From NCBI RefSeq assembly GCF_028649455.1, contig NZ_JAQSIO010000006.1, forward strand, positions 62,001 to 126,000: 64,000 nucleotides of DNA, read 5' to 3'. Origin of the DNA: Curvibacter microcysteis. Its GTDB lineage: Bacteria; Pseudomonadota; Gammaproteobacteria; Burkholderiales; Burkholderiaceae_C. Below are positions 1 to 64,000 of this stretch, piece by piece. Below the pieces are notes generated by a model. That model saw nothing but the letters and a program-made list of their open reading frames with translations, was not told the DNA's origin and did not search any database. Positions within the stretch are counted from its first letter, which is position 1. Each line of letters begins with the position of its first letter. The translations under genes and the position numbers were made by a program.

Positions 1-405
1 TACATGGACAAGAAGTTGCGCCCCGATGTGGTGGCCGGTCTGGATGCGCGCGGCTTCATTCTGGGCGCGGTCGTGGCCTATGAGCTGAACGTGGGTTTTG
101 TGCCGATCCGCAAAAAAGGCAAGCTGCCCTTCACCACGGTGGAAGAAACCTACGAGCTGGAGTACGGCAGCGCCACCGTGGAGCTGCACACCGACGCCGT
201 CAAGCCCGGCGACCGGGTGTTGCTGATCGACGACCTGATCGCCACTGGCGGCACCATGATGGCGGGCCGGCGCTTGCTGGAGAAGCTGGGCGCGGTGGTC
301 ACCGAGGGGGCGGCCATTGTGGATTTGCCCGAGCTGGGCGGCTCCGATCGCTTGCGCGAGAGCGGCTTGCCCTTGTTCACCCTGGTGGACTTCGCCGGGC
401 ACTGA
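1..405 (+). CDS. apt: Adenine phosphoribosyltransferase, 3' part (cut by window edge)
   Basis: Converts adenine and PRPP to AMP in cytoplasmic purine salvage. The reading frame is open to base 1 and an in-frame Tyr codon precedes the first visible Met, so the true start lies outside the window. The visible 134 residues are roughly the C-terminal three quarters of a family of about 180. Seen: [13 protein letters not shown] near the N-terminus of the fragment, the RKKGKLP segment, and the PRPP-binding signature [14 protein letters not shown]. The stop is TGA at 403-405. The next gene (MOSC) converges on it 55 bases away, and no clear terminator lies between them. Confidence 0.93.
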
Positions 406-460
406 GCGTCGAACGCGCTTTGGCCGAACAGGCACCAGGCCAGCGCTGGATGCGGCCCCT

Positions 461-1036
461 TCAGTCGCGGTGCCGCGCGGCCTTGCTCAGCAGGGCCTGC
501 GGGATGCTCAGCGAGCGCTGACCCGGGCGCAGCTCAAAAGACTCGCCAGCGCGCAGCGTGCCGGGCTGTTGCACGGCCAGGTAAAAGCCGCTGCGCTGGC
601 TTTGCAGCATGCGCTTGGCGGCCTGGGCAAAGCCCATCACGGCGTTGAACTTGCCGCAGGGCTCGCGGGCGGCGGTGACGCGCAGCACGCAGTGCTCAAA
701 CACCAGGCAGTCACCGACCCACACCTGCTGCTCCAGCAGGCCACTCAGGCTGAGGTTCTCGCCCGCAAAGCCCGGCGGCAGGGTTTCGTCGAACAGGCTC
801 ACGCCCTGCTCGCGGCGCTGGGCCTGCCAGTAGGCGTAGTGCTCGGTGGGCCAGGCGTAGATGGCTTTTTCCAGCCCGCCATGCACGCTGGGGTCGGCTT
901 GTTCGTCCCCGGCCAGGCCCAGCGGGCCCACCGCCACCGCCCCACTGACGGGCTGCTTGCCAATCGCGCTCATGACGCGCCGCCCCGCGATCTGCAAGGG
1001 CCGGACTTGGCCGATGTTGAGCGACAGGACTTGCAT
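461..1036 (-). CDS. MOSC domain protein (YiiM-like)
   Basis: A 191-residue MOSC-domain protein. MOSC domains are found in molybdenum cofactor sulfurases and in YiiM/YcbX-type proteins that handle Moco-bound sulfur or N-hydroxylated compounds; the exact substrate here is unknown. Seen: GDEQADPSVHGGLEKAIYAW near residue 45, FAGENLSLSGL, and the conserved Cys in AAREPCGKFNAVMG that family members use. The start chosen (MQVLSLNIG) begins the recognisable domain; the frame stays open further upstream but that stretch overlaps the GGDEF-EAL gene. It starts 14 bases after that gene stops, so it is probably the last gene of the speD-pepP-GGDEF run. Confidence 0.82.
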   Translation of the reverse strand: MQVLSLNIGQVRPLQIAGRRVMSAIGKQPVSGAVAVGPLGLAGDEQADPSVHGGLEKAIYAWPTEHYAYWQAQRREQGVSLFDETLPPGFAGENLSLSGLLEQQVWVGDCLVFEHCVLRVTAAREPCGKFNAVMGFAQAAKRMLQSQRSGFYLAVQQPGTLRAGESFELRPGQRSLSIPQALLSKAARHRD

Positions 1037-1050
1037 CAAGGCCTCCAGGT

Positions 1051-4000
1051 TCAGACTTCGGCGTGGGTGGGCAGCTCGGCTGCCGGGCCCGGGCGCCCAT
1101 ACAGGTAGCCTTGGTAGGCGTCGCAGCCATAGCTGGCCAGGCAGTCGCGCTGGGCGGCGGTTTCCACGCCTTCGGCGATCACCGACAGGCCCAGGTTCTT
1201 GCCCAGGGCCACGATGGTTCGGGCGATGGTGGCGTCGTTGCTGTCCACCAGCAGGTCGCGCACAAAAGACTGGTCGATCTTGAGCTGGTCCAGCGGCAGG
1301 CGCTTGAGGTAGCTGAGGCTGGAATAGCCCGTGCCAAAGTCGTCCAGCGAGAAGCCCACGCCGTGCGCCTGCAAGGCCGTCATCTTGGTGATGATGTCTT
1401 CCACGTCGTGCAGCAGCAGGCTTTCGGTCAGTTCCAGTTTGAGTCGGCTGGCGGGCGCTCCGGTGGTGGCCAGCGTGTTCAGCACCTGCTCGACAAAGTC
1501 GGGCTGGCGGTACTGGCGCGCGCTGACGTTGATGGCCAGGGTCAGGTGGGTGCGCTCCGGGGTTCGTGCCCAGTCGGCGAGTTGGCGACAGCCCTCGGTC
1601 AGCACCCACAGGCCCAGCGGCAGGATCAGCCCGGTCTCTTCGGCCAGGGGGATGAAGTCGGCCGGTGACACCAGGCCTTGTTGCGGGTGGCGCCAGCGCA
1701 CCAGGGCTTCGGCGCCCACCACCTGGCCGGCGGCACTGACCTGGGCCTGGTAGTACAGCAGCAGCTGGCCGTCGCGGATGGCCACGCGCAAATCGGCCTC
1801 CATGGCCGCGCGCTGCGCCACCAGGGCCTGCATGGCCGGGTCAAAAAAGCGCAGCGTGTTGCGCCCAGCGGCCTTGGCCTGGTACATCGCCAAGTCGGCA
1901 CGCTGCAGCATCTCGTCGAGGTGGGATTGGCGGTCGAACAAGGTGATGCCCATGCTGGGCGAGCAGTGGTACTCGTTGCCGTTGAGGTCGTAGGCCTGGT
2001 TCAGCGCCTCACGCAGGGTTTCGCCCACGCTCTCGGCCTGGCGCGCGGCCTCGCCGTTGTTCAGGTCCAGGCCTTCGAGCATGACCACAAATTCATCGCC
2101 GCCCAGGCGTGACACGGTGTCGGTTTCACGCACCCCGGCTTTGAGGCGCTGCGCCACCTGCTTGAGCAACAGGTCACCCTTGTCGTGGCCCAAGGTGTCG
2201 TTGAGGGTCTTGAAGTTGTCCAGGTCGATGAAGATCAAGGCGCCATTGCGCTGGCGCCGCTGGCTGGAGGCCAGGGCCTGGCGCAGCCGGTCCAGCAGCA
2301 GGCGGCGGTTGGGCAGGCCGGTCAGGGGGTCGAAGAAGGCCAGGTGGCGAATCTCGTTTTCAGCCGCCTTGCGCTGGGTGATGTCGGTCAGGGTGCTGAC
2401 GTAGTGGGTCACGTCGCCGTCTTGGCTCTTCACGGCGGTGATGGTCAGCCATTCGGGGAAGATTTCGCCATTCTTGCGGCGGTTCCAGATCTCACCGCGC
2501 CATTGGCCGCGCGACATCACCGCTTGCCACATGTTGGCGTAGAAGGCGTCGTCGTGGCGGCCTGACTTGAGCAGCTTGGGGGTCTGGCCCACGGCGTCTT
2601 GCGAGCTGTAGCCGGTGATCTCGCAGAAAGCCTGGTTGACCTTCAGGATCACGCCCTGGCTGTCCGCCACCATCATGCCTTCCTGGGTTTCGAAGGCCGT
2701 GGCCGCGATGCGCAGCTCGGCGTCCATGTGGCGGCGCTCGGTGATGTCTTCCAGGATGCCCAGGTACTGCACGGCCTGACCTTGGTCGTCGAAGATGGGC
2801 GAGAGCTGCACGCTTTGCCACAGCACCCGGCCGTCTTTGCAGCGTGTGGGCACTTCGCCCTGCCAATTTTGGCCGGCGTCCAGGGCCTGCCACAGGGCCT
2901 TGTAACGCCCTTGCGGGCGCTGGCTCAGGCGCAGGAAGTCAGGGCTCTGGCCCAGCACCTCGGCGGCGCTGTAGCCGCTCAGGCGCTCGAACTCGGGGTT
3001 CACGTAGCTGATGCGGCGCGAGGTGTCGGTGATCAGGATGGACACCGGGCTTTGGTCCATGGCGCGAGTCAGGGTGCGCAACTCGGCGGCCTGCTGGCGC
3101 AGCACCGCAATGTGGCGCGCGTTTTGGTGGTGGTAGGCGTTGAACAGGCGGCGTGACCAGCGCGAGAACAGCAGCGAGCCCCCCAGCGCCACCAGCAGCG
3201 CGGCCAGCACGGCCAGGGCCTGGGTCATGAGGCGCTGGCTGCTGCCTTGCTCGTAGAGCAGGCGCTCTTGGTTCAGCGCTTCTTGCAGCTCGTCGTCGAA
3301 CACGGTCGCGGCCACGACCCAGCCCCAGGGCTGGATGGTCTTGACCAAGGCGGTTTTCGGGGCCAGTTGCCCGGTTTTGGGGTCCGGCCACTCGTAACGG
3401 ACGAAGCCGCCCCCGTTGTGGCTGCTCTGGTGCATTTTCTCCAGCGCCCGCCCCTCGGCTGGGGGCAGCACCGAGTAGTGCTTGCCTTCCAGCGAAGCAT
3501 TGCCCGGCGACAGCAGAGAGCGGCCCTGGCTGTCGATCAGGCCGAAGTAGCCGCTGCTGCCAAAGCGCAGCGAGCGCAGGTGGTCCAGCGCTTCTTTCTG
3601 CTGCTGTTCTTCCCATTTGTAGGTGTAGTCGCCCGCGCCGATCAGCCAGCCGTAGGGCGCAAAGTGGCGCACATAGGCCAGCTTGTCAGCCATCTGCTTG
3701 GGTTGGTCCGGCAGGTACCAGCGGTAGCGCGAAAAGCCCTGACCGCGCGGCTGTTGGGCGGCCTCGATCAGGCCTTGCATGATGCGGTGGCCCGTGTCGT
3801 CGCGGTTGTCGGGCAGCAGCTTGCCCTCCAGTTGCGGCGCGGTGGGCAGCAGCACAAAGCGGCCTTCGAGGTCGTCAATGAAGTAGTAACCCCGGCCGTC
3901 AAAAAAACGCACCTGGCGCAAGGCCTCGATGATCAGGCGCTTGACTTCGGCCGCTGGGCGGCGCGGGGACTCGTGCTGGTAAATCGACTCGACCACCTGC

Positions 4001-4341
4001 ATGGCCCCGTCGACCTGGCTGGTCAGGCTTTGGCGCAGCACCTGATCGGTACGGGAGCGTACAAAAGTCAGGTAGCTGAGGGCGGATTCCATTTCGGCGC
4101 TCAGGCGGGCGTGCTGTTGGCGCTCGATCACCGCCTCCATGCGCCGCAAGGAGGCACTTTGCTCCGACAGGTTCTGCCAGGAGAAAAAGCCAGTCAGCGC
4201 CAGCGTCAGGCCGAGCACGATCAGCAGCGTGCCGATCAAGTGCAATCGGGGCACGCTTTGTTCATTGGCCAGCAGGCGGCGCGGGCGCGGCTGTGTCTCG
4301 GCAGGGACCAGCGGGGCGGGGGTGTCAGCAGGCAAGGGCAT
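1051..4341 (-). CDS. Membrane sensor with Cache, two PAS, GGDEF and EAL domains
   Basis: A 1096-residue c-di-GMP signalling protein. Order: cytoplasmic N-tail, membrane segment about residues 33-54, periplasmic double Cache region about 85-360 (two similar units around YYFIDDLEGRFVLLP and YFGLIDSQGRSLLSP), membrane segment about 372-393, PAS domains about 425-535 and 545-660, GGDEF about 665-830, EAL to the end. GGDEF is intact at 747-751, with the inhibitory RxxD site (R738, D741) five residues before it. EAL is intact at 878-880 and DDFGTGYSS is at 1000-1008, so both synthesis and hydrolysis are possible by motif. Its ATG overlaps the pepP stop in TGATG, implying translational coupling. The ligand sensed by the Cache region is unknown. 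Confidence 0.93.
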   Translation of the reverse strand: MPLPADTPAPLVPAETQPRPRRLLANEQSVPRLHLIGTLLIVLGLTLALTGFFSWQNLSEQSASLRRMEAVIERQQHARLSAEMESALSYLTFVRSRTDQVLRQSLTSQVDGAMQVVESIYQHESPRRPAAEVKRLIIEALRQVRFFDGRGYYFIDDLEGRFVLLPTAPQLEGKLLPDNRDDTGHRIMQGLIEAAQQPRGQGFSRYRWYLPDQPKQMADKLAYVRHFAPYGWLIGAGDYTYKWEEQQQKEALDHLRSLRFGSSGYFGLIDSQGRSLLSPGNASLEGKHYSVLPPAEGRALEKMHQSSHNGGGFVRYEWPDPKTGQLAPKTALVKTIQPWGWVVAATVFDDELQEALNQERLLYEQGSSQRLMTQALAVLAALLVALGGSLLFSRWSRRLFNAYHHQNARHIAVLRQQAAELRTLTRAMDQSPVSILITDTSRRISYVNPEFERLSGYSAAEVLGQSPDFLRLSQRPQGRYKALWQALDAGQNWQGEVPTRCKDGRVLWQSVQLSPIFDDQGQAVQYLGILEDITERRHMDAELRIAATAFETQEGMMVADSQGVILKVNQAFCEITGYSSQDAVGQTPKLLKSGRHDDAFYANMWQAVMSRGQWRGEIWNRRKNGEIFPEWLTITAVKSQDGDVTHYVSTLTDITQRKAAENEIRHLAFFDPLTGLPNRRLLLDRLRQALASSQRRQRNGALIFIDLDNFKTLNDTLGHDKGDLLLKQVAQRLKAGVRETDTVSRLGGDEFVVMLEGLDLNNGEAARQAESVGETLREALNQAYDLNGNEYHCSPSMGITLFDRQSHLDEMLQRADLAMYQAKAAGRNTLRFFDPAMQALVAQRAAMEADLRVAIRDGQLLLYYQAQVSAAGQVVGAEALVRWRHPQQGLVSPADFIPLAEETGLILPLGLWVLTEGCRQLADWARTPERTHLTLAINVSARQYRQPDFVEQVLNTLATTGAPASRLKLELTESLLLHDVEDIITKMTALQAHGVGFSLDDFGTGYSSLSYLKRLPLDQLKIDQSFVRDLLVDSNDATIARTIVALGKNLGLSVIAEGVETAAQRDCLASYGCDAYQGYLYGRPGPAAELPTHAEV

Positions 4342-5747
4342 CAGCGCATCAAGGCTTCGATCTCATCCGGGTGGACGGGCACGTCACGGGTGATCAGCTC
4401 GCAGCCCTGTTCGGTGACGATGGCGTCGTCCTCGATGCGGATGCCGATGTGGTGGAAGGCCTCGGGCACCCCCGGGGCGGGCCGCACATACAGGCCGGGC
4501 TCCAGCGTCAGCACCATGCCCGGGCGCAGGATGCGGCTGGGGCGGTTGGTGATGGTCTCGCCCGACAAGGGGTCCAGGCGCAAGCTGGTCTGGCCCACTT
4601 CAGTTGGTTCCACATAGCTGCCGCAGTCGTGCACATCCATGCCCAGCCAGTGGCTGGTGCGGTGCATGTAGAAGGGGAAGTAGCTGCGGTTGGCGATCAC
4701 GTCCTCGACCGTGCCCACGGTGTTGCGGTCCAGCAGGCCCAGGTCCAGCAGGCCCTGCGAGAGCACGGCCACCGTGGCTTCGTGCGGGTCGTTGAAGCGG
4801 GCACCCGCGCGGGTGGCGGCCACCGAGGCGTCCTGTGAGGCCAGCACCAGTTCGTACAGCGCGCGCTGCGGCCCGCTGAAGCGGCCGTTGGCGGGGAAGG
4901 TTCGGGTGATGTCGCTGGCGTAGCCGTCGAGTTCGCAGCCGGCGTCGATCAGCACCAGCTCGCCGTCGCGCACCGGGGCGGCGTCGGCGCGGTAGTGCAG
5001 CACGCAGGCGTTCGCGCCCGCCGCCACGATGGAGCTGTAGGCCGGGTACTGCGAGCCGCCCAGGCGGAACTCATGCAGCAGCTCGGCGTCGAGGTGGTAC
5101 TCACGCACGTCTTCGCCAGCGCGCAGCTTGCGTGCGCTCAGTTGCATGGCGCGCACATGGGCCCGGGCGCTGATGCGTGCGGCGCGGCGCATGGTGTCTT
5201 GCTCGTGCACGTCTTTGACCAGGCGCATCTCGTCGAGCACGTCGCACAGGTCACGCTGCACCGCCGGGCACAGGGCGCCAAAGCGGACCCGGGCGCGCAC
5301 CTGGCTGAGCCAGCCGTCCACACGCGTTTCCAGGCCCTTGTGGGTGGCAAAGGGGTAGTGCACCACGTCGCGGTTTTCCAGCAGGCGCGGCAGCCGGGTG
5401 TCGAGCTCGGCCACCGACCAGGCCGCGTCCACCCCCAGCGCCTCGGGCGCGGCATCGGGGCCCAGGCGGTAGCCGTCCCAGATCTCGCGCTCCAGGTCCT
5501 TGGGTTGGCACCACAGGGTGCTGTGGCCGTCGCCCGTGATGACCAGCCAGGCGTTGGGCTCGGTGAAGCCGGTCAGGTAGTAGAAGTAGCTGTCGTGGCG
5601 GTACAGAAAGTCGCTGTCGCGGTTGCGCTGGCGCTCCGGCGCCGTGGGGATGATGGCAATGCCACGCGTGCCAATGGCGCGCGCCACGCGGTCGCGGCGT
5701 TCGGCATAGACCGAGGCGGGGAGGCTCAGGGGGGCGGTGGAAGTCAT
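4341..5747 (-). CDS. pepP: Xaa-Pro aminopeptidase (aminopeptidase P)
   Basis: Removes N-terminal residues that precede proline; a cytoplasmic dimetal peptidase of the M24 family. The 468 residues match the usual length. An N-terminal creatinase-like domain starts at YAERRDRVARAIG. The catalytic domain carries the expected ligands: Asp in LIDAGCELDGYASDITRTF (two Asp), His in HRTSHWLGMDVHDCG, Glu in LTLEPGLYV and Glu in GIRIEDDAIV. The start ATG follows a purine-poor stretch; no other in-frame start gives a better N-terminus. Its stop overlaps the GGDEF-EAL start by one base. In many proteobacteria pepP precedes ubiquinone hydroxylase genes; here a c-di-GMP gene takes that place. Confidence 0.95.
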   Translation of the reverse strand: MTSTAPLSLPASVYAERRDRVARAIGTRGIAIIPTAPERQRNRDSDFLYRHDSYFYYLTGFTEPNAWLVITGDGHSTLWCQPKDLEREIWDGYRLGPDAAPEALGVDAAWSVAELDTRLPRLLENRDVVHYPFATHKGLETRVDGWLSQVRARVRFGALCPAVQRDLCDVLDEMRLVKDVHEQDTMRRAARISARAHVRAMQLSARKLRAGEDVREYHLDAELLHEFRLGGSQYPAYSSIVAAGANACVLHYRADAAPVRDGELVLIDAGCELDGYASDITRTFPANGRFSGPQRALYELVLASQDASVAATRAGARFNDPHEATVAVLSQGLLDLGLLDRNTVGTVEDVIANRSYFPFYMHRTSHWLGMDVHDCGSYVEPTEVGQTSLRLDPLSGETITNRPSRILRPGMVLTLEPGLYVRPAPGVPEAFHHIGIRIEDDAIVTEQGCELITRDVPVHPDEIEALMR

Positions 5748-5792
5748 GGGCGGCCTGGTGAAGGTAGACGTCGGTAGAGGGGGCTGGGGGCC

Positions 5793-6566
5793 TTAGGTTC
5801 CGCTGGCGGGCACGCGGTTGAGTTCGGCCAGGCGTTCGGGCGTGCCGACATCGGTCCAGCGCCCGTGGTACAGGCTGGCACTTACCCGGCCTTGGTCCAT
5901 GGCCTGGCGCAGCAGCGGGGCCAGGGCGGCCACGGCGCCGCGGGGGTTGCCAGGGGACAGATCGGTCCAGGGCGCGCCCAGCAACTCGGCGCGGAACAGG
6001 CCGATGGTGCTGTAGGTGTAGCGTGGGCCGGAGGCTTCGGGCGGCAGGTTCAGGGCCAGCCCGGCCTCGCTCAGGCCAAAGTCGCCGCGGGGGTTGTGCG
6101 CTGGGTTGGGCACCAGCCACAGGTGGGCCAGCGCCGGGCTGGCCACAAAGCGGGCCACGGCGGCGGGGTCGAAGACAAAGTCCGGCGCGAACACATCACC
6201 CGCGGCCAGCCAGAACACCGGGCCCAGCAGCGGCAGGGCGCGCGCCATGCCGCCTGCGGTTTCCAGGGCGCGGCCAAAGTCGGCGGCCTCGTCGGAATAG
6301 CGCAGCGCGATGTGGCCTTGTGGGTGGTCAAAGCCGGCGCCGAAATGGCTTTGGATTTGCTCGCCCAGCCAGGCCGTGTTGATGACCACGCGGGCACAGC
6401 CGGCCTGGCCCAGCGCCTGCAGGTGCCACGCCAGCAGCGGCTGGTCGTGCACGCGCAACAAGGGCTTGGGGGTGTGGTCGGTCAGCGGGCGCATGCGCTC
6501 GCCCCGGCCGGCGGCCAGCAGCAAGGCGGGAATGGGCAGGGTCGGCGTTGGCGTCAGGTCACTCAT
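5793..6566 (-). CDS. Sugar-1-phosphate nucleotidyltransferase (MurU/mannose-1-P guanylyltransferase-like)
   Basis: A 257-residue nucleotidyltransferase with the signature LLAAGRGERMRPLTDHTPKPLL near the N-terminus and WLAAGDVFAPDF around the metal-binding Asp. Family members transfer NMP to a sugar 1-phosphate; short single-domain proteins of this type in Pseudomonas and Burkholderiales include MurU, which acts in peptidoglycan recycling. The usual MurU partner kinase AmgK is not in this window, so the substrate is not settled. The start MSDLTPTPT is preferred over an upstream in-frame Met because its ATG overlaps the speD stop in ATGA. Forty-five bases separate its stop from the pepP start. 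Confidence 0.82.
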   Translation of the reverse strand: MSDLTPTPTLPIPALLLAAGRGERMRPLTDHTPKPLLRVHDQPLLAWHLQALGQAGCARVVINTAWLGEQIQSHFGAGFDHPQGHIALRYSDEAADFGRALETAGGMARALPLLGPVFWLAAGDVFAPDFVFDPAAVARFVASPALAHLWLVPNPAHNPRGDFGLSEAGLALNLPPEASGPRYTYSTIGLFRAELLGAPWTDLSPGNPRGAVAALAPLLRQAMDQGRVSASLYHGRWTDVGTPERLAELNRVPASGT

Positions 6567-6994
6567 GCGGGCACCGGGCTGAAAACGAGAGGCGCCAGCG
6601 CAGGGGCTGGCGCGGCATGCAGCGACTGGCCGCGCTGCCATTCCTGCAGCTGTTGCCGCTCGGGCTGGAACAGGGCCAGCAAGGCTTGCTGCAAGGCGCG
6701 GGCGCGTTCGCTGTGGTCGGCGCTGAAGTTGCACACATAGACGTCCAGCGTCACCGCGGCGCGCTCAGGCCAGGTGTGCACGCACAGGTGCGACTCGGCC
6801 AGCAGCACCGTGGCGGTCACGCCGCCAGGGCCTTGGGCGCTGGCCGGGAAGGTGTGGAACAGCTGGCCCACGCTGTGCAGGCCGCAGTTCGCCACGGCCG
6901 CCAGGCAGGCCTGGCCCAGCGCGTTCGCGTCCAGCAACCACTGCGGGTCGCAGCGGCAGCGGTGCAAATCGGCGGTGAGGTGCAGGCCATCCAT
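6563..6994 (-). CDS. speD: S-adenosylmethionine decarboxylase proenzyme
   Basis: Makes decarboxylated AdoMet for spermidine synthesis. The protein is 143 residues, a normal size for the small bacterial class. The self-cleavage site is visible as AESHLCVHTWPE, with Glu67-Ser68 the predicted cleavage pair; Ser68 becomes the pyruvoyl group. The Ser/His/Cys-rich surroundings fit the family. A very long open frame on this strand runs upstream through tkt and gapA, but it is antisense to those genes, so the start is set at MDGLHLTADL. It heads the minus-strand run that continues with the nucleotidyltransferase through an ATGA overlap. It is divergent from tkt, with 147 bases between them. Confidence 0.88.
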   Translation of the reverse strand: MDGLHLTADLHRCRCDPQWLLDANALGQACLAAVANCGLHSVGQLFHTFPASAQGPGGVTATVLLAESHLCVHTWPERAAVTLDVYVCNFSADHSERARALQQALLALFQPERQQLQEWQRGQSLHAAPAPALAPLVFSPVPA

Positions 6995-7141
6995 GAAGGG
7001 CTCCACTTTAGTGCATGTCAAGGGGCTCGATCGCCATCCGAGGGGGGTAAAAACAGGCTTGTGCACCGCTGTGGCGGGAGGGGTCGGCCGCGCCGGTAAA
7101 ATAGGGGTTTCCCCAGACCCTCCAACCCGGAGCTGCTTCCG

Positions 7142-10228
<3,087 letters not shown>

Positions 10229-10245
10229 GCCTTCACAGGCCCCCG

Positions 10246-10275
10246 CAAAACGCGCCTTTGGGCGCGTTTTGTTTT
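10246..10275 (+). terminator. Rho-independent terminator after gapA
   Basis: Perfect inverted repeat AAAACGCGCC / GGCGCGTTTT with a four-base loop (tttg), followed by GTTTTGG. It sits 18 bases after the gapA stop and closes the tkt-gapA unit. Confidence 0.88.
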
Positions 10276-10437
10276 GGACCTGCGCACGCGCGAAGCGCCC
10301 TGTCCGGCCTGGTGTCACCCAGCCGGGAGCCTGTTGAGGCTCGCGCTTCCCGCTGGCCAGGTCCTGTCCCCGTGCCGGTGCTGGCTGCCCCGGTGCGCTG
10401 GTTTTGTCTTGTTGCAGCCGTTCAAGGGATTTCCAAC

Positions 10438-11586
10438 ATGCTGTCTTCCTCTGCTTCTCTGCGCCGCGCACTGGGCGTCGCTGCCTGTGCCCTGGGCACC
10501 GTGACCCTGGCCTCGGCCCAGGATGTGCAAACCGTCAAGATCGGCCATGCCGGCCCCACCTCGGGTGGCATCGCCCACATCGGCAAAGACACTGAAAACG
10601 GTGTGCGCCTGGCGCTGGAAGAAGCCAACACGCAAAACCTGGTGATTGGCGGCAAGAAGATCCGCTTCGAGCTGGCCGCCGAAGACGACGCCGGCGACCC
10701 ACGCCAGGCCACGGCGGTGGCGCAGAAAATGTGCGATGCCCGTGTCGCCGGCGTGGTGGGCCACTTGCAGTCGGGCACCTCGATCCCGGCCTCGGGCCTG
10801 TACGCCAAGTGCGAGCTGCCCAACATCACCGCCTCGGCCTCCAACCCCGACCTGACCAAGCCCGGCTACAAGACCACCTTCCGCCTGATCGCCAACGACA
10901 ACGCCCTGGGCGCGGCGCTGGCCTACTACGCCGCCGATGCGCTCAAGGTCAAGCGCGTGGCCATCATTGACGACCGCACGGCCTACGGCCAGGGCGTGGC
11001 CGCCGTGTTCAAGGCCACGGCGCTGCAAAAGGGCTTGACCGTGGTGGGCGAAGAGTTCACCAATGACAAGGCCACCGACTTCACCGCCATCCTGACCGCG
11101 CTCAAGGCCAAGAAGCCTGACGCGGTGTTCTATGGCGGCCTGGACGCCCAGGCTGGCCCCATGCTGCGCCAGCTGGAGCAGCTTGGCATGGCCGATGTGA
11201 AGCTGTTTGGCGGTGACGCGCTGTGCACCGAAAAGCTGGCCGAGCTGTCGTCCAAGGCGGCCCCCTTGGCTGGCGTGACCTGCGCCACCGGGGGTGCCTC
11301 GCTGGCCAAGATGCCGGGCGGCGCCGACTGGAAGAAGAAGTACGACGCCCGCTTCCCCGGTCAGTTCCAGATTTACAGCCCCTACGCCTATGACGCCGCG
11401 CGCGTGCTGATCGAGGCCATGAAGAGCGCCAATTCCACCGACCCCCAGGTCTACCTGGGCGCGCTGGCCAAGACCAACTTCAAGGGGGTGACTGGCGCCA
11501 TTGCCTTCACCGCCAAGGGCGAGCTGACCCAACCCGCCGTGACCCTGTACGGCTTCCGCGACGGTGTGCGCACCCCGCTGAACTGA
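10438..11586 (+). CDS. Branched-chain amino acid ABC transporter, periplasmic binding protein
   Basis: A LivJ-type solute-binding protein of 382 residues, exported to the periplasm. Residues 1-27 form a signal peptide (basic start, hydrophobic core, cleavage near LASAQ). The mature part starts VQTVKIGHAGPTSGGIAHIGKD and keeps the Peripla_BP_6 pattern: GVVGHLQSGTSIPASGLYA for ligand binding, then RVAIIDDRTAYGQGVA and KPDAVFYGGLDAQAGPMLRQ. The start is set at MLSSSASLRR, preceded by aaggga; the frame is open upstream into the gapA terminator region but that part is not protein-like. No permease or ATPase gene is adjacent, so the partner transporter must be elsewhere. The ligand is inferred from family only. 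Confidence 0.92.
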   Translation: MLSSSASLRRALGVAACALGTVTLASAQDVQTVKIGHAGPTSGGIAHIGKDTENGVRLALEEANTQNLVIGGKKIRFELAAEDDAGDPRQATAVAQKMCDARVAGVVGHLQSGTSIPASGLYAKCELPNITASASNPDLTKPGYKTTFRLIANDNALGAALAYYAADALKVKRVAIIDDRTAYGQGVAAVFKATALQKGLTVVGEEFTNDKATDFTAILTALKAKKPDAVFYGGLDAQAGPMLRQLEQLGMADVKLFGGDALCTEKLAELSSKAAPLAGVTCATGGASLAKMPGGADWKKKYDARFPGQFQIYSPYAYDAARVLIEAMKSANSTDPQVYLGALAKTNFKGVTGAIAFTAKGELTQPAVTLYGFRDGVRTPLN

Positions 11587-11598
11587 GCGCGTCTGCGA

Positions 11599-12039
11599 GT
11601 GAGCTTCCTCCCCGAAGCCGACCCGGCCTTGCACTGGGTCTGGCAAGGCGCCGACTCCGAGCTGGCCGAGCTGGCGCCGCGCAGCCTGGGTCCGCTGGGC
11701 CCGCAGCGGGCGCTGCGCTGGGCCGCTGCGGCGGTGGCCGCTCGCGCCCCGGGTGCGCCGGCCTTCATGCCGCCGCTGCGTGGCCATGTGCGTGATTGGC
11801 GCCTGTGGCTGGACGATGGTGCCGGCCTGGCCCTGCCCCCGGCCCAGGGCGCGCTGCAGGAGGCGACCCTGCACTGCGACGGCCAGCGCTGGCCCGCGTT
11901 GGCCCTGCCCAGTGAACTGCAGGGCGAGCTGAGCCTGTGCCTGCGCTGGCGCCAGGGCGGCGAGTGGCATTGGCAGGGCCGTTGGCTGCGTGCCGAGGGC
12001 TTGGCGGGCCTGCCTTTTTTTGCCAGCCTGGCTTGCTGA
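11599..12039 (+). CDS. Hypothetical protein, Trp-rich, 146 aa
   Basis: Not recognised. GTG-initiated frame 12 bases after the binding-protein gene, so probably co-transcribed with it. The sequence is rich in Ala, Leu and Trp (about eight Trp, including LRWRQGGEWHWQGRWLRAEG near the C-terminus), with no signal peptide and no membrane segment. Third-position GC bias matches neighbouring real genes. The C-terminus FFASLAC is followed by a TGA. It could be a lineage-specific cytosolic protein; the GTG start is the only plausible one close to the upstream stop. Confidence 0.6.
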   Translation: MSFLPEADPALHWVWQGADSELAELAPRSLGPLGPQRALRWAAAAVAARAPGAPAFMPPLRGHVRDWRLWLDDGAGLALPPAQGALQEATLHCDGQRWPALALPSELQGELSLCLRWRQGGEWHWQGRWLRAEGLAGLPFFASLAC

Positions 12040-12097
12040 GTGCGCTCCCGCGGCGGCGCCTCTCGCGGGGCCTGGGGGCTGGCGTGCCGGTTCAGGC

Positions 12098-12111
12098 TTG
12101 ATCAAGATCAA
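12098..12111. promoter_or_regulatory. FNR/ANR box upstream of diguanylate cyclase gene
   Basis: The 14 bases TTGATCAAGATCAA match the FNR/ANR consensus TTGAT-N4-ATCAA without mismatch. The centre lies about 106 bases before the chosen ATG of the GGDEF gene. If it acts as a class II activator site (-41.5), transcription would start near 12146, about 65 bases upstream of that ATG. Site by inspection; regulation is inferred. Confidence 0.65.
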
Positions 12112-12210
12112 CGCTGAACGCGGCCCCAGAGGGACAATTTAGACATGCCTTCGGGTGGGCCCGGCACCTGTCAGGGGCCGCAGACCTGGAGGTCTGAAAG
12201 TGTGGCTTCC

Positions 12211-13380
12211 ATGTTGTCTCTCTTGGACCGTCAAACCCTGGCGGTCGTCGTGGCCTGTGTCTCCCTGGTCACTTGGGTGGTGATGCTCACCATTTGGTTC
12301 ATCAACCGAGAGATTAAGGGTCTGCGTTGGTGGATGGGGGCCTCGCTCACGTCGGTGTTGGGCTTCTTGACCCTGCCCCTGGCGCAACTCTTTGGCGGGT
12401 CCTTCAGCACGGCTTTGGTGCTCAACCACGCGGCCAGCCTGATCAGCCTGAGCCTCATGTTGCAAGGCAGCCTGGCCTTCTGCGGCTGTGCCTGGGCCCG
12501 GTCAGGTGCCAAGCTGTTGCCTAGCCTGTGGGTGCTGGCGGTGGTGCTGGCCTGGGGCAACCGCGACCACGCGATTCGCCGCTACCTCATGCACGACGCG
12601 GCGGCGGTGGCTTTGTTGTTGGGCACGGCTTTCACCTTGAGCTGGCGCAGCCGTCCCCAGGCGCGGGCGGCGCAGCGCCTGGCCGCTGCTTTCGCGGGCT
12701 TGATGGCCCTGGCCTTGGCCAGCCGCTGGGGGCTGGCCTGGCAAGCCCAAGACGACCTGGCGATACAGAACCACCCCATTCAGGGCGTGCTGCACCTGGT
12801 CATCGTGATCTTCACCATGGGCTGGACCTACAGCGTCAGCTTGGCCTGCTACCAGCTGGCCCAGGCCCAGGTGTTGAACCTGGCGCGCGAGGATGCGCTC
12901 ACGGGCTTGCCCAACCGCCGTTATTTTGACGAGATGCTGGACCGCGAGGTCTGGCGCGCCGAGCGCAGCGGCACCCCGTTTGCGCTGGTCATGGCCGACA
13001 TCAACGGCTTCAAACAGGTCAACGACCAGCTGGGCCATGCGGCCGGTGACGCCTTGCTGATCGAGGTCGGACGTCGCTTGCAGGCCTTTGCCCGGGGCGG
13101 TGACTTTGTGGCCCGCCTGGGGGGCGATGAGTTCATCGTGCTCTTGCATGACGTGGCCTCGGTGGGCCTGGCCGAGCAGGCGGTGGCCCGCTTGCGTGCG
13201 GCCCTGGATGGACCCATGCCTTGGGCGGGGCGTGCCGTGCCGATTGAGTTGAGCCTGGGTTCGGCCCGTTGGCCCGAGGACGGGCAACAACCGGGCCAGT
13301 TGGTGCAGCAGGCGGACCAGCGCATGTACGCCGAGAAGGCGCAACTCAAGGCCCAGCGCGGGCTGCGCCCGGCGGCTTGA
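12211..13380 (+). CDS. Membrane-bound diguanylate cyclase (GGDEF)
   Basis: Makes c-di-GMP from two GTP. The 389 residues split into an N-terminal membrane region of about six helices (residues 1-215; first helix LAVVVACVSLVTWVVMLTIWF) and a C-terminal GGDEF domain beginning ALTGLPNRRYFDEML. The active site RLGGDEFIVLL is intact. RGGD sits five residues before it and fits the RxxD feedback-inhibition site. The start MLSLLDRQT is preferred; an earlier in-frame Met at 12145 would put a Gly/Pro-rich stretch in front of the first helix. A perfect FNR-type box upstream suggests oxygen-linked expression. No EAL domain and no named sensor domain were recognised. Confidence 0.9.
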   Translation: MLSLLDRQTLAVVVACVSLVTWVVMLTIWFINREIKGLRWWMGASLTSVLGFLTLPLAQLFGGSFSTALVLNHAASLISLSLMLQGSLAFCGCAWARSGAKLLPSLWVLAVVLAWGNRDHAIRRYLMHDAAAVALLLGTAFTLSWRSRPQARAAQRLAAAFAGLMALALASRWGLAWQAQDDLAIQNHPIQGVLHLVIVIFTMGWTYSVSLACYQLAQAQVLNLAREDALTGLPNRRYFDEMLDREVWRAERSGTPFALVMADINGFKQVNDQLGHAAGDALLIEVGRRLQAFARGGDFVARLGGDEFIVLLHDVASVGLAEQAVARLRAALDGPMPWAGRAVPIELSLGSARWPEDGQQPGQLVQQADQRMYAEKAQLKAQRGLRPAA

Positions 13381-13422
13381 AGGATTTGGCGGGAGGCGCT
13401 TGGGGGCGCGCGCCGTCCTGCC

Positions 13423-13650
13423 TCAGGGCCGGCGCCGTGCCGCCGCGCGCAAGGGCGTGAGCAGCTCGCCCAAGCCGTTGTGGTCGATCTCGCGCATCAA
13501 GGCCAGCAATTGGCCCAATTCGCCCTTCGGAAAGCCCTCACGCGCCAACCAATGCAGGTAGTTGGCGGGCAGGTCGGCAATCACCGTGCCCTTGTGCTTG
13601 CCAAAGGGCATCTCCAGCGTGACCAGGCGCTGCAGGTCTTCGGGTTTCAT
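13423..13650 (-). CDS. DUF3820 family protein
   Basis: A 75-residue protein of the DUF3820 family, function unknown. The family core is clear: MPFGKHKGTVIADLPANYLHWLAREGFPKGELGQLLALM. In other bacteria the domain is small and stand-alone, as here. The start ATG overlaps the stop of the SUI1-like gene in ATGA, so it is translated after that gene. A longer open frame upstream is out of register with real protein. Confidence 0.82.
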   Translation of the reverse strand: MKPEDLQRLVTLEMPFGKHKGTVIADLPANYLHWLAREGFPKGELGQLLALMREIDHNGLGELLTPLRAAARRRP

Positions 13651-14036
13651 CCACCGGCCTGTTTGGCGGCGTAGCCTTGTTTCAGCAAGGCGGCCAGCAC
13701 GGTCTCGCGGTGGTCGCCTTGCACTTCGATCACACCGTCCTTGACCGTGCCGCCTGAGCCGCAAGTGGCTTTGAGCTGTTTGCCCAGGGCATCGAGCGCG
13801 GCCTCATCCAGCGGCAGGCCCTTGACCAGGGTGACGCCTTTGCCGCGCCGGCCCTTGGTCTCCAGCCACACCCGCACCGGGGCGCTGCGCAAGGCCTTGG
13901 CCTGGGCCAGGGCGGCGCAGCGGCAGGCGTCCAGCGCTTCGCCGCAGCCGGGGCAGGAGCGTTCGCTGGCCGCCACGGTGCGCAGGCCCGCCAGTTGGGC
14001 CATCTGGGCCAGGTCGGCCAGTCCGTTCTTCTTCAT
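13647..14036 (-). CDS. yciH: SUI1/eIF1-like translation factor (YciH)
   Basis: A 129-residue member of the SUI1 family, homologous to eukaryotic eIF1; bacterial YciH has been linked to start-site fidelity or translation repression under stress. Seen: an N-terminal Cys cluster CPGCGEALDACRC and the SUI1 core RGKGVTLVKGLPLDEAALDALGKQLKATCGSGGTVKDGVIEVQGDHRETV. The length suits the family plus a short zinc-ribbon-like head. It is followed by the DUF3820 gene through an ATGA overlap. The SlyD-like gene lies just upstream on the same strand (23 bases), so the three may be one unit. Confidence 0.9.
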   Translation of the reverse strand: MKKNGLADLAQMAQLAGLRTVAASERSCPGCGEALDACRCAALAQAKALRSAPVRVWLETKGRRGKGVTLVKGLPLDEAALDALGKQLKATCGSGGTVKDGVIEVQGDHRETVLAALLKQGYAAKQAGG

Positions 14037-14059
14037 GCTCGCGGGCGCCGTGCGCGCTC

Positions 14060-14536
14060 TCAGTGTTGGTGGCCGTGTTCGCCGTGCACGTGGCGGTGGG
14101 CGATCTCTTCTTCACTGGCGGCGCGCACGCCGGTCACATGCAGGCTGAACTGCAGGTCCAGACCGGCCAGCGGGTGGTTGCCGTCCAGGTGGACTTCGGG
14201 GCCCTTGATCTTCATGACGGTGTAGATCTGTGGTTCGCCCTGGTCGTTGCGGCCTTCGAGCTGGCCGCCAACCTTCACGCCGGGCGGGAACTCGCTCTTG
14301 GGGATCACACGCACCAGGCTTTCGTCGCGCACGCCAAAGGCGTCGGCGGCGGCCAGGTTCAGTTGCACCTTGTGGCCGGCTTCCTGGCCTTGCAGGGCTT
14401 CTTCGATCTTGGGCAGGGTGTTGTCGTAGCCGCCATGCAGGTAGACCATGGGCTCTTTGCTTTGCTCGATCAGCTTGCCCTGGGCATTGGCCACTTTGAA
14501 TTGCAGGGTGACGACGGTGTCTTTGTCGATTTTCAT
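14060..14536 (-). CDS. FKBP-type peptidyl-prolyl isomerase, SlyD-like
   Basis: Cis-trans prolyl isomerase/chaperone of the SlyD type, 158 residues. Seen: VTLQFKVANAQGKLIEQSKEPMVYLHGG at the start, the inserted flap around KVQLNLAAADAFGVRDESLVRVIP, and DGNHPLAGLDLQFSLHVTGVRAASEEE at the end of the core. The C-terminus HRHVHGEHGHQH is His-rich, as in metal-binding SlyD. The start MKIDKDTVV is preferred; an in-frame Met five codons earlier (MKGRP) is the alternative. The gene precedes yciH on the same strand. Confidence 0.88.
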   Translation of the reverse strand: MKIDKDTVVTLQFKVANAQGKLIEQSKEPMVYLHGGYDNTLPKIEEALQGQEAGHKVQLNLAAADAFGVRDESLVRVIPKSEFPPGVKVGGQLEGRNDQGEPQIYTVMKIKGPEVHLDGNHPLAGLDLQFSLHVTGVRAASEEEIAHRHVHGEHGHQH

Positions 14537-14606
14537 GGGGCGGCCTTTCATGCGCGGGAAATGAGGGCCGCATTGTCGCGCACTGCGGCCGCCCCTGCCG
14601 GGGCGA

Positions 14607-15776
14607 TCAGGGTGGGCTCACGGTGCGCCGGGGCAGGCGCCGGGTTTCGCCCAGGGCCATGACACCAAAATCGGCCTCGCTCAGGCCCCGGGTCTGGCGC
14701 GCCTGGGCCAGGTCCAATGGCGGCTGGTCCAGCGCCTCGTCGCTCAGCAAGAAAGTGCCCCAGTGCACGCCCACGCTGCGCTTGGCGCCAAGGTCCAGGT
14801 GCACTTGCACGGCTTCATCAGGGTCCACGTGCTGCTCTTTCATGAACCAGCGCGGCGCGTAGGCGCCGATGGCGATCAAGGCCAGGTCAAAGCCGCCGCC
14901 CTGGGCCGGCACTTGGCGCGCGGCATAGCGCTCCCGGGTGGCCTTGAAATCGGCGCTGTAGCCGGTGTCCCCACTGAAGTACCAGTGGAAGTCCGGCCCC
15001 AGCACGGTCCAGCCGCCCCACAGCGAGTGGTTGTGGTCGCTCACGCCGCGCGCCGACCAGTGCTGCACGGGCGTGAGCGCAAAGTCCACGCCGGCCACGC
15101 GGCGCTCCTGCCACCAGTCCAGCTCTTCCACGCGTTCGATGCCTTGGTCCTGCATCCAGGCCTTCAGGCCCAGCGGCACCAGGAACAGGGGCGAGCCACC
15201 GGCCTGCGCCGCCAGGGCTTGCACGCTGGCGCGGTCGAGGTGGTCGTAGTGGTTGTGCGAGATCAGCACCACGTCGATGGGGGGCAGCTGGTCCAGCGTC
15301 AGGCCGGGTGGCTGCTGGCGCTGGGGGCCGATCCACTGCACCATGAAGGCCCGCTGCGAGAACATGGGGTCGGTCAGCACGTTCAGGCCGCTGGCCTGCA
15401 CCAGGGTGCTGGCGTGGCCGATCCAGGTCAGCGCGGGCTGCATCTGGGCGCCGGCGCGCGCGTTGGCCTGCAGGAAGGCCAGGTCCGGTGCCTGCTGGGG
15501 CGTGGCCTGGCGCGCCGCCACGGGCAGGCCGTCGCGCCACTTCTCCCACTGCCAGCGCAGCAAGTCACCGAGCGGCTTTTCCACCTGCACGCCACTGGGG
15601 TTGTGAAAACCCTTGGCGTTGCGGTGCGGGCTGTTGGCACTGGGGTCGCTGGCGGGGGGGCTGCTGCAGCCGGCCATCAGGCCCGCCAGGGCCACTGTGA
15701 GGGCCAGGCGCAGGGGACCAGGGCGGGCAAGGCGCGCGCGGCGCCCGACGTCGGAGTGGTTTGGCATGGGCCGCAT
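14607..15776 (-). CDS. MBL-fold metallohydrolase, predicted lipoprotein
   Basis: A 389-residue metallo-beta-lactamase-fold protein of the UlaG/NAPE-PLD-like branch. A basic, hydrophobic N-terminus ends in a lipobox LMAGC near residue 36, so the mature protein is probably lipid-anchored. Metal motif: VVLISHNHYDHLDRASV (HxHxDH). Further family pieces are WIGHASTLVQASGLNVLTDPMFSQRA, WYFSGDTGYSADF and VGVHWGTFLLSDE. Members act on phospholipid-like or lactone substrates; the substrate here is unknown. The start could be this ATG or the next Met three codons on (15767); neither has a clear ribosome site. It is divergent from the methyltransferase gene. Confidence 0.85.
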   Translation of the reverse strand: MRPMPNHSDVGRRARLARPGPLRLALTVALAGLMAGCSSPPASDPSANSPHRNAKGFHNPSGVQVEKPLGDLLRWQWEKWRDGLPVAARQATPQQAPDLAFLQANARAGAQMQPALTWIGHASTLVQASGLNVLTDPMFSQRAFMVQWIGPQRQQPPGLTLDQLPPIDVVLISHNHYDHLDRASVQALAAQAGGSPLFLVPLGLKAWMQDQGIERVEELDWWQERRVAGVDFALTPVQHWSARGVSDHNHSLWGGWTVLGPDFHWYFSGDTGYSADFKATRERYAARQVPAQGGGFDLALIAIGAYAPRWFMKEQHVDPDEAVQVHLDLGAKRSVGVHWGTFLLSDEALDQPPLDLAQARQTRGLSEADFGVMALGETRRLPRRTVSPP

Positions 15777-15873
15777 TGTGGCGCGCGGCCAGCCTGCCGG
15801 GGGCGACGCGCATAATGGCCCTCTTCTTTATGTCCCCCTGCCCTGGTCACGCAAGCCGACCGGGCTACCGACG

Positions 15874-16602
15874 ATGCCCGGCTACCACACCAAGCAAGAG
15901 AGCATCGCCGTCGCGGGCGCTGACCACCTCCTGATCCGATCCCTGCTCGACCGCCAGCAGTTTGCCGACCCGTTGGGCGAGGCTGAGCGCCTGGGCATTT
16001 CATCCGCTTCCTGGCCCTTGTTTGGCCTGCTGTGGCCTTCGGGTGCACAGCTGGCCGCGCGCATGGCCAGCCGCACCCTGTGCCAGGGCGAGCGCATCCT
16101 GGAGATTGGCTGCGGCCTGGCCTTGGCCAGCCTGGTCACGCACCGGCGCGGCTCGGACGTCACGGCCAGCGACTGCCACCCGCTGACGGCGGCCTTTTTG
16201 CTGGAGAACCTGCGCTTGAACGAACTGCCGCCGCTCAAGTACCTGCATGGCCACTGGGGCGCCCCCGAGGCCTTGGTGGGCGACCCGGTGCGGGCCTGCG
16301 TCACGGGCTTGTTTGACCTCATCATCGGCAGCGACCTGCTGTACGAGCGCGATGCCCATGCCGACCTGGCCGGCTTCATTGGCCTGCATGCCTCCGACCA
16401 GTCCCAGGTCTGGATCGTTGATCCCGACCGTGGCAACCGGCCCGCTTTTCACCGCCAGATGGCGGCGCAGGGCTTTCGCCTGCACGAAGAGCGCCTGGAC
16501 CAGCTTGCCACCGCCCACACCCTGGCCTACAAGGGCCGCTTGCTGAGCTACCAGCGCGGGGATTTGGGCGGGGCACCGCCCCAGCCTGTCGCCCTGGCCT
16601 GA
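15874..16602 (+). CDS. Class I SAM-dependent methyltransferase (METTL/KMT-like)
   Basis: A 242-residue Rossmann-fold methyltransferase. The AdoMet loop ILEIGCGLALASLVTHRRG lies near residue 75, the acidic strand-2 residue is in VTASDCHPLTAAFLLENL, and the post-strand-4 motif IIGSDLLYERD resembles the D-[LV]-x-Y signature of the METTL21/Methyltransf_16 protein-lysine methyltransferases. The substrate cannot be read from the sequence. The frame is open for another 260 bases upstream, across the divergent MBL gene; the start MPGYHTKQES is chosen because conservation-like sequence begins there. No partner gene is adjacent on this strand. Confidence 0.8.
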   Translation: MPGYHTKQESIAVAGADHLLIRSLLDRQQFADPLGEAERLGISSASWPLFGLLWPSGAQLAARMASRTLCQGERILEIGCGLALASLVTHRRGSDVTASDCHPLTAAFLLENLRLNELPPLKYLHGHWGAPEALVGDPVRACVTGLFDLIIGSDLLYERDAHADLAGFIGLHASDQSQVWIVDPDRGNRPAFHRQMAAQGFRLHEERLDQLATAHTLAYKGRLLSYQRGDLGGAPPQPVALA

Positions 16603-16618
16603 GGGCCCGGCGCGGGTT

Positions 16619-17602
16619 TTATTCGGCGCTGGCGCCAGAGGCCTTCACGGCCCGGCCCCATTGGACGATTTCGCTGGCCACAAAGCGGTCGAACTCGGGC
16701 CCGGTGGTGGGGCTGGGTTCGGAGCCGCGCTCGCGGATGAAGTGGGCCAAACGATCCGACTTGAGCGCACCCACCACCTCGGTGTTGAGGCGCTGCAGCA
16801 CCTCGGGCGGCGTGCCGCGTGGCGCCATCAGGCCCAGCCAGCCCACGGCTTCAAAGTCTTTCAGGCCTGGCACCCCGCTTTCGCGCACGGTGGGCACCTC
16901 GGGCAGCTGCGAGGACCGCGTGGCCGAGGTCACGGCCAGTGGCACCGCTTTGTGCGCCTGCACATGGGGCAGGGCCGCCGTGACCGAGTCCACCATCAAG
17001 GGGATCTGCGCCCCCAGAAAATCGGCCTGGGCCGGCCCGCTGCCTCGGTAGGGGATGTGGGTGATGAACAGGCCGGCCTGCGCCTTGAGCATCTCGCCCG
17101 ACAGGTGCTGGGTGCCCCCGATGCCGGCGCTGGCGTAACTCAAGCGGCCCGGCGCGGCCTTGGCTTGCTGCACCAGTTGGCGCAGGTTGGTGATGCCCGA
17201 GGCCGGCGTGGCCAAAAAGATCAGCGGCACCTTGGCGATCAGCGAGATGCCGACCAGGTCGCGCGTGGGGTCGAAGTTGACCTTTTTGTACAGGGTCTGG
17301 TTGATGCTCATGGCGCTGCCCGCGATCAGCAAGGTGTAGCCGTCGGGGGTGGCGCGCGCCACGAATTCGCTGCCAATGTTGCTGCCGGCGCCGGCCTTGT
17401 TCTCCACCACCACGCTCTGGCCCAGCCGGGTGCTGAGTTGCTCGGCCAGGGCGCGGGCAAAGATGTCCGAGGCCTGGCCCGGTGGAAAGGGCACGACCAG
17501 CTTGATCGGGCGTTCCGTGGGCCAGGGGGCGGCTTGGGCGGTCGGGGCGAGCAGGGCACTGGCCAGCAGGGCCAGGCCAGCGCTCAGGGTGAAGCGGCGC
17601 AT
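16619..17602 (-). CDS. Bug-family tripartite tricarboxylate receptor, periplasmic
   Basis: Solute-binding protein of the TctC/Bug family, which is greatly expanded in Burkholderiales. The 327 residues are the usual length. The signal peptide is residues 1-25 ([23 protein letters not shown]). The mature protein starts [24 protein letters not shown], the family hallmark, followed by [19 protein letters not shown] and [24 protein letters not shown] good ribosome site (ggag) precedes the ATG. Membrane partners TctA/TctB are not adjacent, which is common for orphan Bug genes. The ligand is not predictable. Confidence 0.93.
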
Positions 17603-17685
17603 GGGGTCTCCTTGTTCTCCCCCATTGTGCGGTCTGGCGGATGGCCGCTCAGGCCTGGGGCGCGGCTGGGTGTGCACCTGGGGCC

Positions 17686-19320
17686 TCAGGCCCAGGCCGC
17701 CTGCAGCAGCTCGGCGGGGTGCGGGGTGCCGGCGCTGATGCCGGTGACCGGGCCCCAGTCGGGGTCGAAGCGGCTGGCAATGAAGGCGTTGGCCGCGCGG
17801 GTGCTGGCGTGCTGCAGCATCAGGCAGGCTTGGGCGGTCAAGGCCAGGCGTTGGGTGAAGCGGCGGGCCTGGGCCTCCAGCACCTCGGGGGGCAGCATCA
17901 GTTCGCGGCGCAGGCGATGCACCTGGCTGAGCAGCTCCGGCGCTTGCGAGGCCACGGCCTGCAGCTGGTCCAGCACGCCGTGGGCCTCGTCGGGCGCGTG
18001 GGCCACGGCGCGCAACACGTCCAGGCACATCACGTTGCCTGAGCCCTCCCAGATCGAGTTGACCGGGGCTTCGCGGAACAGGCGCCCCATGGGGCCGCTC
18101 TCCACGTAGCCGTTGCCACCGAACACCTCCATGGCCTCGCCGCAAAAGCCCACGGCACGCTTGCAATTCCAGAACTTGGCCGCGGGCGTCAGCAGGCGGC
18201 GCCAGGCCAGGTCGGCGGGGTCGGAAGAACCAAAGCGGGCCGCCAGGTCCATGGCCAGCACGGTGGCGGCTTCGGACTCCAGCGCCATGTCGGCCAGCAG
18301 GGTTTGCATGGCCGCTTGCTCGGCCAGGTAGCGGCCAAAGGCGAAGCGGTTGCGCGTGTAGTGCAGGGCCTGGACCAGGCCCTGGCGCAGGTAGCCGGCG
18401 CTGGACAGGGCGCAGTCCAGCCGGGTGTAGTTGGCCATTTCAATGAGGGTGCGGATGCCGCGGCCCTCGGCGCCCACCCGCACCCCAAAAGCCGCTTTGA
18501 ATTCGACCTCGCTGCTGGCGTTGGAGCGGTTGCCCACCTTGTCCTTGAGGCGCTGGATGTGGATCGGGTTCTTGCTGCCGTCGGGGCGCCAACGCGGCAC
18601 AAAAAAGCAGGACGAGCCGTGTTCATCGGTCTTGGCCAGCACCAGGTGGCCGTCGCACATCGGGGCCGAGAAGAACCATTTGTGCCCGGTCAGCAGGTAC
18701 TCGTCGCCCCAGGGGCCGCTGCCGCTCGGCACGGCGCGGGTGGTGTTGCTGCGCACGTCGCTGCCGCCCTGTTTTTCGGTCATGCCCATGCCGATGGTGA
18801 TGGAGGTCTTTTGCGCCAGCGGCAGGTCGCGTGGGTCATGTTCCAGTGACAGCAGCTGGGGGGCCAGTTGCGCGGACAGCGCGGGGTTGAGTGCCACCAC
18901 CGGGATGCAGGCCTTGGTCATGGTGGTGGGGCAGCCCGAGCCCGATTCGATCTGGCTGTGCATGTACATGGAGGCGCCGTAAGCGCTCCAGGCCGAGGCG
19001 CGGGTGTCGCTGTAGGGCAGGTTGGCGTTGCCGTTGCGCCGGGCCATGGCCATCATCGTGTGCCAAGCGGGGTGGAACTTGACGACGTCGATGCGCTGGC
19101 CGGTGGCCGAGTGGGTGTGCAGCTCGGGCGGATACAGGTTGGCGTCTTCGGCGGCGCGCAGCGTGGCCTCGCTGCCGTACTCCGCGCCCTGGCGCAACAG
19201 TTCGGGGCGGCGCCAGTCGGCCTGACCGCGGGCCACGGCGCGCTGCAGCGCGGGGTCGCTGCTGAACAGGTTGTAGTCCTTGAGTTCCGGGACTTGGTTG
19301 TCGGGGTGTTGACCGATCAT
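17686..19320 (-). CDS. aidB: AidB-like acyl-CoA dehydrogenase
   Basis: FAD-dependent acyl-CoA-dehydrogenase-fold protein of 544 residues, close to the length of E. coli AidB, which is induced by alkylating agents and binds DNA. Shared family pieces: [16 protein letters not shown] at the start, VRFHPAWH-like [79 protein letters not shown] and [19 protein letters not shown]. The start MIGQHPDNQ is taken over an upstream Met in a low-complexity stretch. It is divergent from a TetR-family gene with 120 bases between; that regulator may control it. Whether it acts in DNA protection or fatty/branched acyl-CoA oxidation is open. Confidence 0.9.
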
Positions 19321-19440
19321 GCGCTGTCTCCTGGGGCCACTTGGGTGGCTGGGGCGGTGGCGGGGCCGCGCCACAATGGCAGGCCCGGTGCTTCAAAATT
19401 CTAGGGACAGCGCCGCCCTCAGGTGTCCGGATTTGCCTGC

Positions 19441-20094
19441 ATGACCACCCACCCTGCCCTGCCCCCCGCCAAACCCCAGCGCCGCCGCCCTCGCCAGTCG
19501 CGGGCGCGCCTCACGGCCGAGGCCTTGCAGCAGGCCTTTGTTCAGCTTTTGGTCGAGCGCGACTATGAGCGCATCACCATCCGCGAGATCACCGGCCTGG
19601 CGGGCACCAGCCTGGGCAGCTTTTACGAGTACTTTGCCAGCAAGGAAGACCTGGCGCGGGTCTGCCTGCACCTGCGTTCCAAGGCCTTGCTGGGCGCCTT
19701 GCAAGCGGTGGCGCAGGCCCCTGCAGGCCGGCCGTTGGATGAGTTGGTGCAAGCGGTTCTGGTCTCGCAGTTGGCGGCTCACCAGGGCGCGGCGGCCGAG
19801 TGGGCCGCGCACTACCTGTTGGAGCGCCATCTTTCAGGCGTGGCGGCCTACCGCAAGATGTACCAGCGCTTTGTCGAGGCCTGGGAGCTGGTCTTGCAAG
19901 CCGCTGCCGACCTGCCCCAGCCGCCGCCCACGCCCCTGCCCGAGGTCGCGCGCGCTTGCCAGACCTTGCTCTACGGCCTGGTCGCCCATGCCCACCTGGG
20001 CAGCGAGCGCGCGCCCGACCTGGCGGCCTTGCAGCGCCAGGCCAGTCAGGCTTTGCGCGGCTACCTGGGCCAGGCCTTGATGCGCCCGGCCTGA
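19441..20094 (+). CDS. TetR-family transcriptional regulator
   Basis: A 217-residue one-component regulator. The N-terminal helix-turn-helix is clear: RARLTAEALQQAFVQLLVERDYERITIREITGLAGTSLGSFYEYFASKEDLARV. The C-terminal ligand-binding half is mostly helical and gives no ligand clue. The N-tail is basic and proline-rich (AKPQRRRPRQSR), as often seen in this family. Start: ATG at 19441; an in-frame GTG 18 bases upstream is possible. It is divergent from aidB, the most likely target along with its own gene. An imperfect GGACA/TGTCC pair at 19405-19428 lies in the shared promoter region but is weak evidence for an operator. Confidence 0.9.
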   Translation: MTTHPALPPAKPQRRRPRQSRARLTAEALQQAFVQLLVERDYERITIREITGLAGTSLGSFYEYFASKEDLARVCLHLRSKALLGALQAVAQAPAGRPLDELVQAVLVSQLAAHQGAAAEWAAHYLLERHLSGVAAYRKMYQRFVEAWELVLQAAADLPQPPPTPLPEVARACQTLLYGLVAHAHLGSERAPDLAALQRQASQALRGYLGQALMRPA

Positions 20095-20109
20095 GCCCAG
20101 GCGGCCGGT

Positions 20110-20126
20110 GGCCCCCTTGGGGGGCC
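20110..20126. terminator. GC-rich hairpin between convergent tetR and topB
   Basis: Stem GGCCCCC / GGGGGCC with a three-base loop, 15 bases after the tetR stop. There is no T-run on either strand, so it may only be a weak bidirectional stop. Confidence 0.35.
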
Positions 20127-20168
20127 GGACGCGACACGCCGTGCGCGACCGTTGGGGCTTCTACCGCT

Positions 20169-23096
20169 TTATTTGAGGTGCTTGCCGACGATCCCAGCGA
20201 GCTCGAACATCGTGATCTGCGGCTTGCCAAACACCGGCAGCAGCTTGGCGTCGGCGTTGATGGCGCGCTTGTTGGCGCTGTCTTGCAGGCCGTTGGCCTT
20301 CACGTAGTCCCAGACCTTCTTGATCACCTCGGTGCGGGCCACGGCCTCACCACCGATGACGGCGGCGAGTTCGGTGCTTGGCGTCAGGCCGCTGCCCGGG
20401 GTGGTCTTGCGCGGGGCCTTGGGCGTTTTCACGGCGCTCTTGGCCGCGCTCTTGCCGGCAGCCTTCTTGGCCGCAGGCGCGGCCTTGGCGGCGGCCCCCG
20501 TGGCCGTCTTGCGCGGCGGGAACTTGCTGGCGCGCGGCTCGAACTCGAAGTTCACCTTGTTGGCCGTGGCGTCCCAGGCCAGGAAGGCCTTGAAGTTGCG
20601 GCGCGTGCGCATGCTGACGAACTTGTCGAGCAGGTCGGTCTTGCCGGTGCTCAGTAGCTTGTGCATCTGCTCGCGCTCCACCGGTTGCTGCAGGATGATC
20701 TTGCCGCTCTTGAAGTCGCAGCTGGGCGTGGGCTGTTCTGCGGTCGGCACCGAGTGGCTGCAGACGTAGTTGCTGCCGTGCTCGAACACGGCTGAGCCGC
20801 ATTTGGGGCAAGGGCCCAGGGATTCTTGCGCGCTGAAGTCCTGCAGCTCGCCGCTTTCTTCGCCGTCCTTGTCGTCACCGAAGTCGAACTCGAGCTTCCA
20901 GTTCTGGTCTTCTTCGCTGAAGTTGAGGCCGATCTCGGCGGTGAAGGGCCAGCCGGCCTTGGAGCGGAAGCCGTCCAGCGGACCGATCTTCTTGTCGCGC
21001 AGGAAGATCTCGGCTTCATCGGGCTCGAAGGTGCGGCCGGCCGGCGACTTGGTGAAGGAGAAGCCGCAGCCCTCGCTGTGACCGTCAGCGCCGGTGCAGC
21101 TGTAGCGGCGGTAGTTCTCTTTGACCACGCCCGCGCACTTGGGGCAAGGCGTGGACAGGGTGGCGTAGTCACCGGGCACGGTGTCGCGGTCGTACTCTTT
21201 GGCCTTTTTGACGATGTGCTCGGTCATGGCCGCGATCTGCTGCATGAAGTCTTCGCGGCTGAGCAGGCCTTTTTCCATTTGCGTGAGCTTGTACTCCCAC
21301 TCCCCGGTCAGCTCGGGGCGCGAGAGTTCTTCCACGCCCAGGCCGCGCAGCAGGGTCATGAGCTGGAAGGCCTTGGCGGTGGGGGTCATCTCCCGGCCTT
21401 CGCGCAGCATGTATTTCTCGAGGATCAGACCTTCGATGATGGCCGCGCGCGTGGCTGGCGTGCCCAAGCCCTTTTCCTGCATGGCTTCGCGCAGCTCTTC
21501 GTCTTCGACCATCTTGCCCGCGCCTTCCATGGCGCCCAGCAAGGTGGCTTCGGAGTAGCGTGCGGGCGGGCGGGTCTTCAGGCCCTTGGCGTCCACGCTC
21601 TCGGCCAGTGGCTTCTCGCCCGGCGCCACCGGCACCAGGTTCTGGCCCTTGTCACCGTCCTTGGCGTCGCTGACTTCGGCGGCGGCTTCCTTGCCGTAGA
21701 TGGCCAGCCAACCGGGCTTGACCAGCACCTTGCCCTCGGTCTTGAAGTGGTGTTCCTGCACTTGGCTGATGCGGGTCGTGACCTGGTATTCCGCGCTGGG
21801 GAAGAACACCGCCATGAAGCGGCGCACCACCAGGTCGTACAGCTTTTGCTCGGCGTCGCTCAGGCCGCTGGGGGCTTGCAGCGTCGGGATGATGGCAAAG
21901 TGATCACTGACCTTGGCGTTGTCGAAGATGCGCTTGGACGGCCGGATGTAGCCGTTGTTGAGCGCCGTCAGCGCGTGCGGCGCCAGGTGGCGCATGTCGC
22001 TGTCGGCCAGCATTTCGAAGGTCTGCTTGGCCACCGGCACATAGTCTTCGGGCAGGGCGCGCGAGTCGGTCCGGGGGTAGGTCAGGGCCTTGTGGCGTTC
22101 GTACAGGCTTTGCGCCAGGGCCAGCGTGGTCTTGGCGCTGAAGCCGAATTTGCCGTTGGCTTCGCGCTGCAGCGAGGTCAGGTCAAACAGCAGCGGCGAG
22201 GCCTGGGTGGTGGGCTTGCTCTCTTCGGTCACGCTGGCCGGGCGGCCGCGTGTGGCGTCGGCAATGGCCTGGGCCTGGGCCGCGCTCCAGACGCGATCGG
22301 CGCGCTTCTCGGCGTCTTCGGGGTCTTTCTTGTGCTTGGGGTCGAACCACTTGCCCGCGTACTCGCCGGCGGCGGCGCCGAAGCTGGCATGGATTTCCCA
22401 GTAGTCGCGGCTGACGAACTTGCGGATTTGCTCTTCGCGCTCCACCACCACGGCCAGCGTGGGGGTCTGCACCCGGCCCACGGTGGTCAGGAAGAAGCCG
22501 CCGTCGCGCGAGTTGAAGGCGGTCATGGCGCGGGTGCCGTTGATGCCCACCAGCCAGTCGGCCTCCGAGCGGCTGCGCGCGGCGCTGGCCAGGCCGGCCA
22601 TCTGCGCTTCGCTGCGCAGCTTGTCAAAGCCGTCGCGGATGGCCTGGGGCGTCATGGACTGCAGCCACAGGCGCTTCACGGGCTTGCCCAGGGACTGGTA
22701 CTGGCCGCCTTTTTGGCCGCCGGCATATTGCTCGATCAAGCGGAAGATCAGCTCCCCTTCGCGGCCCGCGTCACAGGCGTTGACGAGGTTGCTGACGTCC
22801 TTGCGCTTGGCCAGCTTGACCACGGCGTTGAGCCGGCTCTTGGTCTTGTCCACGGGCTTGAGGTCGAAGAAAGGCGGAATCACGGGCAGGTTGGCAAAGC
22901 TCCACTTGCCGCGTTTCACGTCGAATTGCTCGGGGGCCTGGATTTCCACCAGGTGGCCCACGGCGCTGGTCACCACAAAACGGTCGTTTTCGAAATGGTC
23001 GTCGTGCTTCTCGAACTTGCCTGCCGTCGGGGTGAGCGCCCGCACGATGTCCTGAGCCACCGAGGGTTTTTCAGCAATCACCAGAGTTTTTGTCAT
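20169..23096 (-). CDS. topB: DNA topoisomerase III with H1-like linker and C-terminal SWIB domain
   Basis: Type IA topoisomerase, 975 residues, that passes DNA strands and can resolve recombination or replication intermediates. Toprim domain from residue 1 (KTLVIAEKPSVAQDIVRAL, DAGREGE at 109-115). The catalytic Tyr340 is in LTYPRTDS and GRVQTPTLA is at 207-215. Two zinc-binding patches follow (CPKCAGVV...CTGADGHSEGC and CPKCGSAVFEHG...C). Residues about 859-903 are an Ala/Lys/Pro-rich stretch like a histone H1 tail. Residues 904-975 form a SWIB/MDM2-type domain (VARTEVIKKVWDYVKANGLQ ... LLPVFGKPQITMFELAGIVGKHLK). The start MTKTLVIAEK is chosen over a Met seven codons upstream. It is divergent from the SET gene. 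Confidence 0.95.
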   Translation of the reverse strand: MTKTLVIAEKPSVAQDIVRALTPTAGKFEKHDDHFENDRFVVTSAVGHLVEIQAPEQFDVKRGKWSFANLPVIPPFFDLKPVDKTKSRLNAVVKLAKRKDVSNLVNACDAGREGELIFRLIEQYAGGQKGGQYQSLGKPVKRLWLQSMTPQAIRDGFDKLRSEAQMAGLASAARSRSEADWLVGINGTRAMTAFNSRDGGFFLTTVGRVQTPTLAVVVEREEQIRKFVSRDYWEIHASFGAAAGEYAGKWFDPKHKKDPEDAEKRADRVWSAAQAQAIADATRGRPASVTEESKPTTQASPLLFDLTSLQREANGKFGFSAKTTLALAQSLYERHKALTYPRTDSRALPEDYVPVAKQTFEMLADSDMRHLAPHALTALNNGYIRPSKRIFDNAKVSDHFAIIPTLQAPSGLSDAEQKLYDLVVRRFMAVFFPSAEYQVTTRISQVQEHHFKTEGKVLVKPGWLAIYGKEAAAEVSDAKDGDKGQNLVPVAPGEKPLAESVDAKGLKTRPPARYSEATLLGAMEGAGKMVEDEELREAMQEKGLGTPATRAAIIEGLILEKYMLREGREMTPTAKAFQLMTLLRGLGVEELSRPELTGEWEYKLTQMEKGLLSREDFMQQIAAMTEHIVKKAKEYDRDTVPGDYATLSTPCPKCAGVVKENYRRYSCTGADGHSEGCGFSFTKSPAGRTFEPDEAEIFLRDKKIGPLDGFRSKAGWPFTAEIGLNFSEEDQNWKLEFDFGDDKDGEESGELQDFSAQESLGPCPKCGSAVFEHGSNYVCSHSVPTAEQPTPSCDFKSGKIILQQPVEREQMHKLLSTGKTDLLDKFVSMRTRRNFKAFLAWDATANKVNFEFEPRASKFPPRKTATGAAAKAAPAAKKAAGKSAAKSAVKTPKAPRKTTPGSGLTPSTELAAVIGGEAVARTEVIKKVWDYVKANGLQDSANKRAINADAKLLPVFGKPQITMFELAGIVGKHLK

Positions 23097-23162
23097 TTCA
23101 GCGTCTTCCCTTTTCAAGGTCCGGCCCGAGGCTGGTCTGCCAGCCTCCTACAATCCGGGTTT

Positions 23163-23204
23163 CGCGCGCACATGCACGCACACGTGCACGTGTATGCACG
23201 CGCA
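23163..23204. repeat. 42-bp strictly alternating pyrimidine-purine tract (Z-DNA-prone)
   Basis: Every base from 23163 to 23204 alternates pyrimidine and purine without a break, mostly as CG and CA/TG steps. It contains a 14-bp perfect palindrome, ACACGTGCACGTGT, at 23180-23193 and two copies of ATGCACG (23172-23178 and 23194-23200). It lies between divergent topB and SET starts. It has the composition expected to flip to Z-DNA under negative supercoiling; that behaviour is inferred. Confidence 0.85.
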
Positions 23205-23236
23205 GGTGCCCTTTCAAATTAACAGAGTTTTTGGTC

Positions 23237-23821
23237 ATGTCTGCAAAAGCCCCCGTGAATTCCGGTCGCCGCATTCAAACACGTCGCTCAGGCGTGCACG
23301 GCAGGGGCGTGTTTGCGGTGCAGGACATCGCCGAGGGCGAAACCGTGATCGAGTACGTGGGCGAAGTCATCACTTGGGATGAAGCCCAGGACCGCCACCC
23401 GCACGACCCGAACGACCCCAACCACACCTTCTATTTCCACGTCGATGAAGACCGGGTGATCGACGCGCTCAACGGGGGCAACTCCTCGCGATGGATCAAC
23501 CACAGCTGCGACCCCAATTGCATCGCTGACGAAGAAGACGGCCGCATCTTCATCAAGGCGCTGCGCAACATCTACGCGGGCGAAGAGCTGAACTACGACT
23601 ACGGCCTGATCATCGACGAGCGCTACACGCCCAAGCTCAAAGCCGAGTACCCCTGCTGGTGCGGCGCCGAGGCCTGCCGCGGCACCTTGCTGGCGCCCAA
23701 GCGGCGTCCCGCCACGCCCAAGATTCCGCCCCAGCGCAAGGCGCAGGCGGCGGGCAAGGCGGCCTCTCCGGCCCAGCCCCAGCGCTCGGCCCAGTCCCCG
23801 GCCAAGCCGGCCCGCCGCTGA
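23237..23821 (+). CDS. SET-domain protein lysine methyltransferase with basic C-terminal tail
   Basis: A 194-residue protein with a complete small SET domain, the fold of histone lysine methyltransferases. RRSGVHGRGVFAVQDIAEGETVIEYVGEVI opens the domain. RWINHSCDPNC at 85-95 is the AdoMet/pseudoknot motif, GEELNYDYG at 115-123 holds the catalytic Tyr, and the post-SET zinc site CWCGAEAC is at C140, C142, C147. Residues 153-194 are a Lys/Arg/Pro/Ala tail resembling a histone tail. Bacterial substrates of such proteins are mostly unknown; a basic DNA-binding protein is a reasonable guess. It is divergent from topB and is followed after 11 bases by birA, so it probably leads that transcript. The start MSAKAPVNSG follows the alternating tract. 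Confidence 0.9.
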   Translation: MSAKAPVNSGRRIQTRRSGVHGRGVFAVQDIAEGETVIEYVGEVITWDEAQDRHPHDPNDPNHTFYFHVDEDRVIDALNGGNSSRWINHSCDPNCIADEEDGRIFIKALRNIYAGEELNYDYGLIIDERYTPKLKAEYPCWCGAEACRGTLLAPKRRPATPKIPPQRKAQAAGKAASPAQPQRSAQSPAKPARR

Positions 23822-23832
23822 GCCCGCCCGCC

Positions 23833-24675
23833 ATGAGCAACCACCCCGTGGTGCGTTGGCCCGCCGAGGCGGTGTGGGAGGCGGTGCAGCCGCTGTGGCC
23901 AGACTTTTCGGTCGAGGTGCTGCCCGAGATCGACTCCACCAACACCGAGCTGATGCGCCGTGCCCGCGCTGGGCGCGATGAGCGCGTGCTGCTGGTGGCC
24001 GAGCGCCAGACGGCCGGCCGCGGCCGCCTGGGCCGGGTCTGGCAAAGCGGTGTGGAGGGCAGCCTGGGCGAAGCCGCCGAGGGCCCGCCCTCGCTGATGA
24101 TGTCCCTGGGTTTGCCGCTGGCGCCACGCGATTGGTCGGGCCTGTCGCTGGCCGTGGGCCTGTCTTTGGTGGAGTCCTTGGATCCTGATGGTCGGTCTGG
24201 CTTGGGGCTCAAGTGGCCCAATGACCTGTGGCTGCAGGACCGCAAGGTGGGCGGCATCTTGATCGAGACCGCCGGCGCTGGGGCGGTCGCTGCCGGCCAA
24301 GCGGTGCCGCCGCGCTATGTGGTGATGGGCATTGGGCTCAATGTGCTGCCGCGCCAGGCGGAAGGCCTGTCCACCGCCCCGGCGTGCCTGCGTGATTTTT
24401 GGCCCGAGGCCAGCGCGCCCAGCGCCTTGGAGCGCGTCGTGCCCGACCTGGCACGCACCGTACATGATTTTGTCGAGCAGGGCTTTGCGCCCTTGCATGC
24501 GCGTTTTGCCGCACGCGATGTCCTGCGTGGCCGTGAGGTGCGCACCAGCGACGGGTCGGAGGGCACGTCCCTGGGGGTGGGCGCGGACGGTGCTTTGCTC
24601 GTGCATACTCGTCACGGCACCCAGGCCATCCACAGTTCCGAGGTGAGCGTCCGGCCCCTGGCTGCCCCCCGTTGA
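23833..24675 (+). CDS. birA: Biotin--[acetyl-CoA-carboxylase] ligase
   Basis: Activates biotin to biotinyl-AMP and attaches it to the carboxyl carrier protein of acetyl-CoA carboxylase. The 280 residues contain only the catalytic and C-terminal domains; the DNA-binding N-terminus of E. coli BirA is absent, so it is probably not a biotin repressor. Seen: EVLPEIDSTNTELMRRA, the biotin/ATP loop GRGRLGRVW, and LGLKWPNDLWLQDRKVGGILIET. A non-conserved insert (SGVEGSLGEAAEGPP) follows the GRGRLGR loop. Start: ATG at 23833, 11 bases after the SET gene, with no strong ribosome site visible. Confidence 0.92.
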   Translation: MSNHPVVRWPAEAVWEAVQPLWPDFSVEVLPEIDSTNTELMRRARAGRDERVLLVAERQTAGRGRLGRVWQSGVEGSLGEAAEGPPSLMMSLGLPLAPRDWSGLSLAVGLSLVESLDPDGRSGLGLKWPNDLWLQDRKVGGILIETAGAGAVAAGQAVPPRYVVMGIGLNVLPRQAEGLSTAPACLRDFWPEASAPSALERVVPDLARTVHDFVEQGFAPLHARFAARDVLRGREVRTSDGSEGTSLGVGADGALLVHTRHGTQAIHSSEVSVRPLAAPR

Positions 24676-24711
24676 ACGCCCCTCTGCCACCGAAAGACAC
24701 CGCCCTCACCC

Positions 24712-25368
24712 ATGCGCTTGCTCCTTGTTTTGCTGCTGCTGGCCAACGGGGCCTACTTTGCGTGGAGCCAGGGCCACCTGGCGGCTTGGGGCTGGGCCCC
24801 GGCCAATCCCTCCGAGCCGCAGCGCCTGGCGCAGCAGATCAAGCCCGAGGCGCTCAAGGTCTTGAGCGCTGAAGAAAGCCACCGGCTCACGGCGGCTGCC
24901 GAGGCCGCCGCAGAAGCCTCCAAGGAGTGCCTGGTGGCTGGGCCTTTGGATGAGAAACAGGCCGCTGCTTTGCGCCCTGTGCTGGCGCAGTCCCTGGATG
25001 AGAAGGCCTGGAGCCTGGAGCCCGTGACCCTGCCAGGGCGCTGGGTCATCTACATGGGCCGCTACGCGGATGTCGATACCCTGAACCGCAAGAAGGCCGA
25101 ATTGCGCGCGCGCCGCATTCCTTTCGAGCCGGTGGGCAACCCGGCGCTGGAGCCCGGGCTGTCGCTGGGCAGCTTCTCCAGCCCCGGGGCGGCCAACGAA
25201 GAACTCAATGCGTTGTCGCAGCGCGGCGTGCGCACGGCCCGCGTCCAGCAAGAGCGGGCCGACGCCAAGGGCTTCAGCCTCAAGCTGCCGGCGGTGGATG
25301 AGGCGATCAAGGCCAAGCTCGACCCGGTGCGCGATCAGTTGGCTGGCAAGACCCTGCGTCCCTGCTGA
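24712..25368 (+). CDS. SPOR-domain-like membrane-anchored protein
   Basis: A 218-residue protein with one N-terminal membrane anchor (RLLLVLLLLANGAYFAW) and a periplasmic remainder. Residues about 70-175 resemble a SPOR (septal peptidoglycan-binding) repeat: CLVAGPLDEKQAAALRPVLAQ, WVIYMGRYADVDTLNRKKAELRARRIPFEPV and LSLGSFSSPGAANEELNALSQRGVRTARV. SPOR domains bind denuded glycan at division sites. The gene lies 36 bases after birA on the same strand; in related genomes genes of this type often sit near birA. The domain call is by pattern and is moderately sure. Confidence 0.72.
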   Translation: MRLLLVLLLLANGAYFAWSQGHLAAWGWAPANPSEPQRLAQQIKPEALKVLSAEESHRLTAAAEAAAEASKECLVAGPLDEKQAAALRPVLAQSLDEKAWSLEPVTLPGRWVIYMGRYADVDTLNRKKAELRARRIPFEPVGNPALEPGLSLGSFSSPGAANEELNALSQRGVRTARVQQERADAKGFSLKLPAVDEAIKAKLDPVRDQLAGKTLRPC

Positions 25369-25388
25369 GCGCCGGCGCTGGCGCCGTT

Positions 25389-26843
25389 TCAGCTCGGCAG
25401 GCCTTCCGGGCTGGTCGAGACAAAGCGCACGGTGAAGCAGGCGCCCGGCGCGGCCTGGCCCGGATGGGCGTCGGTCAGGGTCAGCGTGGCCTCGTGCTGG
25501 CGCGCGATTTCCAGCACGATCGGCAGGCCCAGGCCGGAGCCGTCCGCATCGGTGCCCAAGGCCCGGTAAAAAGGCTGGAACACCAGTTCGCGTTCGGCCA
25601 CGGGGATGCCCGGGCCGGAGTCTTCCACTTGCAGCAGCAGGGTGCGGCTGAAGGTGTCGGCCAGCACGCGGGCGGTGACCACGCCGGGACGCTCGGCGCT
25701 GGACGGCGTGTAGTTGATGGCGTTGTCCACCAGGTTGCGGATCAGCTCCTTGACCAGGGTCGGGTTGCCTTGCAGCTGCACCCCGGGGGTGCCGGGGGAG
25801 GCGCCGTCGTAGCCCAGGTCGATGCGTTTTTCGAGCGCGCGCGGCACGGAGTCCTGCACCACCTCCATGGTCAGCCGGGCCAAATCGCAGGGCTGGCGTG
25901 CCAGGGCCGCGCCGCTGTTCTCCGCCCGGGCCAGGGCCAGCAGCTGGTTGACGGTGTGGGTGGCGCGGATGCTGGAGCGTCCGATTTGCTTGAGCGACTG
26001 CTTGAGCTCATCGGTGCTGGTGCCTTCACGCTGCGCCAGGTCGGCCTGCATGCGCAGGCCCGCCAAGGGGGTTTTGAGCTGGTGCGCGGCGTCGGCCAGA
26101 AAGCGTTTCTGGGTCGCAATCGAGTCGTTGAGCCGGGTCAGCAAGTCGTTCACCGAGGACACCAGGGGCGCCACCTCCATGGGCACGGCCTTGTCGTCCA
26201 GCGGGCTCAGGTCATCCGGGTCGCGGGCGCGGATGCGCTCTTCCAACTGGGACAGTGGCTTGATGCCGCGCGCCAGCGCCAGCCACACCAGCAGCACAGC
26301 CAGTGGCAGGATGACGAACTGCGGCAGCATCACGCCCTTGATGATTTCGGTGGCCAGCACGGAGCGCTTTTCGCGCGTCTCGGCCACCTGCACCAGCGCA
26401 GGTTCGGCGTTTTCCAGCGGCAGGCGCACCCAGATGTAGGCCACACGCACTTCCAGGCCCTTGAGCTCGTCGTCGCGCAGTCGCACCACGCCAATGACGG
26501 TTTTGTCTTCCTCGGTGGGCAAGGGCAGCTCGCGTTCGCCGGACAAATACTCGCCACGCGTGCCCATCACCTGGTAGTACACCATGTCGGAGTCGTCGGC
26601 GCGCAGCAGCTCGCTGGCGGGCTGGGGCAGGTTGAAGTTGGCCCGGTTGTTCTGCACCGTGATGAGCTGAGCCAGCGCCTGCACGTTGTACTCCAGCGCA
26701 CGGTCAAAGGGCTTGTTGGCAATGCCCTGTGCGACCAGCCAGGTCAGCGCCAGGCTGACCGGCCACAGCAGCAGCAGCGGCGTGAGCATCCAGTCCAGGA
26801 TTTCGCCGAACAGCGAGCGCTGCTCACGCTGGAAGATTTTCAA
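25389..26843 (-). CDS. Sensor histidine kinase, TctE-like
   Basis: A 484-residue membrane histidine kinase. Two membrane helices (about 19-40 and 168-192) flank a periplasmic domain of the kind found in TctE/QseC-type kinases (NVQALAQLITVQNNRANFNLP ... MVYYQVMGTRGEYLSG). A HAMP linker is followed by the phosphoacceptor His254 in DAAHQLKTPLAGLRMQADLA, the N box RNLVDNAINYTP and the G boxes DSGPGIPVAERELVFQPF and GLGLPIVLEIA. The start lies 10 bases after the response regulator stop, so the pair is one operon. By analogy with TctDE it may respond to di/tricarboxylates; no transporter is adjacent to test that. Confidence 0.92.
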   Translation of the reverse strand: MKIFQREQRSLFGEILDWMLTPLLLLWPVSLALTWLVAQGIANKPFDRALEYNVQALAQLITVQNNRANFNLPQPASELLRADDSDMVYYQVMGTRGEYLSGERELPLPTEEDKTVIGVVRLRDDELKGLEVRVAYIWVRLPLENAEPALVQVAETREKRSVLATEIIKGVMLPQFVILPLAVLLVWLALARGIKPLSQLEERIRARDPDDLSPLDDKAVPMEVAPLVSSVNDLLTRLNDSIATQKRFLADAAHQLKTPLAGLRMQADLAQREGTSTDELKQSLKQIGRSSIRATHTVNQLLALARAENSGAALARQPCDLARLTMEVVQDSVPRALEKRIDLGYDGASPGTPGVQLQGNPTLVKELIRNLVDNAINYTPSSAERPGVVTARVLADTFSRTLLLQVEDSGPGIPVAERELVFQPFYRALGTDADGSGLGLPIVLEIARQHEATLTLTDAHPGQAAPGACFTVRFVSTSPEGLPS

Positions 26844-26852
26844 AGCAGGGGC

Positions 26853-27527
26853 CTAGCTGGGGATTTTTTCGAGGCAGTAGCCCAGGCCGCGCACGGTGGC
26901 GATGCGGATGGGCCCGCGCTCGATCTTCTTGCGCAGGCGGTGGATGTAGACCTCGATGGCGTTGTTGCTGACCTCCTCGCCCCATTCGCACAGGCGCTCC
27001 ACCAGCTGGTCTTTGCTGACCAGGCGGCCAGCGCGCTGCAGCAGCACTTCGAGCAGGCCCAGTTCGCGGGCCGACAGCTCGACCATCTTGCCGTCGATGG
27101 TGGCCACGCGACCCGCCTGGTCGTAGACCAGCGGGCCATGCTTGATGGCGCTGCTGGTGCCGCCCATGCCGCGTCGGGTCAGCGCGCGCACGCGGGCTTC
27201 CAGTTCTTGCAGCGAAAAGGGCTTGGCCATGTAATCGTCGGCGCCGTAGTCCAAGCCTTTGACGCGTTCTTCGACGCTGTCTGCGGCGGTCAACACCAGC
27301 ACTGGCAGGGCCGAGCCGCGGCTGCGCAGGCGCTTGAGCACCTCCAGCCCGTGCATGCGCGGCAGCCCCAGGTCCAGGATCAGCAGATCGAACTCGTTGT
27401 TCGTCATCAGGGCGGCATCGGCCTCGGTGCCGCTGGCCACATGGTCCACCGCCGCGCCCGAGGCGCGCAGGGTGCGCAGCAAACCATCGGCCAGCACCTG
27501 GTCGTCTTCGGCAATCAGAATTCTCAT
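26853..27527 (-). CDS. OmpR-family response regulator, TctD-like
   Basis: A 224-residue DNA-binding response regulator. Receiver domain: acidic pair in RILIAEDDQVLADGL, phosphoacceptor Asp52 in DLLILDLGLPRMHGLEVL, Thr in VLVLTAADSVEERVKGLDYGADDYMAKPF with the conserved Lys. Winged-helix output domain: LVYDQAGRVATIDGKMVELSARELGLLEVLLQ to EVYIHRLRKKI and VRGLGYCLE. The start MRILIAEDD is preceded by a good ggag site. It comes first in an operon with the TctE-like kinase. Confidence 0.94.
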   Translation of the reverse strand: MRILIAEDDQVLADGLLRTLRASGAAVDHVASGTEADAALMTNNEFDLLILDLGLPRMHGLEVLKRLRSRGSALPVLVLTAADSVEERVKGLDYGADDYMAKPFSLQELEARVRALTRRGMGGTSSAIKHGPLVYDQAGRVATIDGKMVELSARELGLLEVLLQRAGRLVSKDQLVERLCEWGEEVSNNAIEVYIHRLRKKIERGPIRIATVRGLGYCLEKIPS

Positions 27528-27641
27528 GGGGTCTCCTGGGCGGTGGGGGCGCGTGGGCCCCATGGCTAAATTTTAGGCGCGATGGCGAGGCCTGCCGACC
27601 TGGCAAAACCCGGTGTTGATCCTCTGGCCTTGAGGGCGGGC

Positions 27642-28127
27642 TCAGGCGCCCGCGTAGGCCTCCAGGCCCAGTGCCACCACGGTGGCGACTTCGACGCCCA
27701 CCGCTTGGCGGAACTCGGCTTCGGCCTGGGCCACCGCGTCGCGGAAGGCCTGCAGCCAGGTCAGACCGGTGGCGGTGAAGCACACGCGCCGGGCGCGTGC
27801 GTCCAGCGGGTCGGGCTCGCGCCGCACCAGGCCCCAGGCCTCGCACTGCGTCACCAGGTCGGCCATGGCCTGTTTGCTCATGCCAGCGCTGGCAGCCAGG
27901 TCGGTCAGGCGGGACCCCTCCAGGGCCAGGTGGCGCGTGATGTGGATGTGGGCGGCGCTGACCTGGGCCCGGGCGGCGAGGTTGGACAGGGCCAGCGGCA
28001 CTTCAATGTTGTGCGCCATCAGGGTCAACACCCGTTCGTCGAAGCGGCGCAGCGCGTGGCCCATCAGGCGGCCCAGGTGGGTCTGGCGCCACGCATCATC
28101 GGGGTGGGGAAGGGCTTGCATGGTCAT
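27642..28127 (-). CDS. MarR-family transcriptional regulator
   Basis: A 161-residue winged-helix regulator. The recognition region is ALSNLAARAQVSAAHIHITRHLALEGSRLTDLAASAGMSKQAMADLVTQCEAWGLVRREPDPLDARARRVCFTATG, the typical MarR layout including the wing. The ligand is unknown. The start may be this ATG or the Met two codons on. A 19-bp inverted repeat lies 9 bases upstream of the start, where an autoregulatory operator would be expected. It is divergent from recA across 142 bases. Confidence 0.88.
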   Translation of the reverse strand: MTMQALPHPDDAWRQTHLGRLMGHALRRFDERVLTLMAHNIEVPLALSNLAARAQVSAAHIHITRHLALEGSRLTDLAASAGMSKQAMADLVTQCEAWGLVRREPDPLDARARRVCFTATGLTWLQAFRDAVAQAEAEFRQAVGVEVATVVALGLEAYAGA

Positions 28128-28135
28128 GATTTTAA

Positions 28136-28154
28136 TAGTCAGGCAAACTGACTA
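28136..28154. promoter_or_regulatory. Inverted repeat, probable MarR operator
   Basis: Perfect 7-bp arms TAGTCAG / CTGACTA with a 5-bp spacer (GCAAA), immediately upstream of the MarR start. Size and symmetry suit a MarR dimer. The binding assignment is inferred from position. Confidence 0.6.
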
Positions 28155-28192
28155 AAAAATCAGAGATATTTTTTCAAGGCTTGCGTAAACTA

Positions 28193-28225
28193 CTGTTCAA
28201 GCATCCAGCCTGTGACCAATCACAG
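28193..28225. promoter_or_regulatory. LexA (SOS) box, with a degenerate second copy
   Basis: 28210-28225 reads CTGTGACCAATCACAG, a perfect CTGT-N8-ACAG LexA box whose arms CTGTGA/TCACAG are also fully palindromic, 45 bases before the recA start. Directly beside it, 28193-28208 reads CTGTTCAAGCATCCAG, which keeps CTG-N10-CAG but not the full arm. Repression of recA by LexA is the expected role. Confidence 0.78.
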
Positions 28226-28269
28226 TGCTGACCCACCGGTTCTCAGACACACACATCAGGAGTCACACC

Positions 28270-29334
28270 ATGGACGCACCCGTCAAAGGCAACGCCGCCA
28301 ATCCCGAAAAAGCCAAGGCCTTGCAGGCCGCGCTGGCCCAGATTGAAAAGCAGTTCGGCAAGGGCACCATCATGCGCCTGGGCGAAGGCGAGGTGATCGA
28401 GGACATCCAGGTCATCTCCACTGGTTCGCTGGGCCTGGACGTGGCCCTGGGCGTGGGCGGCCTGCCGCGCGGCCGGGTGGTTGAAATCTACGGTCCGGAA
28501 TCTTCGGGCAAGACCACCCTGACCCTGCAGGTCGTGGCCGAAATGCAAAAACAAGGCGGCACCTGCGCCTTTGTGGACGCCGAGCACGCACTGGACATCC
28601 AGTACGCCCAAAAGCTGGGTGTGAACCTGCAAGAGCTGCTGATCAGCCAACCTGACACCGGCGAACAAGCGCTGGAAATCGTCGACAGCCTGGTGCGCTC
28701 GGGCGCCGTGGACCTGATCGTGGTCGACTCGGTGGCCGCCCTGACCCCGAAGGCCGAAATCGAAGGCGAAATGGGTGACTCCCTGCCGGGCCTGCAGGCC
28801 CGTTTGATGAGCCAGGCCCTGCGCAAGCTGACCTCGACCATCAAGAAGACCAACTGCATGGTCATCTTCATCAACCAGATCCGCATGAAGATCGGCGTGA
28901 TGTTCGGTTCGCCCGAGACCACCACCGGCGGTAACGCGCTGAAGTTCTACGCCTCGGTGCGCCTGGACATCCGCCGCACCGGCACCATCAAGAAGGGTGA
29001 GGAATCGATCGGCAACGAAACCAAGGTCAAAGTGGTCAAGAACAAGGTGTCGCCTCCGTTCAAGACGGCAGAGTTCGACATCCTGTTCGGTGAAGGCATC
29101 AGCCGCCATGGCGAAATCATCGACATGGGCGTGAACGCCAAGATCATCGAGAAGTCGGGTGCCTGGTACGCCTACAACGGTGAAAAAATCGGCCAAGGCC
29201 GGGACAACGCCCGCGAGTTCCTGCGCGAAAACCCCGACTTGGCCCGTGAGATCGAGAACAAGGTGCGCGACAGCCTGGGCATTGCCCTGCTGCCCCCCGC
29301 CTTGAGCGCGGCCCCGGTGGCTGACGCCGAGTGA
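28270..29334 (+). CDS. recA: Recombinase A
   Basis: ATP-dependent strand-exchange protein and SOS co-protease. The 354 residues are full length. Seen: [21 protein letters not shown], Walker [10 protein letters not shown], Walker [11 protein letters not shown], loop L1 [58 protein letters not shown], and the acidic C-terminus (ADAE). The start MDAPVKGNA has caggag upstream; an earlier in-frame Met is 45 bases away inside the SOS-box region. recX follows after 60 bases with a hairpin between. Confidence 0.98.
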
Positions 29335-29344
29335 GTGAGCCGCA

Positions 29345-29375
29345 TCGGCGCCAGGGTCTGAGGTCCGGGCGCCGA
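29345..29375 (+). terminator. recA-recX intergenic hairpin
   Basis: Perfect 8-bp stem TCGGCGCC / GGCGCCGA around a 15-base loop, 10 bases after the recA stop. No T-run follows. In other bacteria a leaky stop between recA and recX keeps recX low; the same role is plausible here. Confidence 0.5.
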
Positions 29376-29394
29376 GCGCGGTTGTCAGGCACGC

Positions 29395-29871
29395 ATGTCG
29401 TTTGAAAAAATCTCGCTCAAGGGGCGCGCCCTGCGCTACCTGTCGATGCGCGAGCACTCGCGTGCTGAGCTGGAGCGCAAGCTCGCGCCGCATGAAGAGG
29501 TGCCTGGCGAACTGGCGCAGGCCCTGGACGAGCTGCAGGCGCGCGGCTTCATCGATGAGCAGCGGGTGATCGAGTCCCTGCTCTACCGCCGCGCCTCGCG
29601 CCTGGGCGCCGGCCGCCTGCGGCAGGAGTTGCAAGCCAAGGGCGTGCAGGGCGAGGCCGTGCAACAAGCGCTGGCTGGCCTCAAGGACAGCGAGCTGTCC
29701 CGCGCCCAGGCCGTGTGGGCCAAGCGCTTTGACCAACTGCCCACCGATGCGCCCACCCGGGCCAAACAAAGCCGTTTTTTGCTGACCCGAGGCTTCTCAT
29801 CCGAGGTGGTGCGTCGGGTGCTGGCGGGTCAGGGCGTTCCTGAAGAGGACCTGGATTCCAGCGCCGATTAG
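29395..29871 (+). CDS. recX: Regulatory protein RecX
   Basis: Binds RecA filaments and limits their activity. The 158 residues are made of three-helix repeats typical of the family: LKGRALRYLSMREHSRAELERKL, DELQARGFIDEQRVIESLLYRRASRLGAGRLRQELQAKGV, RAQAVWAKRF and KQSRFLLTRGFSSEVVRRVL. It lies 60 bases after recA on the same strand and is probably expressed by read-through past the intergenic hairpin. ATG start, no competing upstream start. Confidence 0.93.
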   Translation: MSFEKISLKGRALRYLSMREHSRAELERKLAPHEEVPGELAQALDELQARGFIDEQRVIESLLYRRASRLGAGRLRQELQAKGVQGEAVQQALAGLKDSELSRAQAVWAKRFDQLPTDAPTRAKQSRFLLTRGFSSEVVRRVLAGQGVPEEDLDSSAD

Positions 29872-29936
29872 CTGGCAAATCAGCTGCGCTCAGCGGGCGG
29901 GGCCTTCGCGTCGTCGACAGGGATTCCTCCCATGAA

Positions 29937-29960
29937 AAAAGGCCCCGACGGGGGCCTTTT
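29937..29960. terminator. Bidirectional terminator between recX and argC
   Basis: Perfect 10-bp stem AAAAGGCCCC / GGGGCCTTTT with a four-base loop (gacg), with A/T flanks on both sides. It serves both converging genes. Confidence 0.9.
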
Positions 29961-29991
29961 CTTGTGGTGGCTGCCAGGCCGGATGGGGCGC

Positions 29992-30927
29992 TCAGAGCCC
30001 CAGCATCAATTGCAGGTTTTGCACAGCCGCACCGCTGGCACCCTTGCCCAGGTTGTCCAGACGCGCGATCAGCACGGCATGGTGGTACTCGTCGTTGCCG
30101 AAAACGCGCAGTTCGAGCTTGTTGGTGTCGTTCAAAGCCAGGGCATCGAGCTTGCCGTCGCTGCCAGCGTCTTGCACGCTGACCCAGCCGCCTTCAGCCG
30201 CACTCGCGGCGTAATGCCGCACCAGAGCGTCATGCAGGTCGGCCGCCTTGGGGCTGCCTGGCAGGGTGTCCAGGTGCAGGGGCAACTGCACCAGCATGCC
30301 TTGGCGGAAGTTGCCCACCGCCGGCACAAACAGAGGACGGCGCGTCAGGCCGGTGTAGGCCATGATCTCGGGGATGTGCTTGTGCTTGAGGCCCAGTGCG
30401 TAGGCCTCGAACAGCGGAGCTTCGCCCTTTTCGTAGGCCTCGATCATGGGGCGGCCGCCGCCTGAGTAACCGCTGACCGAGGGCAGGGCCACTGGGTGGT
30501 CGGCGGGCAGCAAGCCCGCATCGATCAGGGGGCGCAGCAGGGCAATCGCGCCCGTGGCGTAGCAGCCTGGGTTGGCCACCCGTCGGGCCGCTTGCACCGC
30601 CGCGCGCTGGCCAGCCGCCAGTTCCGGAAAACCAAACACCCAGCCCGGCGCGACGCGGTGTGCGGTCGAAGCGTCGATGATCTTGGGGCCTGGGCGGCCG
30701 GTGCTGGCTTCGAGCTCGTCGACCATGGCCACGGTCTCGCGCGCTGCATCGTCGTGCAGGCACAAAATGACCAGGTCCACGCCAGCGATCAGCTCGCGCT
30801 TGGCAGCCGGGTCCTTGCGCCGATCGGCCGCAATGCTGACCACTTCAATCGCCGGCATGTGTTGCAGACGTTCGCGGATTTGCAGGCCGGTGGTGCCGGC
30901 TTCGCCATCAATAAAAACCTTGGCCAT
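29992..30927 (-). CDS. argC: N-acetyl-gamma-glutamyl-phosphate reductase, class 2
   Basis: NADPH-dependent third step of arginine synthesis, from N-acetylglutamyl phosphate to the semialdehyde. The 311 residues fit the short class 2 form. Seen: [20 protein letters not shown] (NADP loop), [17 protein letters not shown], the catalytic Cys in [18 protein letters not shown], and [15 protein letters not shown]. The start MAKVFIDGE is preferred over a Met six codons earlier. It is divergent from sucC. Other arg genes are not adjacent. Confidence 0.94.
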
Positions 30928-30969
30928 GGTTGTTCTGTGCCCCAATGCTGTTCATGCCGTGTCAGTTAC

Positions 30970-30984
30970 GCACAAGGTTTGTGC
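30970..30984. promoter_or_regulatory. Inverted repeat in the argC-sucC divergent promoter region
   Basis: GCACAA-GGT-TTGTGC, 6-bp perfect arms, 43 bases upstream of argC and 101 upstream of sucC. It could be an operator for either gene. No known consensus was recognised, so the call rests on symmetry and position only. Confidence 0.3.
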
Positions 30985-31084
30985 AGAGCAACATGATACA
31001 TTTCAGGGTTGCTGTGTCCACTGCCCGACGCCGGCAAATTGCGAGGTCGCCGGGTGAAAATCATCCATTCCTGAGAGAGCCCTC

Positions 31085-32245
<1,161 letters not shown>

Positions 32246-32263
32246 GAAGCCCGGAGAAGAAAC

Positions 32264-33160
32264 ATGTCGATTTACATCAACAAAGACACCAAGGTCATCA
32301 CCCAGGGCATCACGGGCAAGACTGGCCAGTTCCACACCGAAAAGTGCCAGGAATACGCGAACGGCAAGAACGCCTTCGTGGCCGGCGTGAACCCGAAGAA
32401 GGCCGGCGAGTCGATCTTCAACATCCCCATCTACGCCTCCGTCAAGGAAGCTGCACACCAAACCGGCGCCACCGTGTCGGTGATCTACGTGCCGCCCGCA
32501 GGCGCTGCGGCTGCCATCTGGGAAGCTGTTGAAGCTGACCTGGACCTGGCCATCTGCATCACCGAAGGCATCCCGGTCCGTGACATGCTCGAAGTGCGCA
32601 ACAAGATGAAGGCCAAGGAAGCGGCCGGCGGCAAGAAGACCTTGCTGCTGGGCCCCAACTGCCCTGGCCTGATCACGCCCGACGAAATCAAGATCGGCAT
32701 CATGCCCGGTCACATCCACCGCAAGGGCCGCATCGGCGTGGTGTCGCGTTCCGGCACCCTGACCTATGAAGCGGTGGCCATGCTGACCGAAGTCGGTCTG
32801 GGCCAGTCCAGCGCCGTCGGTATCGGTGGTGACCCGATCAACGGCCTGAAGCACATCGACGTGATGCAAGCCTTCAACGACGATCCGGACACCGACGCCG
32901 TGATCATGATCGGCGAAATCGGCGGCCCGGACGAGGCCGATGCCGCTCGCTGGTGCAAGGCCAACATGAAGAAGCCGGTGGTCGGCTTCATCGCTGGCGT
33001 GACCGCCCCTCCCGGCAAGCGCATGGGCCACGCCGGCGCCCTGATCGCTGGTGGTGCTGACACCGCCGACGCCAAGCTCGCCATCATGGAAGAGTGTGGC
33101 TTCGTCGTGACGCGCAACCCGTCTGAACTGGGCAAGCTGCTCAAGGCCCAACTGAAGTAA
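32264..33160 (+). CDS. sucD: Succinyl-CoA ligase, alpha subunit
   Basis: CoA-binding and phosphohistidine subunit of succinyl-CoA synthetase, 298 residues. Seen: [28 protein letters not shown] (CoA-binding Rossmann start), [46 protein letters not shown], and the active-site His region [23 protein letters not shown]. Start preceded by cggagaag. It is the last gene of sucCD; two hairpins follow before terC. Confidence 0.98.
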
Positions 33161-33172
33161 GGCCTGAGGCCC

Positions 33173-33198
33173 CCGTCCGTACGCAAAACTACGGACGG
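33173..33198 (+). terminator. Hairpin after sucD
   Basis: 9-bp perfect stem CCGTCCGTA / TACGGACGG with an 8-base loop, 12 bases after the sucD stop. No T-run follows, so it may stabilise the 3' end rather than terminate alone. Confidence 0.5.
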
Positions 33199-33240
33199 CC
33201 TAGGGGCTGGAGGCCGCTACACTTCGGCTTCCCATATCAA

Positions 33241-33276
33241 AGAAGCGCTCGAAACGCAGGTTTCGGGCGCTTCTTT
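33241..33276 (+). terminator. Long hairpin in the terC leader (terminator or attenuator)
   Basis: A 15-bp stem (33241-33255 with 33260-33274, one T-G wobble) and GCAG loop, followed by TTC. Only 25 bases remain to the terC ATG, which is too little for a promoter. terC transcription must therefore cross this hairpin, either from sucCD or from a start in 33199-33240. Confidence 0.6.
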
Positions 33277-33299
33277 CATTCAAACACAGGAGAACATGC

Positions 33300-33989
33300 A
33301 TGGAAATGCTGAACAACCCAGAGTTCTGGATCGGCTTGATCAAGATCATCTGGATCAACATCATTTTGTCGGGCGATAACGCAGTGGTGATCGCTTTGGC
33401 GGCCCGCTCGCTGCCAGCTGAGCAGCAAAAGAAGGCCATTTTGTTTGGCTCGGCCGCAGCCGTGGTCCTGCGCATTGGCCTGACCTTTGTCGCCGCCAAG
33501 CTCTTGGGTCTGCCTTTCCTGCAAATCGTCGGTGGCGGTTTGCTGCTGTGGATCGGCGTGCAGCTCCTGAGTGAAGAAGAGGAAGAAGAAGGCGACGCCA
33601 AGGCTGCTGGCGGCATGATGGCCGCTGTGCGTACCATCTTGATCGCTGATTTGGTGATGAGCCTGGACAACGTGATTGCCGTGGCCGCCGCCGCCAAGGG
33701 CAGCGACACCTTGCTGATCATCGGCCTGGCCATCAGCATTCCGCTGGTGATTTTCGGCAGCACTTTGATGATCAAGCTCATGGAGCGCTTCCCCATCATC
33801 GTGATGTTGGGTGCTGGCCTGATCGGCTGGGTGGCTGGTGAGACCATCGTCAGCGACGTGTTCCTGAAGGACTTCCTGGAAGCCAACGCCTGGTTGCACA
33901 CCTTGGCCCCGGCTGCCGGTGCTGCTTTGGTGATCGGTCTGGGCAAATGGCTGCAGGCGCGCAGCGCCAGCAAGCACGCCGCTGCCTGA
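33300..33989 (+). CDS. TerC-family integral membrane protein (YjbE-like)
   Basis: A 229-residue membrane protein of the TerC family, whose members are tied to manganese or other metal export and metallation of exported proteins. Seven or so helices; the metal-site Asp residues are in NIILSGDNAVVIALAARSLP and IADLVMSLDNVIAVAAAA. An acidic run EEEEEEGD sits in the central cytoplasmic loop. Start: ATG at 33300 with caggag upstream; an overlapping out-of-frame ATG lies 4 bases before. This copy has no recognisable manganese riboswitch, unlike the second TerC gene near 45.3 kb. A strong terminator follows. Confidence 0.9.
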   Translation: MEMLNNPEFWIGLIKIIWINIILSGDNAVVIALAARSLPAEQQKKAILFGSAAAVVLRIGLTFVAAKLLGLPFLQIVGGGLLLWIGVQLLSEEEEEEGDAKAAGGMMAAVRTILIADLVMSLDNVIAVAAAAKGSDTLLIIGLAISIPLVIFGSTLMIKLMERFPIIVMLGAGLIGWVAGETIVSDVFLKDFLEANAWLHTLAPAAGAALVIGLGKWLQARSASKHAAA

Positions 33990-34014
33990 TCCGCACTGCT
34001 GAGTTGAAACTCCT

Positions 34015-34053
34015 TGGGGCCACCGCCCAAAGCGGTGGCCCCATTGTTTTTTT
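34015..34053 (+). terminator. Rho-independent terminator after terC
   Basis: 12-bp perfect stem TGGGGCCACCGC / GCGGTGGCCCCA with a five-base loop, then a seven-base T-run at 34047-34053. Confidence 0.95.
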
Positions 34054-34346
34054 GTCAGCCCTGGCTTGTCCGTCAGCGGGGGCTCTGATACTGTGTCAGC
34101 CGTTTGTATCTGTCACATGAACGTGAAGTTTGTGTGCGGAACAGTGCCTGAGGGAGGCGGACAAGGCTGCGCGTTGCAGCGTCTTCCGCCGCGGCGCCCC
34201 TGCTTTTCGAACTCAATCAAATAGACCAAAGCCCTGGGGAGGGTTGGGATGTCCATCAGCCACGACGGTCAGTGTCACCGCACGTTGGGGGCCGGCCTGG
34301 CGTGTCAGCGCTCAAGTCGTCAGGTGGACGCCTGGATTTTCAAACA
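34054..34346 (+). other. Intergenic region upstream of the PP2C operon, no gene seen
   Basis: 293 bases between the terC terminator and the PP2C start. No convincing protein, tRNA or known RNA motif. It must hold the promoter of the PP2C-FHA-cyclase-phosphodiesterase operon because the upstream terminator is strong. TTGTATCTGTCACATGAAC-type AT-richer sequence around 34105-34130 is the most promoter-like part, but no -35/-10 pair is convincing. Confidence 0.5.
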
Positions 34347-35132
34347 ATGAAATACGAGTTTTGTGCCTTCACCGATCCGGGTTTGGCCCGCGCCAACAAC
34401 GAAGATTCGGTGACCTTTGACGAGTTGACCTGTTTGGCCGTGCTGGCCGACGGCATGGGCGGTTACAACGCAGGCGAGGTTGCCAGCGGCATGGCAACGA
34501 CTTTCATCCGGACTGAATTGTCTCGCTGGTTGTCGCAGGCGGGGCGGCATGCCAATGCCAAAGAGATTCAGCGCGCCATGGAGATTTGCGTCGACAACGC
34601 AAACCGCGCCATTTTCAATGCCGCCCACAGCAACCCACAGTATTCGGGCATGGGCACGACCTTGGTCATGGGCGTGTTTCAAGATGCGCGCTTGATGCTG
34701 GGGCACATCGGTGATTCACGCTGCTACCGCTTGCGCAAAGGTGAGCTGATTCAGCTGACCAAAGACCATTCCTTGCTGCAGGAGCAAGTGGACGCGGGCC
34801 TGATCACGCCTGAACAGGCGGCGGTCTCCATCAACCGCAACCTGGTCACCCGGGCCATGGGGGTGGAAGATGCCGCTTTGCTCGAGGTCAGCGAATGCCG
34901 CGTCGAAAATGGCGATCTCTACCTGCTGTGTTCCGATGGTTTGTCCGACATGCTGAGTGCCTCCGATATTGCTGAATTGCTGGCGGTTCCCGAGTCGCTG
35001 ACCCAAAAAGCAACGCGCATGATCAATCTCGCCAATCAACATGGGGGGCGCGATAATATCAGCGTGCTGCTGGTGCGAGCTGGGGATGTTTTTTCCAAAA
35101 AAGGGCTGCTGTCACGCCTTTGGGGCGCCTGA
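34347..35132 (+). CDS. PP2C-type protein phosphatase (Stp/PrpC-like)
   Basis: Mn/Mg-dependent Ser/Thr phosphoprotein phosphatase, 261 residues. All family motifs are present: FTDPGLARANNEDSV, LAVLADGMGGYNAGEVAS, GMGTTLVMGVF, LGHIGDSRCYRLRKGEL, LTKDHSLLQEQVDAG, YLLCSDGLSDML and HGGRDNISVLLV. It probably removes phosphates from the FHA protein encoded next or from substrates of an unlinked Ser/Thr kinase. The start MKYEFCAFTD matches the family; the frame is open 75 bases further up without protein-like sequence. First gene of a four-gene operon (57 bases to the next). Confidence 0.92.
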   Translation: MKYEFCAFTDPGLARANNEDSVTFDELTCLAVLADGMGGYNAGEVASGMATTFIRTELSRWLSQAGRHANAKEIQRAMEICVDNANRAIFNAAHSNPQYSGMGTTLVMGVFQDARLMLGHIGDSRCYRLRKGELIQLTKDHSLLQEQVDAGLITPEQAAVSINRNLVTRAMGVEDAALLEVSECRVENGDLYLLCSDGLSDMLSASDIAELLAVPESLTQKATRMINLANQHGGRDNISVLLVRAGDVFSKKGLLSRLWGA

Positions 35133-35189
35133 ATCCAGCCAGCAGTTCCCGCGATTTCATAACAAGCCAGGTTTTCAGGAGTACCGAAC

Positions 35190-35861
35190 ATGCCCAAGAT
35201 GATCGTCTCGATCGATGGGGTCGTCATCAAGGAAGTGCAGTTGACCAAAGAGCGCACGACGCTGGGTCGCCGCCCCTACAACGACATCGTGATCGATAAC
35301 CTGGCCGTCAGCGGGGAACACGCTGTGCTGCAGCTCGAGGGCGCTGAGGTGACCCTTGAAGACCTCAACAGCACCAACGGCACCTACGTCAATGGCAAAG
35401 CCGTCAAGAAGCAGCAATTGCACAACGGCGACACCATCGAGGTCGGCAAGTACAAGATTCGCTTCATTGGCGACACAGAGGCGGCCGACTACGACAAGAC
35501 CATGGTGGTGCGCCCGCCCCACTCCGCCGCGGGCGTCCTGCCCACGGTACCGGCGTCCATGGGCAGCTACCAGTTGCCGCCTTTGCATGCCGCTGAGGCT
35601 TTGTCGGGTTCCATCAAGGTCCTGTCTGGCTCTGCAGCCGGACGTGAGGTCAGCCTCACCAAGGTGGTGACCACCATCGGCAAACCGGGTGTGGCAGTGG
35701 CCGCCATCACCCGCCGCCCCCATGGCTTCGTGCTGGCGCACGTTGAAGGGGGCACTTTCCCCACCCTCAACGGCAACGCGGTTGGCGCTGAGCCGGTCAC
35801 GCTCAAGAGCGGTGATGTGATGGAGCTCGCGGGCACCCAGATGCAGTTCTTCCAGGCCTGA
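35190..35861 (+). CDS. FHA-domain protein with a second FHA-like half
   Basis: A 223-residue cytoplasmic adaptor. The N-terminal FHA domain binds phosphothreonine: TLGRRPYNDIVIDNLAVSGEHA and LEDLNSTNGTYVNGK, residues about 15-95. Thr104 in YDKTMVVRPP is a candidate phosphorylation site just after the domain, as in GarA-type switches. Residues about 140-223 (IKVLSGSAAGREVSLTKVVTTIGKPG ... FPTLNGNAVGAEPVTLKSGDVMELAGTQMQFF) look like a second, divergent FHA unit. It sits between the phosphatase and the cyclase genes with gaps of 57 and 22 bases. Likely partner: the cyclase or an unlinked kinase (inferred). Confidence 0.88.
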   Translation: MPKMIVSIDGVVIKEVQLTKERTTLGRRPYNDIVIDNLAVSGEHAVLQLEGAEVTLEDLNSTNGTYVNGKAVKKQQLHNGDTIEVGKYKIRFIGDTEAADYDKTMVVRPPHSAAGVLPTVPASMGSYQLPPLHAAEALSGSIKVLSGSAAGREVSLTKVVTTIGKPGVAVAAITRRPHGFVLAHVEGGTFPTLNGNAVGAEPVTLKSGDVMELAGTQMQFFQA

Positions 35862-35883
35862 GCCGACTGAAGGCCGGGGGAAC

Positions 35884-38160
35884 ATGGCCGAGCCGACCCG
35901 GTGGGCGGGGTACCGAGGGGCTCTGATCAAGCAGGGCCGACGCCTGGCGGTCATCTTGCTGCCACTGTGCCTGTTGCTGGGCCACGTGCTGGGCGGCTAC
36001 CAACTGTCGCTGATCAGCCGGCTGGACGCGCTGCTCTATGACACGCGCCTGCGACTCACCTTGCCGGGCAGCCTCGACGAGCGGGTGGTCATTGTCGACA
36101 TCGACGAAAAAAGCCTCGCCGAGGTGGGGCATTGGCCTTGGGGGCGCGACCAACTCGCGCTGTTGACCCAGCGTCTTTTTGATCAATACGGCATCTCAGC
36201 GCTGGGCTTTGACGTGCTGTTTTCCGAAGCCGATACCAGTTCTGGCCTGCACGCCTTGCAGGCCTTGGTCCGCCACGCAGGCCCGGACGACCCCCTGTTG
36301 GCTCAACGGGTTCAGCAGCTCGCGCCTCAGCTCAACTACGACCATCGTTTCGCCCAGGTGCTGCAAGGCCGACCCGTGGTGCTGGGGTACTACTTCACCA
36401 GTGACCGAGAGGGGCGGCGCAAGGGGGTGTTGCCGGCGCCCGTGCTGAGCTCCGCTGGGCTGCCGGCGGAAGGCTTGCAGGTCCTGGATTGGGATGGTTA
36501 CGGGGCCAGCTTGGCTGAGCTGGCGGCGGCCGCGCCCTTGGCCGGTTTTTTCAACTCGGTCACCGACGAGGACGGCATGGTCCGGTCCTTGCCACTGCTG
36601 GCGCACTTTGAGGGGCAGTACTACGAGTCCCTGGCCTTGGGCTTGTACCGCGCGGCCAAGGGACTGCCGCAGGTGGTGCCACTCTTGGCATCGGCTCAGG
36701 CCCCGCCTGTCTTAGAGGCCCTCGGCTTGATCGGACCGGGACTGCAGCAGCGCATTCCGGTAGATGAGCGGGGGACGACCCTGATCCCGTTCCGTGGTGC
36801 CGGCGGCCCTCGAGGGGGCTCTTACCGCTACCTGTCGGCCGTGGATGTGTTGCAGGGGCGGGTGGATGCTGCAGCCCTGCGTGGGCGCATTGTCCTGGTG
36901 GGCTCCACCTCGCCCGGCTTGCTGGATTTGCGCGCCACGCCGGTGGGGCAAACCTATCCAGGCGTTGAGTCGCATGCCAACGTGGTCAGCGGGCTGTTGG
37001 ATCAGCGCTTGGCGGTTCGGCCGGACTATGCCCTGGGCTATGAGGTCTTGCTGCTGATTGGCGTGGCGACCCTCCTGGCCTTGACCCTGCCCCGTGTCGG
37101 GGCTGTCACCGCCCTGGCCTTGGGCATCGGGACCCTGCTGGGGGTGATCGGTTTGAACCTGGCGCTGTACCAGGCAGCAGACTTGGTCCTGCCCTTGGCC
37201 AGCTGCGTGGTGCTGGTCTTGCTGGTTCTGGGAGGGCACATGAGCTACGGCTACCTGGTCGAAAGCCGCGCCAAGCGGCGCCTGGCTGGCGTGTTTGGGA
37301 CCTACGTGCCGCCCGAATTGGTCGACCAGATGTTGCTGGCACCGGAGCGCTACTCCATGCGTGCCGCCAGCCGAGAGATGACGGTCATGTTCTGCGATAT
37401 GCGGGGCTTCACCCGCCTCTCCGAAGGCCTGTCGCCCGAGGCCTTGCAGGACCTGTTGAACAGCCTGTTCAGCCGCCTGACCCTGTGCATTCGGCGCCAT
37501 CAGGGCACCATCGACAAGTACATGGGCGACTGCGTGATGGCGTTCTGGGGTGCGCCCGTGGTCCAAGCCGATCACGCGGCGCGGGCGGTTGCTGCGGCCT
37601 TGGACATGGTGGCGGAAGTGGCGCTCTTCAACCGGGAGCGTCAAGCCCATGGGCTCAGCCCGATCGCGGTTGGCATCGGCCTGAACACAGGCATCATGCG
37701 GGTGGGTGACATGGGGTCGGACCTGCGCCGCAGCTACACCGTGATTGGCGACGCGGTGAACCTCGCCTCGCGCTTGGAAGGCTTGTCCAAGCTGTATGGC
37801 GTGTCCATTGTCGCCAGCGAAAGCACCCGCGCCCAGGCGGGCACGACCGCACTGTGGCAGGCCCTGGACTGGGTTCGCGTGCAAGGCAAAGAGGATGCGG
37901 TGGCCATCTCCTGCCCTTGGCCGTCCCCGACTCAGGACCAGGCCTCCAGCTTGACCGATGACCAGGCCCAGGCCTGGGATCAATTTCTTCTCGCTTACCG
38001 CGCAAAAGATTGGGCAGTCTGTCAGCAGATGTTGGAAAATTTGCAGAATGTAGAGTGCTTGGTCGGGCTCTGCCAGCTCTTCAAGCAGCGACTCCTGGCC
38101 TTCTCGCAGCACCTGCCGGCCGCCGATTGGGATGGCGTGACCGTGCTCGACACCAAATAG
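35884..38160 (+). CDS. CHASE2-domain adenylate cyclase, class III
   Basis: A 758-residue membrane cyclase. One N-terminal helix (about 21-38), an extracytoplasmic CHASE2 sensor (about 45-375, with RVVIVDIDEKSLAEVGHWPWGRDQLA and GRIVLVGSTSPGLLDLRATPV), three helices (about 385-452), and a C-terminal class III catalytic domain (about 497-680). Metal ligands D505 (FCDMRGFT) and D549 (KYMGD) are present. K545 and T619 occupy the positions that select adenine, so cAMP is the expected product. N626 and R630 in GDAVNLASRLE complete the site. The ligand of CHASE2 is unknown. The phosphodiesterase gene follows after 11 bases. Confidence 0.92.
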   Translation: MAEPTRWAGYRGALIKQGRRLAVILLPLCLLLGHVLGGYQLSLISRLDALLYDTRLRLTLPGSLDERVVIVDIDEKSLAEVGHWPWGRDQLALLTQRLFDQYGISALGFDVLFSEADTSSGLHALQALVRHAGPDDPLLAQRVQQLAPQLNYDHRFAQVLQGRPVVLGYYFTSDREGRRKGVLPAPVLSSAGLPAEGLQVLDWDGYGASLAELAAAAPLAGFFNSVTDEDGMVRSLPLLAHFEGQYYESLALGLYRAAKGLPQVVPLLASAQAPPVLEALGLIGPGLQQRIPVDERGTTLIPFRGAGGPRGGSYRYLSAVDVLQGRVDAAALRGRIVLVGSTSPGLLDLRATPVGQTYPGVESHANVVSGLLDQRLAVRPDYALGYEVLLLIGVATLLALTLPRVGAVTALALGIGTLLGVIGLNLALYQAADLVLPLASCVVLVLLVLGGHMSYGYLVESRAKRRLAGVFGTYVPPELVDQMLLAPERYSMRAASREMTVMFCDMRGFTRLSEGLSPEALQDLLNSLFSRLTLCIRRHQGTIDKYMGDCVMAFWGAPVVQADHAARAVAAALDMVAEVALFNRERQAHGLSPIAVGIGLNTGIMRVGDMGSDLRRSYTVIGDAVNLASRLEGLSKLYGVSIVASESTRAQAGTTALWQALDWVRVQGKEDAVAISCPWPSPTQDQASSLTDDQAQAWDQFLLAYRAKDWAVCQQMLENLQNVECLVGLCQLFKQRLLAFSQHLPAADWDGVTVLDTK

Positions 38161-38171
38161 GGGATGGTTTC

Positions 38172-38963
38172 ATGAGAATTCGGGTTCTGGGATGTTCGGG
38201 CGCCATTGCCCGGAACTGCCGCACCACCTCGTTTCTGGTCAATGAACAGCTGCTGATCGATGCCGGCACGGGGGTGGGTGACCTCACCTTGGACGAAATG
38301 GCCCGCATCAACGATGTGTTTCTCACCCATTCCCATCTGGACCACATTGCGGCCCTGCCCCTGATGTTGGACAGTGTGGCCAAGCTGCGGCACACCCCAT
38401 TGCGCGTGCGTGGCCTGCCCGCCACGCTCCAAGCCCTGCGCCAGCATGTGTTCAACGACGTCATCTGGCCCGACTTCACCCGCTTGCCTTCGGCAGACAA
38501 GCCTTTCCTCACGCTGCATCCGTTTGAGTTGGGTGAGCAACTGCCTTGTGCCGATGTGCAAATTGAGGTCTTGCCTGCCTGCCACGCCGTGCCCGCCGTG
38601 GGCTTTGCGGTGGATGGGGGCCATGGCGCTTGGGTTTTCAGTGGCGACACGGGGGGCGATCCCCGGTTTTGGGCCCGGGTGCAGCAACTGTCGGTCAAGG
38701 CCTTGGTCATCGAGACGGCTTTTGGCGAGGCCGAACATGAACTGGCGGTGCGAAGCGGCCATTTGTCGCCCATCACCTTGATCGAGGAACTGCGTCACCT
38801 GCCCCGCCAGCCCGATTACCCGATCCACATCACGCACACCAAGCCCTCTGAAACGGCCGACATCGCCGCCCAACTCCAGGCCCTGGAAGCGCAGGGGGAG
38901 CACCCTGTGGGCTGGCCTTTGTGCCTCAAAGGCTTGCAAGCAGGCGACGAATTCATCATTTAA
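38172..38963 (+). CDS. MBL-fold 3',5'-cyclic nucleotide phosphodiesterase (class II-like)
   Basis: A 263-residue metallo-beta-lactamase-fold protein resembling class II cAMP phosphodiesterases (yeast PDE1, CpdP). Seen: RVLGCSGAIARNCRTTSFLVNEQLLIDAGTGVGDL, metal motif LTHSHLDHIAALPLMLDS (close to the class II signature HxHLDH), LPACHAVPAVGFAVDGG, VFSGDTGGD and the late His in IHITHTKPSE. Its place directly after an adenylate cyclase supports cAMP as substrate. The start MRIRVLGCSG is the first Met of the domain. Alternative: another MBL hydrolase of small nucleotides. Confidence 0.8.
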   Translation: MRIRVLGCSGAIARNCRTTSFLVNEQLLIDAGTGVGDLTLDEMARINDVFLTHSHLDHIAALPLMLDSVAKLRHTPLRVRGLPATLQALRQHVFNDVIWPDFTRLPSADKPFLTLHPFELGEQLPCADVQIEVLPACHAVPAVGFAVDGGHGAWVFSGDTGGDPRFWARVQQLSVKALVIETAFGEAEHELAVRSGHLSPITLIEELRHLPRQPDYPIHITHTKPSETADIAAQLQALEAQGEHPVGWPLCLKGLQAGDEFII

Positions 38964-38994
38964 GTTCGTTGGAGGTCTTGCATGGGTCTGAAAT

Positions 38995-39072
38995 GACATT
39001 TTTGGCGTGACAAAAATGTCGCTTCATGCCGTGATGTGGGACCTAAAAAAGACCAATACCGACATTTCTGTC
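38995..39072. promoter_or_regulatory. Cluster of GACA/TGTC boxes, probable enhancer sites for PilR
   Basis: GACATTTTT and AAAAATGTC form 9-bp inverted arms at 38995-39003 and 39012-39020, with a further GACA at 39009. A second inverted pair, GACA-tttc-TGTC, lies at 39061-39072. TGTC-type boxes are the core of PilR sites in Pseudomonas. They lie roughly 70-150 bases before the predicted start of pilA transcription, the right range for a sigma-54 activator. Confidence 0.5.
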
Positions 39073-39115
39073 TCAAAAGACCCTTGTTTCAAGGTTCGCC
39101 CCCCCTCAAAAGGCC

Positions 39116-39131
39116 TGGCACAGAAGCTGCT
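39116..39131 (+). promoter_or_regulatory. Sigma-54 promoter of pilA
   Basis: TGGCAC-AGAAG-CTGCT matches the -24/-12 consensus TGGCAC-N5-TTGCW at all but one position. Transcription would begin near 39143, about 30 bases before the pilA ATG. RpoN-dependent pilA promoters are known in several proteobacteria. Confidence 0.8.
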
Positions 39132-39171
39132 GAGATAGACCGTCTTTCCCCTTCATTTCAGGAGTTTTCAC

Positions 39172-39684
39172 ATGAAGCGTTCCATCCAAAAAGGTTTTAC
39201 CTTGATCGAATTGATGATCGTGGTTGCGATCATCGGTATCTTGGCTGCCGTGGCCCTGCCGGCTTACCAGGACTACACCGTGCGCGCCAAGGTGTCTGAA
39301 GTGGTGTTGGCTGCTTCTGCCTGCCGTACCTCCATCACCGAAACCTTCCAAACCGGTAGCGCGTCAAGCGTACCGACCGCCAACACCTGGGGCTGTGAAT
39401 CGGGTGTGTCCGGTACGTCGACCGCTACGCAACAAACTAAGTACGTTTCCTCGGTTGAAACGACTGATGGCGGTTACATTATCGTGACAGCGCAAGGTGA
39501 CAACACCATTACTGGCAAGAAGGTGTCTTTGGCACCGCTGGTTAACGCAGCTACTCCAGTGACGAATAGCACTGCAGGCGCTCGTACACAGATGGGTCAA
39601 CCGCTGTACGGATGGCGTTGTGGTTCGGGCACCGATGGCACGACCTTGGCCTCTAAGTATCTGCCAGGCTCTTGCCGCGGTTGA
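39172..39684 (+). CDS. pilA: Type IVa major pilin
   Basis: Structural subunit of type IV pili. The 170-residue prepilin has leader MKRSIQKG, PilD-type cleavage before FTLIE, and the conserved Glu5 and hydrophobic helix [27 protein letters not shown]. Four cysteines follow; the last two (WRCGSG and PGSCRG) frame a C-terminal loop as in group IVa pilins. The middle is Ser/Thr-rich, giving possible O-glycosylation sites. caggag precedes the ATG. The region is visibly less GC-rich than its neighbours, typical of variable pilin genes. The PglL-type gene follows directly after a terminator. Confidence 0.96.
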
Positions 39685-39710
39685 TTTTCTGGTCCGACCA
39701 GTCTTCAAGG

Positions 39711-39735
39711 AAACGCCCCTTCAGGGGCGTTTTTT
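39711..39735 (+). terminator. Rho-independent terminator after pilA
   Basis: 9-bp stem AAACGCCCC / GGGGCGTTT with loop TTCA, followed by Ts to 39735. The ATG of the next gene begins one base after the T-run, so that gene must be read through this site or be transcribed from inside pilA. Confidence 0.9.
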
Positions 39736-39736
39736 C

Positions 39737-41548
39737 ATGACAATCTTGTTATCACTGGCTGCAGCCCTCGTAGCGTTGAGTTGGCTAGCTCCCAATCACT
39801 ACCCGCCTTGGACCAGTTTTCACAACGAAGCGCTGATGTTTGCTGCGATCGCAGTGTTTGGAGGCTGTCAAATCGGGTGGCGGAGGATCAGCGCGTTGCC
39901 CCGACAGGCTTGGCTTGTGTTCGGCTGCCTGTTGGCAATGGTTGGTTGGCAGTGGGCCTCGGGACTCATCTACTTTCACGGTGAGGCGCTGCTGATCAGC
40001 TTGTATGTCGTGGGCTCTGCAGTGGCTTGGGCTTTGGGTTTTTCGGTGGTTCAGGACCGCACGGCTGCCCCGAAATACTTGGTGGTCGCTGCCTTCATGC
40101 TGTTGATTGCAGGGGGGCTATCGACCTACATAGCAGCGGCGCAGTGGCTCAGTGTTGAAGAATCCATCGGGATCCTGGCTGTTGACCGTGGTGCCGGCGG
40201 GCGAGCAGTTGGTAATCTGGCTCAGCCCAATTTGTTGGGGACTTTGCTTGTGATGTCTGCCATCGCCAGCTACGGTCTCTATCGCTTTCAACGCTTGGGC
40301 CCATGGGTGTTTGGCTTGGTGACGTTGACCTTGAGTTTCGGCATCGTGCTTACGGAGTCACGTGCTGCCTTGCTCAGTGTGGCTTGCGTCTGTGTTTACT
40401 GGTGGGTGGCGGAGTGGCGCGCAGGTCGCCCGGCGCCATGGCGCATGGTGTTGGCCTGGGCCGGTGGCTTACTGGGCTTGCGGATGCTCCATGGTGCCCT
40501 CGTGTTGGCCGCCGATTTGGATCCTCCCCGTGCATTGCAATTTGGAACCGACAGCATCCGGGTGATCCTCTGGCGGCAAGTCATGGAGGGGATCTTCCAA
40601 GCACCTTGGTTCGGCTATGGCTGGCGCGCGACGGCGGCCGCCCAGCGAGTTGGGTCGGAGGTCTGGCCCGGCCCAGTTCCAACTGACTATGCGCACAACC
40701 TGATGTTGGACCTGCTGGCCTGGCTGGGCGTACCGCTGGGACTGGCATTGATCGGGCTGTTGATTTGGAGTTTAGCCCGCTTGGCTTGGCGGGCTAAACG
40801 CCCCCTGGATGTGGTGCTGATGGCCTTCACTGTGCCGGTTTTGGTGCATTCCCAGTTGGAGTTTCCGTTCGCGTATGCCTTCTTCTTGTTCCCGGTAGCG
40901 GCGGTCTGTGGAGGACTCAGCGCACAGTTGATGCCCGAGACGCCGGTCAGTGGATCGCGTAACGCTGAGGCCAGCCGCTTTCAGCGGGTGGCCCTCGCTG
41001 GGGTGTTTCTGCTCTGGTCCAGCCTGGCGGTTTCGGTGGCCTGGGAGTATGTCGAGGTCGAGGATGCTTACCGCGTTATGCGTTTTGAAGTGCGCAAGGT
41101 GGGCCGTCGGCCCGCCGATTTTGTGGACCCGAATTTACATCTGCTCGATCAGTTCGATGCTTTGCTGACGTTGGGGCGCATGGAACCACGCCGTGGCATG
41201 TCAGCAGATGAACTGGAGCTCATCAAACAGGCCAATCGCTACTTCAATTGGGGCGGATTGCATCGCAAGTACCTCGTTGCCTTGGCACTCAATGGCGAAG
41301 CCGGCGAAGCCCTGCACCAGCTGCGCGTGATGGGCAATGTCTATGGACGGGCCACCTACGAGGAAGAACTCAGGGCGCTGCGGGATATGGCTGTCGATTC
41401 CTACCCCGAACTCAACGAAGTCCTACGCCGAGCCCCGCCCCCCGAAGGCTTCTACGACAACCGAATCCCGGCCCCTGAGCCGGCGCTCAAGCCACCACAA
41501 AGTCGCCCGACTTCCCTCCCCGCTTCTCCAGCAGGCGCACGTCCGTGA
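39737..41548 (+). CDS. PglL/TfpO-type pilin O-oligosaccharyltransferase
   Basis: A 603-residue polytopic membrane protein (about 11-12 helices in residues 1-420, then a soluble periplasmic C-terminal part). The family motif [21 protein letters not shown] resembles the GNLxQPNhL signature of PglL/PilO enzymes that transfer glycans from lipid carriers to pilin. [21 protein letters not shown] and the Wzy_C-like loop [14 protein letters not shown] ... [19 protein letters not shown] follow. Next to pilA it most likely glycosylates the pilin; an O-antigen ligase role is the alternative. The 3' end overlaps convergent moaC by 62 bases. The start at 39737 is the first after the pilA terminator. Confidence 0.85.
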
Positions 41549-41969
41549 TGGTCATGCCGCGGTCCACGGCCTTGCACATGTCGTAGATCGTCAGCAAGGC
41601 CACCTGGACGGCGGTCAGGGCTTCCATCTCGACGCCGGTGGGGCCCGTGCATTCGGTGCGTGCGGTGCAGCGCACGCCCGGGCTTTCAGCGGCCGACAGG
41701 GGCTCAAAGTCCACCGCCACGCGGGTCAGGGCGATCGGGTGGCACAGGGGGATCAGGTCACTGGTTTTCTTGGCACCCTGGATGCCCGCGATGCGTGCAA
41801 TGCCCAGCACGTCACCCTTCTTGGCGCTGCCCGACAGGATCAGTTCCAGCGTGGCTGCTTCCATCAAAATAGTGCCTTGGGCCACGGCAATGCGCCGGGT
41901 GCTGGCTTTGTCGCCGACGTCGACCATGTGGGCTTGGCCTTGTTCGTCAAAATGGGTCAGAGAAGTCAT
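41487..41969 (-). CDS. moaC: Cyclic pyranopterin monophosphate synthase
   Basis: Second step of molybdenum cofactor synthesis, with MoaA. The 160 residues are full length. Seen: [66 protein letters not shown] and [43 protein letters not shown] with catalytic Lys. It is embedded on the minus strand between two plus-strand pilus genes, and its 3' end overlaps the PglL-type gene. The start MTSLTH is chosen over an upstream Met in non-conserved sequence. Confidence 0.95.
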
Positions 41970-42037
41970 GGCGGCAGGCGCTGTGCGGCAAGCCATCGGT
42001 TTGCCGTGGGTTAACAATTTTTCGCCATCATACGGGT

Positions 42038-42802
42038 ATGAAATCCATCCAGGAGAGGCTGCGCGCCAGCGGCCTGCATCTGTTGCTCAGCTTGTTGATC
42101 GCCGCGCTGGCGGCGGCGGTCGTGTTCGGTCTTTGGTACCCCTACCCCTACCGGGAGATCTCGGGTGGGCGTGAGCTGTTCTTGCTGGTCATGGGGGTGG
42201 ACGTCATCGTCGGTCCCTTGATCACCCTGGTGGTCTACAACCGCCAGAAGTCACGCCGGGAGCGGCGGCTCGACTTCTCTGTGATTGGCCTGTTGCAGAT
42301 CGCCGCCCTCAGTTACGGCCTGTGGACCGTGGCCGTCGCGCGCCCGGTGCATCTGGTGTTTGAGCTCAACCGCTTCCGTGTGGTGCATGCGATCGAGGTG
42401 GATGACGGCTTGCTGGCCCAAACCGACCCGCAGTGGCGGCGCTTGCCTTGGACCGGACCCAGCTTGTTGTCTGTGCGCCCTTTCAAAAGCCCTCAAGAAG
42501 AACAAGATGCCACGTTGGCCGCGCTCAGTGGGGTGTCTTTGTCCTCGCGCCCCGATCTGTGGCAAGCTTACCTGTCGGCCAAAGACGAGCTTCAGGCTTC
42601 GGCCAAGCCCCTGTCGGAATTGACCAAGCGCTTCCCCGACCAAGCCCCTGCCATTGCTGAGCTGGTGAGCCGCTTGCCGACGGGCACCCAGGCCATGGGG
42701 CTGGTTTACATCCCATTGGTGGGCCGCAAGTCCTTCTGGACCGTGGTGTTGGACCCCACTTCCTGGTCGGTGCAGGGCTTTTTGCCCATCGACTCGTTCT
42801 GA
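42038..42802 (+). CDS. TfpX/TfpZ-family type IV pilin accessory protein
   Basis: A 254-residue inner-membrane protein of the TfpX/TfpZ family, whose members are needed for assembly or stability of particular pilin alleles in Pseudomonas. The N-terminal pattern is diagnostic: [62 protein letters not shown]. Helices at about 12-32, 47-65 and 82-100 are followed by a periplasmic domain ([23 protein letters not shown]). It lies near pilA but behind moaC, which is on the other strand. The M48 protease gene follows after 25 bases. Confidence 0.9.
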
Positions 42803-42827
42803 CCTGTTTTGGAGAGCAGACATCACC

Positions 42828-44348
42828 GTGGCGCGTTCCTCGCTTTCTCGACTGGCCTGGCGGCCGCTGGGGCTGCTGCTGTGCCTCAGCCTGTGCGCTC
42901 CGCCCTTGGCGACGGCCCAGTTGCCGTCCTTGGGTGGGGGCGAGGGCATGACCTTGGGGGCGGAGCGGCGTCTGGGCGACCAGATCGCGCGCGAGCTTTA
43001 CCGCGACCCCGATTACTTGGATGACCCGGTGTTGCAGGCCTATGTCGAGGACATCTGGCTGTCCCTGATGCAGGCCGCTCGCAGCCGGGGCGAGCTGAGC
43101 CCGGACCAAGACGAGCGTTTCGCCTGGGAGGTGGTGTTGGGGCGTGATCGCCAGGTCAACGCCTTCGCCCTGCCCGGCGGCTACATGGGGGTTTACCTAG
43201 GCCTGATCGCGGTGGTGGCCAACCGGGACGAATTGGCCTCGGTGCTGGGGCATGAGCTGAGCCACATCACGCAGCGCCACATCTCGCGTTTGATGTCCAA
43301 GGAAGGTCAGCAGACACCGCTGATGATTGCGGCCCTGATCCTGGCCGCCTTGGCCGCCAGCAAAAGCCCGGACGCTGCCAGCGCCTTGATGGTGGGGGGG
43401 CAGGCCCTGACTTTGCAAAACCAGCTGCGTTTTTCGCGTGACATGGAGCGCGAAGCCGACCGCGTGGGTTACGGCGTCATGACCCAGGCGGGTTACGACG
43501 GTCAAGGCTTTGTCACCATGTTCGACAAGCTGCAGCAGGCTTCACGCCTGAATGACAACGGCGCCTACCCCTACCTGCGCAGCCACCCTTTGACCACCGA
43601 GCGCATTGCCGACATGCAGGCGCGTCAGCAACTCAAAGACGCCGGCCCCGTGCCCACCACCCTGGAGCACAGCCTGATCGCCGCCCGCGCCCGCGCGCTG
43701 AGCAGCAGCAACATCGACCAGCAGCGCCAATGGGTGGCCGAGCCCGATGCCGCTGGCTTTGCCGCCTTGCCGGTCATTCGGCAGGCCGGGGTGCTGTACA
43801 CCGCTGCCCTGGCAGCCCGCCAACTGCGCGACTACCCACGCGCGCGCCAATGGGCCATACGCTTGCAAGACAAAGTGCGCGGCAACCCCGAAGCGCAGCG
43901 CCTGCAAACCTGGTTGCTGTGTGAGATTGATTTGGCCGCAGGCCGACCCGAGACGGCGGCCCGTTTGCCCCTCAGTACCCAAGGGCCGCGACCTGCCTTG
44001 TTCCTGGCCGTGCAGGGACGCCTGGCCCAAGGCGTGAGCGCCGAGGTTGAAGCCGCTGCCGAGACCCTGCAGACCTGGGTCACGCTGCGTCCCCATGACG
44101 CCAGCGCCTGGCAGATGATGGCCGCGGCCTGGCGTGCCGTCGGCAAGCCTCTGCGGGCCTTGCGGGCCGAGGCCGAGGCGCAGGTGGCGCATTTCGATTA
44201 CAGCGCAGCGATGGACCGCTTCAAGGCAGCGCAAGACATGGTGCGCCGCGGCGGCGAGGCCGGGGCCGACCACGTGGAGGCTTCGATCATCGACACCCGC
44301 GCGCGCGAGGTGGGCTTACTCCTGCGGGAACAGTCGGCCCAGCGCTGA
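42828..44348 (+). CDS. M48 family periplasmic metalloprotease (BepA-like)
   Basis: A 506-residue zinc protease with TPR-like C-terminal half, similar to BepA/YfgC, which degrades stalled outer-membrane proteins and assists LptD. Signal peptide residues about 1-30 (ending ATAQ). Zinc motif HELSHITQRH, with the third ligand in MEREADRVGYGVM. The C-terminal helices (ALPVIRQAGVLYTAALAARQLRDYPRARQWAIRLQ onward) fit tetratricopeptide repeats. Translation starts at GTG with ggagag upstream. The gene begins 25 bases after tfpZ; its 3' end overlaps the small convergent membrane-protein gene by 33 bases. Confidence 0.92.
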   Translation: MARSSLSRLAWRPLGLLLCLSLCAPPLATAQLPSLGGGEGMTLGAERRLGDQIARELYRDPDYLDDPVLQAYVEDIWLSLMQAARSRGELSPDQDERFAWEVVLGRDRQVNAFALPGGYMGVYLGLIAVVANRDELASVLGHELSHITQRHISRLMSKEGQQTPLMIAALILAALAASKSPDAASALMVGGQALTLQNQLRFSRDMEREADRVGYGVMTQAGYDGQGFVTMFDKLQQASRLNDNGAYPYLRSHPLTTERIADMQARQQLKDAGPVPTTLEHSLIAARARALSSSNIDQQRQWVAEPDAAGFAALPVIRQAGVLYTAALAARQLRDYPRARQWAIRLQDKVRGNPEAQRLQTWLLCEIDLAAGRPETAARLPLSTQGPRPALFLAVQGRLAQGVSAEVEAAAETLQTWVTLRPHDASAWQMMAAAWRAVGKPLRALRAEAEAQVAHFDYSAAMDRFKAAQDMVRRGGEAGADHVEASIIDTRAREVGLLLREQSAQR

Positions 44349-44669
44349 TTCGATCACCATGCCCAAGGCCGAGTAGATCAGCGAGCCGATCAGCGCGGCC
44401 ACAAAACCCGTGACCTGAAAGCCATCCAGCACCGTGGCGGCGGCCCAGAACATCAGGGCATTGATGACGAACAGGAACAGCCCCAAGGTGACCACGGTGA
44501 CCGGCAAGGTCAGCACCACCAGCACGGGGCGCAGGATGGCGTTGAGCAGGCCAATCACCAAAGCCGCGATCAGGGCCGAGGTGAAACTGGTGACCTCTAC
44601 GCCCGAATAGACATAGGCCACCAGCAGCAGCGAGGCGGCGCTGAACAGCCATTTGAGGATGAGTTTCAT
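44316..44669 (-). CDS. Phage-holin-like small membrane protein (YvlD family)
   Basis: A 117-residue protein with about four membrane helices: LILKWLFSAASLLLVAYVYSGV, ALIAALVIGLLNAILRPVLVVLTLPVTVVTLGLFLFVINALMFWAA and TGFVAALIGSLIYSALGMVIESALG. The pattern LNAILRPVLVVLTLPVTVVTLGLFLFVINA identifies the Phage_holin_4_2/YvlD family; despite the name, chromosomal members are not phage genes. Function unknown. The start MKLILKWLF is used; the frame is open upstream through a hairpin but not protein-like there. It overlaps the 3' end of the M48 gene. Confidence 0.87.
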   Translation of the reverse strand: MKLILKWLFSAASLLLVAYVYSGVEVTSFTSALIAALVIGLLNAILRPVLVVLTLPVTVVTLGLFLFVINALMFWAAATVLDGFQVTGFVAALIGSLIYSALGMVIESALGRLFPQE

Positions 44670-44690
44670 GGGCGCAGCATAGCACCCGAG

Positions 44691-44718
44691 CCGCCCCAGA
44701 GCGATGACCCTGGGGCGG
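44691..44718 (-). terminator. GC-rich hairpin between two minus-strand genes
   Basis: 9-bp stem CCGCCCCAG / CTGGGGCGG with a 10-base loop, between the end of the hypothetical gene at 44731 and the YvlD-like start. No T-run on the minus strand. Confidence 0.4.
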
Positions 44719-44730
44719 ATGGCGGGAGGC

Positions 44731-45189
44731 TCAGTCCGCGGCCAGCAGCAAGGCCGCGCCCAGGCCGACCACGGCGCCAGGCACGCTCCAACGCGCGTCA
44801 TGCGAGGCGGGTTGGTCAGCGCTGACCGGTGCCAGGTCCACCCCCAGCTTGGGCCGACGGGCGTCCAACACGCGCGCAGTCGGGTGCTGCTGGCGCAGGC
44901 TTTGGGTCAGGGCCGCCAGCGGTTGCTGGGCCAGTTGCCAGCTCACTTGGTCGCCCTGGCCGCGCAACTCCTGCACCAGCGGGCCCAACACCTTGTCGGC
45001 CCAGCGGGCACGCCAGTGTTCGCGGTTGGCGTGGCTCACCCACTGGCTGACGCGGCGGGTCATGCGCGGCGGGCAAGCCACCAGGATCCACTGCGTGGCT
45101 GGGGCGTCTGCTGCGCGTGCAGCGCGCATGGGCAGCAGCAATTGGCTGGCGTGTTCGCCGTCGTCAATGTAGGCAATCAGGGTGTCCAT
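44731..45189 (-). CDS. Hypothetical protein, 152 aa, C-terminal hydrophobic segment
   Basis: Not recognised. Starts MDTLIAYIDDGEHASQLLLPM with a strong aaggaga ribosome site. Residues 20-110 look like a soluble alpha/beta unit (WILVACPPRMTRRVSQWVSHANREHWRARWADKVLGPL, VSWQLAQQPLAALTQSLRQ, ARVLDARRPKLGV), vaguely like a universal-stress-type fold. The last 20 residues (VPGAVVGLGAALLLAAD) are hydrophobic and could anchor it. It lies 66 bases after the riboswitch-linked TerC gene on the same strand and may share its transcript. Confidence 0.65.
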   Translation of the reverse strand: MDTLIAYIDDGEHASQLLLPMRAARAADAPATQWILVACPPRMTRRVSQWVSHANREHWRARWADKVLGPLVQELRGQGDQVSWQLAQQPLAALTQSLRQQHPTARVLDARRPKLGVDLAPVSADQPASHDARWSVPGAVVGLGAALLLAAD

Positions 45190-45255
45190 AGCGTCTCCTT
45201 GCGTGATGGCCTGGTGGGGCCGGGTTGAATCCACAGAGCTCATCGGGACCTCGCC

Positions 45256-45969
45256 TCAAGCCGCAGGGCTTTGCTGCGAAGCGTCGTGATCGGCACGGCG
45301 GCGGGTGCTCAGCCAACCGGCACCCAGCACGCCGACGATGGCCACGCCGTAAGTCGTCCAGCGGGCGATGCTGTTCACCAGTTCCGGCGGATCAAACACG
45401 GCGTCCAACAGGGGCTCACCCACGATCATCTTGGCGGCGGTGAAGGCCAGCACGGCGGCGCCGGCATGGATGATCACGGGGAAGCGCTCCACCAACTTGA
45501 GCACCACCGAGCTGCCAAACACCACGATGGGCACGCTGATCAGCAGCCCCAGGATCACCAGGTCAAAGGCGCCATGGGCGGCACCGGCCACGCCCAGCAC
45601 GTTGTCGATGCCCATCAGGGCGTCGGCCACCACAATGGTCTTCATGGCACCCCAGAAAGTGCTGACCACCGGGCCGTCGCCGTGGCCGCTGTCCTGGTCA
45701 GCCAGCAGCTTGTAGGCAATCCACAGCAGGCCCAGGCCGCCCACCAGCATGAGGCCGGGGACCTTGAGCAGCCAGACCACGCCCACCGTCATCACCGAGC
45801 GCACCGCAATGGCACCCACGGTGCCCCACAGGATGGCCTTCTTTTGCAGGTTGGGGGGCAGGTTGCGGGCGGCCAGCGCAATCACGATGGCGTTGTCGCC
45901 AGCGAGCACGAGGTCAATGAGGATGATGGCCAGCAGCGCCGACCACCAGGGGGCAGATAAAAATTCCAT
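45256..45969 (-). CDS. TerC-family membrane protein behind a manganese riboswitch
   Basis: A 237-residue paralogue of the TerC protein at 33.3 kb. Metal-site Asp residues are in IILIDLVLAGDNAIVIALAARNLP and VVADALMGIDNVLGVAGAA; helices are spread over the whole length. The acidic/His loop DQDSGHGDG replaces the Glu run of the other copy. Start: ATG with ggaga upstream. The 5' leader carries a yybP-ykoY aptamer, which senses Mn2+, so this copy is the better candidate for a manganese exporter (role inferred from the riboswitch). Confidence 0.92.
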   Translation of the reverse strand: MEFLSAPWWSALLAIILIDLVLAGDNAIVIALAARNLPPNLQKKAILWGTVGAIAVRSVMTVGVVWLLKVPGLMLVGGLGLLWIAYKLLADQDSGHGDGPVVSTFWGAMKTIVVADALMGIDNVLGVAGAAHGAFDLVILGLLISVPIVVFGSSVVLKLVERFPVIIHAGAAVLAFTAAKMIVGEPLLDAVFDPPELVNSIARWTTYGVAIVGVLGAGWLSTRRRADHDASQQSPAA

Positions 45970-46090
45970 GCGAAAAGTCTCCGGATTTGCAAGAACAAAC
46001 CCTGGTGACAGATGGCGGTGGTTCAGAGGCGCGCACCCCGGCGGATGCGGCTTCAAGCGCACTTCGACCAAACCTGTCCCAGGTTCGAAT

Positions 46091-46225
46091 CGAAGGTCTT
46101 GCTCGGCATGGAGTCATGCAGATAAATGCCCAGCAAGCCGGAAGAAATTCTTCGTATTGACGACTTGCTGATCTGGTGGCCGTCGCGCTGAACGCTGGGG
46201 CCACCGAGGGAGCTACTCCCCTTCG
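46091..46225 (-). ncRNA. yybP-ykoY manganese riboswitch
   Basis: On the minus strand the leader contains GGGGAGTAGC, the hallmark of this class, about 250 bases before the TerC ATG, and ends with AAGACCTTCG. P1 is closed by CGAAGG (46220-46225) with CCTTCG (46091-46096). An internal stem GGTGGCC / GGCCACC uses 46199-46205 and 46175-46181; another, CAGCAAG / CTTGCTG, uses 46164-46170 and 46131-46137. The segment TCGTCAATACG lies inside the latter stem. The class senses Mn2+ and usually switches on export genes. The expression platform lies in the remaining 121 bases; its mechanism was not resolved. The 158 bases upstream (46226-46383) hold no gene. Confidence 0.85.
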
Positions 46226-46383
46226 TGAGGTGGATTTAACCACCAGTCCGCTCTGTGTGCGGAAAACCCTGCCGACTTCTGGGGACTTTAAGCGCTGGCC
46301 GCATGAGTTGAGGGGCATGGGCCGCCTGGCCCGCGGCCTGGGGAGCGCGGCCTTATGATCGCGCCCCCTGATCCTTTTTTGCC

Positions 46384-46875
46384 ATGGCTGGAATCCACAT
46401 CACCGACATCGAAAGTGCCATCAACTACTGGCGCCACAAGAGGCCATCGCCCGACGGCGTGACCTTGCCGCCCGAGTTGCGCGCTTTGGCCGAGGTGTAT
46501 GCCTTGATGGTGTATTTCCATGAGGACGAGGCCGACGAATTCACCCTGCCTGCCGGGGCGGCGGCCGCTTGGCAGGGCTGGTACGACAGCACGCCCGACA
46601 CGCCTTGCATCGCCATCTGTTCGACCAGCCAGGGCGATGAGTTGTGCAAGGGCTGTGGTCGCACCTTCTCCGAGGTGCAGCATTGGCCCGGCATGAGCCC
46701 GGCCGAGAAGCGCCACACCTGGCGCCGCATCACCATCGAGGGCGACGCCTGGCGGTTCAACCGGTATGTGGAGCGCGCTGCTGAAGGGCCGCACGCGGCC
46801 GTCGCGGCGGTGGCCGCAGCAGGCCAGCAGCCGGCGGCGCGCACCCGCACCCGCCCGCGTTTCGGGCCGGCCTGA
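46384..46875 (+). CDS. DUF3717/DUF1289 fusion protein
   Basis: A 163-residue two-part protein. The N-terminal part (GIHITDIESAINYWRHKRPSPDGVTLPPELRALAEVYALMVYF) matches DUF3717, common in Burkholderiales. The middle (DTPCIAICSTSQGDELCKGCGRTFSEVQHWPGMSPAEKRHTWRRI) is a DUF1289 Cys-cluster domain, probably metal-binding (four Cys). The last 30 residues are Ala/Arg-rich and low complexity. Function unknown. Convergent with yaeQ, 17 bases away. Confidence 0.85.
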   Translation: MAGIHITDIESAINYWRHKRPSPDGVTLPPELRALAEVYALMVYFHEDEADEFTLPAGAAAAWQGWYDSTPDTPCIAICSTSQGDELCKGCGRTFSEVQHWPGMSPAEKRHTWRRITIEGDAWRFNRYVERAAEGPHAAVAAVAAAGQQPAARTRTRPRFGPA

Positions 46876-46892
46876 GCAGGCAGTTCAGCGCT

Positions 46893-47453
46893 TCATTTCC
46901 AGCGCACGCACTCGATGTCGACGGTCTGTGTGCCGTCGCCGAGCATCAAGGTGTTCTCTTGCACGGTGGCCTGCAGCTGCATGCTGCGTTGCGCGAGCTT
47001 GGCCAGCGCCTGCGAGCTCTCGGTGGGCACGCGCCAGACCTGCAGCTTGTCCATGCGCGCGACCTTGCTCTCCATGCTGCGCCACCACACTTCAGCCGCG
47101 TGGTGAAAGCAGTACACCAGCACCTGATCGGACTTCTGGCAGGCCTTGAGCAGGGGCTTGTCTTCGGGCTGGCCCACTTCCACCCACACGCGCTTTTGGC
47201 CGGTGAAGTCGGTCAGCGACACATCCGGGTCGTCCGGGTCCGAGAGACCTGCGCCAAAGGCCAGCGTACCGTCGCCGTTGCACAGGTCTTGCAGCCAGTG
47301 CGCTTGCAGCGCCAGCGCGGCCAGGCGGACCATCATGCGTTCATCGGTCTCGCTGGGGTGGCGCGCCAGGGTCAGCGCGTGGTCGGCGTAGTAGTTGTGG
47401 TCGATGTCGGCAATCGACAGCGCGGCTTTGAAGATGGTGGATTTGAGGGCCAT
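46893..47453 (-). CDS. yaeQ: YaeQ family protein
   Basis: A 186-residue protein of the YaeQ family (PD-(D/E)XK-like fold by structure of relatives; role uncertain). Family pieces: MALKSTIFKAALSIADIDHNYYADHALTLARHPSETDERMMVRLAALAL, DPDVSLTDFTGQKRVWVEVGQPEDKPLLKACQKSDQVLVYCF and LQATVQENTLMLGDG. The start ATG is the family start. purB lies upstream on the same strand, 136 bases away; that gap holds a GC-rich bulged hairpin around 47550-47571 but no clear terminator. Confidence 0.92.
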   Translation of the reverse strand: MALKSTIFKAALSIADIDHNYYADHALTLARHPSETDERMMVRLAALALQAHWLQDLCNGDGTLAFGAGLSDPDDPDVSLTDFTGQKRVWVEVGQPEDKPLLKACQKSDQVLVYCFHHAAEVWWRSMESKVARMDKLQVWRVPTESSQALAKLAQRSMQLQATVQENTLMLGDGTQTVDIECVRWK

Positions 47454-47589
47454 GGCGGTTGGGGTTCAGGCCCGGCGCCCAGGGTGGGCGAGGCGAGGCA
47501 AAGAGGGGGGGCTTGGCGCCCTCCCGGCGCGGGGTCGGGCGGGGCTGCGCTGAGGCCCCGAGCCGGGGCTCAGGACCTGGGTGGGTGAC

Positions 47590-49676
<2,087 letters not shown>

Positions 49677-49694
49677 GGTCCTGAGCCCTCCCCA

Positions 49695-49726
49695 AAAAAA
49701 CCGGCCCTGGCGGCCGGTTTTTTATT
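49695..49726. terminator. Bidirectional terminator between gst and the lipid operon
   Basis: 12-bp stem AAAAAACCGGCC / GGCCGGTTTTTT with loop CTGGC; A-run and T-run make it symmetric. It closes both the gst gene and the eight-gene minus-strand operon. Confidence 0.93.
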
Positions 49727-49746
49727 GGGGCGCTTGCTGGGCTGTT

Positions 49747-50220
49747 TCAGCTGCGCGCCCGGCGCTTGAGCCAGCGCATCAGCGCGCCCAAGCCGGGCAG
49801 TTTTTCGTACAGTTCTTCGGCCACGTCCCAGTAGTCGCGGTGCCAGGCAATGCGGCCTTGAGCGTCCAGGCGCAGGTGGCTCACGCCGCGCACAGTTTGG
49901 ACCTGGGGCCCGCCCAAGCCTTTGAAGCGAAACACAAAGTCCCAACTGAGAAAGGCCTGCTCGTCCTGCACCACCTGGTTGGTGATCACGAAGCGAGGTT
50001 CGTGCAAGGCCAGGAACATGTGGCTGAACACCGCTTCGATCGCGGGCACGCCCCGCACCTCGTTGAACGGGTCCTTGAAGTAGGCGTCCGCAGCGTAAAA
50101 CTGCCCCAGGCGGCCCACGTCGCTGGCCTGCAGCTGTTCGAAGAACAGCACGATATCGGCCAGAGCCGTGTGGGGGTCGCGGGTGTCAGTCATCCAAGGC
50201 GTGGGGGGCGCGGGCTTCAT
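49747..50220 (-). CDS. NTF2-like/SnoaL-type protein
   Basis: A 157-residue protein with the NTF2-like fold: LADIVLFFEQLQASDVGRLGQFYAADAYFKDPFNEVRGVPAIEAVFSHMF, FVITNQVVQDEQAFLSWDFVFRFK and GRIAWHRDYWDVAEELYEKLPGLGALMRWLKRR. Such proteins in singlet-oxygen-type clusters are often annotated nuclear transport factor 2 or SnoaL; activity unknown. The start ATG at 50220 overlaps the SDR stop; an in-frame GTG two codons upstream is possible. Last gene of the operon, before a shared terminator. Confidence 0.85.
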   Translation of the reverse strand: MKPAPPTPWMTDTRDPHTALADIVLFFEQLQASDVGRLGQFYAADAYFKDPFNEVRGVPAIEAVFSHMFLALHEPRFVITNQVVQDEQAFLSWDFVFRFKGLGGPQVQTVRGVSHLRLDAQGRIAWHRDYWDVAEELYEKLPGLGALMRWLKRRARS

Positions 50221-50222
50221 GG

Positions 50223-51005
50223 TCACAGTCCAGTGGCGCGTCGCACCACCGGAAAATAAAGGCCATAAGGCAACAGGCGCAGCAGTTTCATGAAGCGCGT
50301 GAAGCGCTTGGGAAAGTGAATGTCGAACTGCCCCTGTGCCCAGCCTTGCAGCATGGCCTGGGCCGCTTCTTCGGGGCTGATCAGCGCGGGCATGGCAAAG
50401 TTGTTTTGGGCCGTCAGCGGTGTGGCCACAAAGCCGGGGTTGATCACGCTCACGCCCAGTCCCTGTTGGTGCAGGTCCAGGTACAGGGTTTCAGCCAGGT
50501 TGATCAGCGCCGCCTTGGTGGGGCCGTAGGCCAGGCTCTTGGGCAGGCCACGAAAGCCCGCCACACTGCTGACCAGGCTGATGTGACCCGGCTGGCCTTG
50601 ACGCGCCTGGGCCAGCAGGCCGGGCAGCACACCGGCCAGCACGTAGAGCGCGCCCAGGTAGTTGACCTCTTGGTGGCGCAGCATTTCCGCCAGGTCGTAG
50701 TCGGTGGCGCGCAGGTCGCGGTAGTGTCCGGCGCAGTAGCAGACCAGGGCCAGCGGGCCGGCGGCCAGCAACTGCGCGGCAGCGGCCTGCACCTGCTGGG
50801 CATCCGCGCAGTCCAGCACCAGGGCTTGGCTGCCAGGGTGTTCCGCCACAAAGCTGTTCAGCGCAGCGGCGCCACGCGCCGACACGATCACCTGCGCGCC
50901 TCGGCGGTGCAAGGCACTGGCGGTGGCCCGCCCGATGCCACTGGAGGCGCCGATCAGCCACACGCGCTGACCTTGCCAAACGGTGATGCGGGGATTGAGG
51001 CTCAT
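50223..51005 (-). CDS. Short-chain dehydrogenase/reductase
   Basis: A 260-residue NAD(P)-dependent oxidoreductase. Cofactor loop RVWLIGASSGIGRATASALHRRGAQVIVSAR, CYCAGHYRDL in place of NNAG, and the catalytic SSVAG...YGPTKAALINLAE with Tyr and Lys, followed by INPGFVATPLT. The C-terminal 40 residues (FDIHFPKRFTRFMKLLRLLPYGLYFPVVRRATGL) are basic and hydrophobic and could touch the membrane, suiting a lipid substrate. It begins 3 bases after the DUF3833 gene and overlaps the NTF2-like gene. Confidence 0.92.
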   Translation of the reverse strand: MSLNPRITVWQGQRVWLIGASSGIGRATASALHRRGAQVIVSARGAAALNSFVAEHPGSQALVLDCADAQQVQAAAAQLLAAGPLALVCYCAGHYRDLRATDYDLAEMLRHQEVNYLGALYVLAGVLPGLLAQARQGQPGHISLVSSVAGFRGLPKSLAYGPTKAALINLAETLYLDLHQQGLGVSVINPGFVATPLTAQNNFAMPALISPEEAAQAMLQGWAQGQFDIHFPKRFTRFMKLLRLLPYGLYFPVVRRATGL

Positions 51006-51008
51006 GGC

Positions 51009-51542
51009 TCAGCGCTTTTGAAAGGACAAGATGACCTCGCCCAGGCGCACGCCGAGCTTGCTCATCGTGGCGCGGTTGAGCATGACCTGGTCGTTCATCA
51101 GGATCATCCAGTCATCAAATTGCACGTGGTAGATGCTGCCGTCCACGGGCAAGGCCAGGGTGTAGTTCCAGCGCAAGGTGTTGCCCGCGCTTTGACCCAC
51201 TGCCTCGCCGATGACGTCGTCGGCGCGGCCGCTGTAGCGCCCTTCGCCCAATTCGGTGATGCGCCAGACGCGGCGCTGGGTGCTGCCGTCGGAATAGCTG
51301 AACTGCTCATCGAGCACGCCTTCGGCGCCCTGCCATTGGCAGTCCATCACCACACTGAAGCGTTTGACCACCTGGCCGCTGCGGTCCATGAACACGCCAT
51401 GGGCGTCGACCCGACCATTGAAGTACTGGCGCAGGTTCAGCACCGGCTTCTCGTTGCGGTAGTCGCTCACCTGGGGGCCGGCGCAGCCCCCCAGGGCCAA
51501 AGCACTGGTGCCCAAGGCCCCCAGCATCAAACGTCGTTGCAT
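51009..51542 (-). CDS. DUF3833 lipoprotein
   Basis: A 177-residue predicted lipoprotein: signal MQRRLMLGALGTSALALGGC with lipobox ALGGC. The DUF3833 core is PVLNLRQYFNGRVDAHGVFMDRSGQVVKRFSVVMDCQWQGAEGVLDEQFSYSDGSTQRRVWRI and VGQSAGNTLRWNYTLALPVDGSIYHVQFDDWM. DUF3833 genes recur in Cfa/DUF1365/FAD-oxidoreductase clusters. The start overlaps the MFS stop by 16 bases. Function unknown; outer- or inner-membrane sorting not decided. Confidence 0.9.
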   Translation of the reverse strand: MQRRLMLGALGTSALALGGCAGPQVSDYRNEKPVLNLRQYFNGRVDAHGVFMDRSGQVVKRFSVVMDCQWQGAEGVLDEQFSYSDGSTQRRVWRITELGEGRYSGRADDVIGEAVGQSAGNTLRWNYTLALPVDGSIYHVQFDDWMILMNDQVMLNRATMSKLGVRLGEVILSFQKR

Positions 51543-52831
51543 GAAAAACTCCTTGGGGATGGGGGGAGAGAAGCCGCGCTGGCAGGGCGCACGATCAAGC
51601 CATAAAGCCCCAGTGCCGCCAGCAGCTTGAGACCGCAGGGCAGCACCGCATAGGCCAGCGACAGCGCCTGCAAGCCTTCGGCGCTGCGGCTGCCCGGCGT
51701 GTAGCCCAACAGGCCCAGCAGAGGCAGGGCGAGGCCAGCGGCCAGGGCCAGATTGAGTTTGGTGGCGAAGTTCCACCAGCCCATGTAGGCCCCCGTTTGG
51801 GCGGGGTCGCCGTCGCGTTGTTGGATCAGTCCGGCCAGCAGCGCGCCCGGCAGGGCCAGGTCACTGCCCAGGGCCAGACCCGAGAGGGCGCACACCGCCA
51901 GAAAGGCCAGGCTGTCGCCCTCGCCCAGCGCGGCGGCGCCGGCGAACACGCTGACCGACAGCAGCATGCCCGCCAGCCAACTGCGCGCCAGGCCGAAGCG
52001 GCCCACGGCTTTCAGCCACAGCGGGATGGACAGCGCTGCGCAGAGAAAGTACAGACCCAGGAACAGCGGCTCTTGGGCGGCGCTGGCCTGCAGTCGGTCC
52101 TGCACAAAAAACAGCACCAGGGTGGCGGGCACGGCACTGGCAATCCCATTGAGCATGAAGACCAGCAGCAGGCGCCTGAAGCCTGCTTGCCGCCAGGGCT
52201 GCCACAGGCTGGTGGCTGCTGTGTCACCTGGGGCCTCCTGCGGGGGCTGGGGCGCCCGGCGCCAGGCCCAGCCGCCCAGCAGCAGGCCCAAGGCCAGGGC
52301 GGCCAGCATGGCCGGCAGGCCCGCCAAGGAGGGCAGCACGGAGGCCAGCAAGACGCCCAGCAGGCCAGCGCCCTCGCGCCAGGCCACGATGCGGCCACGC
52401 TGCAGCTCAGCGCCCCCCAGGCGGGCCCCCCAAGACTGGTGGGCGATGCTCAGCAGGCTGTAGGCCGCGTAGGTCAACATCAGCAAGGCGCCCGCCCAGA
52501 CCAGGAGGCCGTTGGCGGACAGGGCGGGTGGAAAAAACAGGCCGGTCATGCCCAGGGCCAGCAGGCCCGAGGCCAGGGTGGCGCTGCGCCAGACGGCGTG
52601 CACCGAGCGCTGGAACAGGCGGTCACTCAGGCGGCCCAGCCAGGGATCGATCAAGGCGTCGAGCAGGCGCGCGCCCAGCAGCAAGGCGCCCAGGCTGGCC
52701 AGGGGCATGCCGAACTCGCGGGCGTAGTGGTTGGGCAGCAGCACGTACAGCGGCAGGGCCACGAAGGCCAGGGGCAGGCCCAGCAGGCCGTAGCTCAGAC
52801 CATGGCGCCAGGTCCAGGGCTGGGAGCTCAT
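51527..52831 (-). CDS. MFS transporter, GPH/MelB-like
   Basis: A 434-residue transporter with about 12 helices. The start SYGLLGLPLAFVALPLYVLLPNHYAREFGM and the loop ARLLDALIDPWLGRLSDRLF follow the glycoside-pentoside-hexuronide/MelB layout (D-P-xx-G motif). SLLSIAHQSWGARLGGAELQRGRIVAWREGAGLLGVLLASVLP is the second family loop. The cargo is unknown; placement in a lipid-modification operon suggests a lipid or lipid-derived compound (inferred). Its ATG overlaps the stop of the chalcone-isomerase-like gene in ATGA. Confidence 0.88.
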   Translation of the reverse strand: MSSQPWTWRHGLSYGLLGLPLAFVALPLYVLLPNHYAREFGMPLASLGALLLGARLLDALIDPWLGRLSDRLFQRSVHAVWRSATLASGLLALGMTGLFFPPALSANGLLVWAGALLMLTYAAYSLLSIAHQSWGARLGGAELQRGRIVAWREGAGLLGVLLASVLPSLAGLPAMLAALALGLLLGGWAWRRAPQPPQEAPGDTAATSLWQPWRQAGFRRLLLVFMLNGIASAVPATLVLFFVQDRLQASAAQEPLFLGLYFLCAALSIPLWLKAVGRFGLARSWLAGMLLSVSVFAGAAALGEGDSLAFLAVCALSGLALGSDLALPGALLAGLIQQRDGDPAQTGAYMGWWNFATKLNLALAAGLALPLLGLLGYTPGSRSAEGLQALSLAYAVLPCGLKLLAALGLYGLIVRPASAASLPPSPRSFSCNDV

Positions 52832-53379
52832 GGCGCCGCCAAGGTGATCAGCGCTTGGCGCAGCTTGGGCTCGGAGGTGGCCGGCGACAACCAAATGCCA
52901 AAGAACAACCGTGAAAACAAGGGGTCGTTGAGCGTGCCCAGGGTCTTACCACCCATCTTGAAGCTGGCGCCCACCCCGGGCTGGTGCAGGCCCAGCAGGC
53001 GATCGCCGCGCTTCACGTCGGGCAGCAGGGCCTGCAGCTGTTGCAGCCAACGCGTGCCTTGCTCGGAGCTGAATTCGCCGATGCGCTTCATCTCGTCGAG
53101 CGAGCGTTTGGCAATCGCACTGCCACTGAATTCGCGCTGGTAGGTCAGCTCCAGCGCCAGGGGCAACGCTGCGTACTGCTCGGGCTCAAAGCCCGGGCTC
53201 ACCCAGAGCTGGGCGTGGTAAATCTCCAGGCCCAAAAAGCGCATGGTCGCCTGGCCTGCGGCACGGCCGCCAGCCAAGGGGGCCTCGGCAACCGGCGTCT
53301 GGGCTGGTGCGCCCAGCGCAACGCTGCCCAAGCCCAGGGCCAGGCGGCGGTTGAAGCGGCGGCGCGTCAGTTGGGTCAT
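52828..53379 (-). CDS. Chalcone-isomerase-like protein
   Basis: A 183-residue protein with the bacterial chalcone-isomerase-like fold: MRFLGLEIYHAQLWVSPGFEPEQYAALPLALELTYQREFSGSAIAKRSLDEMKRIG, LPDVKRGDRLLGLHQPGVGASFKMGGKTLGTLNDPLFSRLFFGIWLSP. The first 45 residues hold a basic twin-Arg-like start (RRRFNRRLALGLGSVALGAPA) and are probably a signal peptide. Related fatty-acid-binding CHI proteins suggest a lipid ligand. Overlaps cfa (upstream) and the MFS gene (downstream), both in ATGA. Confidence 0.85.
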   Translation of the reverse strand: MTQLTRRRFNRRLALGLGSVALGAPAQTPVAEAPLAGGRAAGQATMRFLGLEIYHAQLWVSPGFEPEQYAALPLALELTYQREFSGSAIAKRSLDEMKRIGEFSSEQGTRWLQQLQALLPDVKRGDRLLGLHQPGVGASFKMGGKTLGTLNDPLFSRLFFGIWLSPATSEPKLRQALITLAAP

Positions 53380-54602
53380 GGCTGGGGCTTGACCAGGGTG
53401 TACTGGACCAAGTCGATGCTGCCCATGGCAAAGCCCGCCTCGCAGTAGGCGAGGTAGAACTCCCAGATGTGCATGAAGCGATCGTCAAAGCCCAGCTGCT
53501 GGATGCGGCTGCGTTGCGCCAAGAAGCGCTCGCGCCAGTGCTGCAGGGTCAGCGCGTAGTCCTGGCCGAATGCAAAGCTGTCTTCCACCTGCAGGCCCGC
53601 AGCCTCAGCGGCCTGGCGGAACTCGCGCGGGCACGGCAGGCAGCCGCCGGGGAAGATGTACTGCTGGATGAAGTCGGTGGCGCCGATGTAGCGCTCAAAC
53701 AGCGCGTCGTCGATCACGATGCTCTGGATGCAGGCGCGGCCGCCCGGTTTGAGCAGGCGGTGCACCGTCTCGAAGTAGGTCGGCCAGTACTCGCGGCCCA
53801 CGGCTTCGATCATCTCGATCGAGCAGATGGCGTCAAAGGGTTCGTCCTGGATGTCGCGGTAGTCCTGCAAGCGCAGGTCGGCACGCTCGGGCACGCCCAG
53901 GCGCTGCATGCGCGCCTGGGCAAAGTCCAGCTGCTCGGTGGACAGGGTCACGCCGGTCACCGAGGCCTGGAATTCGGTGCTGGCCATTTCGGCCAGCGCG
54001 CCCCAGCCGCAGCCGATCTCCAGCACGCGCTGGCCGGGTTCGACGCGGGCCATGCGCAGGGCGCGGCGCACCTTGGCGGATTGGGCCTGGCGCATGTCCT
54101 GCTCGGGTCCGCCCTCGAACCAGGCCGAGGAGTAGTTCATGGTGTCGTCCAGCCACAGCTCGTAGAAGGCGTTGCCCAAGTCGTAGTGGGCGTGGATGTT
54201 CTTGCGGCTGTTGCTGCGCGTGTTGCGGTGCAGCAGGTGCTTGAGGCGGTACAGCAGGCGGCCAGCCCAACTGCCATAGATCACGTCGTCCACATGCTGG
54301 CGGTTGGCCAGGAAGACCTTCAGCAACTCGGTCAGGTTGGGGGTGGTCCAGTCGCCGGCGATGTAGCTTTCGGCAAAGCCGATGTCGCCCGACTTGAGCG
54401 CCGCGTGGCACACCTGCCAGTTGCGCATCGTCATGGCGGCGGCGGGGCCGTCGCCGTTGCCGAAGTGCTGCAGCGAGCCGTCGGGGAACTGCACGGTCAG
54501 AGAGCCGTGCTGCAGCCGTTGCAGCAGTTTGACGGCGGTACGGGCGGCCGCTGGGGTGCCCTGGGGCAGAACGAAGCGGGAGGTGGCGGTACTGCTGTTC
54601 AT
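53376..54602 (-). CDS. cfa: Cyclopropane-fatty-acyl-phospholipid synthase family methyltransferase
   Basis: A 408-residue AdoMet-dependent enzyme acting on unsaturated acyl chains of membrane phospholipids. Seen: SRKNIHAHYDLGNAFYELWLDDTMNYSSAWFEGGPE, AdoMet loop VLEIGCGWGALAEMA, VTGVTLSTEQLDFAQARM, CSIEMIEAVGREYWPTYFETVHRLLKPGG and YIFPGGCLP. Length and motifs fit the Cfa family; in comparable clusters such proteins may methylate rather than cyclopropanate. DUF1365 lies 22 bases upstream; the chalcone-isomerase-like gene overlaps its end. Confidence 0.94.
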   Translation of the reverse strand: MNSSTATSRFVLPQGTPAAARTAVKLLQRLQHGSLTVQFPDGSLQHFGNGDGPAAAMTMRNWQVCHAALKSGDIGFAESYIAGDWTTPNLTELLKVFLANRQHVDDVIYGSWAGRLLYRLKHLLHRNTRSNSRKNIHAHYDLGNAFYELWLDDTMNYSSAWFEGGPEQDMRQAQSAKVRRALRMARVEPGQRVLEIGCGWGALAEMASTEFQASVTGVTLSTEQLDFAQARMQRLGVPERADLRLQDYRDIQDEPFDAICSIEMIEAVGREYWPTYFETVHRLLKPGGRACIQSIVIDDALFERYIGATDFIQQYIFPGGCLPCPREFRQAAEAAGLQVEDSFAFGQDYALTLQHWRERFLAQRSRIQQLGFDDRFMHIWEFYLAYCEAGFAMGSIDLVQYTLVKPQP

Positions 54603-54624
54603 AGCGGTGTCGTTGGGTTGGGTT

Positions 54625-55437
54625 TCAACGGCTCACAAAGGCACTGGGGGCCTCGGGCTGGCGGAAAAAGGGCACGCGCTTGAGCCAGAGCTTGAGCGCT
54701 TGCCAGTGGATGCGGGCCATCACGCCCAGCGTCATCAGCGGGTAGCCCCAGAGCGCGTGGCGCAGGCTGGCCGCGTCGATGGGAACCAACCGGCCACTGA
54801 CGCTGGTTTGCAGCAGCGGGCCGGCTTCGTCGTCGTGGTCGATGCGCACCACCGTGCGCTCCTGACCGGCTTGCGTGGTGCGCATGAAGCGAAAGCGGTA
54901 GCCACCGCTGATGGCGCAAAACGGCGACACGTGGAACACCTTGCGCGCGCTCAGCTCCTGGCCCCAGGCGGGCTGGTCCAGCAAGTAGCAGTGGCGTTCG
55001 CCAAAGGTGTTGTTGACCTCGACCACGATGGCGCGCAGCGTGCCGTCGCGCCGGTGGCAGTACCAGAAGCTCACGGGCTTGAAGGTGTAGCCCAGCACGC
55101 GCGGGTAGCAGTGCAACCAGACCTGGCCGTCGGCGTCGGCAATGCCTTCGGCGGTCAGCAGCTCGTCCAGCCAAGCCAGCGCGCCGCCTTGCTCAGGCGC
55201 TCTGCCGTCACCGTGGTCGCGGTCATGAAAGCTCAGTGCGCCCCGCCGGTTGATGGCCAGCGGGCTGTCGTGCAGCGCCGCGCCGCGCATGGGCAGCATG
55301 ACAAAGAACGTGGGGTAGGCGAAGGCGTTGTGCGCCGGCCGCAGGCGGGTGTGGCGCACCTGGCCAAAGCCCAGCAGCGGACGGTCTGGCCCCGGTGTGC
55401 CGGGGGCCTTGGCCTGCGCCTGGGGTCGCGGGTTCAT
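54625..55437 (-). CDS. DUF1365 family protein
   Basis: A 270-residue protein of DUF1365, nearly always encoded between an FAD amine-oxidase-like gene and cfa. Family pieces: GFGQVRHTRLRPAHNAFAYPTFFVMLPM, WLHCYPRVLGYTFKPVSFWYCHRRDGTLRAIVVEVNNTFGERHCYLL, KVFHVSPFCAISGGYRFRFM and LMTLGVMARIHWQALKLWLKRVPFF. No catalytic residues are assigned. The start ATG overlaps the stop of the FAD gene in ATGA. It probably acts on membrane fatty acids with Cfa (inferred from constant linkage). Confidence 0.93.
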   Translation of the reverse strand: MNPRPQAQAKAPGTPGPDRPLLGFGQVRHTRLRPAHNAFAYPTFFVMLPMRGAALHDSPLAINRRGALSFHDRDHGDGRAPEQGGALAWLDELLTAEGIADADGQVWLHCYPRVLGYTFKPVSFWYCHRRDGTLRAIVVEVNNTFGERHCYLLDQPAWGQELSARKVFHVSPFCAISGGYRFRFMRTTQAGQERTVVRIDHDDEAGPLLQTSVSGRLVPIDAASLRHALWGYPLMTLGVMARIHWQALKLWLKRVPFFRQPEAPSAFVSR

Positions 55438-56741
55438 GCGGCTTGCGCTTGCCTTTGGGGCAAGCTGTTGAGCACTTGGCGCGCCGCTTGCAGGCCGGAC
55501 TTGAGGCCGTCCTCATGGAAGCCGTAGCCGGTCCAGGCACCGCAGAACCAGGTGTGCTGCTGGCCTTGCAGTTCAGGCACGCGCTGCTGGGCCCGGATGG
55601 CGGCCTGGTCGAACACCGGGTGCGCGTACTCATAGCGGCCCAAGATTTGCGCGGGGTCGATGTCCTGCACCGGGTTGAGCGACACCAGCACCGGTTGTTC
55701 GAAGGGCAGCGGTTGCAGCTTGTTGAGCAGGTAGTGAAGGCAGACGCGGGCCGATTCGCGCTCCTTGCTTTGCGCGCGTTCGTAGTTCCAGGCGGCCCAG
55801 GCGCTGCGGCGCTGCGGCAGCACGCGGGCATCGGTGTGCAGCACGGCCAGGTTGGGCTGGTAGCTGATGGCCCCCAGCACTTCATGCTCCGCCGCCGAGG
55901 CGTCCCGCAACAGGCCCAGGGCCTGGTCGGAATGGGTGGCCAGGATCAGGCGGTCAAAGCGCTCGGCGCGGCCATCGGTGATGATGCGCACACCCGCTGC
56001 GTCACGCTCAATCAGGCGCACCGGGGTGTTCAGGCGCTTGTCGGCGATGCCGGCGGTGATCTTCTCCACATAGTGGCGCGAGCCGCCGCTCACGGTGTGC
56101 CAAGCCGGGCGGTTGCTGACCTGGATCAGGCCGTGGTTGTAGCAAAACCGGATCATGGTGGCGACCGGGAAGCGCAGCATCTGGTCGGTCGGGCAGCTCC
56201 AGATGCAGCCCAGCATGGGCAGGAAGTACCAGTCGCGGAAGGCGTCGCCAAAGCGGTGCTCGCGCAGGAAGTCTTCCAGCGGCTGCATCAGCGCGGACTC
56301 TTGCGCCGCCTGGGCGATTTGCGTCGTCAGCCGGTTGAAGCGCAGCAGATCGGCCAGCATGCCCAGGAAGCGGGGGTTCAGCAGGTTGCCCCGCTGAGCG
56401 AAGACCGTGGACAGGTTGGAGCCGCTCCATTCCAGCTTGCGGCCTGGGCCCAAGGCGTCCGGCACTTGGACCGAAAACGACATGTCCGACGGCGAGGTGG
56501 CGACGCCGAGCTCGGCCAGCAGGCTGATCAGTTGGGGGTAGGTGCGCTCGTTGTAGACCAGAAAGCCCGTGTCCACCCCGTGGGTGACCGGACCGCGCGG
56601 CGTGGGCAGGGTGACATCGACCGTGTGGGCATGGCCCCCAAAGTAGTCACCGGCCTCGAACAAGCTGATCTCGGCGTGGCCGCGCAGCGCGTGCGCTGCT
56701 GCCAGGCCCGAGACGCCGGAGCCAATGATGGCGATCTTCAT
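55434..56741 (-). CDS. FAD-dependent amine-oxidase-like oxidoreductase (COG2907 type)
   Basis: A 435-residue flavoprotein with dinucleotide loop MKIAIIGSGVSGLAAAHALRGHAEISLFEAGDYFGGHAHTVDV and a C-terminal FAD-binding end LQGQQHTWFCGAWTGYGFHEDGLKSGLQAARQVL. Middle pieces: HGVDTGFLVYNERTYPQLISLLAELGVA, FLPMLGCIWSCPTDQMLRFPVATMIRFCYNHGL. The family is the constant first partner of DUF1365 and Cfa and probably oxidises or desaturates a membrane acyl chain. The start MKIAIIGSG is preferred over a Met nine codons earlier. It is the first gene of the eight-gene operon, behind a 267-base leader region. Confidence 0.92.
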   Translation of the reverse strand: MKIAIIGSGVSGLAAAHALRGHAEISLFEAGDYFGGHAHTVDVTLPTPRGPVTHGVDTGFLVYNERTYPQLISLLAELGVATSPSDMSFSVQVPDALGPGRKLEWSGSNLSTVFAQRGNLLNPRFLGMLADLLRFNRLTTQIAQAAQESALMQPLEDFLREHRFGDAFRDWYFLPMLGCIWSCPTDQMLRFPVATMIRFCYNHGLIQVSNRPAWHTVSGGSRHYVEKITAGIADKRLNTPVRLIERDAAGVRIITDGRAERFDRLILATHSDQALGLLRDASAAEHEVLGAISYQPNLAVLHTDARVLPQRRSAWAAWNYERAQSKERESARVCLHYLLNKLQPLPFEQPVLVSLNPVQDIDPAQILGRYEYAHPVFDQAAIRAQQRVPELQGQQHTWFCGAWTGYGFHEDGLKSGLQAARQVLNSLPQRQAQAA

Positions 56742-56806
56742 GTGGACCTCCGACCCAGGGCAGCCCAAGGCGAGGGGAAGAAAAGTGTTGCGAAGCGCCC
56801 CGAAAC

Positions 56807-56834
56807 GAAGGAGGGAGGGAGGGAGGAGGAGAAG
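56807..56834 (+). repeat. Homopurine tract with G-runs in the lipid-operon leader
   Basis: 28 consecutive purines; includes GG, three GGG runs and two more GG separated by single A. The G-rich strand is the template strand for the minus-strand operon, so the mRNA leader is C/U-rich here. It could form a quadruplex or triplex; that is inferred. Confidence 0.6.
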
Positions 56835-56919
56835 CGTTTCAGGATTTCATCTGGGCCACACGGCGCCAGAAGGCTTCGCAACATCGAAAGACACTGTCCA
56901 CCCAAGGTGTTCAGTGATG

Positions 56920-56949
56920 CGTAGAGTGGGGTCGGCGACAGAAAGTTCC
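56920..56949 (-). promoter_or_regulatory. Possible ECF-type promoter of the lipid operon
   Basis: On the minus strand GGAACTT (56943-56949) is followed after 17 bases by TCTACG (56920-56925). This resembles the GGAAC...TCTRA layout of RpoE-type ECF promoters. It would give a leader of about 170 bases before the FAD gene. Found by eye; consensus for the ChrR-linked sigma may differ. Confidence 0.35.
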
Positions 56950-57008
56950 ACCGGTTCACAGGTAATTTCCTGTCAAAAGAGAGAGGCATGGCGTTGGTCT
57001 CCGCAGCC

Positions 57009-57605
57009 TCAGGGGGCTGCCAACTCACGTTGCAGGGTTTTGAGCAGGGCTTTGTCGTCAGGGCCGGTCATGCTGGAGTAGCTGCCCACCAACTCGCCCT
57101 TGCGGTTGATCACGTACTTGTAGAAGTTCCAGCGCGGGGTCTGACCCGACATCTGCGCCAGTTGCTTGTAGAAGGGGGAGGCCTGCGCACCCGACACGCT
57201 GCTCTTGGCGAACATCGGAAACTTCACCCCGAAGGTGTTTTCGCAGAAGTCCGCAATCTGCTGGTTGTTGCCGGTTTCTTGCGAAAAATCGTTGGATGGG
57301 AAGCCCAGCACCACCAGGCCTTGGTCCTTGTAGCGGGCATGCAGGCCTTCCAGGCCCTTGTACTGGCCCGTGAAACCGCAGTAACTGGCCGTGTTGACCA
57401 CCAGCAGCACCTTGCCCTTGTACTGGCACAGCGACTGTGGCTTTTCGTCTTGCAGGCGGGCGAAGGTGTGTTGCAAGATGGCTGGGCAGGCCGCGTCGCT
57501 GCCTGTGGCCGCGCTGGGGGCCGGGTTGGCGGCGCTGGCCGGCAGGGCCCAGACAAGACCCCAGACCCATGGCAGCAGCAGTTTGGCGGCAAGAACAGTG
57601 CGCAT
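57009..57605 (-). CDS. Glutathione peroxidase family protein, exported
   Basis: A 198-residue thiol peroxidase with an N-terminal signal peptide (VLAAKLLLPWVWGLVWALPASA). Catalytic Cys in LLVVNTASYCGFTGQYKGLEGL (Cys, not selenocysteine). FPSNDFSQETGNNQQIADFC and WNFYKYVINRKGELVG complete the peroxidatic site. Bacterial Cys-GPx enzymes usually use thioredoxin. The start MRTVLAAKLL is preferred over a Met 14 codons earlier. It is divergent from the photolyase gene across a 161-base AT-rich region and lies upstream of the lipid operon on the same strand. Confidence 0.92.
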   Translation of the reverse strand: MRTVLAAKLLLPWVWGLVWALPASAANPAPSAATGSDAACPAILQHTFARLQDEKPQSLCQYKGKVLLVVNTASYCGFTGQYKGLEGLHARYKDQGLVVLGFPSNDFSQETGNNQQIADFCENTFGVKFPMFAKSSVSGAQASPFYKQLAQMSGQTPRWNFYKYVINRKGELVGSYSSMTGPDDKALLKTLQRELAAP

Positions 57606-57766
57606 ACAGACCCCAGTTCGGAAATTGGTGAGAAGACGTATCTTCATCCTTGCGAAAGTATACTGCTTAGTATTCTTTTAATACCATTTGGTTTTTATTT
57701 CTCCACTTTGTTGACACAGGCTTTGACCATGCGCGCGTATCAGCTTTCAGCACCCCGGAGCCGGCC

Positions 57767-59338
57767 ATGAGCCCCGAGCGCAGCAGCCCGGCCTGGACCC
57801 GCCCCCAGCGGGTCGTGTGGGTACTGGGTGACCAGTTGTGGCTGGGGCACCCCGCCCTGGTCGACTTCAACCCGGCCACCGACCATGTGCTGATGGTGGA
57901 GGCGCCAGGCGAAGCCCGCGCCGTCTGGAACCACCGGGCGCGAATAGCCGTTTTTTTGTCGGCCATGCGGCATTTCTGCAACGACCTGCACCGTCAGGGC
58001 TGGGCCTACACCTATGTGCGGCTGACCGACATGCCTGACGAGCCCAGTCTGGCAGGTCGCGCCCAGCAGGCTTTGCAAACACTGCAGCCGAAGGTCCTGC
58101 GCCTGTGCGAGCCTGGCGACTGGCGCACGCTGGAGTCCGCGCGCAGCGTGGCGCATGGGCTGGGGGTGGACTTTGAGGTCTTGGCAGACCCGCATTTCAT
58201 GTGCTCCCGCGCCGAATTTGCGCGCTGGGCCCTGGGCAAAAAGACACTGCGCATGGAGTTCTTCTACCGCGACATGCGGCGCCGCCACGGCGTGCTCATG
58301 GACGGGCGTGACCCGGCGGGCGGGCAGTGGAATTACGACAGCGACAACCGACAGGGCTTTCCGTCCAGTGGTCCAGGCCCCATCGCCACGCCGGAGCAGT
58401 TCCCGCCAGACCGCATCACCGAACAAGTGCTGGCCTTGGTGGCGGAGCAGTTCCCTGACCACCCGGGTTCGCTGGCCCACTTTGTCTGGCCCGTCACGCG
58501 GGCCCAGGCGCTGGAGGCGCTGGACCGCTTCATCACCGTGCGCTTGGCGCCCTTCGGCCCCTACCAGGATGCCATGTGGACCGGCACGCCTTGGGGTTGG
58601 CATTCGCTGCTGTCGGTGGCCTTGAACCTGCACCTGCTGGACCCGCGCGAGGTGATTGCCGCTGCTGAAACCGCCTGGCGCGAGCGCCACCTGCCGCTGG
58701 CCAGTGTGGAGGGTTTCATCCGGCAAATCCTGGGCTGGCGTGAGTTCATCCGGGGCCTGTACTGGCTGGACATGCCGCACATGGCCGAGGCCAACCACTT
58801 TGACCATCACCGCGCCCTGCCCGCCTGGTACTGGACCGGCCAGACCCGCATGGCCTGCCAGCGCGAGGTGGTGCAGCAAACCTTGGCGCATGGCTACGCC
58901 CACCACATCCAGCGCCTGATGGTGACCGGTCAGTTCGCTTTGTTGGCCGAGGTGGAGCCGCGCCTGGTCAGCGACTGGTACCTGGCCATGTACGTGGATG
59001 CCGTGGAGTGGGTGGAGCTGCCCAACACGGCGGGCATGGCCTTGCACGCCACCGGTCCGCGTTTCACCAGCAAGCCCTACATTGCCAGTGGCCAGTACCT
59101 CAAGCGCATGAGCAACTACTGCCAGGGCTGCGCCTACGACCCGGCTCAGCGCGTGGGCCCCAAGGCCTGTCCGGTCAGCACCTTGTATTGGCACTTCTTG
59201 CTGCGCCATGCCGATGAGCTGGCGCGCAACCCCCGCACCGCCTTGATGGTCAAAAGCACGGCACGCTTGTCCCCCGAGGAGCGGGACCGCATAACCGAAA
59301 CGGCCACTTATGTCCTTGACCATCTCGATGATTTGTAA
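57767..59338 (+). CDS. Iron-sulfur bacterial cryptochrome/photolyase (FeS-BCP/PhrB type)
   Basis: A 523-residue flavoprotein of the prokaryotic (6-4) photolyase group, repairing UV lesions with blue light or acting as a photoreceptor. The antenna domain starts VVWVLGDQLWLGHPALVDF. The FAD/catalytic half includes TPWGWHSLLSVALNLHLLDPREV, FIRQILGWREFIRGLYW and ALPAWYWTGQTRMACQ. Four cysteines, C364, C452, C455 and C468, match the spacing (88, 3, 13) of the 4Fe-4S ligands in PhrB (C350, C438, C441, C454). The start MSPERSSPAW has cggag upstream. Divergent from the peroxidase; the diiron gene follows after 50 bases. Confidence 0.92.
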   Translation: MSPERSSPAWTRPQRVVWVLGDQLWLGHPALVDFNPATDHVLMVEAPGEARAVWNHRARIAVFLSAMRHFCNDLHRQGWAYTYVRLTDMPDEPSLAGRAQQALQTLQPKVLRLCEPGDWRTLESARSVAHGLGVDFEVLADPHFMCSRAEFARWALGKKTLRMEFFYRDMRRRHGVLMDGRDPAGGQWNYDSDNRQGFPSSGPGPIATPEQFPPDRITEQVLALVAEQFPDHPGSLAHFVWPVTRAQALEALDRFITVRLAPFGPYQDAMWTGTPWGWHSLLSVALNLHLLDPREVIAAAETAWRERHLPLASVEGFIRQILGWREFIRGLYWLDMPHMAEANHFDHHRALPAWYWTGQTRMACQREVVQQTLAHGYAHHIQRLMVTGQFALLAEVEPRLVSDWYLAMYVDAVEWVELPNTAGMALHATGPRFTSKPYIASGQYLKRMSNYCQGCAYDPAQRVGPKACPVSTLYWHFLLRHADELARNPRTALMVKSTARLSPEERDRITETATYVLDHLDDL

Positions 59339-59388
59339 AGGTTTTTTGAGCCAAGCCCTTAAAATTGGGGGAATAACGAAAGATCGCC

Positions 59389-60264
59389 ATGCTCTACCCT
59401 GAACTTTTCAAGCAACTCGAGTCCGTCCGCTGGGACATGGACAAGGACATTCCCTGGGACCAGTTCGATGCCTCCAAGCTGTCGGACGAGCAGGCCCAGA
59501 CCATCAAGATGAATGCCATCACCGAGTGGGCCGCCCTGCCGGCCACCGAGATGTTCCTGCGTGACAACCGGGGTGACAGCGATTTTTCGGCCTTCATGTC
59601 GATCTGGTTCTTCGAGGAGCAAAAGCACTCCCTGGTGCTGATGGAGTACCTGCGCCGCTTCCGCCCCGAGCTGGTGCCCACCGAGCAAGAACTGCATGAA
59701 ATCCGTTTTGAGTTCGACCCCGCGCCGGCCCTCGAAACCCTGATGCTGCATTTCTGCGGCGAAATCCGCCTCAACCACTGGTACCGCCGCGCCTCCGAGT
59801 GGCACACCGAGCCGGTGATCAAGCAGATCTACACCACGCTGAGCCAGGATGAAGCCCGCCACGGTGGTGCCTACCTGCGTTACATGAAGCGCGCCATCAA
59901 CAACTTTGGCAACGACGCCAAAGCCGCTTTCACCAAGGTGGGGGTGCTCATGGCCAGCGCTCGCCGCACCGCGCAAGCACTGCACCCCACCAACCTGCAC
60001 GTCAACAAAGACCTGTTCCCGCGTGACACCATCCAGAGCCGCCTGCCCAACCCCGAGTGGCTGGAACACTGGCTGGACAAGCAGATCAACTTTGACGCCG
60101 TGTGGGAAACGAAGGTCGTGGACCGCATCCTGCACAACATGAGCCTGCTGATGGACCGCAGCTTCAAGAGCGTGCAAGAACTCAACCGCTACCGCAAGGA
60201 GCTCGCAGCCAGCCTGGCGCCGGCCACGTCGGGCACACCCGCCGCAGGCGCACAGCCCGCGTGA
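59389..60264 (+). CDS. Diiron ferritin-like / acyl-ACP-desaturase-like protein
   Basis: A 291-residue, mostly helical protein with a diiron pattern. ITEWAALPATEMF supplies a first Glu, FFEEQKHSLVLMEYL carries EExxH, ETLMLHFCGEIRLNHWY another Glu, and SQDEARHGGAYLRY gives DExRH. This spacing resembles fatty acyl-ACP desaturases and ferritin-like oxidases. Substrate unknown; linkage to photolyase and the Cfa-type lipid operon makes a lipid role attractive but inferred. The C-terminal 20 residues are Ala/Pro/Thr-rich. The start MLYPELFKQL is clear. A hairpin follows. Confidence 0.82.
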   Translation: MLYPELFKQLESVRWDMDKDIPWDQFDASKLSDEQAQTIKMNAITEWAALPATEMFLRDNRGDSDFSAFMSIWFFEEQKHSLVLMEYLRRFRPELVPTEQELHEIRFEFDPAPALETLMLHFCGEIRLNHWYRRASEWHTEPVIKQIYTTLSQDEARHGGAYLRYMKRAINNFGNDAKAAFTKVGVLMASARRTAQALHPTNLHVNKDLFPRDTIQSRLPNPEWLEHWLDKQINFDAVWETKVVDRILHNMSLLMDRSFKSVQELNRYRKELAASLAPATSGTPAAGAQPA

Positions 60265-60315
60265 TCCTGTGGCCACGTGGATGCCTCGCAGGCCTCCACG
60301 TCCACGCGCAAAACA

Positions 60316-60338
60316 AAACGGCCCGTCAAGGGCCGTTT
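60316..60338. terminator. Bidirectional terminator between diiron gene and HD-GYP gene
   Basis: 9-bp stem AAACGGCCC / GGGCCGTTT with loop GTCAA. On the minus strand it runs into TTTTGTTTTG, so it best serves the HD-GYP-like gene; the plus-strand T-run is short. Confidence 0.8.
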
Positions 60339-60366
60339 GGCTTCAGGGGGGCTTGGAGGCACTGAC

Positions 60367-61584
60367 TCACATCAGCGTCAGCAAGCGCTCCAGGGGCAAA
60401 TGGGTTTTGACGTCTTTCACCGGCACCCCGCTGAGCACCTTGAAATTGGCTTGAGCCGTGTCGCGCGCCGTGGGCTCGGCCGTGGCCATGCCCTGGCGGT
60501 TGATCAGCACCGCCACCCGCGGCGTGCTCGGCGTCTGGCCCCGCTTGGTGACCACAGCGATTTCGCCCGAGGCCAGCTTCACATAGGAGCCCGGCGCGTA
60601 CATGCCCACGGCCTTGATCAGGGCCGCACCGGCTTCGTCGACTTTTTTCTCTTCATCAAAGTAGCTGCCCTGCATGGCCGCGGTGGAGGGCAATGGCGAG
60701 CGCGTGGCACGCGGCGCCATGCGGGCGCCAAAAATGTCGGCGCGCTGGATCAGCCGGGCCATCTGCTGCGCGATCGGGCGCGGGGCCAAGGGCCCCGGCT
60801 TGCGGTCATGGTGGTGGGCCACGGCTTCCAGCCAGTCGGGCTCTTCGACCCCGAGTTTCTTGAGCAGAGCGACCGATTCTGCCGAGTGGTTGTCAATGGT
60901 TTGCACCTGCAAGTTGGTCAGCGGCTGGGCCTGCTGGGCCAGTTGGTCTTGCATCTCGGTCATGCTGATGTTCATGGTCAGGGCCGCTTTGCCCAGGCAG
61001 CTGACCTGGTCCTCGGTCCAGTTGAGCACCTGGCGCGCCGCCAGCATGCACACCACCGACACCAACATGGCGTGGGTGGCGCTGTACATGCGGGTTTCCG
61101 TGGCCGACAGGTGCATCAGCGCAAACAGGGTGGCATCGGGCTGGCGGTCCTTGAGCAGCATCAGGTCGGCATGCAGCTGGAACAAGCGGGTCATGAAGCC
61201 GCTGCTGTCGGGGTTGCGCAGCACCCCGTTGGCGCGCACCTGGATGTCGTGCCAGTTGGGTCGGCGGCTGGCGTCGGTGATGGTCGGTGCCGTGCTTTCC
61301 GGGCCTTTGCCGTCGGTGATGAACTGGGTCGAAGCGATGGTGCCCAGGGTCTTGCCCTCACGCACCATGGCGTGCAGCTTGCTCACATAGGCGCGGTGGC
61401 TGTCGCCGGACTCGTCGGTGTCCACGCACAGGTTGAGCCCGCGCATGGCCATGGCCTGCAGCTCTTCCTTGGATTGCACCACATAGCCTTTTTGGGCCAG
61501 CAGGACACCCGTGCTGCTGCGCAACACAAACGGCAAGGGGTAGCCCAGAGGAATGGTTTCGAGGTCTAGCTTGACGAGCTTCAT
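60367..61584 (-). CDS. HD-GYP-domain-like protein with degenerate active site
   Basis: A 405-residue cytoplasmic protein shaped like a c-di-GMP phosphodiesterase of the HD-GYP class but with lost catalytic residues. The N-terminal 90 residues resemble DUF3391-like heads. Residues about 160-290 align with HD-GYP: MYSATHAMLVSVVCMLA keeps the first His, but the HD pair is replaced (KAALTMNISM, M204-N205), and the GYP loop becomes HHHDRKPGPLAP. RADIFGARM matches the VADxxDA helix. The C-terminus (GSYVKLASGEIAVVTKRG ... RVAVLINRQG) matches the usual tail. It is probably a c-di-GMP binder or protein-interaction module rather than an enzyme. Confidence 0.85.
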   Translation of the reverse strand: MKLVKLDLETIPLGYPLPFVLRSSTGVLLAQKGYVVQSKEELQAMAMRGLNLCVDTDESGDSHRAYVSKLHAMVREGKTLGTIASTQFITDGKGPESTAPTITDASRRPNWHDIQVRANGVLRNPDSSGFMTRLFQLHADLMLLKDRQPDATLFALMHLSATETRMYSATHAMLVSVVCMLAARQVLNWTEDQVSCLGKAALTMNISMTEMQDQLAQQAQPLTNLQVQTIDNHSAESVALLKKLGVEEPDWLEAVAHHHDRKPGPLAPRPIAQQMARLIQRADIFGARMAPRATRSPLPSTAAMQGSYFDEEKKVDEAGAALIKAVGMYAPGSYVKLASGEIAVVTKRGQTPSTPRVAVLINRQGMATAEPTARDTAQANFKVLSGVPVKDVKTHLPLERLLTLM

Positions 61585-61632
61585 GATCTGTTTTGATTAT
61601 GAGCGCATTGCTTTGGTCTGAGGGGACTGATA

Positions 61633-61659
61633 GTTGACCGTTGTGACTGTCAAGTCAAC
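61633..61659. promoter_or_regulatory. Nested inverted repeats upstream of the HD-GYP-like gene
   Basis: GTTGAC (61633-61638) and GTCAAC (61654-61659) form arms; a second GTCAA at 61649-61653 also pairs with the first arm. On the minus strand this reads as the direct repeat TTGACTTGACA, which includes a -35-like TTGACA about 65 bases before the ATG. No regulator is assigned. Confidence 0.35.
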
Positions 61660-61732
61660 GACTGCCGGTTTTATGTATCCATTTGTATGAATTTCACATC
61701 ATCCCTTGGGGAGCGGGCCCCGGCAGGGGCGA

Positions 61733-62320
61733 TCAGGCCTCGACCCAGGCCAGCCGGCCTTGCCCCATTTCCTGCAAGCGCGCCACCAGGGCGGCTTGCT
61801 TGGAGGCCGGCAAGCGCCAACGTGCCGTGACCACACTGCCATGCTGCACGTCCAGCAACTCGGCCTGGACCAGGTCCAGTTCGCGGCGCAGGCTGCCCTC
61901 CAGTGCATAGGGCACGCTGCAGGCCTGTTCACACCATTTTTCCAGCCGGACCTTGGGCGCAGTCAGCAATGCCTGGGCCACGCTGTCGGTGTAGGCCCGC
62001 ACCAGGCCGCCAGCACCCAGTTTGACGCCGCCAAAGTAACGCACCACGGTGGCCAGCACGCCTTCCAGGTCCTGGTGGCGCAGCACGTCCAGCATGGGGC
62101 GGCCCGCCGTACCGCCCGGCTCGCCATCGTCCACCGCGGCGGACTGCCCGCCGGCCAGCAAGGCCCAGCAGACATGGGCGGCACCTGGGTGCTGGGCGCG
62201 CAATTGCTGCACCACGGCCTGGGCGGCCGTGCGGTCGGCCATGGGCTGCACACAGCAAATGAAGCGGCTCTTTTTGATCACCAGTTCGGCGTGGGCGGGG
62301 GCGGAGAGGGTGTGCGGCAT
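61733..62320 (-). CDS. yigZ: YigZ/IMPACT family protein
   Basis: A 195-residue protein of the YigZ/IMPACT family, related to eukaryotic IMPACT and to the C-domain of EF-G; its bacterial function is unsettled. Family core: AELVIKKSRFICCVQPMADRTAAQAVVQQLRAQHPGAAHVCWA, DDGEPGGTAGRPMLDVLRHQDLEGVLATVVRYFGGVKLGAGGLVRAYTDSVAQAL. The start MPHTLSAPA is preferred over a Met three codons upstream. Divergent from the DsbA-family gene. Confidence 0.92.
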   Translation of the reverse strand: MPHTLSAPAHAELVIKKSRFICCVQPMADRTAAQAVVQQLRAQHPGAAHVCWALLAGGQSAAVDDGEPGGTAGRPMLDVLRHQDLEGVLATVVRYFGGVKLGAGGLVRAYTDSVAQALLTAPKVRLEKWCEQACSVPYALEGSLRRELDLVQAELLDVQHGSVVTARWRLPASKQAALVARLQEMGQGRLAWVEA

Positions 62321-62455
62321 GGGGCGCAAAGCTTAACCTGAGCTCCGTTCGTGTTTGCTTTGCTGCCCAGCAAGGCTCGCCACTTTGGCCTACCATGCGG
62401 CGATTCTTGATTTGTCTGTGGCGCTTCTGGGCGCTGCACCTTGCTGCGAGGCCCC

Positions 62456-63109
62456 ATGACCACTCCCACCGTGCTGAAGATTGATTTTGTTTCTGATGTG
62501 TCCTGCCCCTGGTGCGCCATCGGCTTGAACGGCCTGCAAACAGCCTTGCAGCGCTTGGACGGTTCGGTGCAGGCAGAGCTGCACTTCCAACCCTTTGAGC
62601 TCAACCCGCAGATGGGGCCAGAAGGCCAGGACATCTCCGAGCATTTGGCCCAGAAGTACGGCGCCACGCCCGAGCAGAGCGCCGCCAACCGCGAAGCCAT
62701 CCGCCAACGTGGCGCATCGGTGGGTTTCGCCTTCAACATGGCCGCCCGTGACCGCATCTACAACACCTTTGACGCCCACCGCCTGCTGCATTGGGCCGAA
62801 GGCGAAGGCCGGCAACTGGCGCTCAAGAAGGCCTTGTTTGACGCGTACTTCGGCGCGGGCCGCAACCCTTCAGACCCGGTGGTGTTGGTCGAATTGGCGG
62901 CTGCCGTCGGTCTGGACGCCGACCGGGCACAGGCCATTCTGGCCAGCGATGAATTTGCTGGCGAGGTGCGGGACCAGGAGGCCTTCTACCAACAGCACGG
63001 CATCAACTCGGTGCCTGCCGTGATCATCAACGACCGGCATTTGATCCAGGGCGGTCAACCGCCTGAGGTGTTCGAGCAGGCACTGCGCCAGATCGCCGCT
63101 GGCGCCTGA
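62456..63109 (+). CDS. DsbA-family oxidoreductase (FrnE-like)
   Basis: A 217-residue cytoplasmic thioredoxin-fold protein with the DsbA insertion. Redox motif C17-P-W-C20 in DFVSDVSCPWCAIGLNGLQTAL, then FQPFELNPQM, NTFDAHRLLHWA and the cis-Pro loop INSVPAVIINDRHLIQGGQPPEVFEQAL. FrnE-like members act as disulfide isomerases in oxidative stress or on polyketides; substrate unknown. No signal peptide. The start MTTPTVLKID is taken; the frame is open five codons further up. Convergent with glnE across a hairpin. Confidence 0.9.
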   Translation: MTTPTVLKIDFVSDVSCPWCAIGLNGLQTALQRLDGSVQAELHFQPFELNPQMGPEGQDISEHLAQKYGATPEQSAANREAIRQRGASVGFAFNMAARDRIYNTFDAHRLLHWAEGEGRQLALKKALFDAYFGAGRNPSDPVVLVELAAAVGLDADRAQAILASDEFAGEVRDQEAFYQQHGINSVPAVIINDRHLIQGGQPPEVFEQALRQIAAGA

Positions 63110-63115
63110 GCTGCG

Positions 63116-63145
63116 CAGGCCGGGGCTCAAGGCCCCGACCGGCCT
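63116..63145. terminator. Hairpin between convergent frnE-like gene and glnE
   Basis: Inner stem CGGGGC / GCCCCG (63121-63126 with 63131-63136) and outer CAGGC / GCCTG, with a small bulge, followed on the plus strand by GTTTC. Probably terminates both genes. Confidence 0.5.
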
Positions 63146-63149
63146 GGTT

Positions 63150-64000
63150 TCATTCGAACACCGTCCTCCACAAGGCCTCGATGGCCTCGCGCTCGGTTTT
63201 CACCTGGTCCGGGTCGATCTGGGTCGGCTCTTCGTTGAGTCGGGCCTGGTGCTGGATGCGGCGCAGTTCTCGGTAGGCCACCGCCGCGCGCTCGCCCACA
63301 CCGGCGGGCAGCAGGCCGGTGGCTTCGGCGCGTTGCAGCAGTGCGATGTTGCCCACATTGGCGCGCAACTCGGGGTGCTGGGCCGATTGCGACAGCACCA
63401 GGTACTGCACGGCAAATTCGGCGTCCACCATGCCGCCCACACTGTGTTTGACGTCGAATTGGCCCGCCCGCACGGCATGGGCGCTGCGCACCCGTTCGCG
63501 CATGGTGACGATCTCCTGGCGCAAGGCCTGGGCGTCGCGCGGCGCGGTGATGACGGCCTCGCGCACCGCGTCAAAGCGGGCTTGTAAGGCGGGGCTGCCC
63601 AGCACAAAGCGGGCGCGGGTCATGGCCTGGTGTTCCCAGGTCCAGGCCGTGTTGCTGCCGCGCTGGGACTGGTACTTGGCATAGGCCTCGAAGGTGGTGA
63701 CCAGCAGGCCCGAGTTGCCGTTGGGGCGCAGCGCGGTGTCAATCTCGTACAGATCGCCTTCGCCGGTCTTCACGCTGAGCCAGTTGATCAGCTTGCGCAC
63801 AAAGGCGGCAAACACCTCGGGCGCACGCTCGTCCTCGTCTTCGTAAACGAAGACGATGTCCAGGTCACTGCCATAGCCCAGCTCTTTGCCGCCCAGCTTG
63901 CCGTAGCCAATGATGGCGAACTGCGGCAGGTCGGCGTCGCTGCGGTGGCGGTTCTTCAGGCGTTCCCAGCACCAGCGCACGGTGATTTGCAGCAAGGTGT
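63150..64000 (-). CDS. glnE: Glutamine synthetase adenylyltransferase/deadenylylase, 3' part (cut by window edge)
   Basis: Covalently controls glutamine synthetase by adenylylation and deadenylylation in nitrogen regulation. Only the C-terminal ~283 residues are present, the adenylyl-transferase half: FAIIGYGKLGGKELGYGSDLDIVFVYEDED with the GxSDxD nucleotidyltransferase metal site, LYEIDTALRPNGNSGLLVTTFEAYAKYQ, WTWEHQAMTRARFVLG and the C-terminal helical domain VKHSVGGMVDAEFAVQYLVL. The frame stays open to the right edge; the first Met visible (63995) is internal. Full-length GlnE is over 900 residues. Confidence 0.95.
   Translation of the reverse strand, partial: TLLQITVRWCWERLKNRHRSDADLPQFAIIGYGKLGGKELGYGSDLDIVFVYEDEDERAPEVFAAFVRKLINWLSVKTGEGDLYEIDTALRPNGNSGLLVTTFEAYAKYQSQRGSNTAWTWEHQAMTRARFVLGSPALQARFDAVREAVITAPRDAQALRQEIVTMRERVRSAHAVRAGQFDVKHSVGGMVDAEFAVQYLVLSQSAQHPELRANVGNIALLQRAEATGLLPAGVGERAAVAYRELRRIQHQARLNEEPTQIDPDQVKTEREAIEALWRTVFE

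Follow-up and report, generated by a model that had tools for sequence, protein, structure and literature searches.

Why should the short gap between a topoisomerase gene and its divergent neighbor hold an unbroken purine-pyrimidine alternation, and is it the alternation or the sequence that is kept? We addressed this question in a 64,000-nt stretch of Curvibacter microcysteis DNA (hereafter, the window) and at the corresponding loci of related genomes.

The alternating tract and its neighborhood

The tract lies in the 140-bp gap between divergent genes, topB and a gene for a SET-domain protein. A reading of the sequence alone had given these genes the same names, and their Pfam domains match; for the topB product these are Topoisom_bac, Toprim, Toprim_Crpt and a C-terminal SWIB domain. 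The features of the locus are as follows (coordinates within the window).

20169..23096, minus strand: topB, type IA topoisomerase (topo III) with a C-terminal SWIB domain (Pfam)
23128..23147, no strand: GAGGCTGG/CCAGCCTC, a perfect inverted repeat adjoining the SET -10 on its upstream side
23149..23154, plus strand: predicted SET -10 (TACAAT), 8 nt before the tract, conserved in relatives
23163..23204, no strand: uninterrupted alternating pyrimidine-purine tract of 42 bp (Y/R reading of the sequence)
23180..23193, no strand: perfect 14-bp palindrome ACACGTGCACGTGT inside the tract (by reading)
23216..23224, minus strand: predicted extended topB -10 TGTTAATTT, 11 nt beyond the tract, conserved in relatives
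23237..23821, plus strand: gene for the SET-domain protein, 194 aa (Pfam SET, PF00856)

The sequence-only reading had described 42 bp without a break and an internal 14-bp palindrome, and both are found at these positions. It had also called such a run extremely unlikely in random sequence, which a first-order Markov model of the window bears out: about 7e-8 runs of at least 42 nt are expected per window, and the second-longest Y/R runs in the 64 kb measure 14 nt. Across the 4.82-Mb Curvibacter assembly, three other sites contain an alternating run of 20, none exceeding about 22 nt (a ceiling set by the single forward match that each gave to a 20-nt run). As a long purine-pyrimidine alternation beyond chance, the tract has the sequence character of a Z-DNA element; it is not a microsatellite built of tandem copies of one short unit. 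The entire tract is a 78% complementary palindrome, and its 14-bp palindrome, inspected by eye, is not kept as sequence in relatives.

Several other details of the neighborhood were recorded. The inverted repeat (8-bp arms) differs between relatives, and several of them, by eye, carry a different yet self-complementary sequence at this position upstream of the SET -10. An identical 11-mer, CAGAGTTTTTG, occurs near both start codons (23082-23092 and 23223-23233, both on the plus strand). SWIB and SET domains are better known from chromatin proteins; here a SWIB/MDM2 domain in the topB product (the window's protein was examined) and an adjoining SET gene both occur beside a topoisomerase.

Distribution and selection across the Comamonadaceae

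Curvibacter belongs to the Comamonadaceae, the family to which the following counts refer. Of 60 relatives, 40 have a SET homologue (34/36 within the family and 6/24 from other families of the order); at E 1e-40 or better, so do 111 of 120 family genomes drawn at nearly one per genus. The panel of 120 family loci includes nine from the window's own genus, so it is not strictly one per genus, and some single genomes appear under two ids (e.g., L002/L056, L005/L057, L004/L058). topB divergently adjoins SET in 115 of these loci. The remaining five have no topB in the stretch examined: L049, L175 and L220 are second SET copies and L183 is the sole copy listed for its genome, with longest runs of 10-12, and the short stretch of L210 has a run of 17. 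The six SET homologues from other families showed neither topB in the stretch nor a run of 12 in the 300 nt upstream. A 221-bp query found no match in the plasmid collection. In two relatives from the genus Curvibacter (L003, 1-100; L004, near 1501), the 3′ end of SET contains a tandem 9-nt unit, and these repeats probably encode a lysine/alanine-rich tail of variable length.

An alternating run of at least 15 nt lies between the genes in 97 of the 115 topB-SET loci, of at least 20 in 75 and of at least 25 in 54, versus none of 215 flanking stretches of equal length at the same loci. Tract length in 101 family tracts, with phase breaks allowed, has a median of 35 bp and ranges from 18 to 73; breaks occur in several, the longest run being only 10 in L046 and 9 in L023. 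The longest intact runs of the panel are 56 nt (L213, where the run follows a TATAAT -10) and 53 nt (L176). Runs of such length also occur at other places: 54 of the 120 family genomes contain one of at least 26 somewhere. Among the matches listed, the SET locus has such a run in 13 of 16 genomes, and four sites are at other positions.

No run of 15 was found in 18 of the 115 loci, including three of the nine from the window's genus. The gene pair is kept without a clear tract in L007-L009 (the window's genus, genomes of 2.3-2.5 Mb), L137, L140, L146, L155, L190 and L212, although L137 may reflect a mis-set start and the anchors of L140 and L155 are uncertain. The sequence-only reading had counted relatives with the pair and without alternation against its own proposal; they exist as a minority (three of nine genus loci and about six others), whereas most loci keep the tract. 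We conclude that some lineages can do without the element.

The 101 tracts analyzed are the 115 loci minus nine without a tract and five same-genus loci. An earlier anchoring comprised 108 loci, with L023, L030 and L048 dropped (right anchor not found); omission of L007, L008, L009, L076 and L077 (no tract) and L131 (wrong anchor) left 102, which were thinned to 54.

Substitutions indicate what is conserved. In 38 close pairs the tract shows 98 transitions and 27 transversions, versus 1922/1908 in the flanks (p = 2e-10). With one duplicate pair removed, the ratio is 97/27 for the tract versus 175/244 for the intergenic flanks and 132/294 for fourfold sites; these pairs had been selected because their tracts are similar. 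With SET identity as the sole criterion, 30 pairs give 139/41 versus 54/162; in that set the aligner may phase the more diverged tracts, so that the tract-similarity set is the cleaner. Tract-core gaps in close pairs are even in 10 of 14 cases (2, 2, 2, 2, 4, 4, 8, 10, 10 and 16 nt), and the odd ones (1, 1, 1 and 3) come from edges or from a single poorly aligned pair; internal gaps in the SET-identity pairs are even in seven cases and odd in four. Against composition shuffles, alternation in the 54 thinned tracts reaches z-scores of 2.5 to 7.0. Tract GC is independent of locus GC (r = 0.015). Judged from these alignments and shuffles, alternation itself, rather than the letters, is shown to be under selection, at a position fixed relative to the SET -10. 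The comparison proposed by the sequence-only reading, of conserved alternation instead of conserved sequence, thus gave the outcome it anticipated. According to passages of PMC4060949, alternating RY patterns are generally suppressed in prokaryotes, betaproteobacteria included, which makes the retention of so long an alternation unusual.

Two other origins of the pattern were weighed. The tract could be an array of sites for an unspecified DNA-binding regulator, as some 6-mers exceed RY shuffles in the 96 tracts at least 24 nt long (GCGCAC in 82 versus 70, TGTGCA in 20 versus 4.6, TGTGTG in 16 versus 2.1). No 6-mer occurs in all tracts, however, and none exceeds 85 of 96; the commonest are close to RY-shuffle expectation, the clearly over-represented ones are confined to a minority, and transitions are freely accepted. 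We rejected a motif array for want of a universal k-mer, and consider a regulator array very improbable. Slightly less probable still is a neutral product of dinucleotide slippage, or a coding repeat. A 10-bp insertion separates the window's tract from that of its closest relative, there is a weak 12-bp tandem array (2.2 copies, score 38) and, within a generally weak autocorrelation across tracts, pyrimidine identity is raised at lag 2 (z 3.7), with a z of -2.7 for purines at lag 4. Yet slippage does not accord with a tract position that, across the sampled genera, is tied to the SET -10, with the rejection of transversions, or with a tract GC independent of that of the locus. None of the gap lengths 2, 4, 8, 10 and 16 nt is divisible by three, on which ground a coding leader peptide was rejected.

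Predicted promoters and the level of the constraint

The intergenic region contains TACAAT in 107 of the 115 topB-SET loci. In 99 of 101 tracts, 6-12 nt separate the SET -10 from the first alternating base, which therefore falls on the expected transcription start or slightly beyond it. At the other end, a topB -10-like element lies on the opposite strand, its TA 0-16 nt past the tract end in the 101 tracts; these distances lean towards the pattern because this right, topB-side anchor was located by pattern. The strict form TGnTAnnnT, on the minus strand and reading towards topB, is present in 51 of 101 tracts versus 6.9 expected; TAnnnT on that strand is present in 97 (a raw count). In many loci the SET -10 adjoins the topB start codon, which leaves the topB promoter to be expected at the tract itself or on its far side. 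Our scan of 23050-23300 found no intrinsic terminator (G+C stem followed by a T run) and no full sigma-70 consensus promoter; since this interval of the window offers no such consensus, we infer the promoters and start sites from the elements above.

In this prediction a rightward SET promoter and a leftward topB promoter face each other across the tract, in keeping with the shared promoter region suggested by the sequence-only reading. With predicted -10s on both sides, both predicted 5′ leaders would cross the tract and be mutually antisense. The two predicted starts, whose transcripts would overlap in antisense, recall known face-to-face (overlapping divergent) promoters; unlike in those, the overlap here would be filled by an alternation-constrained tract, and no repressor pair is evident.

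This arrangement raises an alternative at the RNA level. The tract would begin both 5′ UTRs, and alternation would build strong stem-loops near the 5′ ends of the SET and topB mRNAs, which could protect the mRNA or control translation, in leaders that are also mutually antisense. Folding is better than in composition shuffles in all 54 thinned tracts (mean z -2.7). A small excess persists over alternation-preserving shuffles, with z -0.55 (sem 0.10) in the SET sense and -0.31 (0.10) in the topB sense (n = 101), and the smallness of this residue indicates that alternation explains most of the folding excess. Steps inside predicted stems alternate in 96% of cases versus 75% for unpaired steps, a set that includes the tract ends, and some breaks in alternation are matched across the stem (GCGGGCGC/GCGCCCGC in L095). 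Folding was also scored at eight loci that lack a clear tract: the z-score is negative in 15 of 16 cases, and p < 0.05 against dinucleotide shuffles is reached at two of eight in the SET sense (L146, L190) and three of eight in the topB sense (L009, L146, L212).

However, the transition bias is equal at unpaired (56/17) and paired (41/10) sites, and, of the 41 transitions at paired sites, just 15 leave the pair intact (SET sense). Alternation also exceeds that of hairpin-preserving shuffles in 101 of 101 tracts (z of 2.4 or more, mean 3.9). Rfam gave no match near gathering score, the best reaching 25.5 bits versus a gathering score of 100. From the excess over hairpin-preserving shuffles and the equal bias at unpaired sites we rejected a hairpin as the sole constraint. 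A constraint on DNA is favored over one on RNA, and we regard an RNA-level element as unlikely, if still a serious competitor.

Selection on the RY pattern, and a tract within the predicted initially transcribed region of both genes, are also what a property of right-handed DNA would entail. A flexible YR step at every second position and the lack of purine clusters on either strand might ease promoter escape, create promoter-proximal pauses or prevent R-loops where two 5′ ends overlap, with no left-handed DNA involved. G-Y-G is a pause triplet motif, and alternation alone triples such triplets (423 versus 141 in composition shuffles). They are nevertheless rarer than in alternation-preserving shuffles (423 versus 472, sd 9), for which reason a pause-site array was rejected, and a strict run of 40-50 bp seems beyond the needs of such a role. 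We hold a B-form explanation to be improbable, though less so than a regulator array.

Calculated B-Z transition and a possible role in torsion

The dinucleotide and junction B-Z energies were those given in passages of PMC3024258. To these were added values for the helix repeats, a junction twist of 0.4 turn and a quadratic constant for supercoiling. The sequence-only reading had held that the composition favors Z-DNA under negative supercoiling, and the calculated cost is indeed low: in a 5-kb domain the tract has a critical sigma of -0.039, the lowest among the window tiles, by a slight margin over short GC runs elsewhere in this GC-rich window (-0.042 to -0.043). At sigma -0.05 and N = 5000 its calculated dG is -10.5 kcal/mol with 8.3 turns absorbed, versus -4.0 for the best other site of the window. 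Domain size matters to this ranking. In a 2-kb domain at sigma -0.05 the tract is not clearly best (-1.6 versus -1.2 kcal/mol elsewhere), and at sigma -0.04 another site does better (2.4 versus 3.6 kcal/mol). The calculated transition is favorable at physiological superhelicity for 5- and 10-kb domains, and the model shows the tract to be the window's most easily flipped site in domains of 5 kb or more.

At sigma -0.05, B-Z dG is below zero for 101 of 101 tracts versus 15 of 101 shuffled ones, and eight loci without a clear tract fall between -2.3 and +1.5. TA-step depletion (0.70) was seen and left unused as a Z signature, T-to-A steps being rare across the entire window.

The tract resembles the Z-DNA-forming alternating inserts of supercoiled plasmids treated in passages of PMC3024258 (SIBZ), being of the same sequence class and described by the same energies, and by calculation it flips at physiological negative supercoiling. 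Unlike those inserts, it is natural, sits at one chromosomal locus, is family-wide and lies at predicted starts, and in its case Z-DNA formation is a prediction from calculation. E. coli inverted repeats that form cruciforms (PMC6060812) share with this partly palindromic tract a possible supercoil-driven non-B structure, but the main constraint on the tract is RY alternation, not complementarity.

We tentatively propose, at somewhat less than even chances, that the tract is a conserved Z-prone and torsion-responsive cis-element between face-to-face promoters, controlling topB and SET. By our predictions it would span most of the interval between the two start sites. Divergent promoters are sites where negative supercoils accumulate, according to passages of PMC9458453. 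RNA polymerases departing in opposite directions would underwind the tract, which at a sigma of about -0.04 may flip to left-handed DNA and take up to about eight turns. The flip would store torsion, render both start regions unusable and block re-initiation until type IA topoisomerases relax the DNA, and the tract would thereby act as a torsional fuse that limits and couples transcription of topB and SET. The sequence-only reading had suggested a supercoiling-sensitive switch forming a homeostatic loop; a Z-flip at the topB start could repress topB instead of inducing it, which would make the response anti-homeostatic.

A stronger claim appears doubtful to us, namely that the tract is an inherited Z-DNA switch serving as a promoter element of the family, with selection preserving alternation at the shared topB/SET start region and local torsion directly gating the enzyme that removes torsion. 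Passages of PMC9458453 describe supercoiling-responsive promoters of the topoisomerase genes topA and gyrA/B, and the likeness is a topoisomerase gene with a possibly torsion-sensitive start region; unlike there, it is a Z-prone tract that would do the sensing here. The same passages report that topo I inhibition had no effect on topB in Dickeya.

Our search of the open-access literature (titles and abstract openings) found no description of such an element. To our knowledge, whether Z-DNA has an evolved role in bacteria is an old open question. Here, in many genera, purine-pyrimidine alternation is under selection in one place and beside a topoisomerase gene, and the tract offers a natural element with which to ask it.
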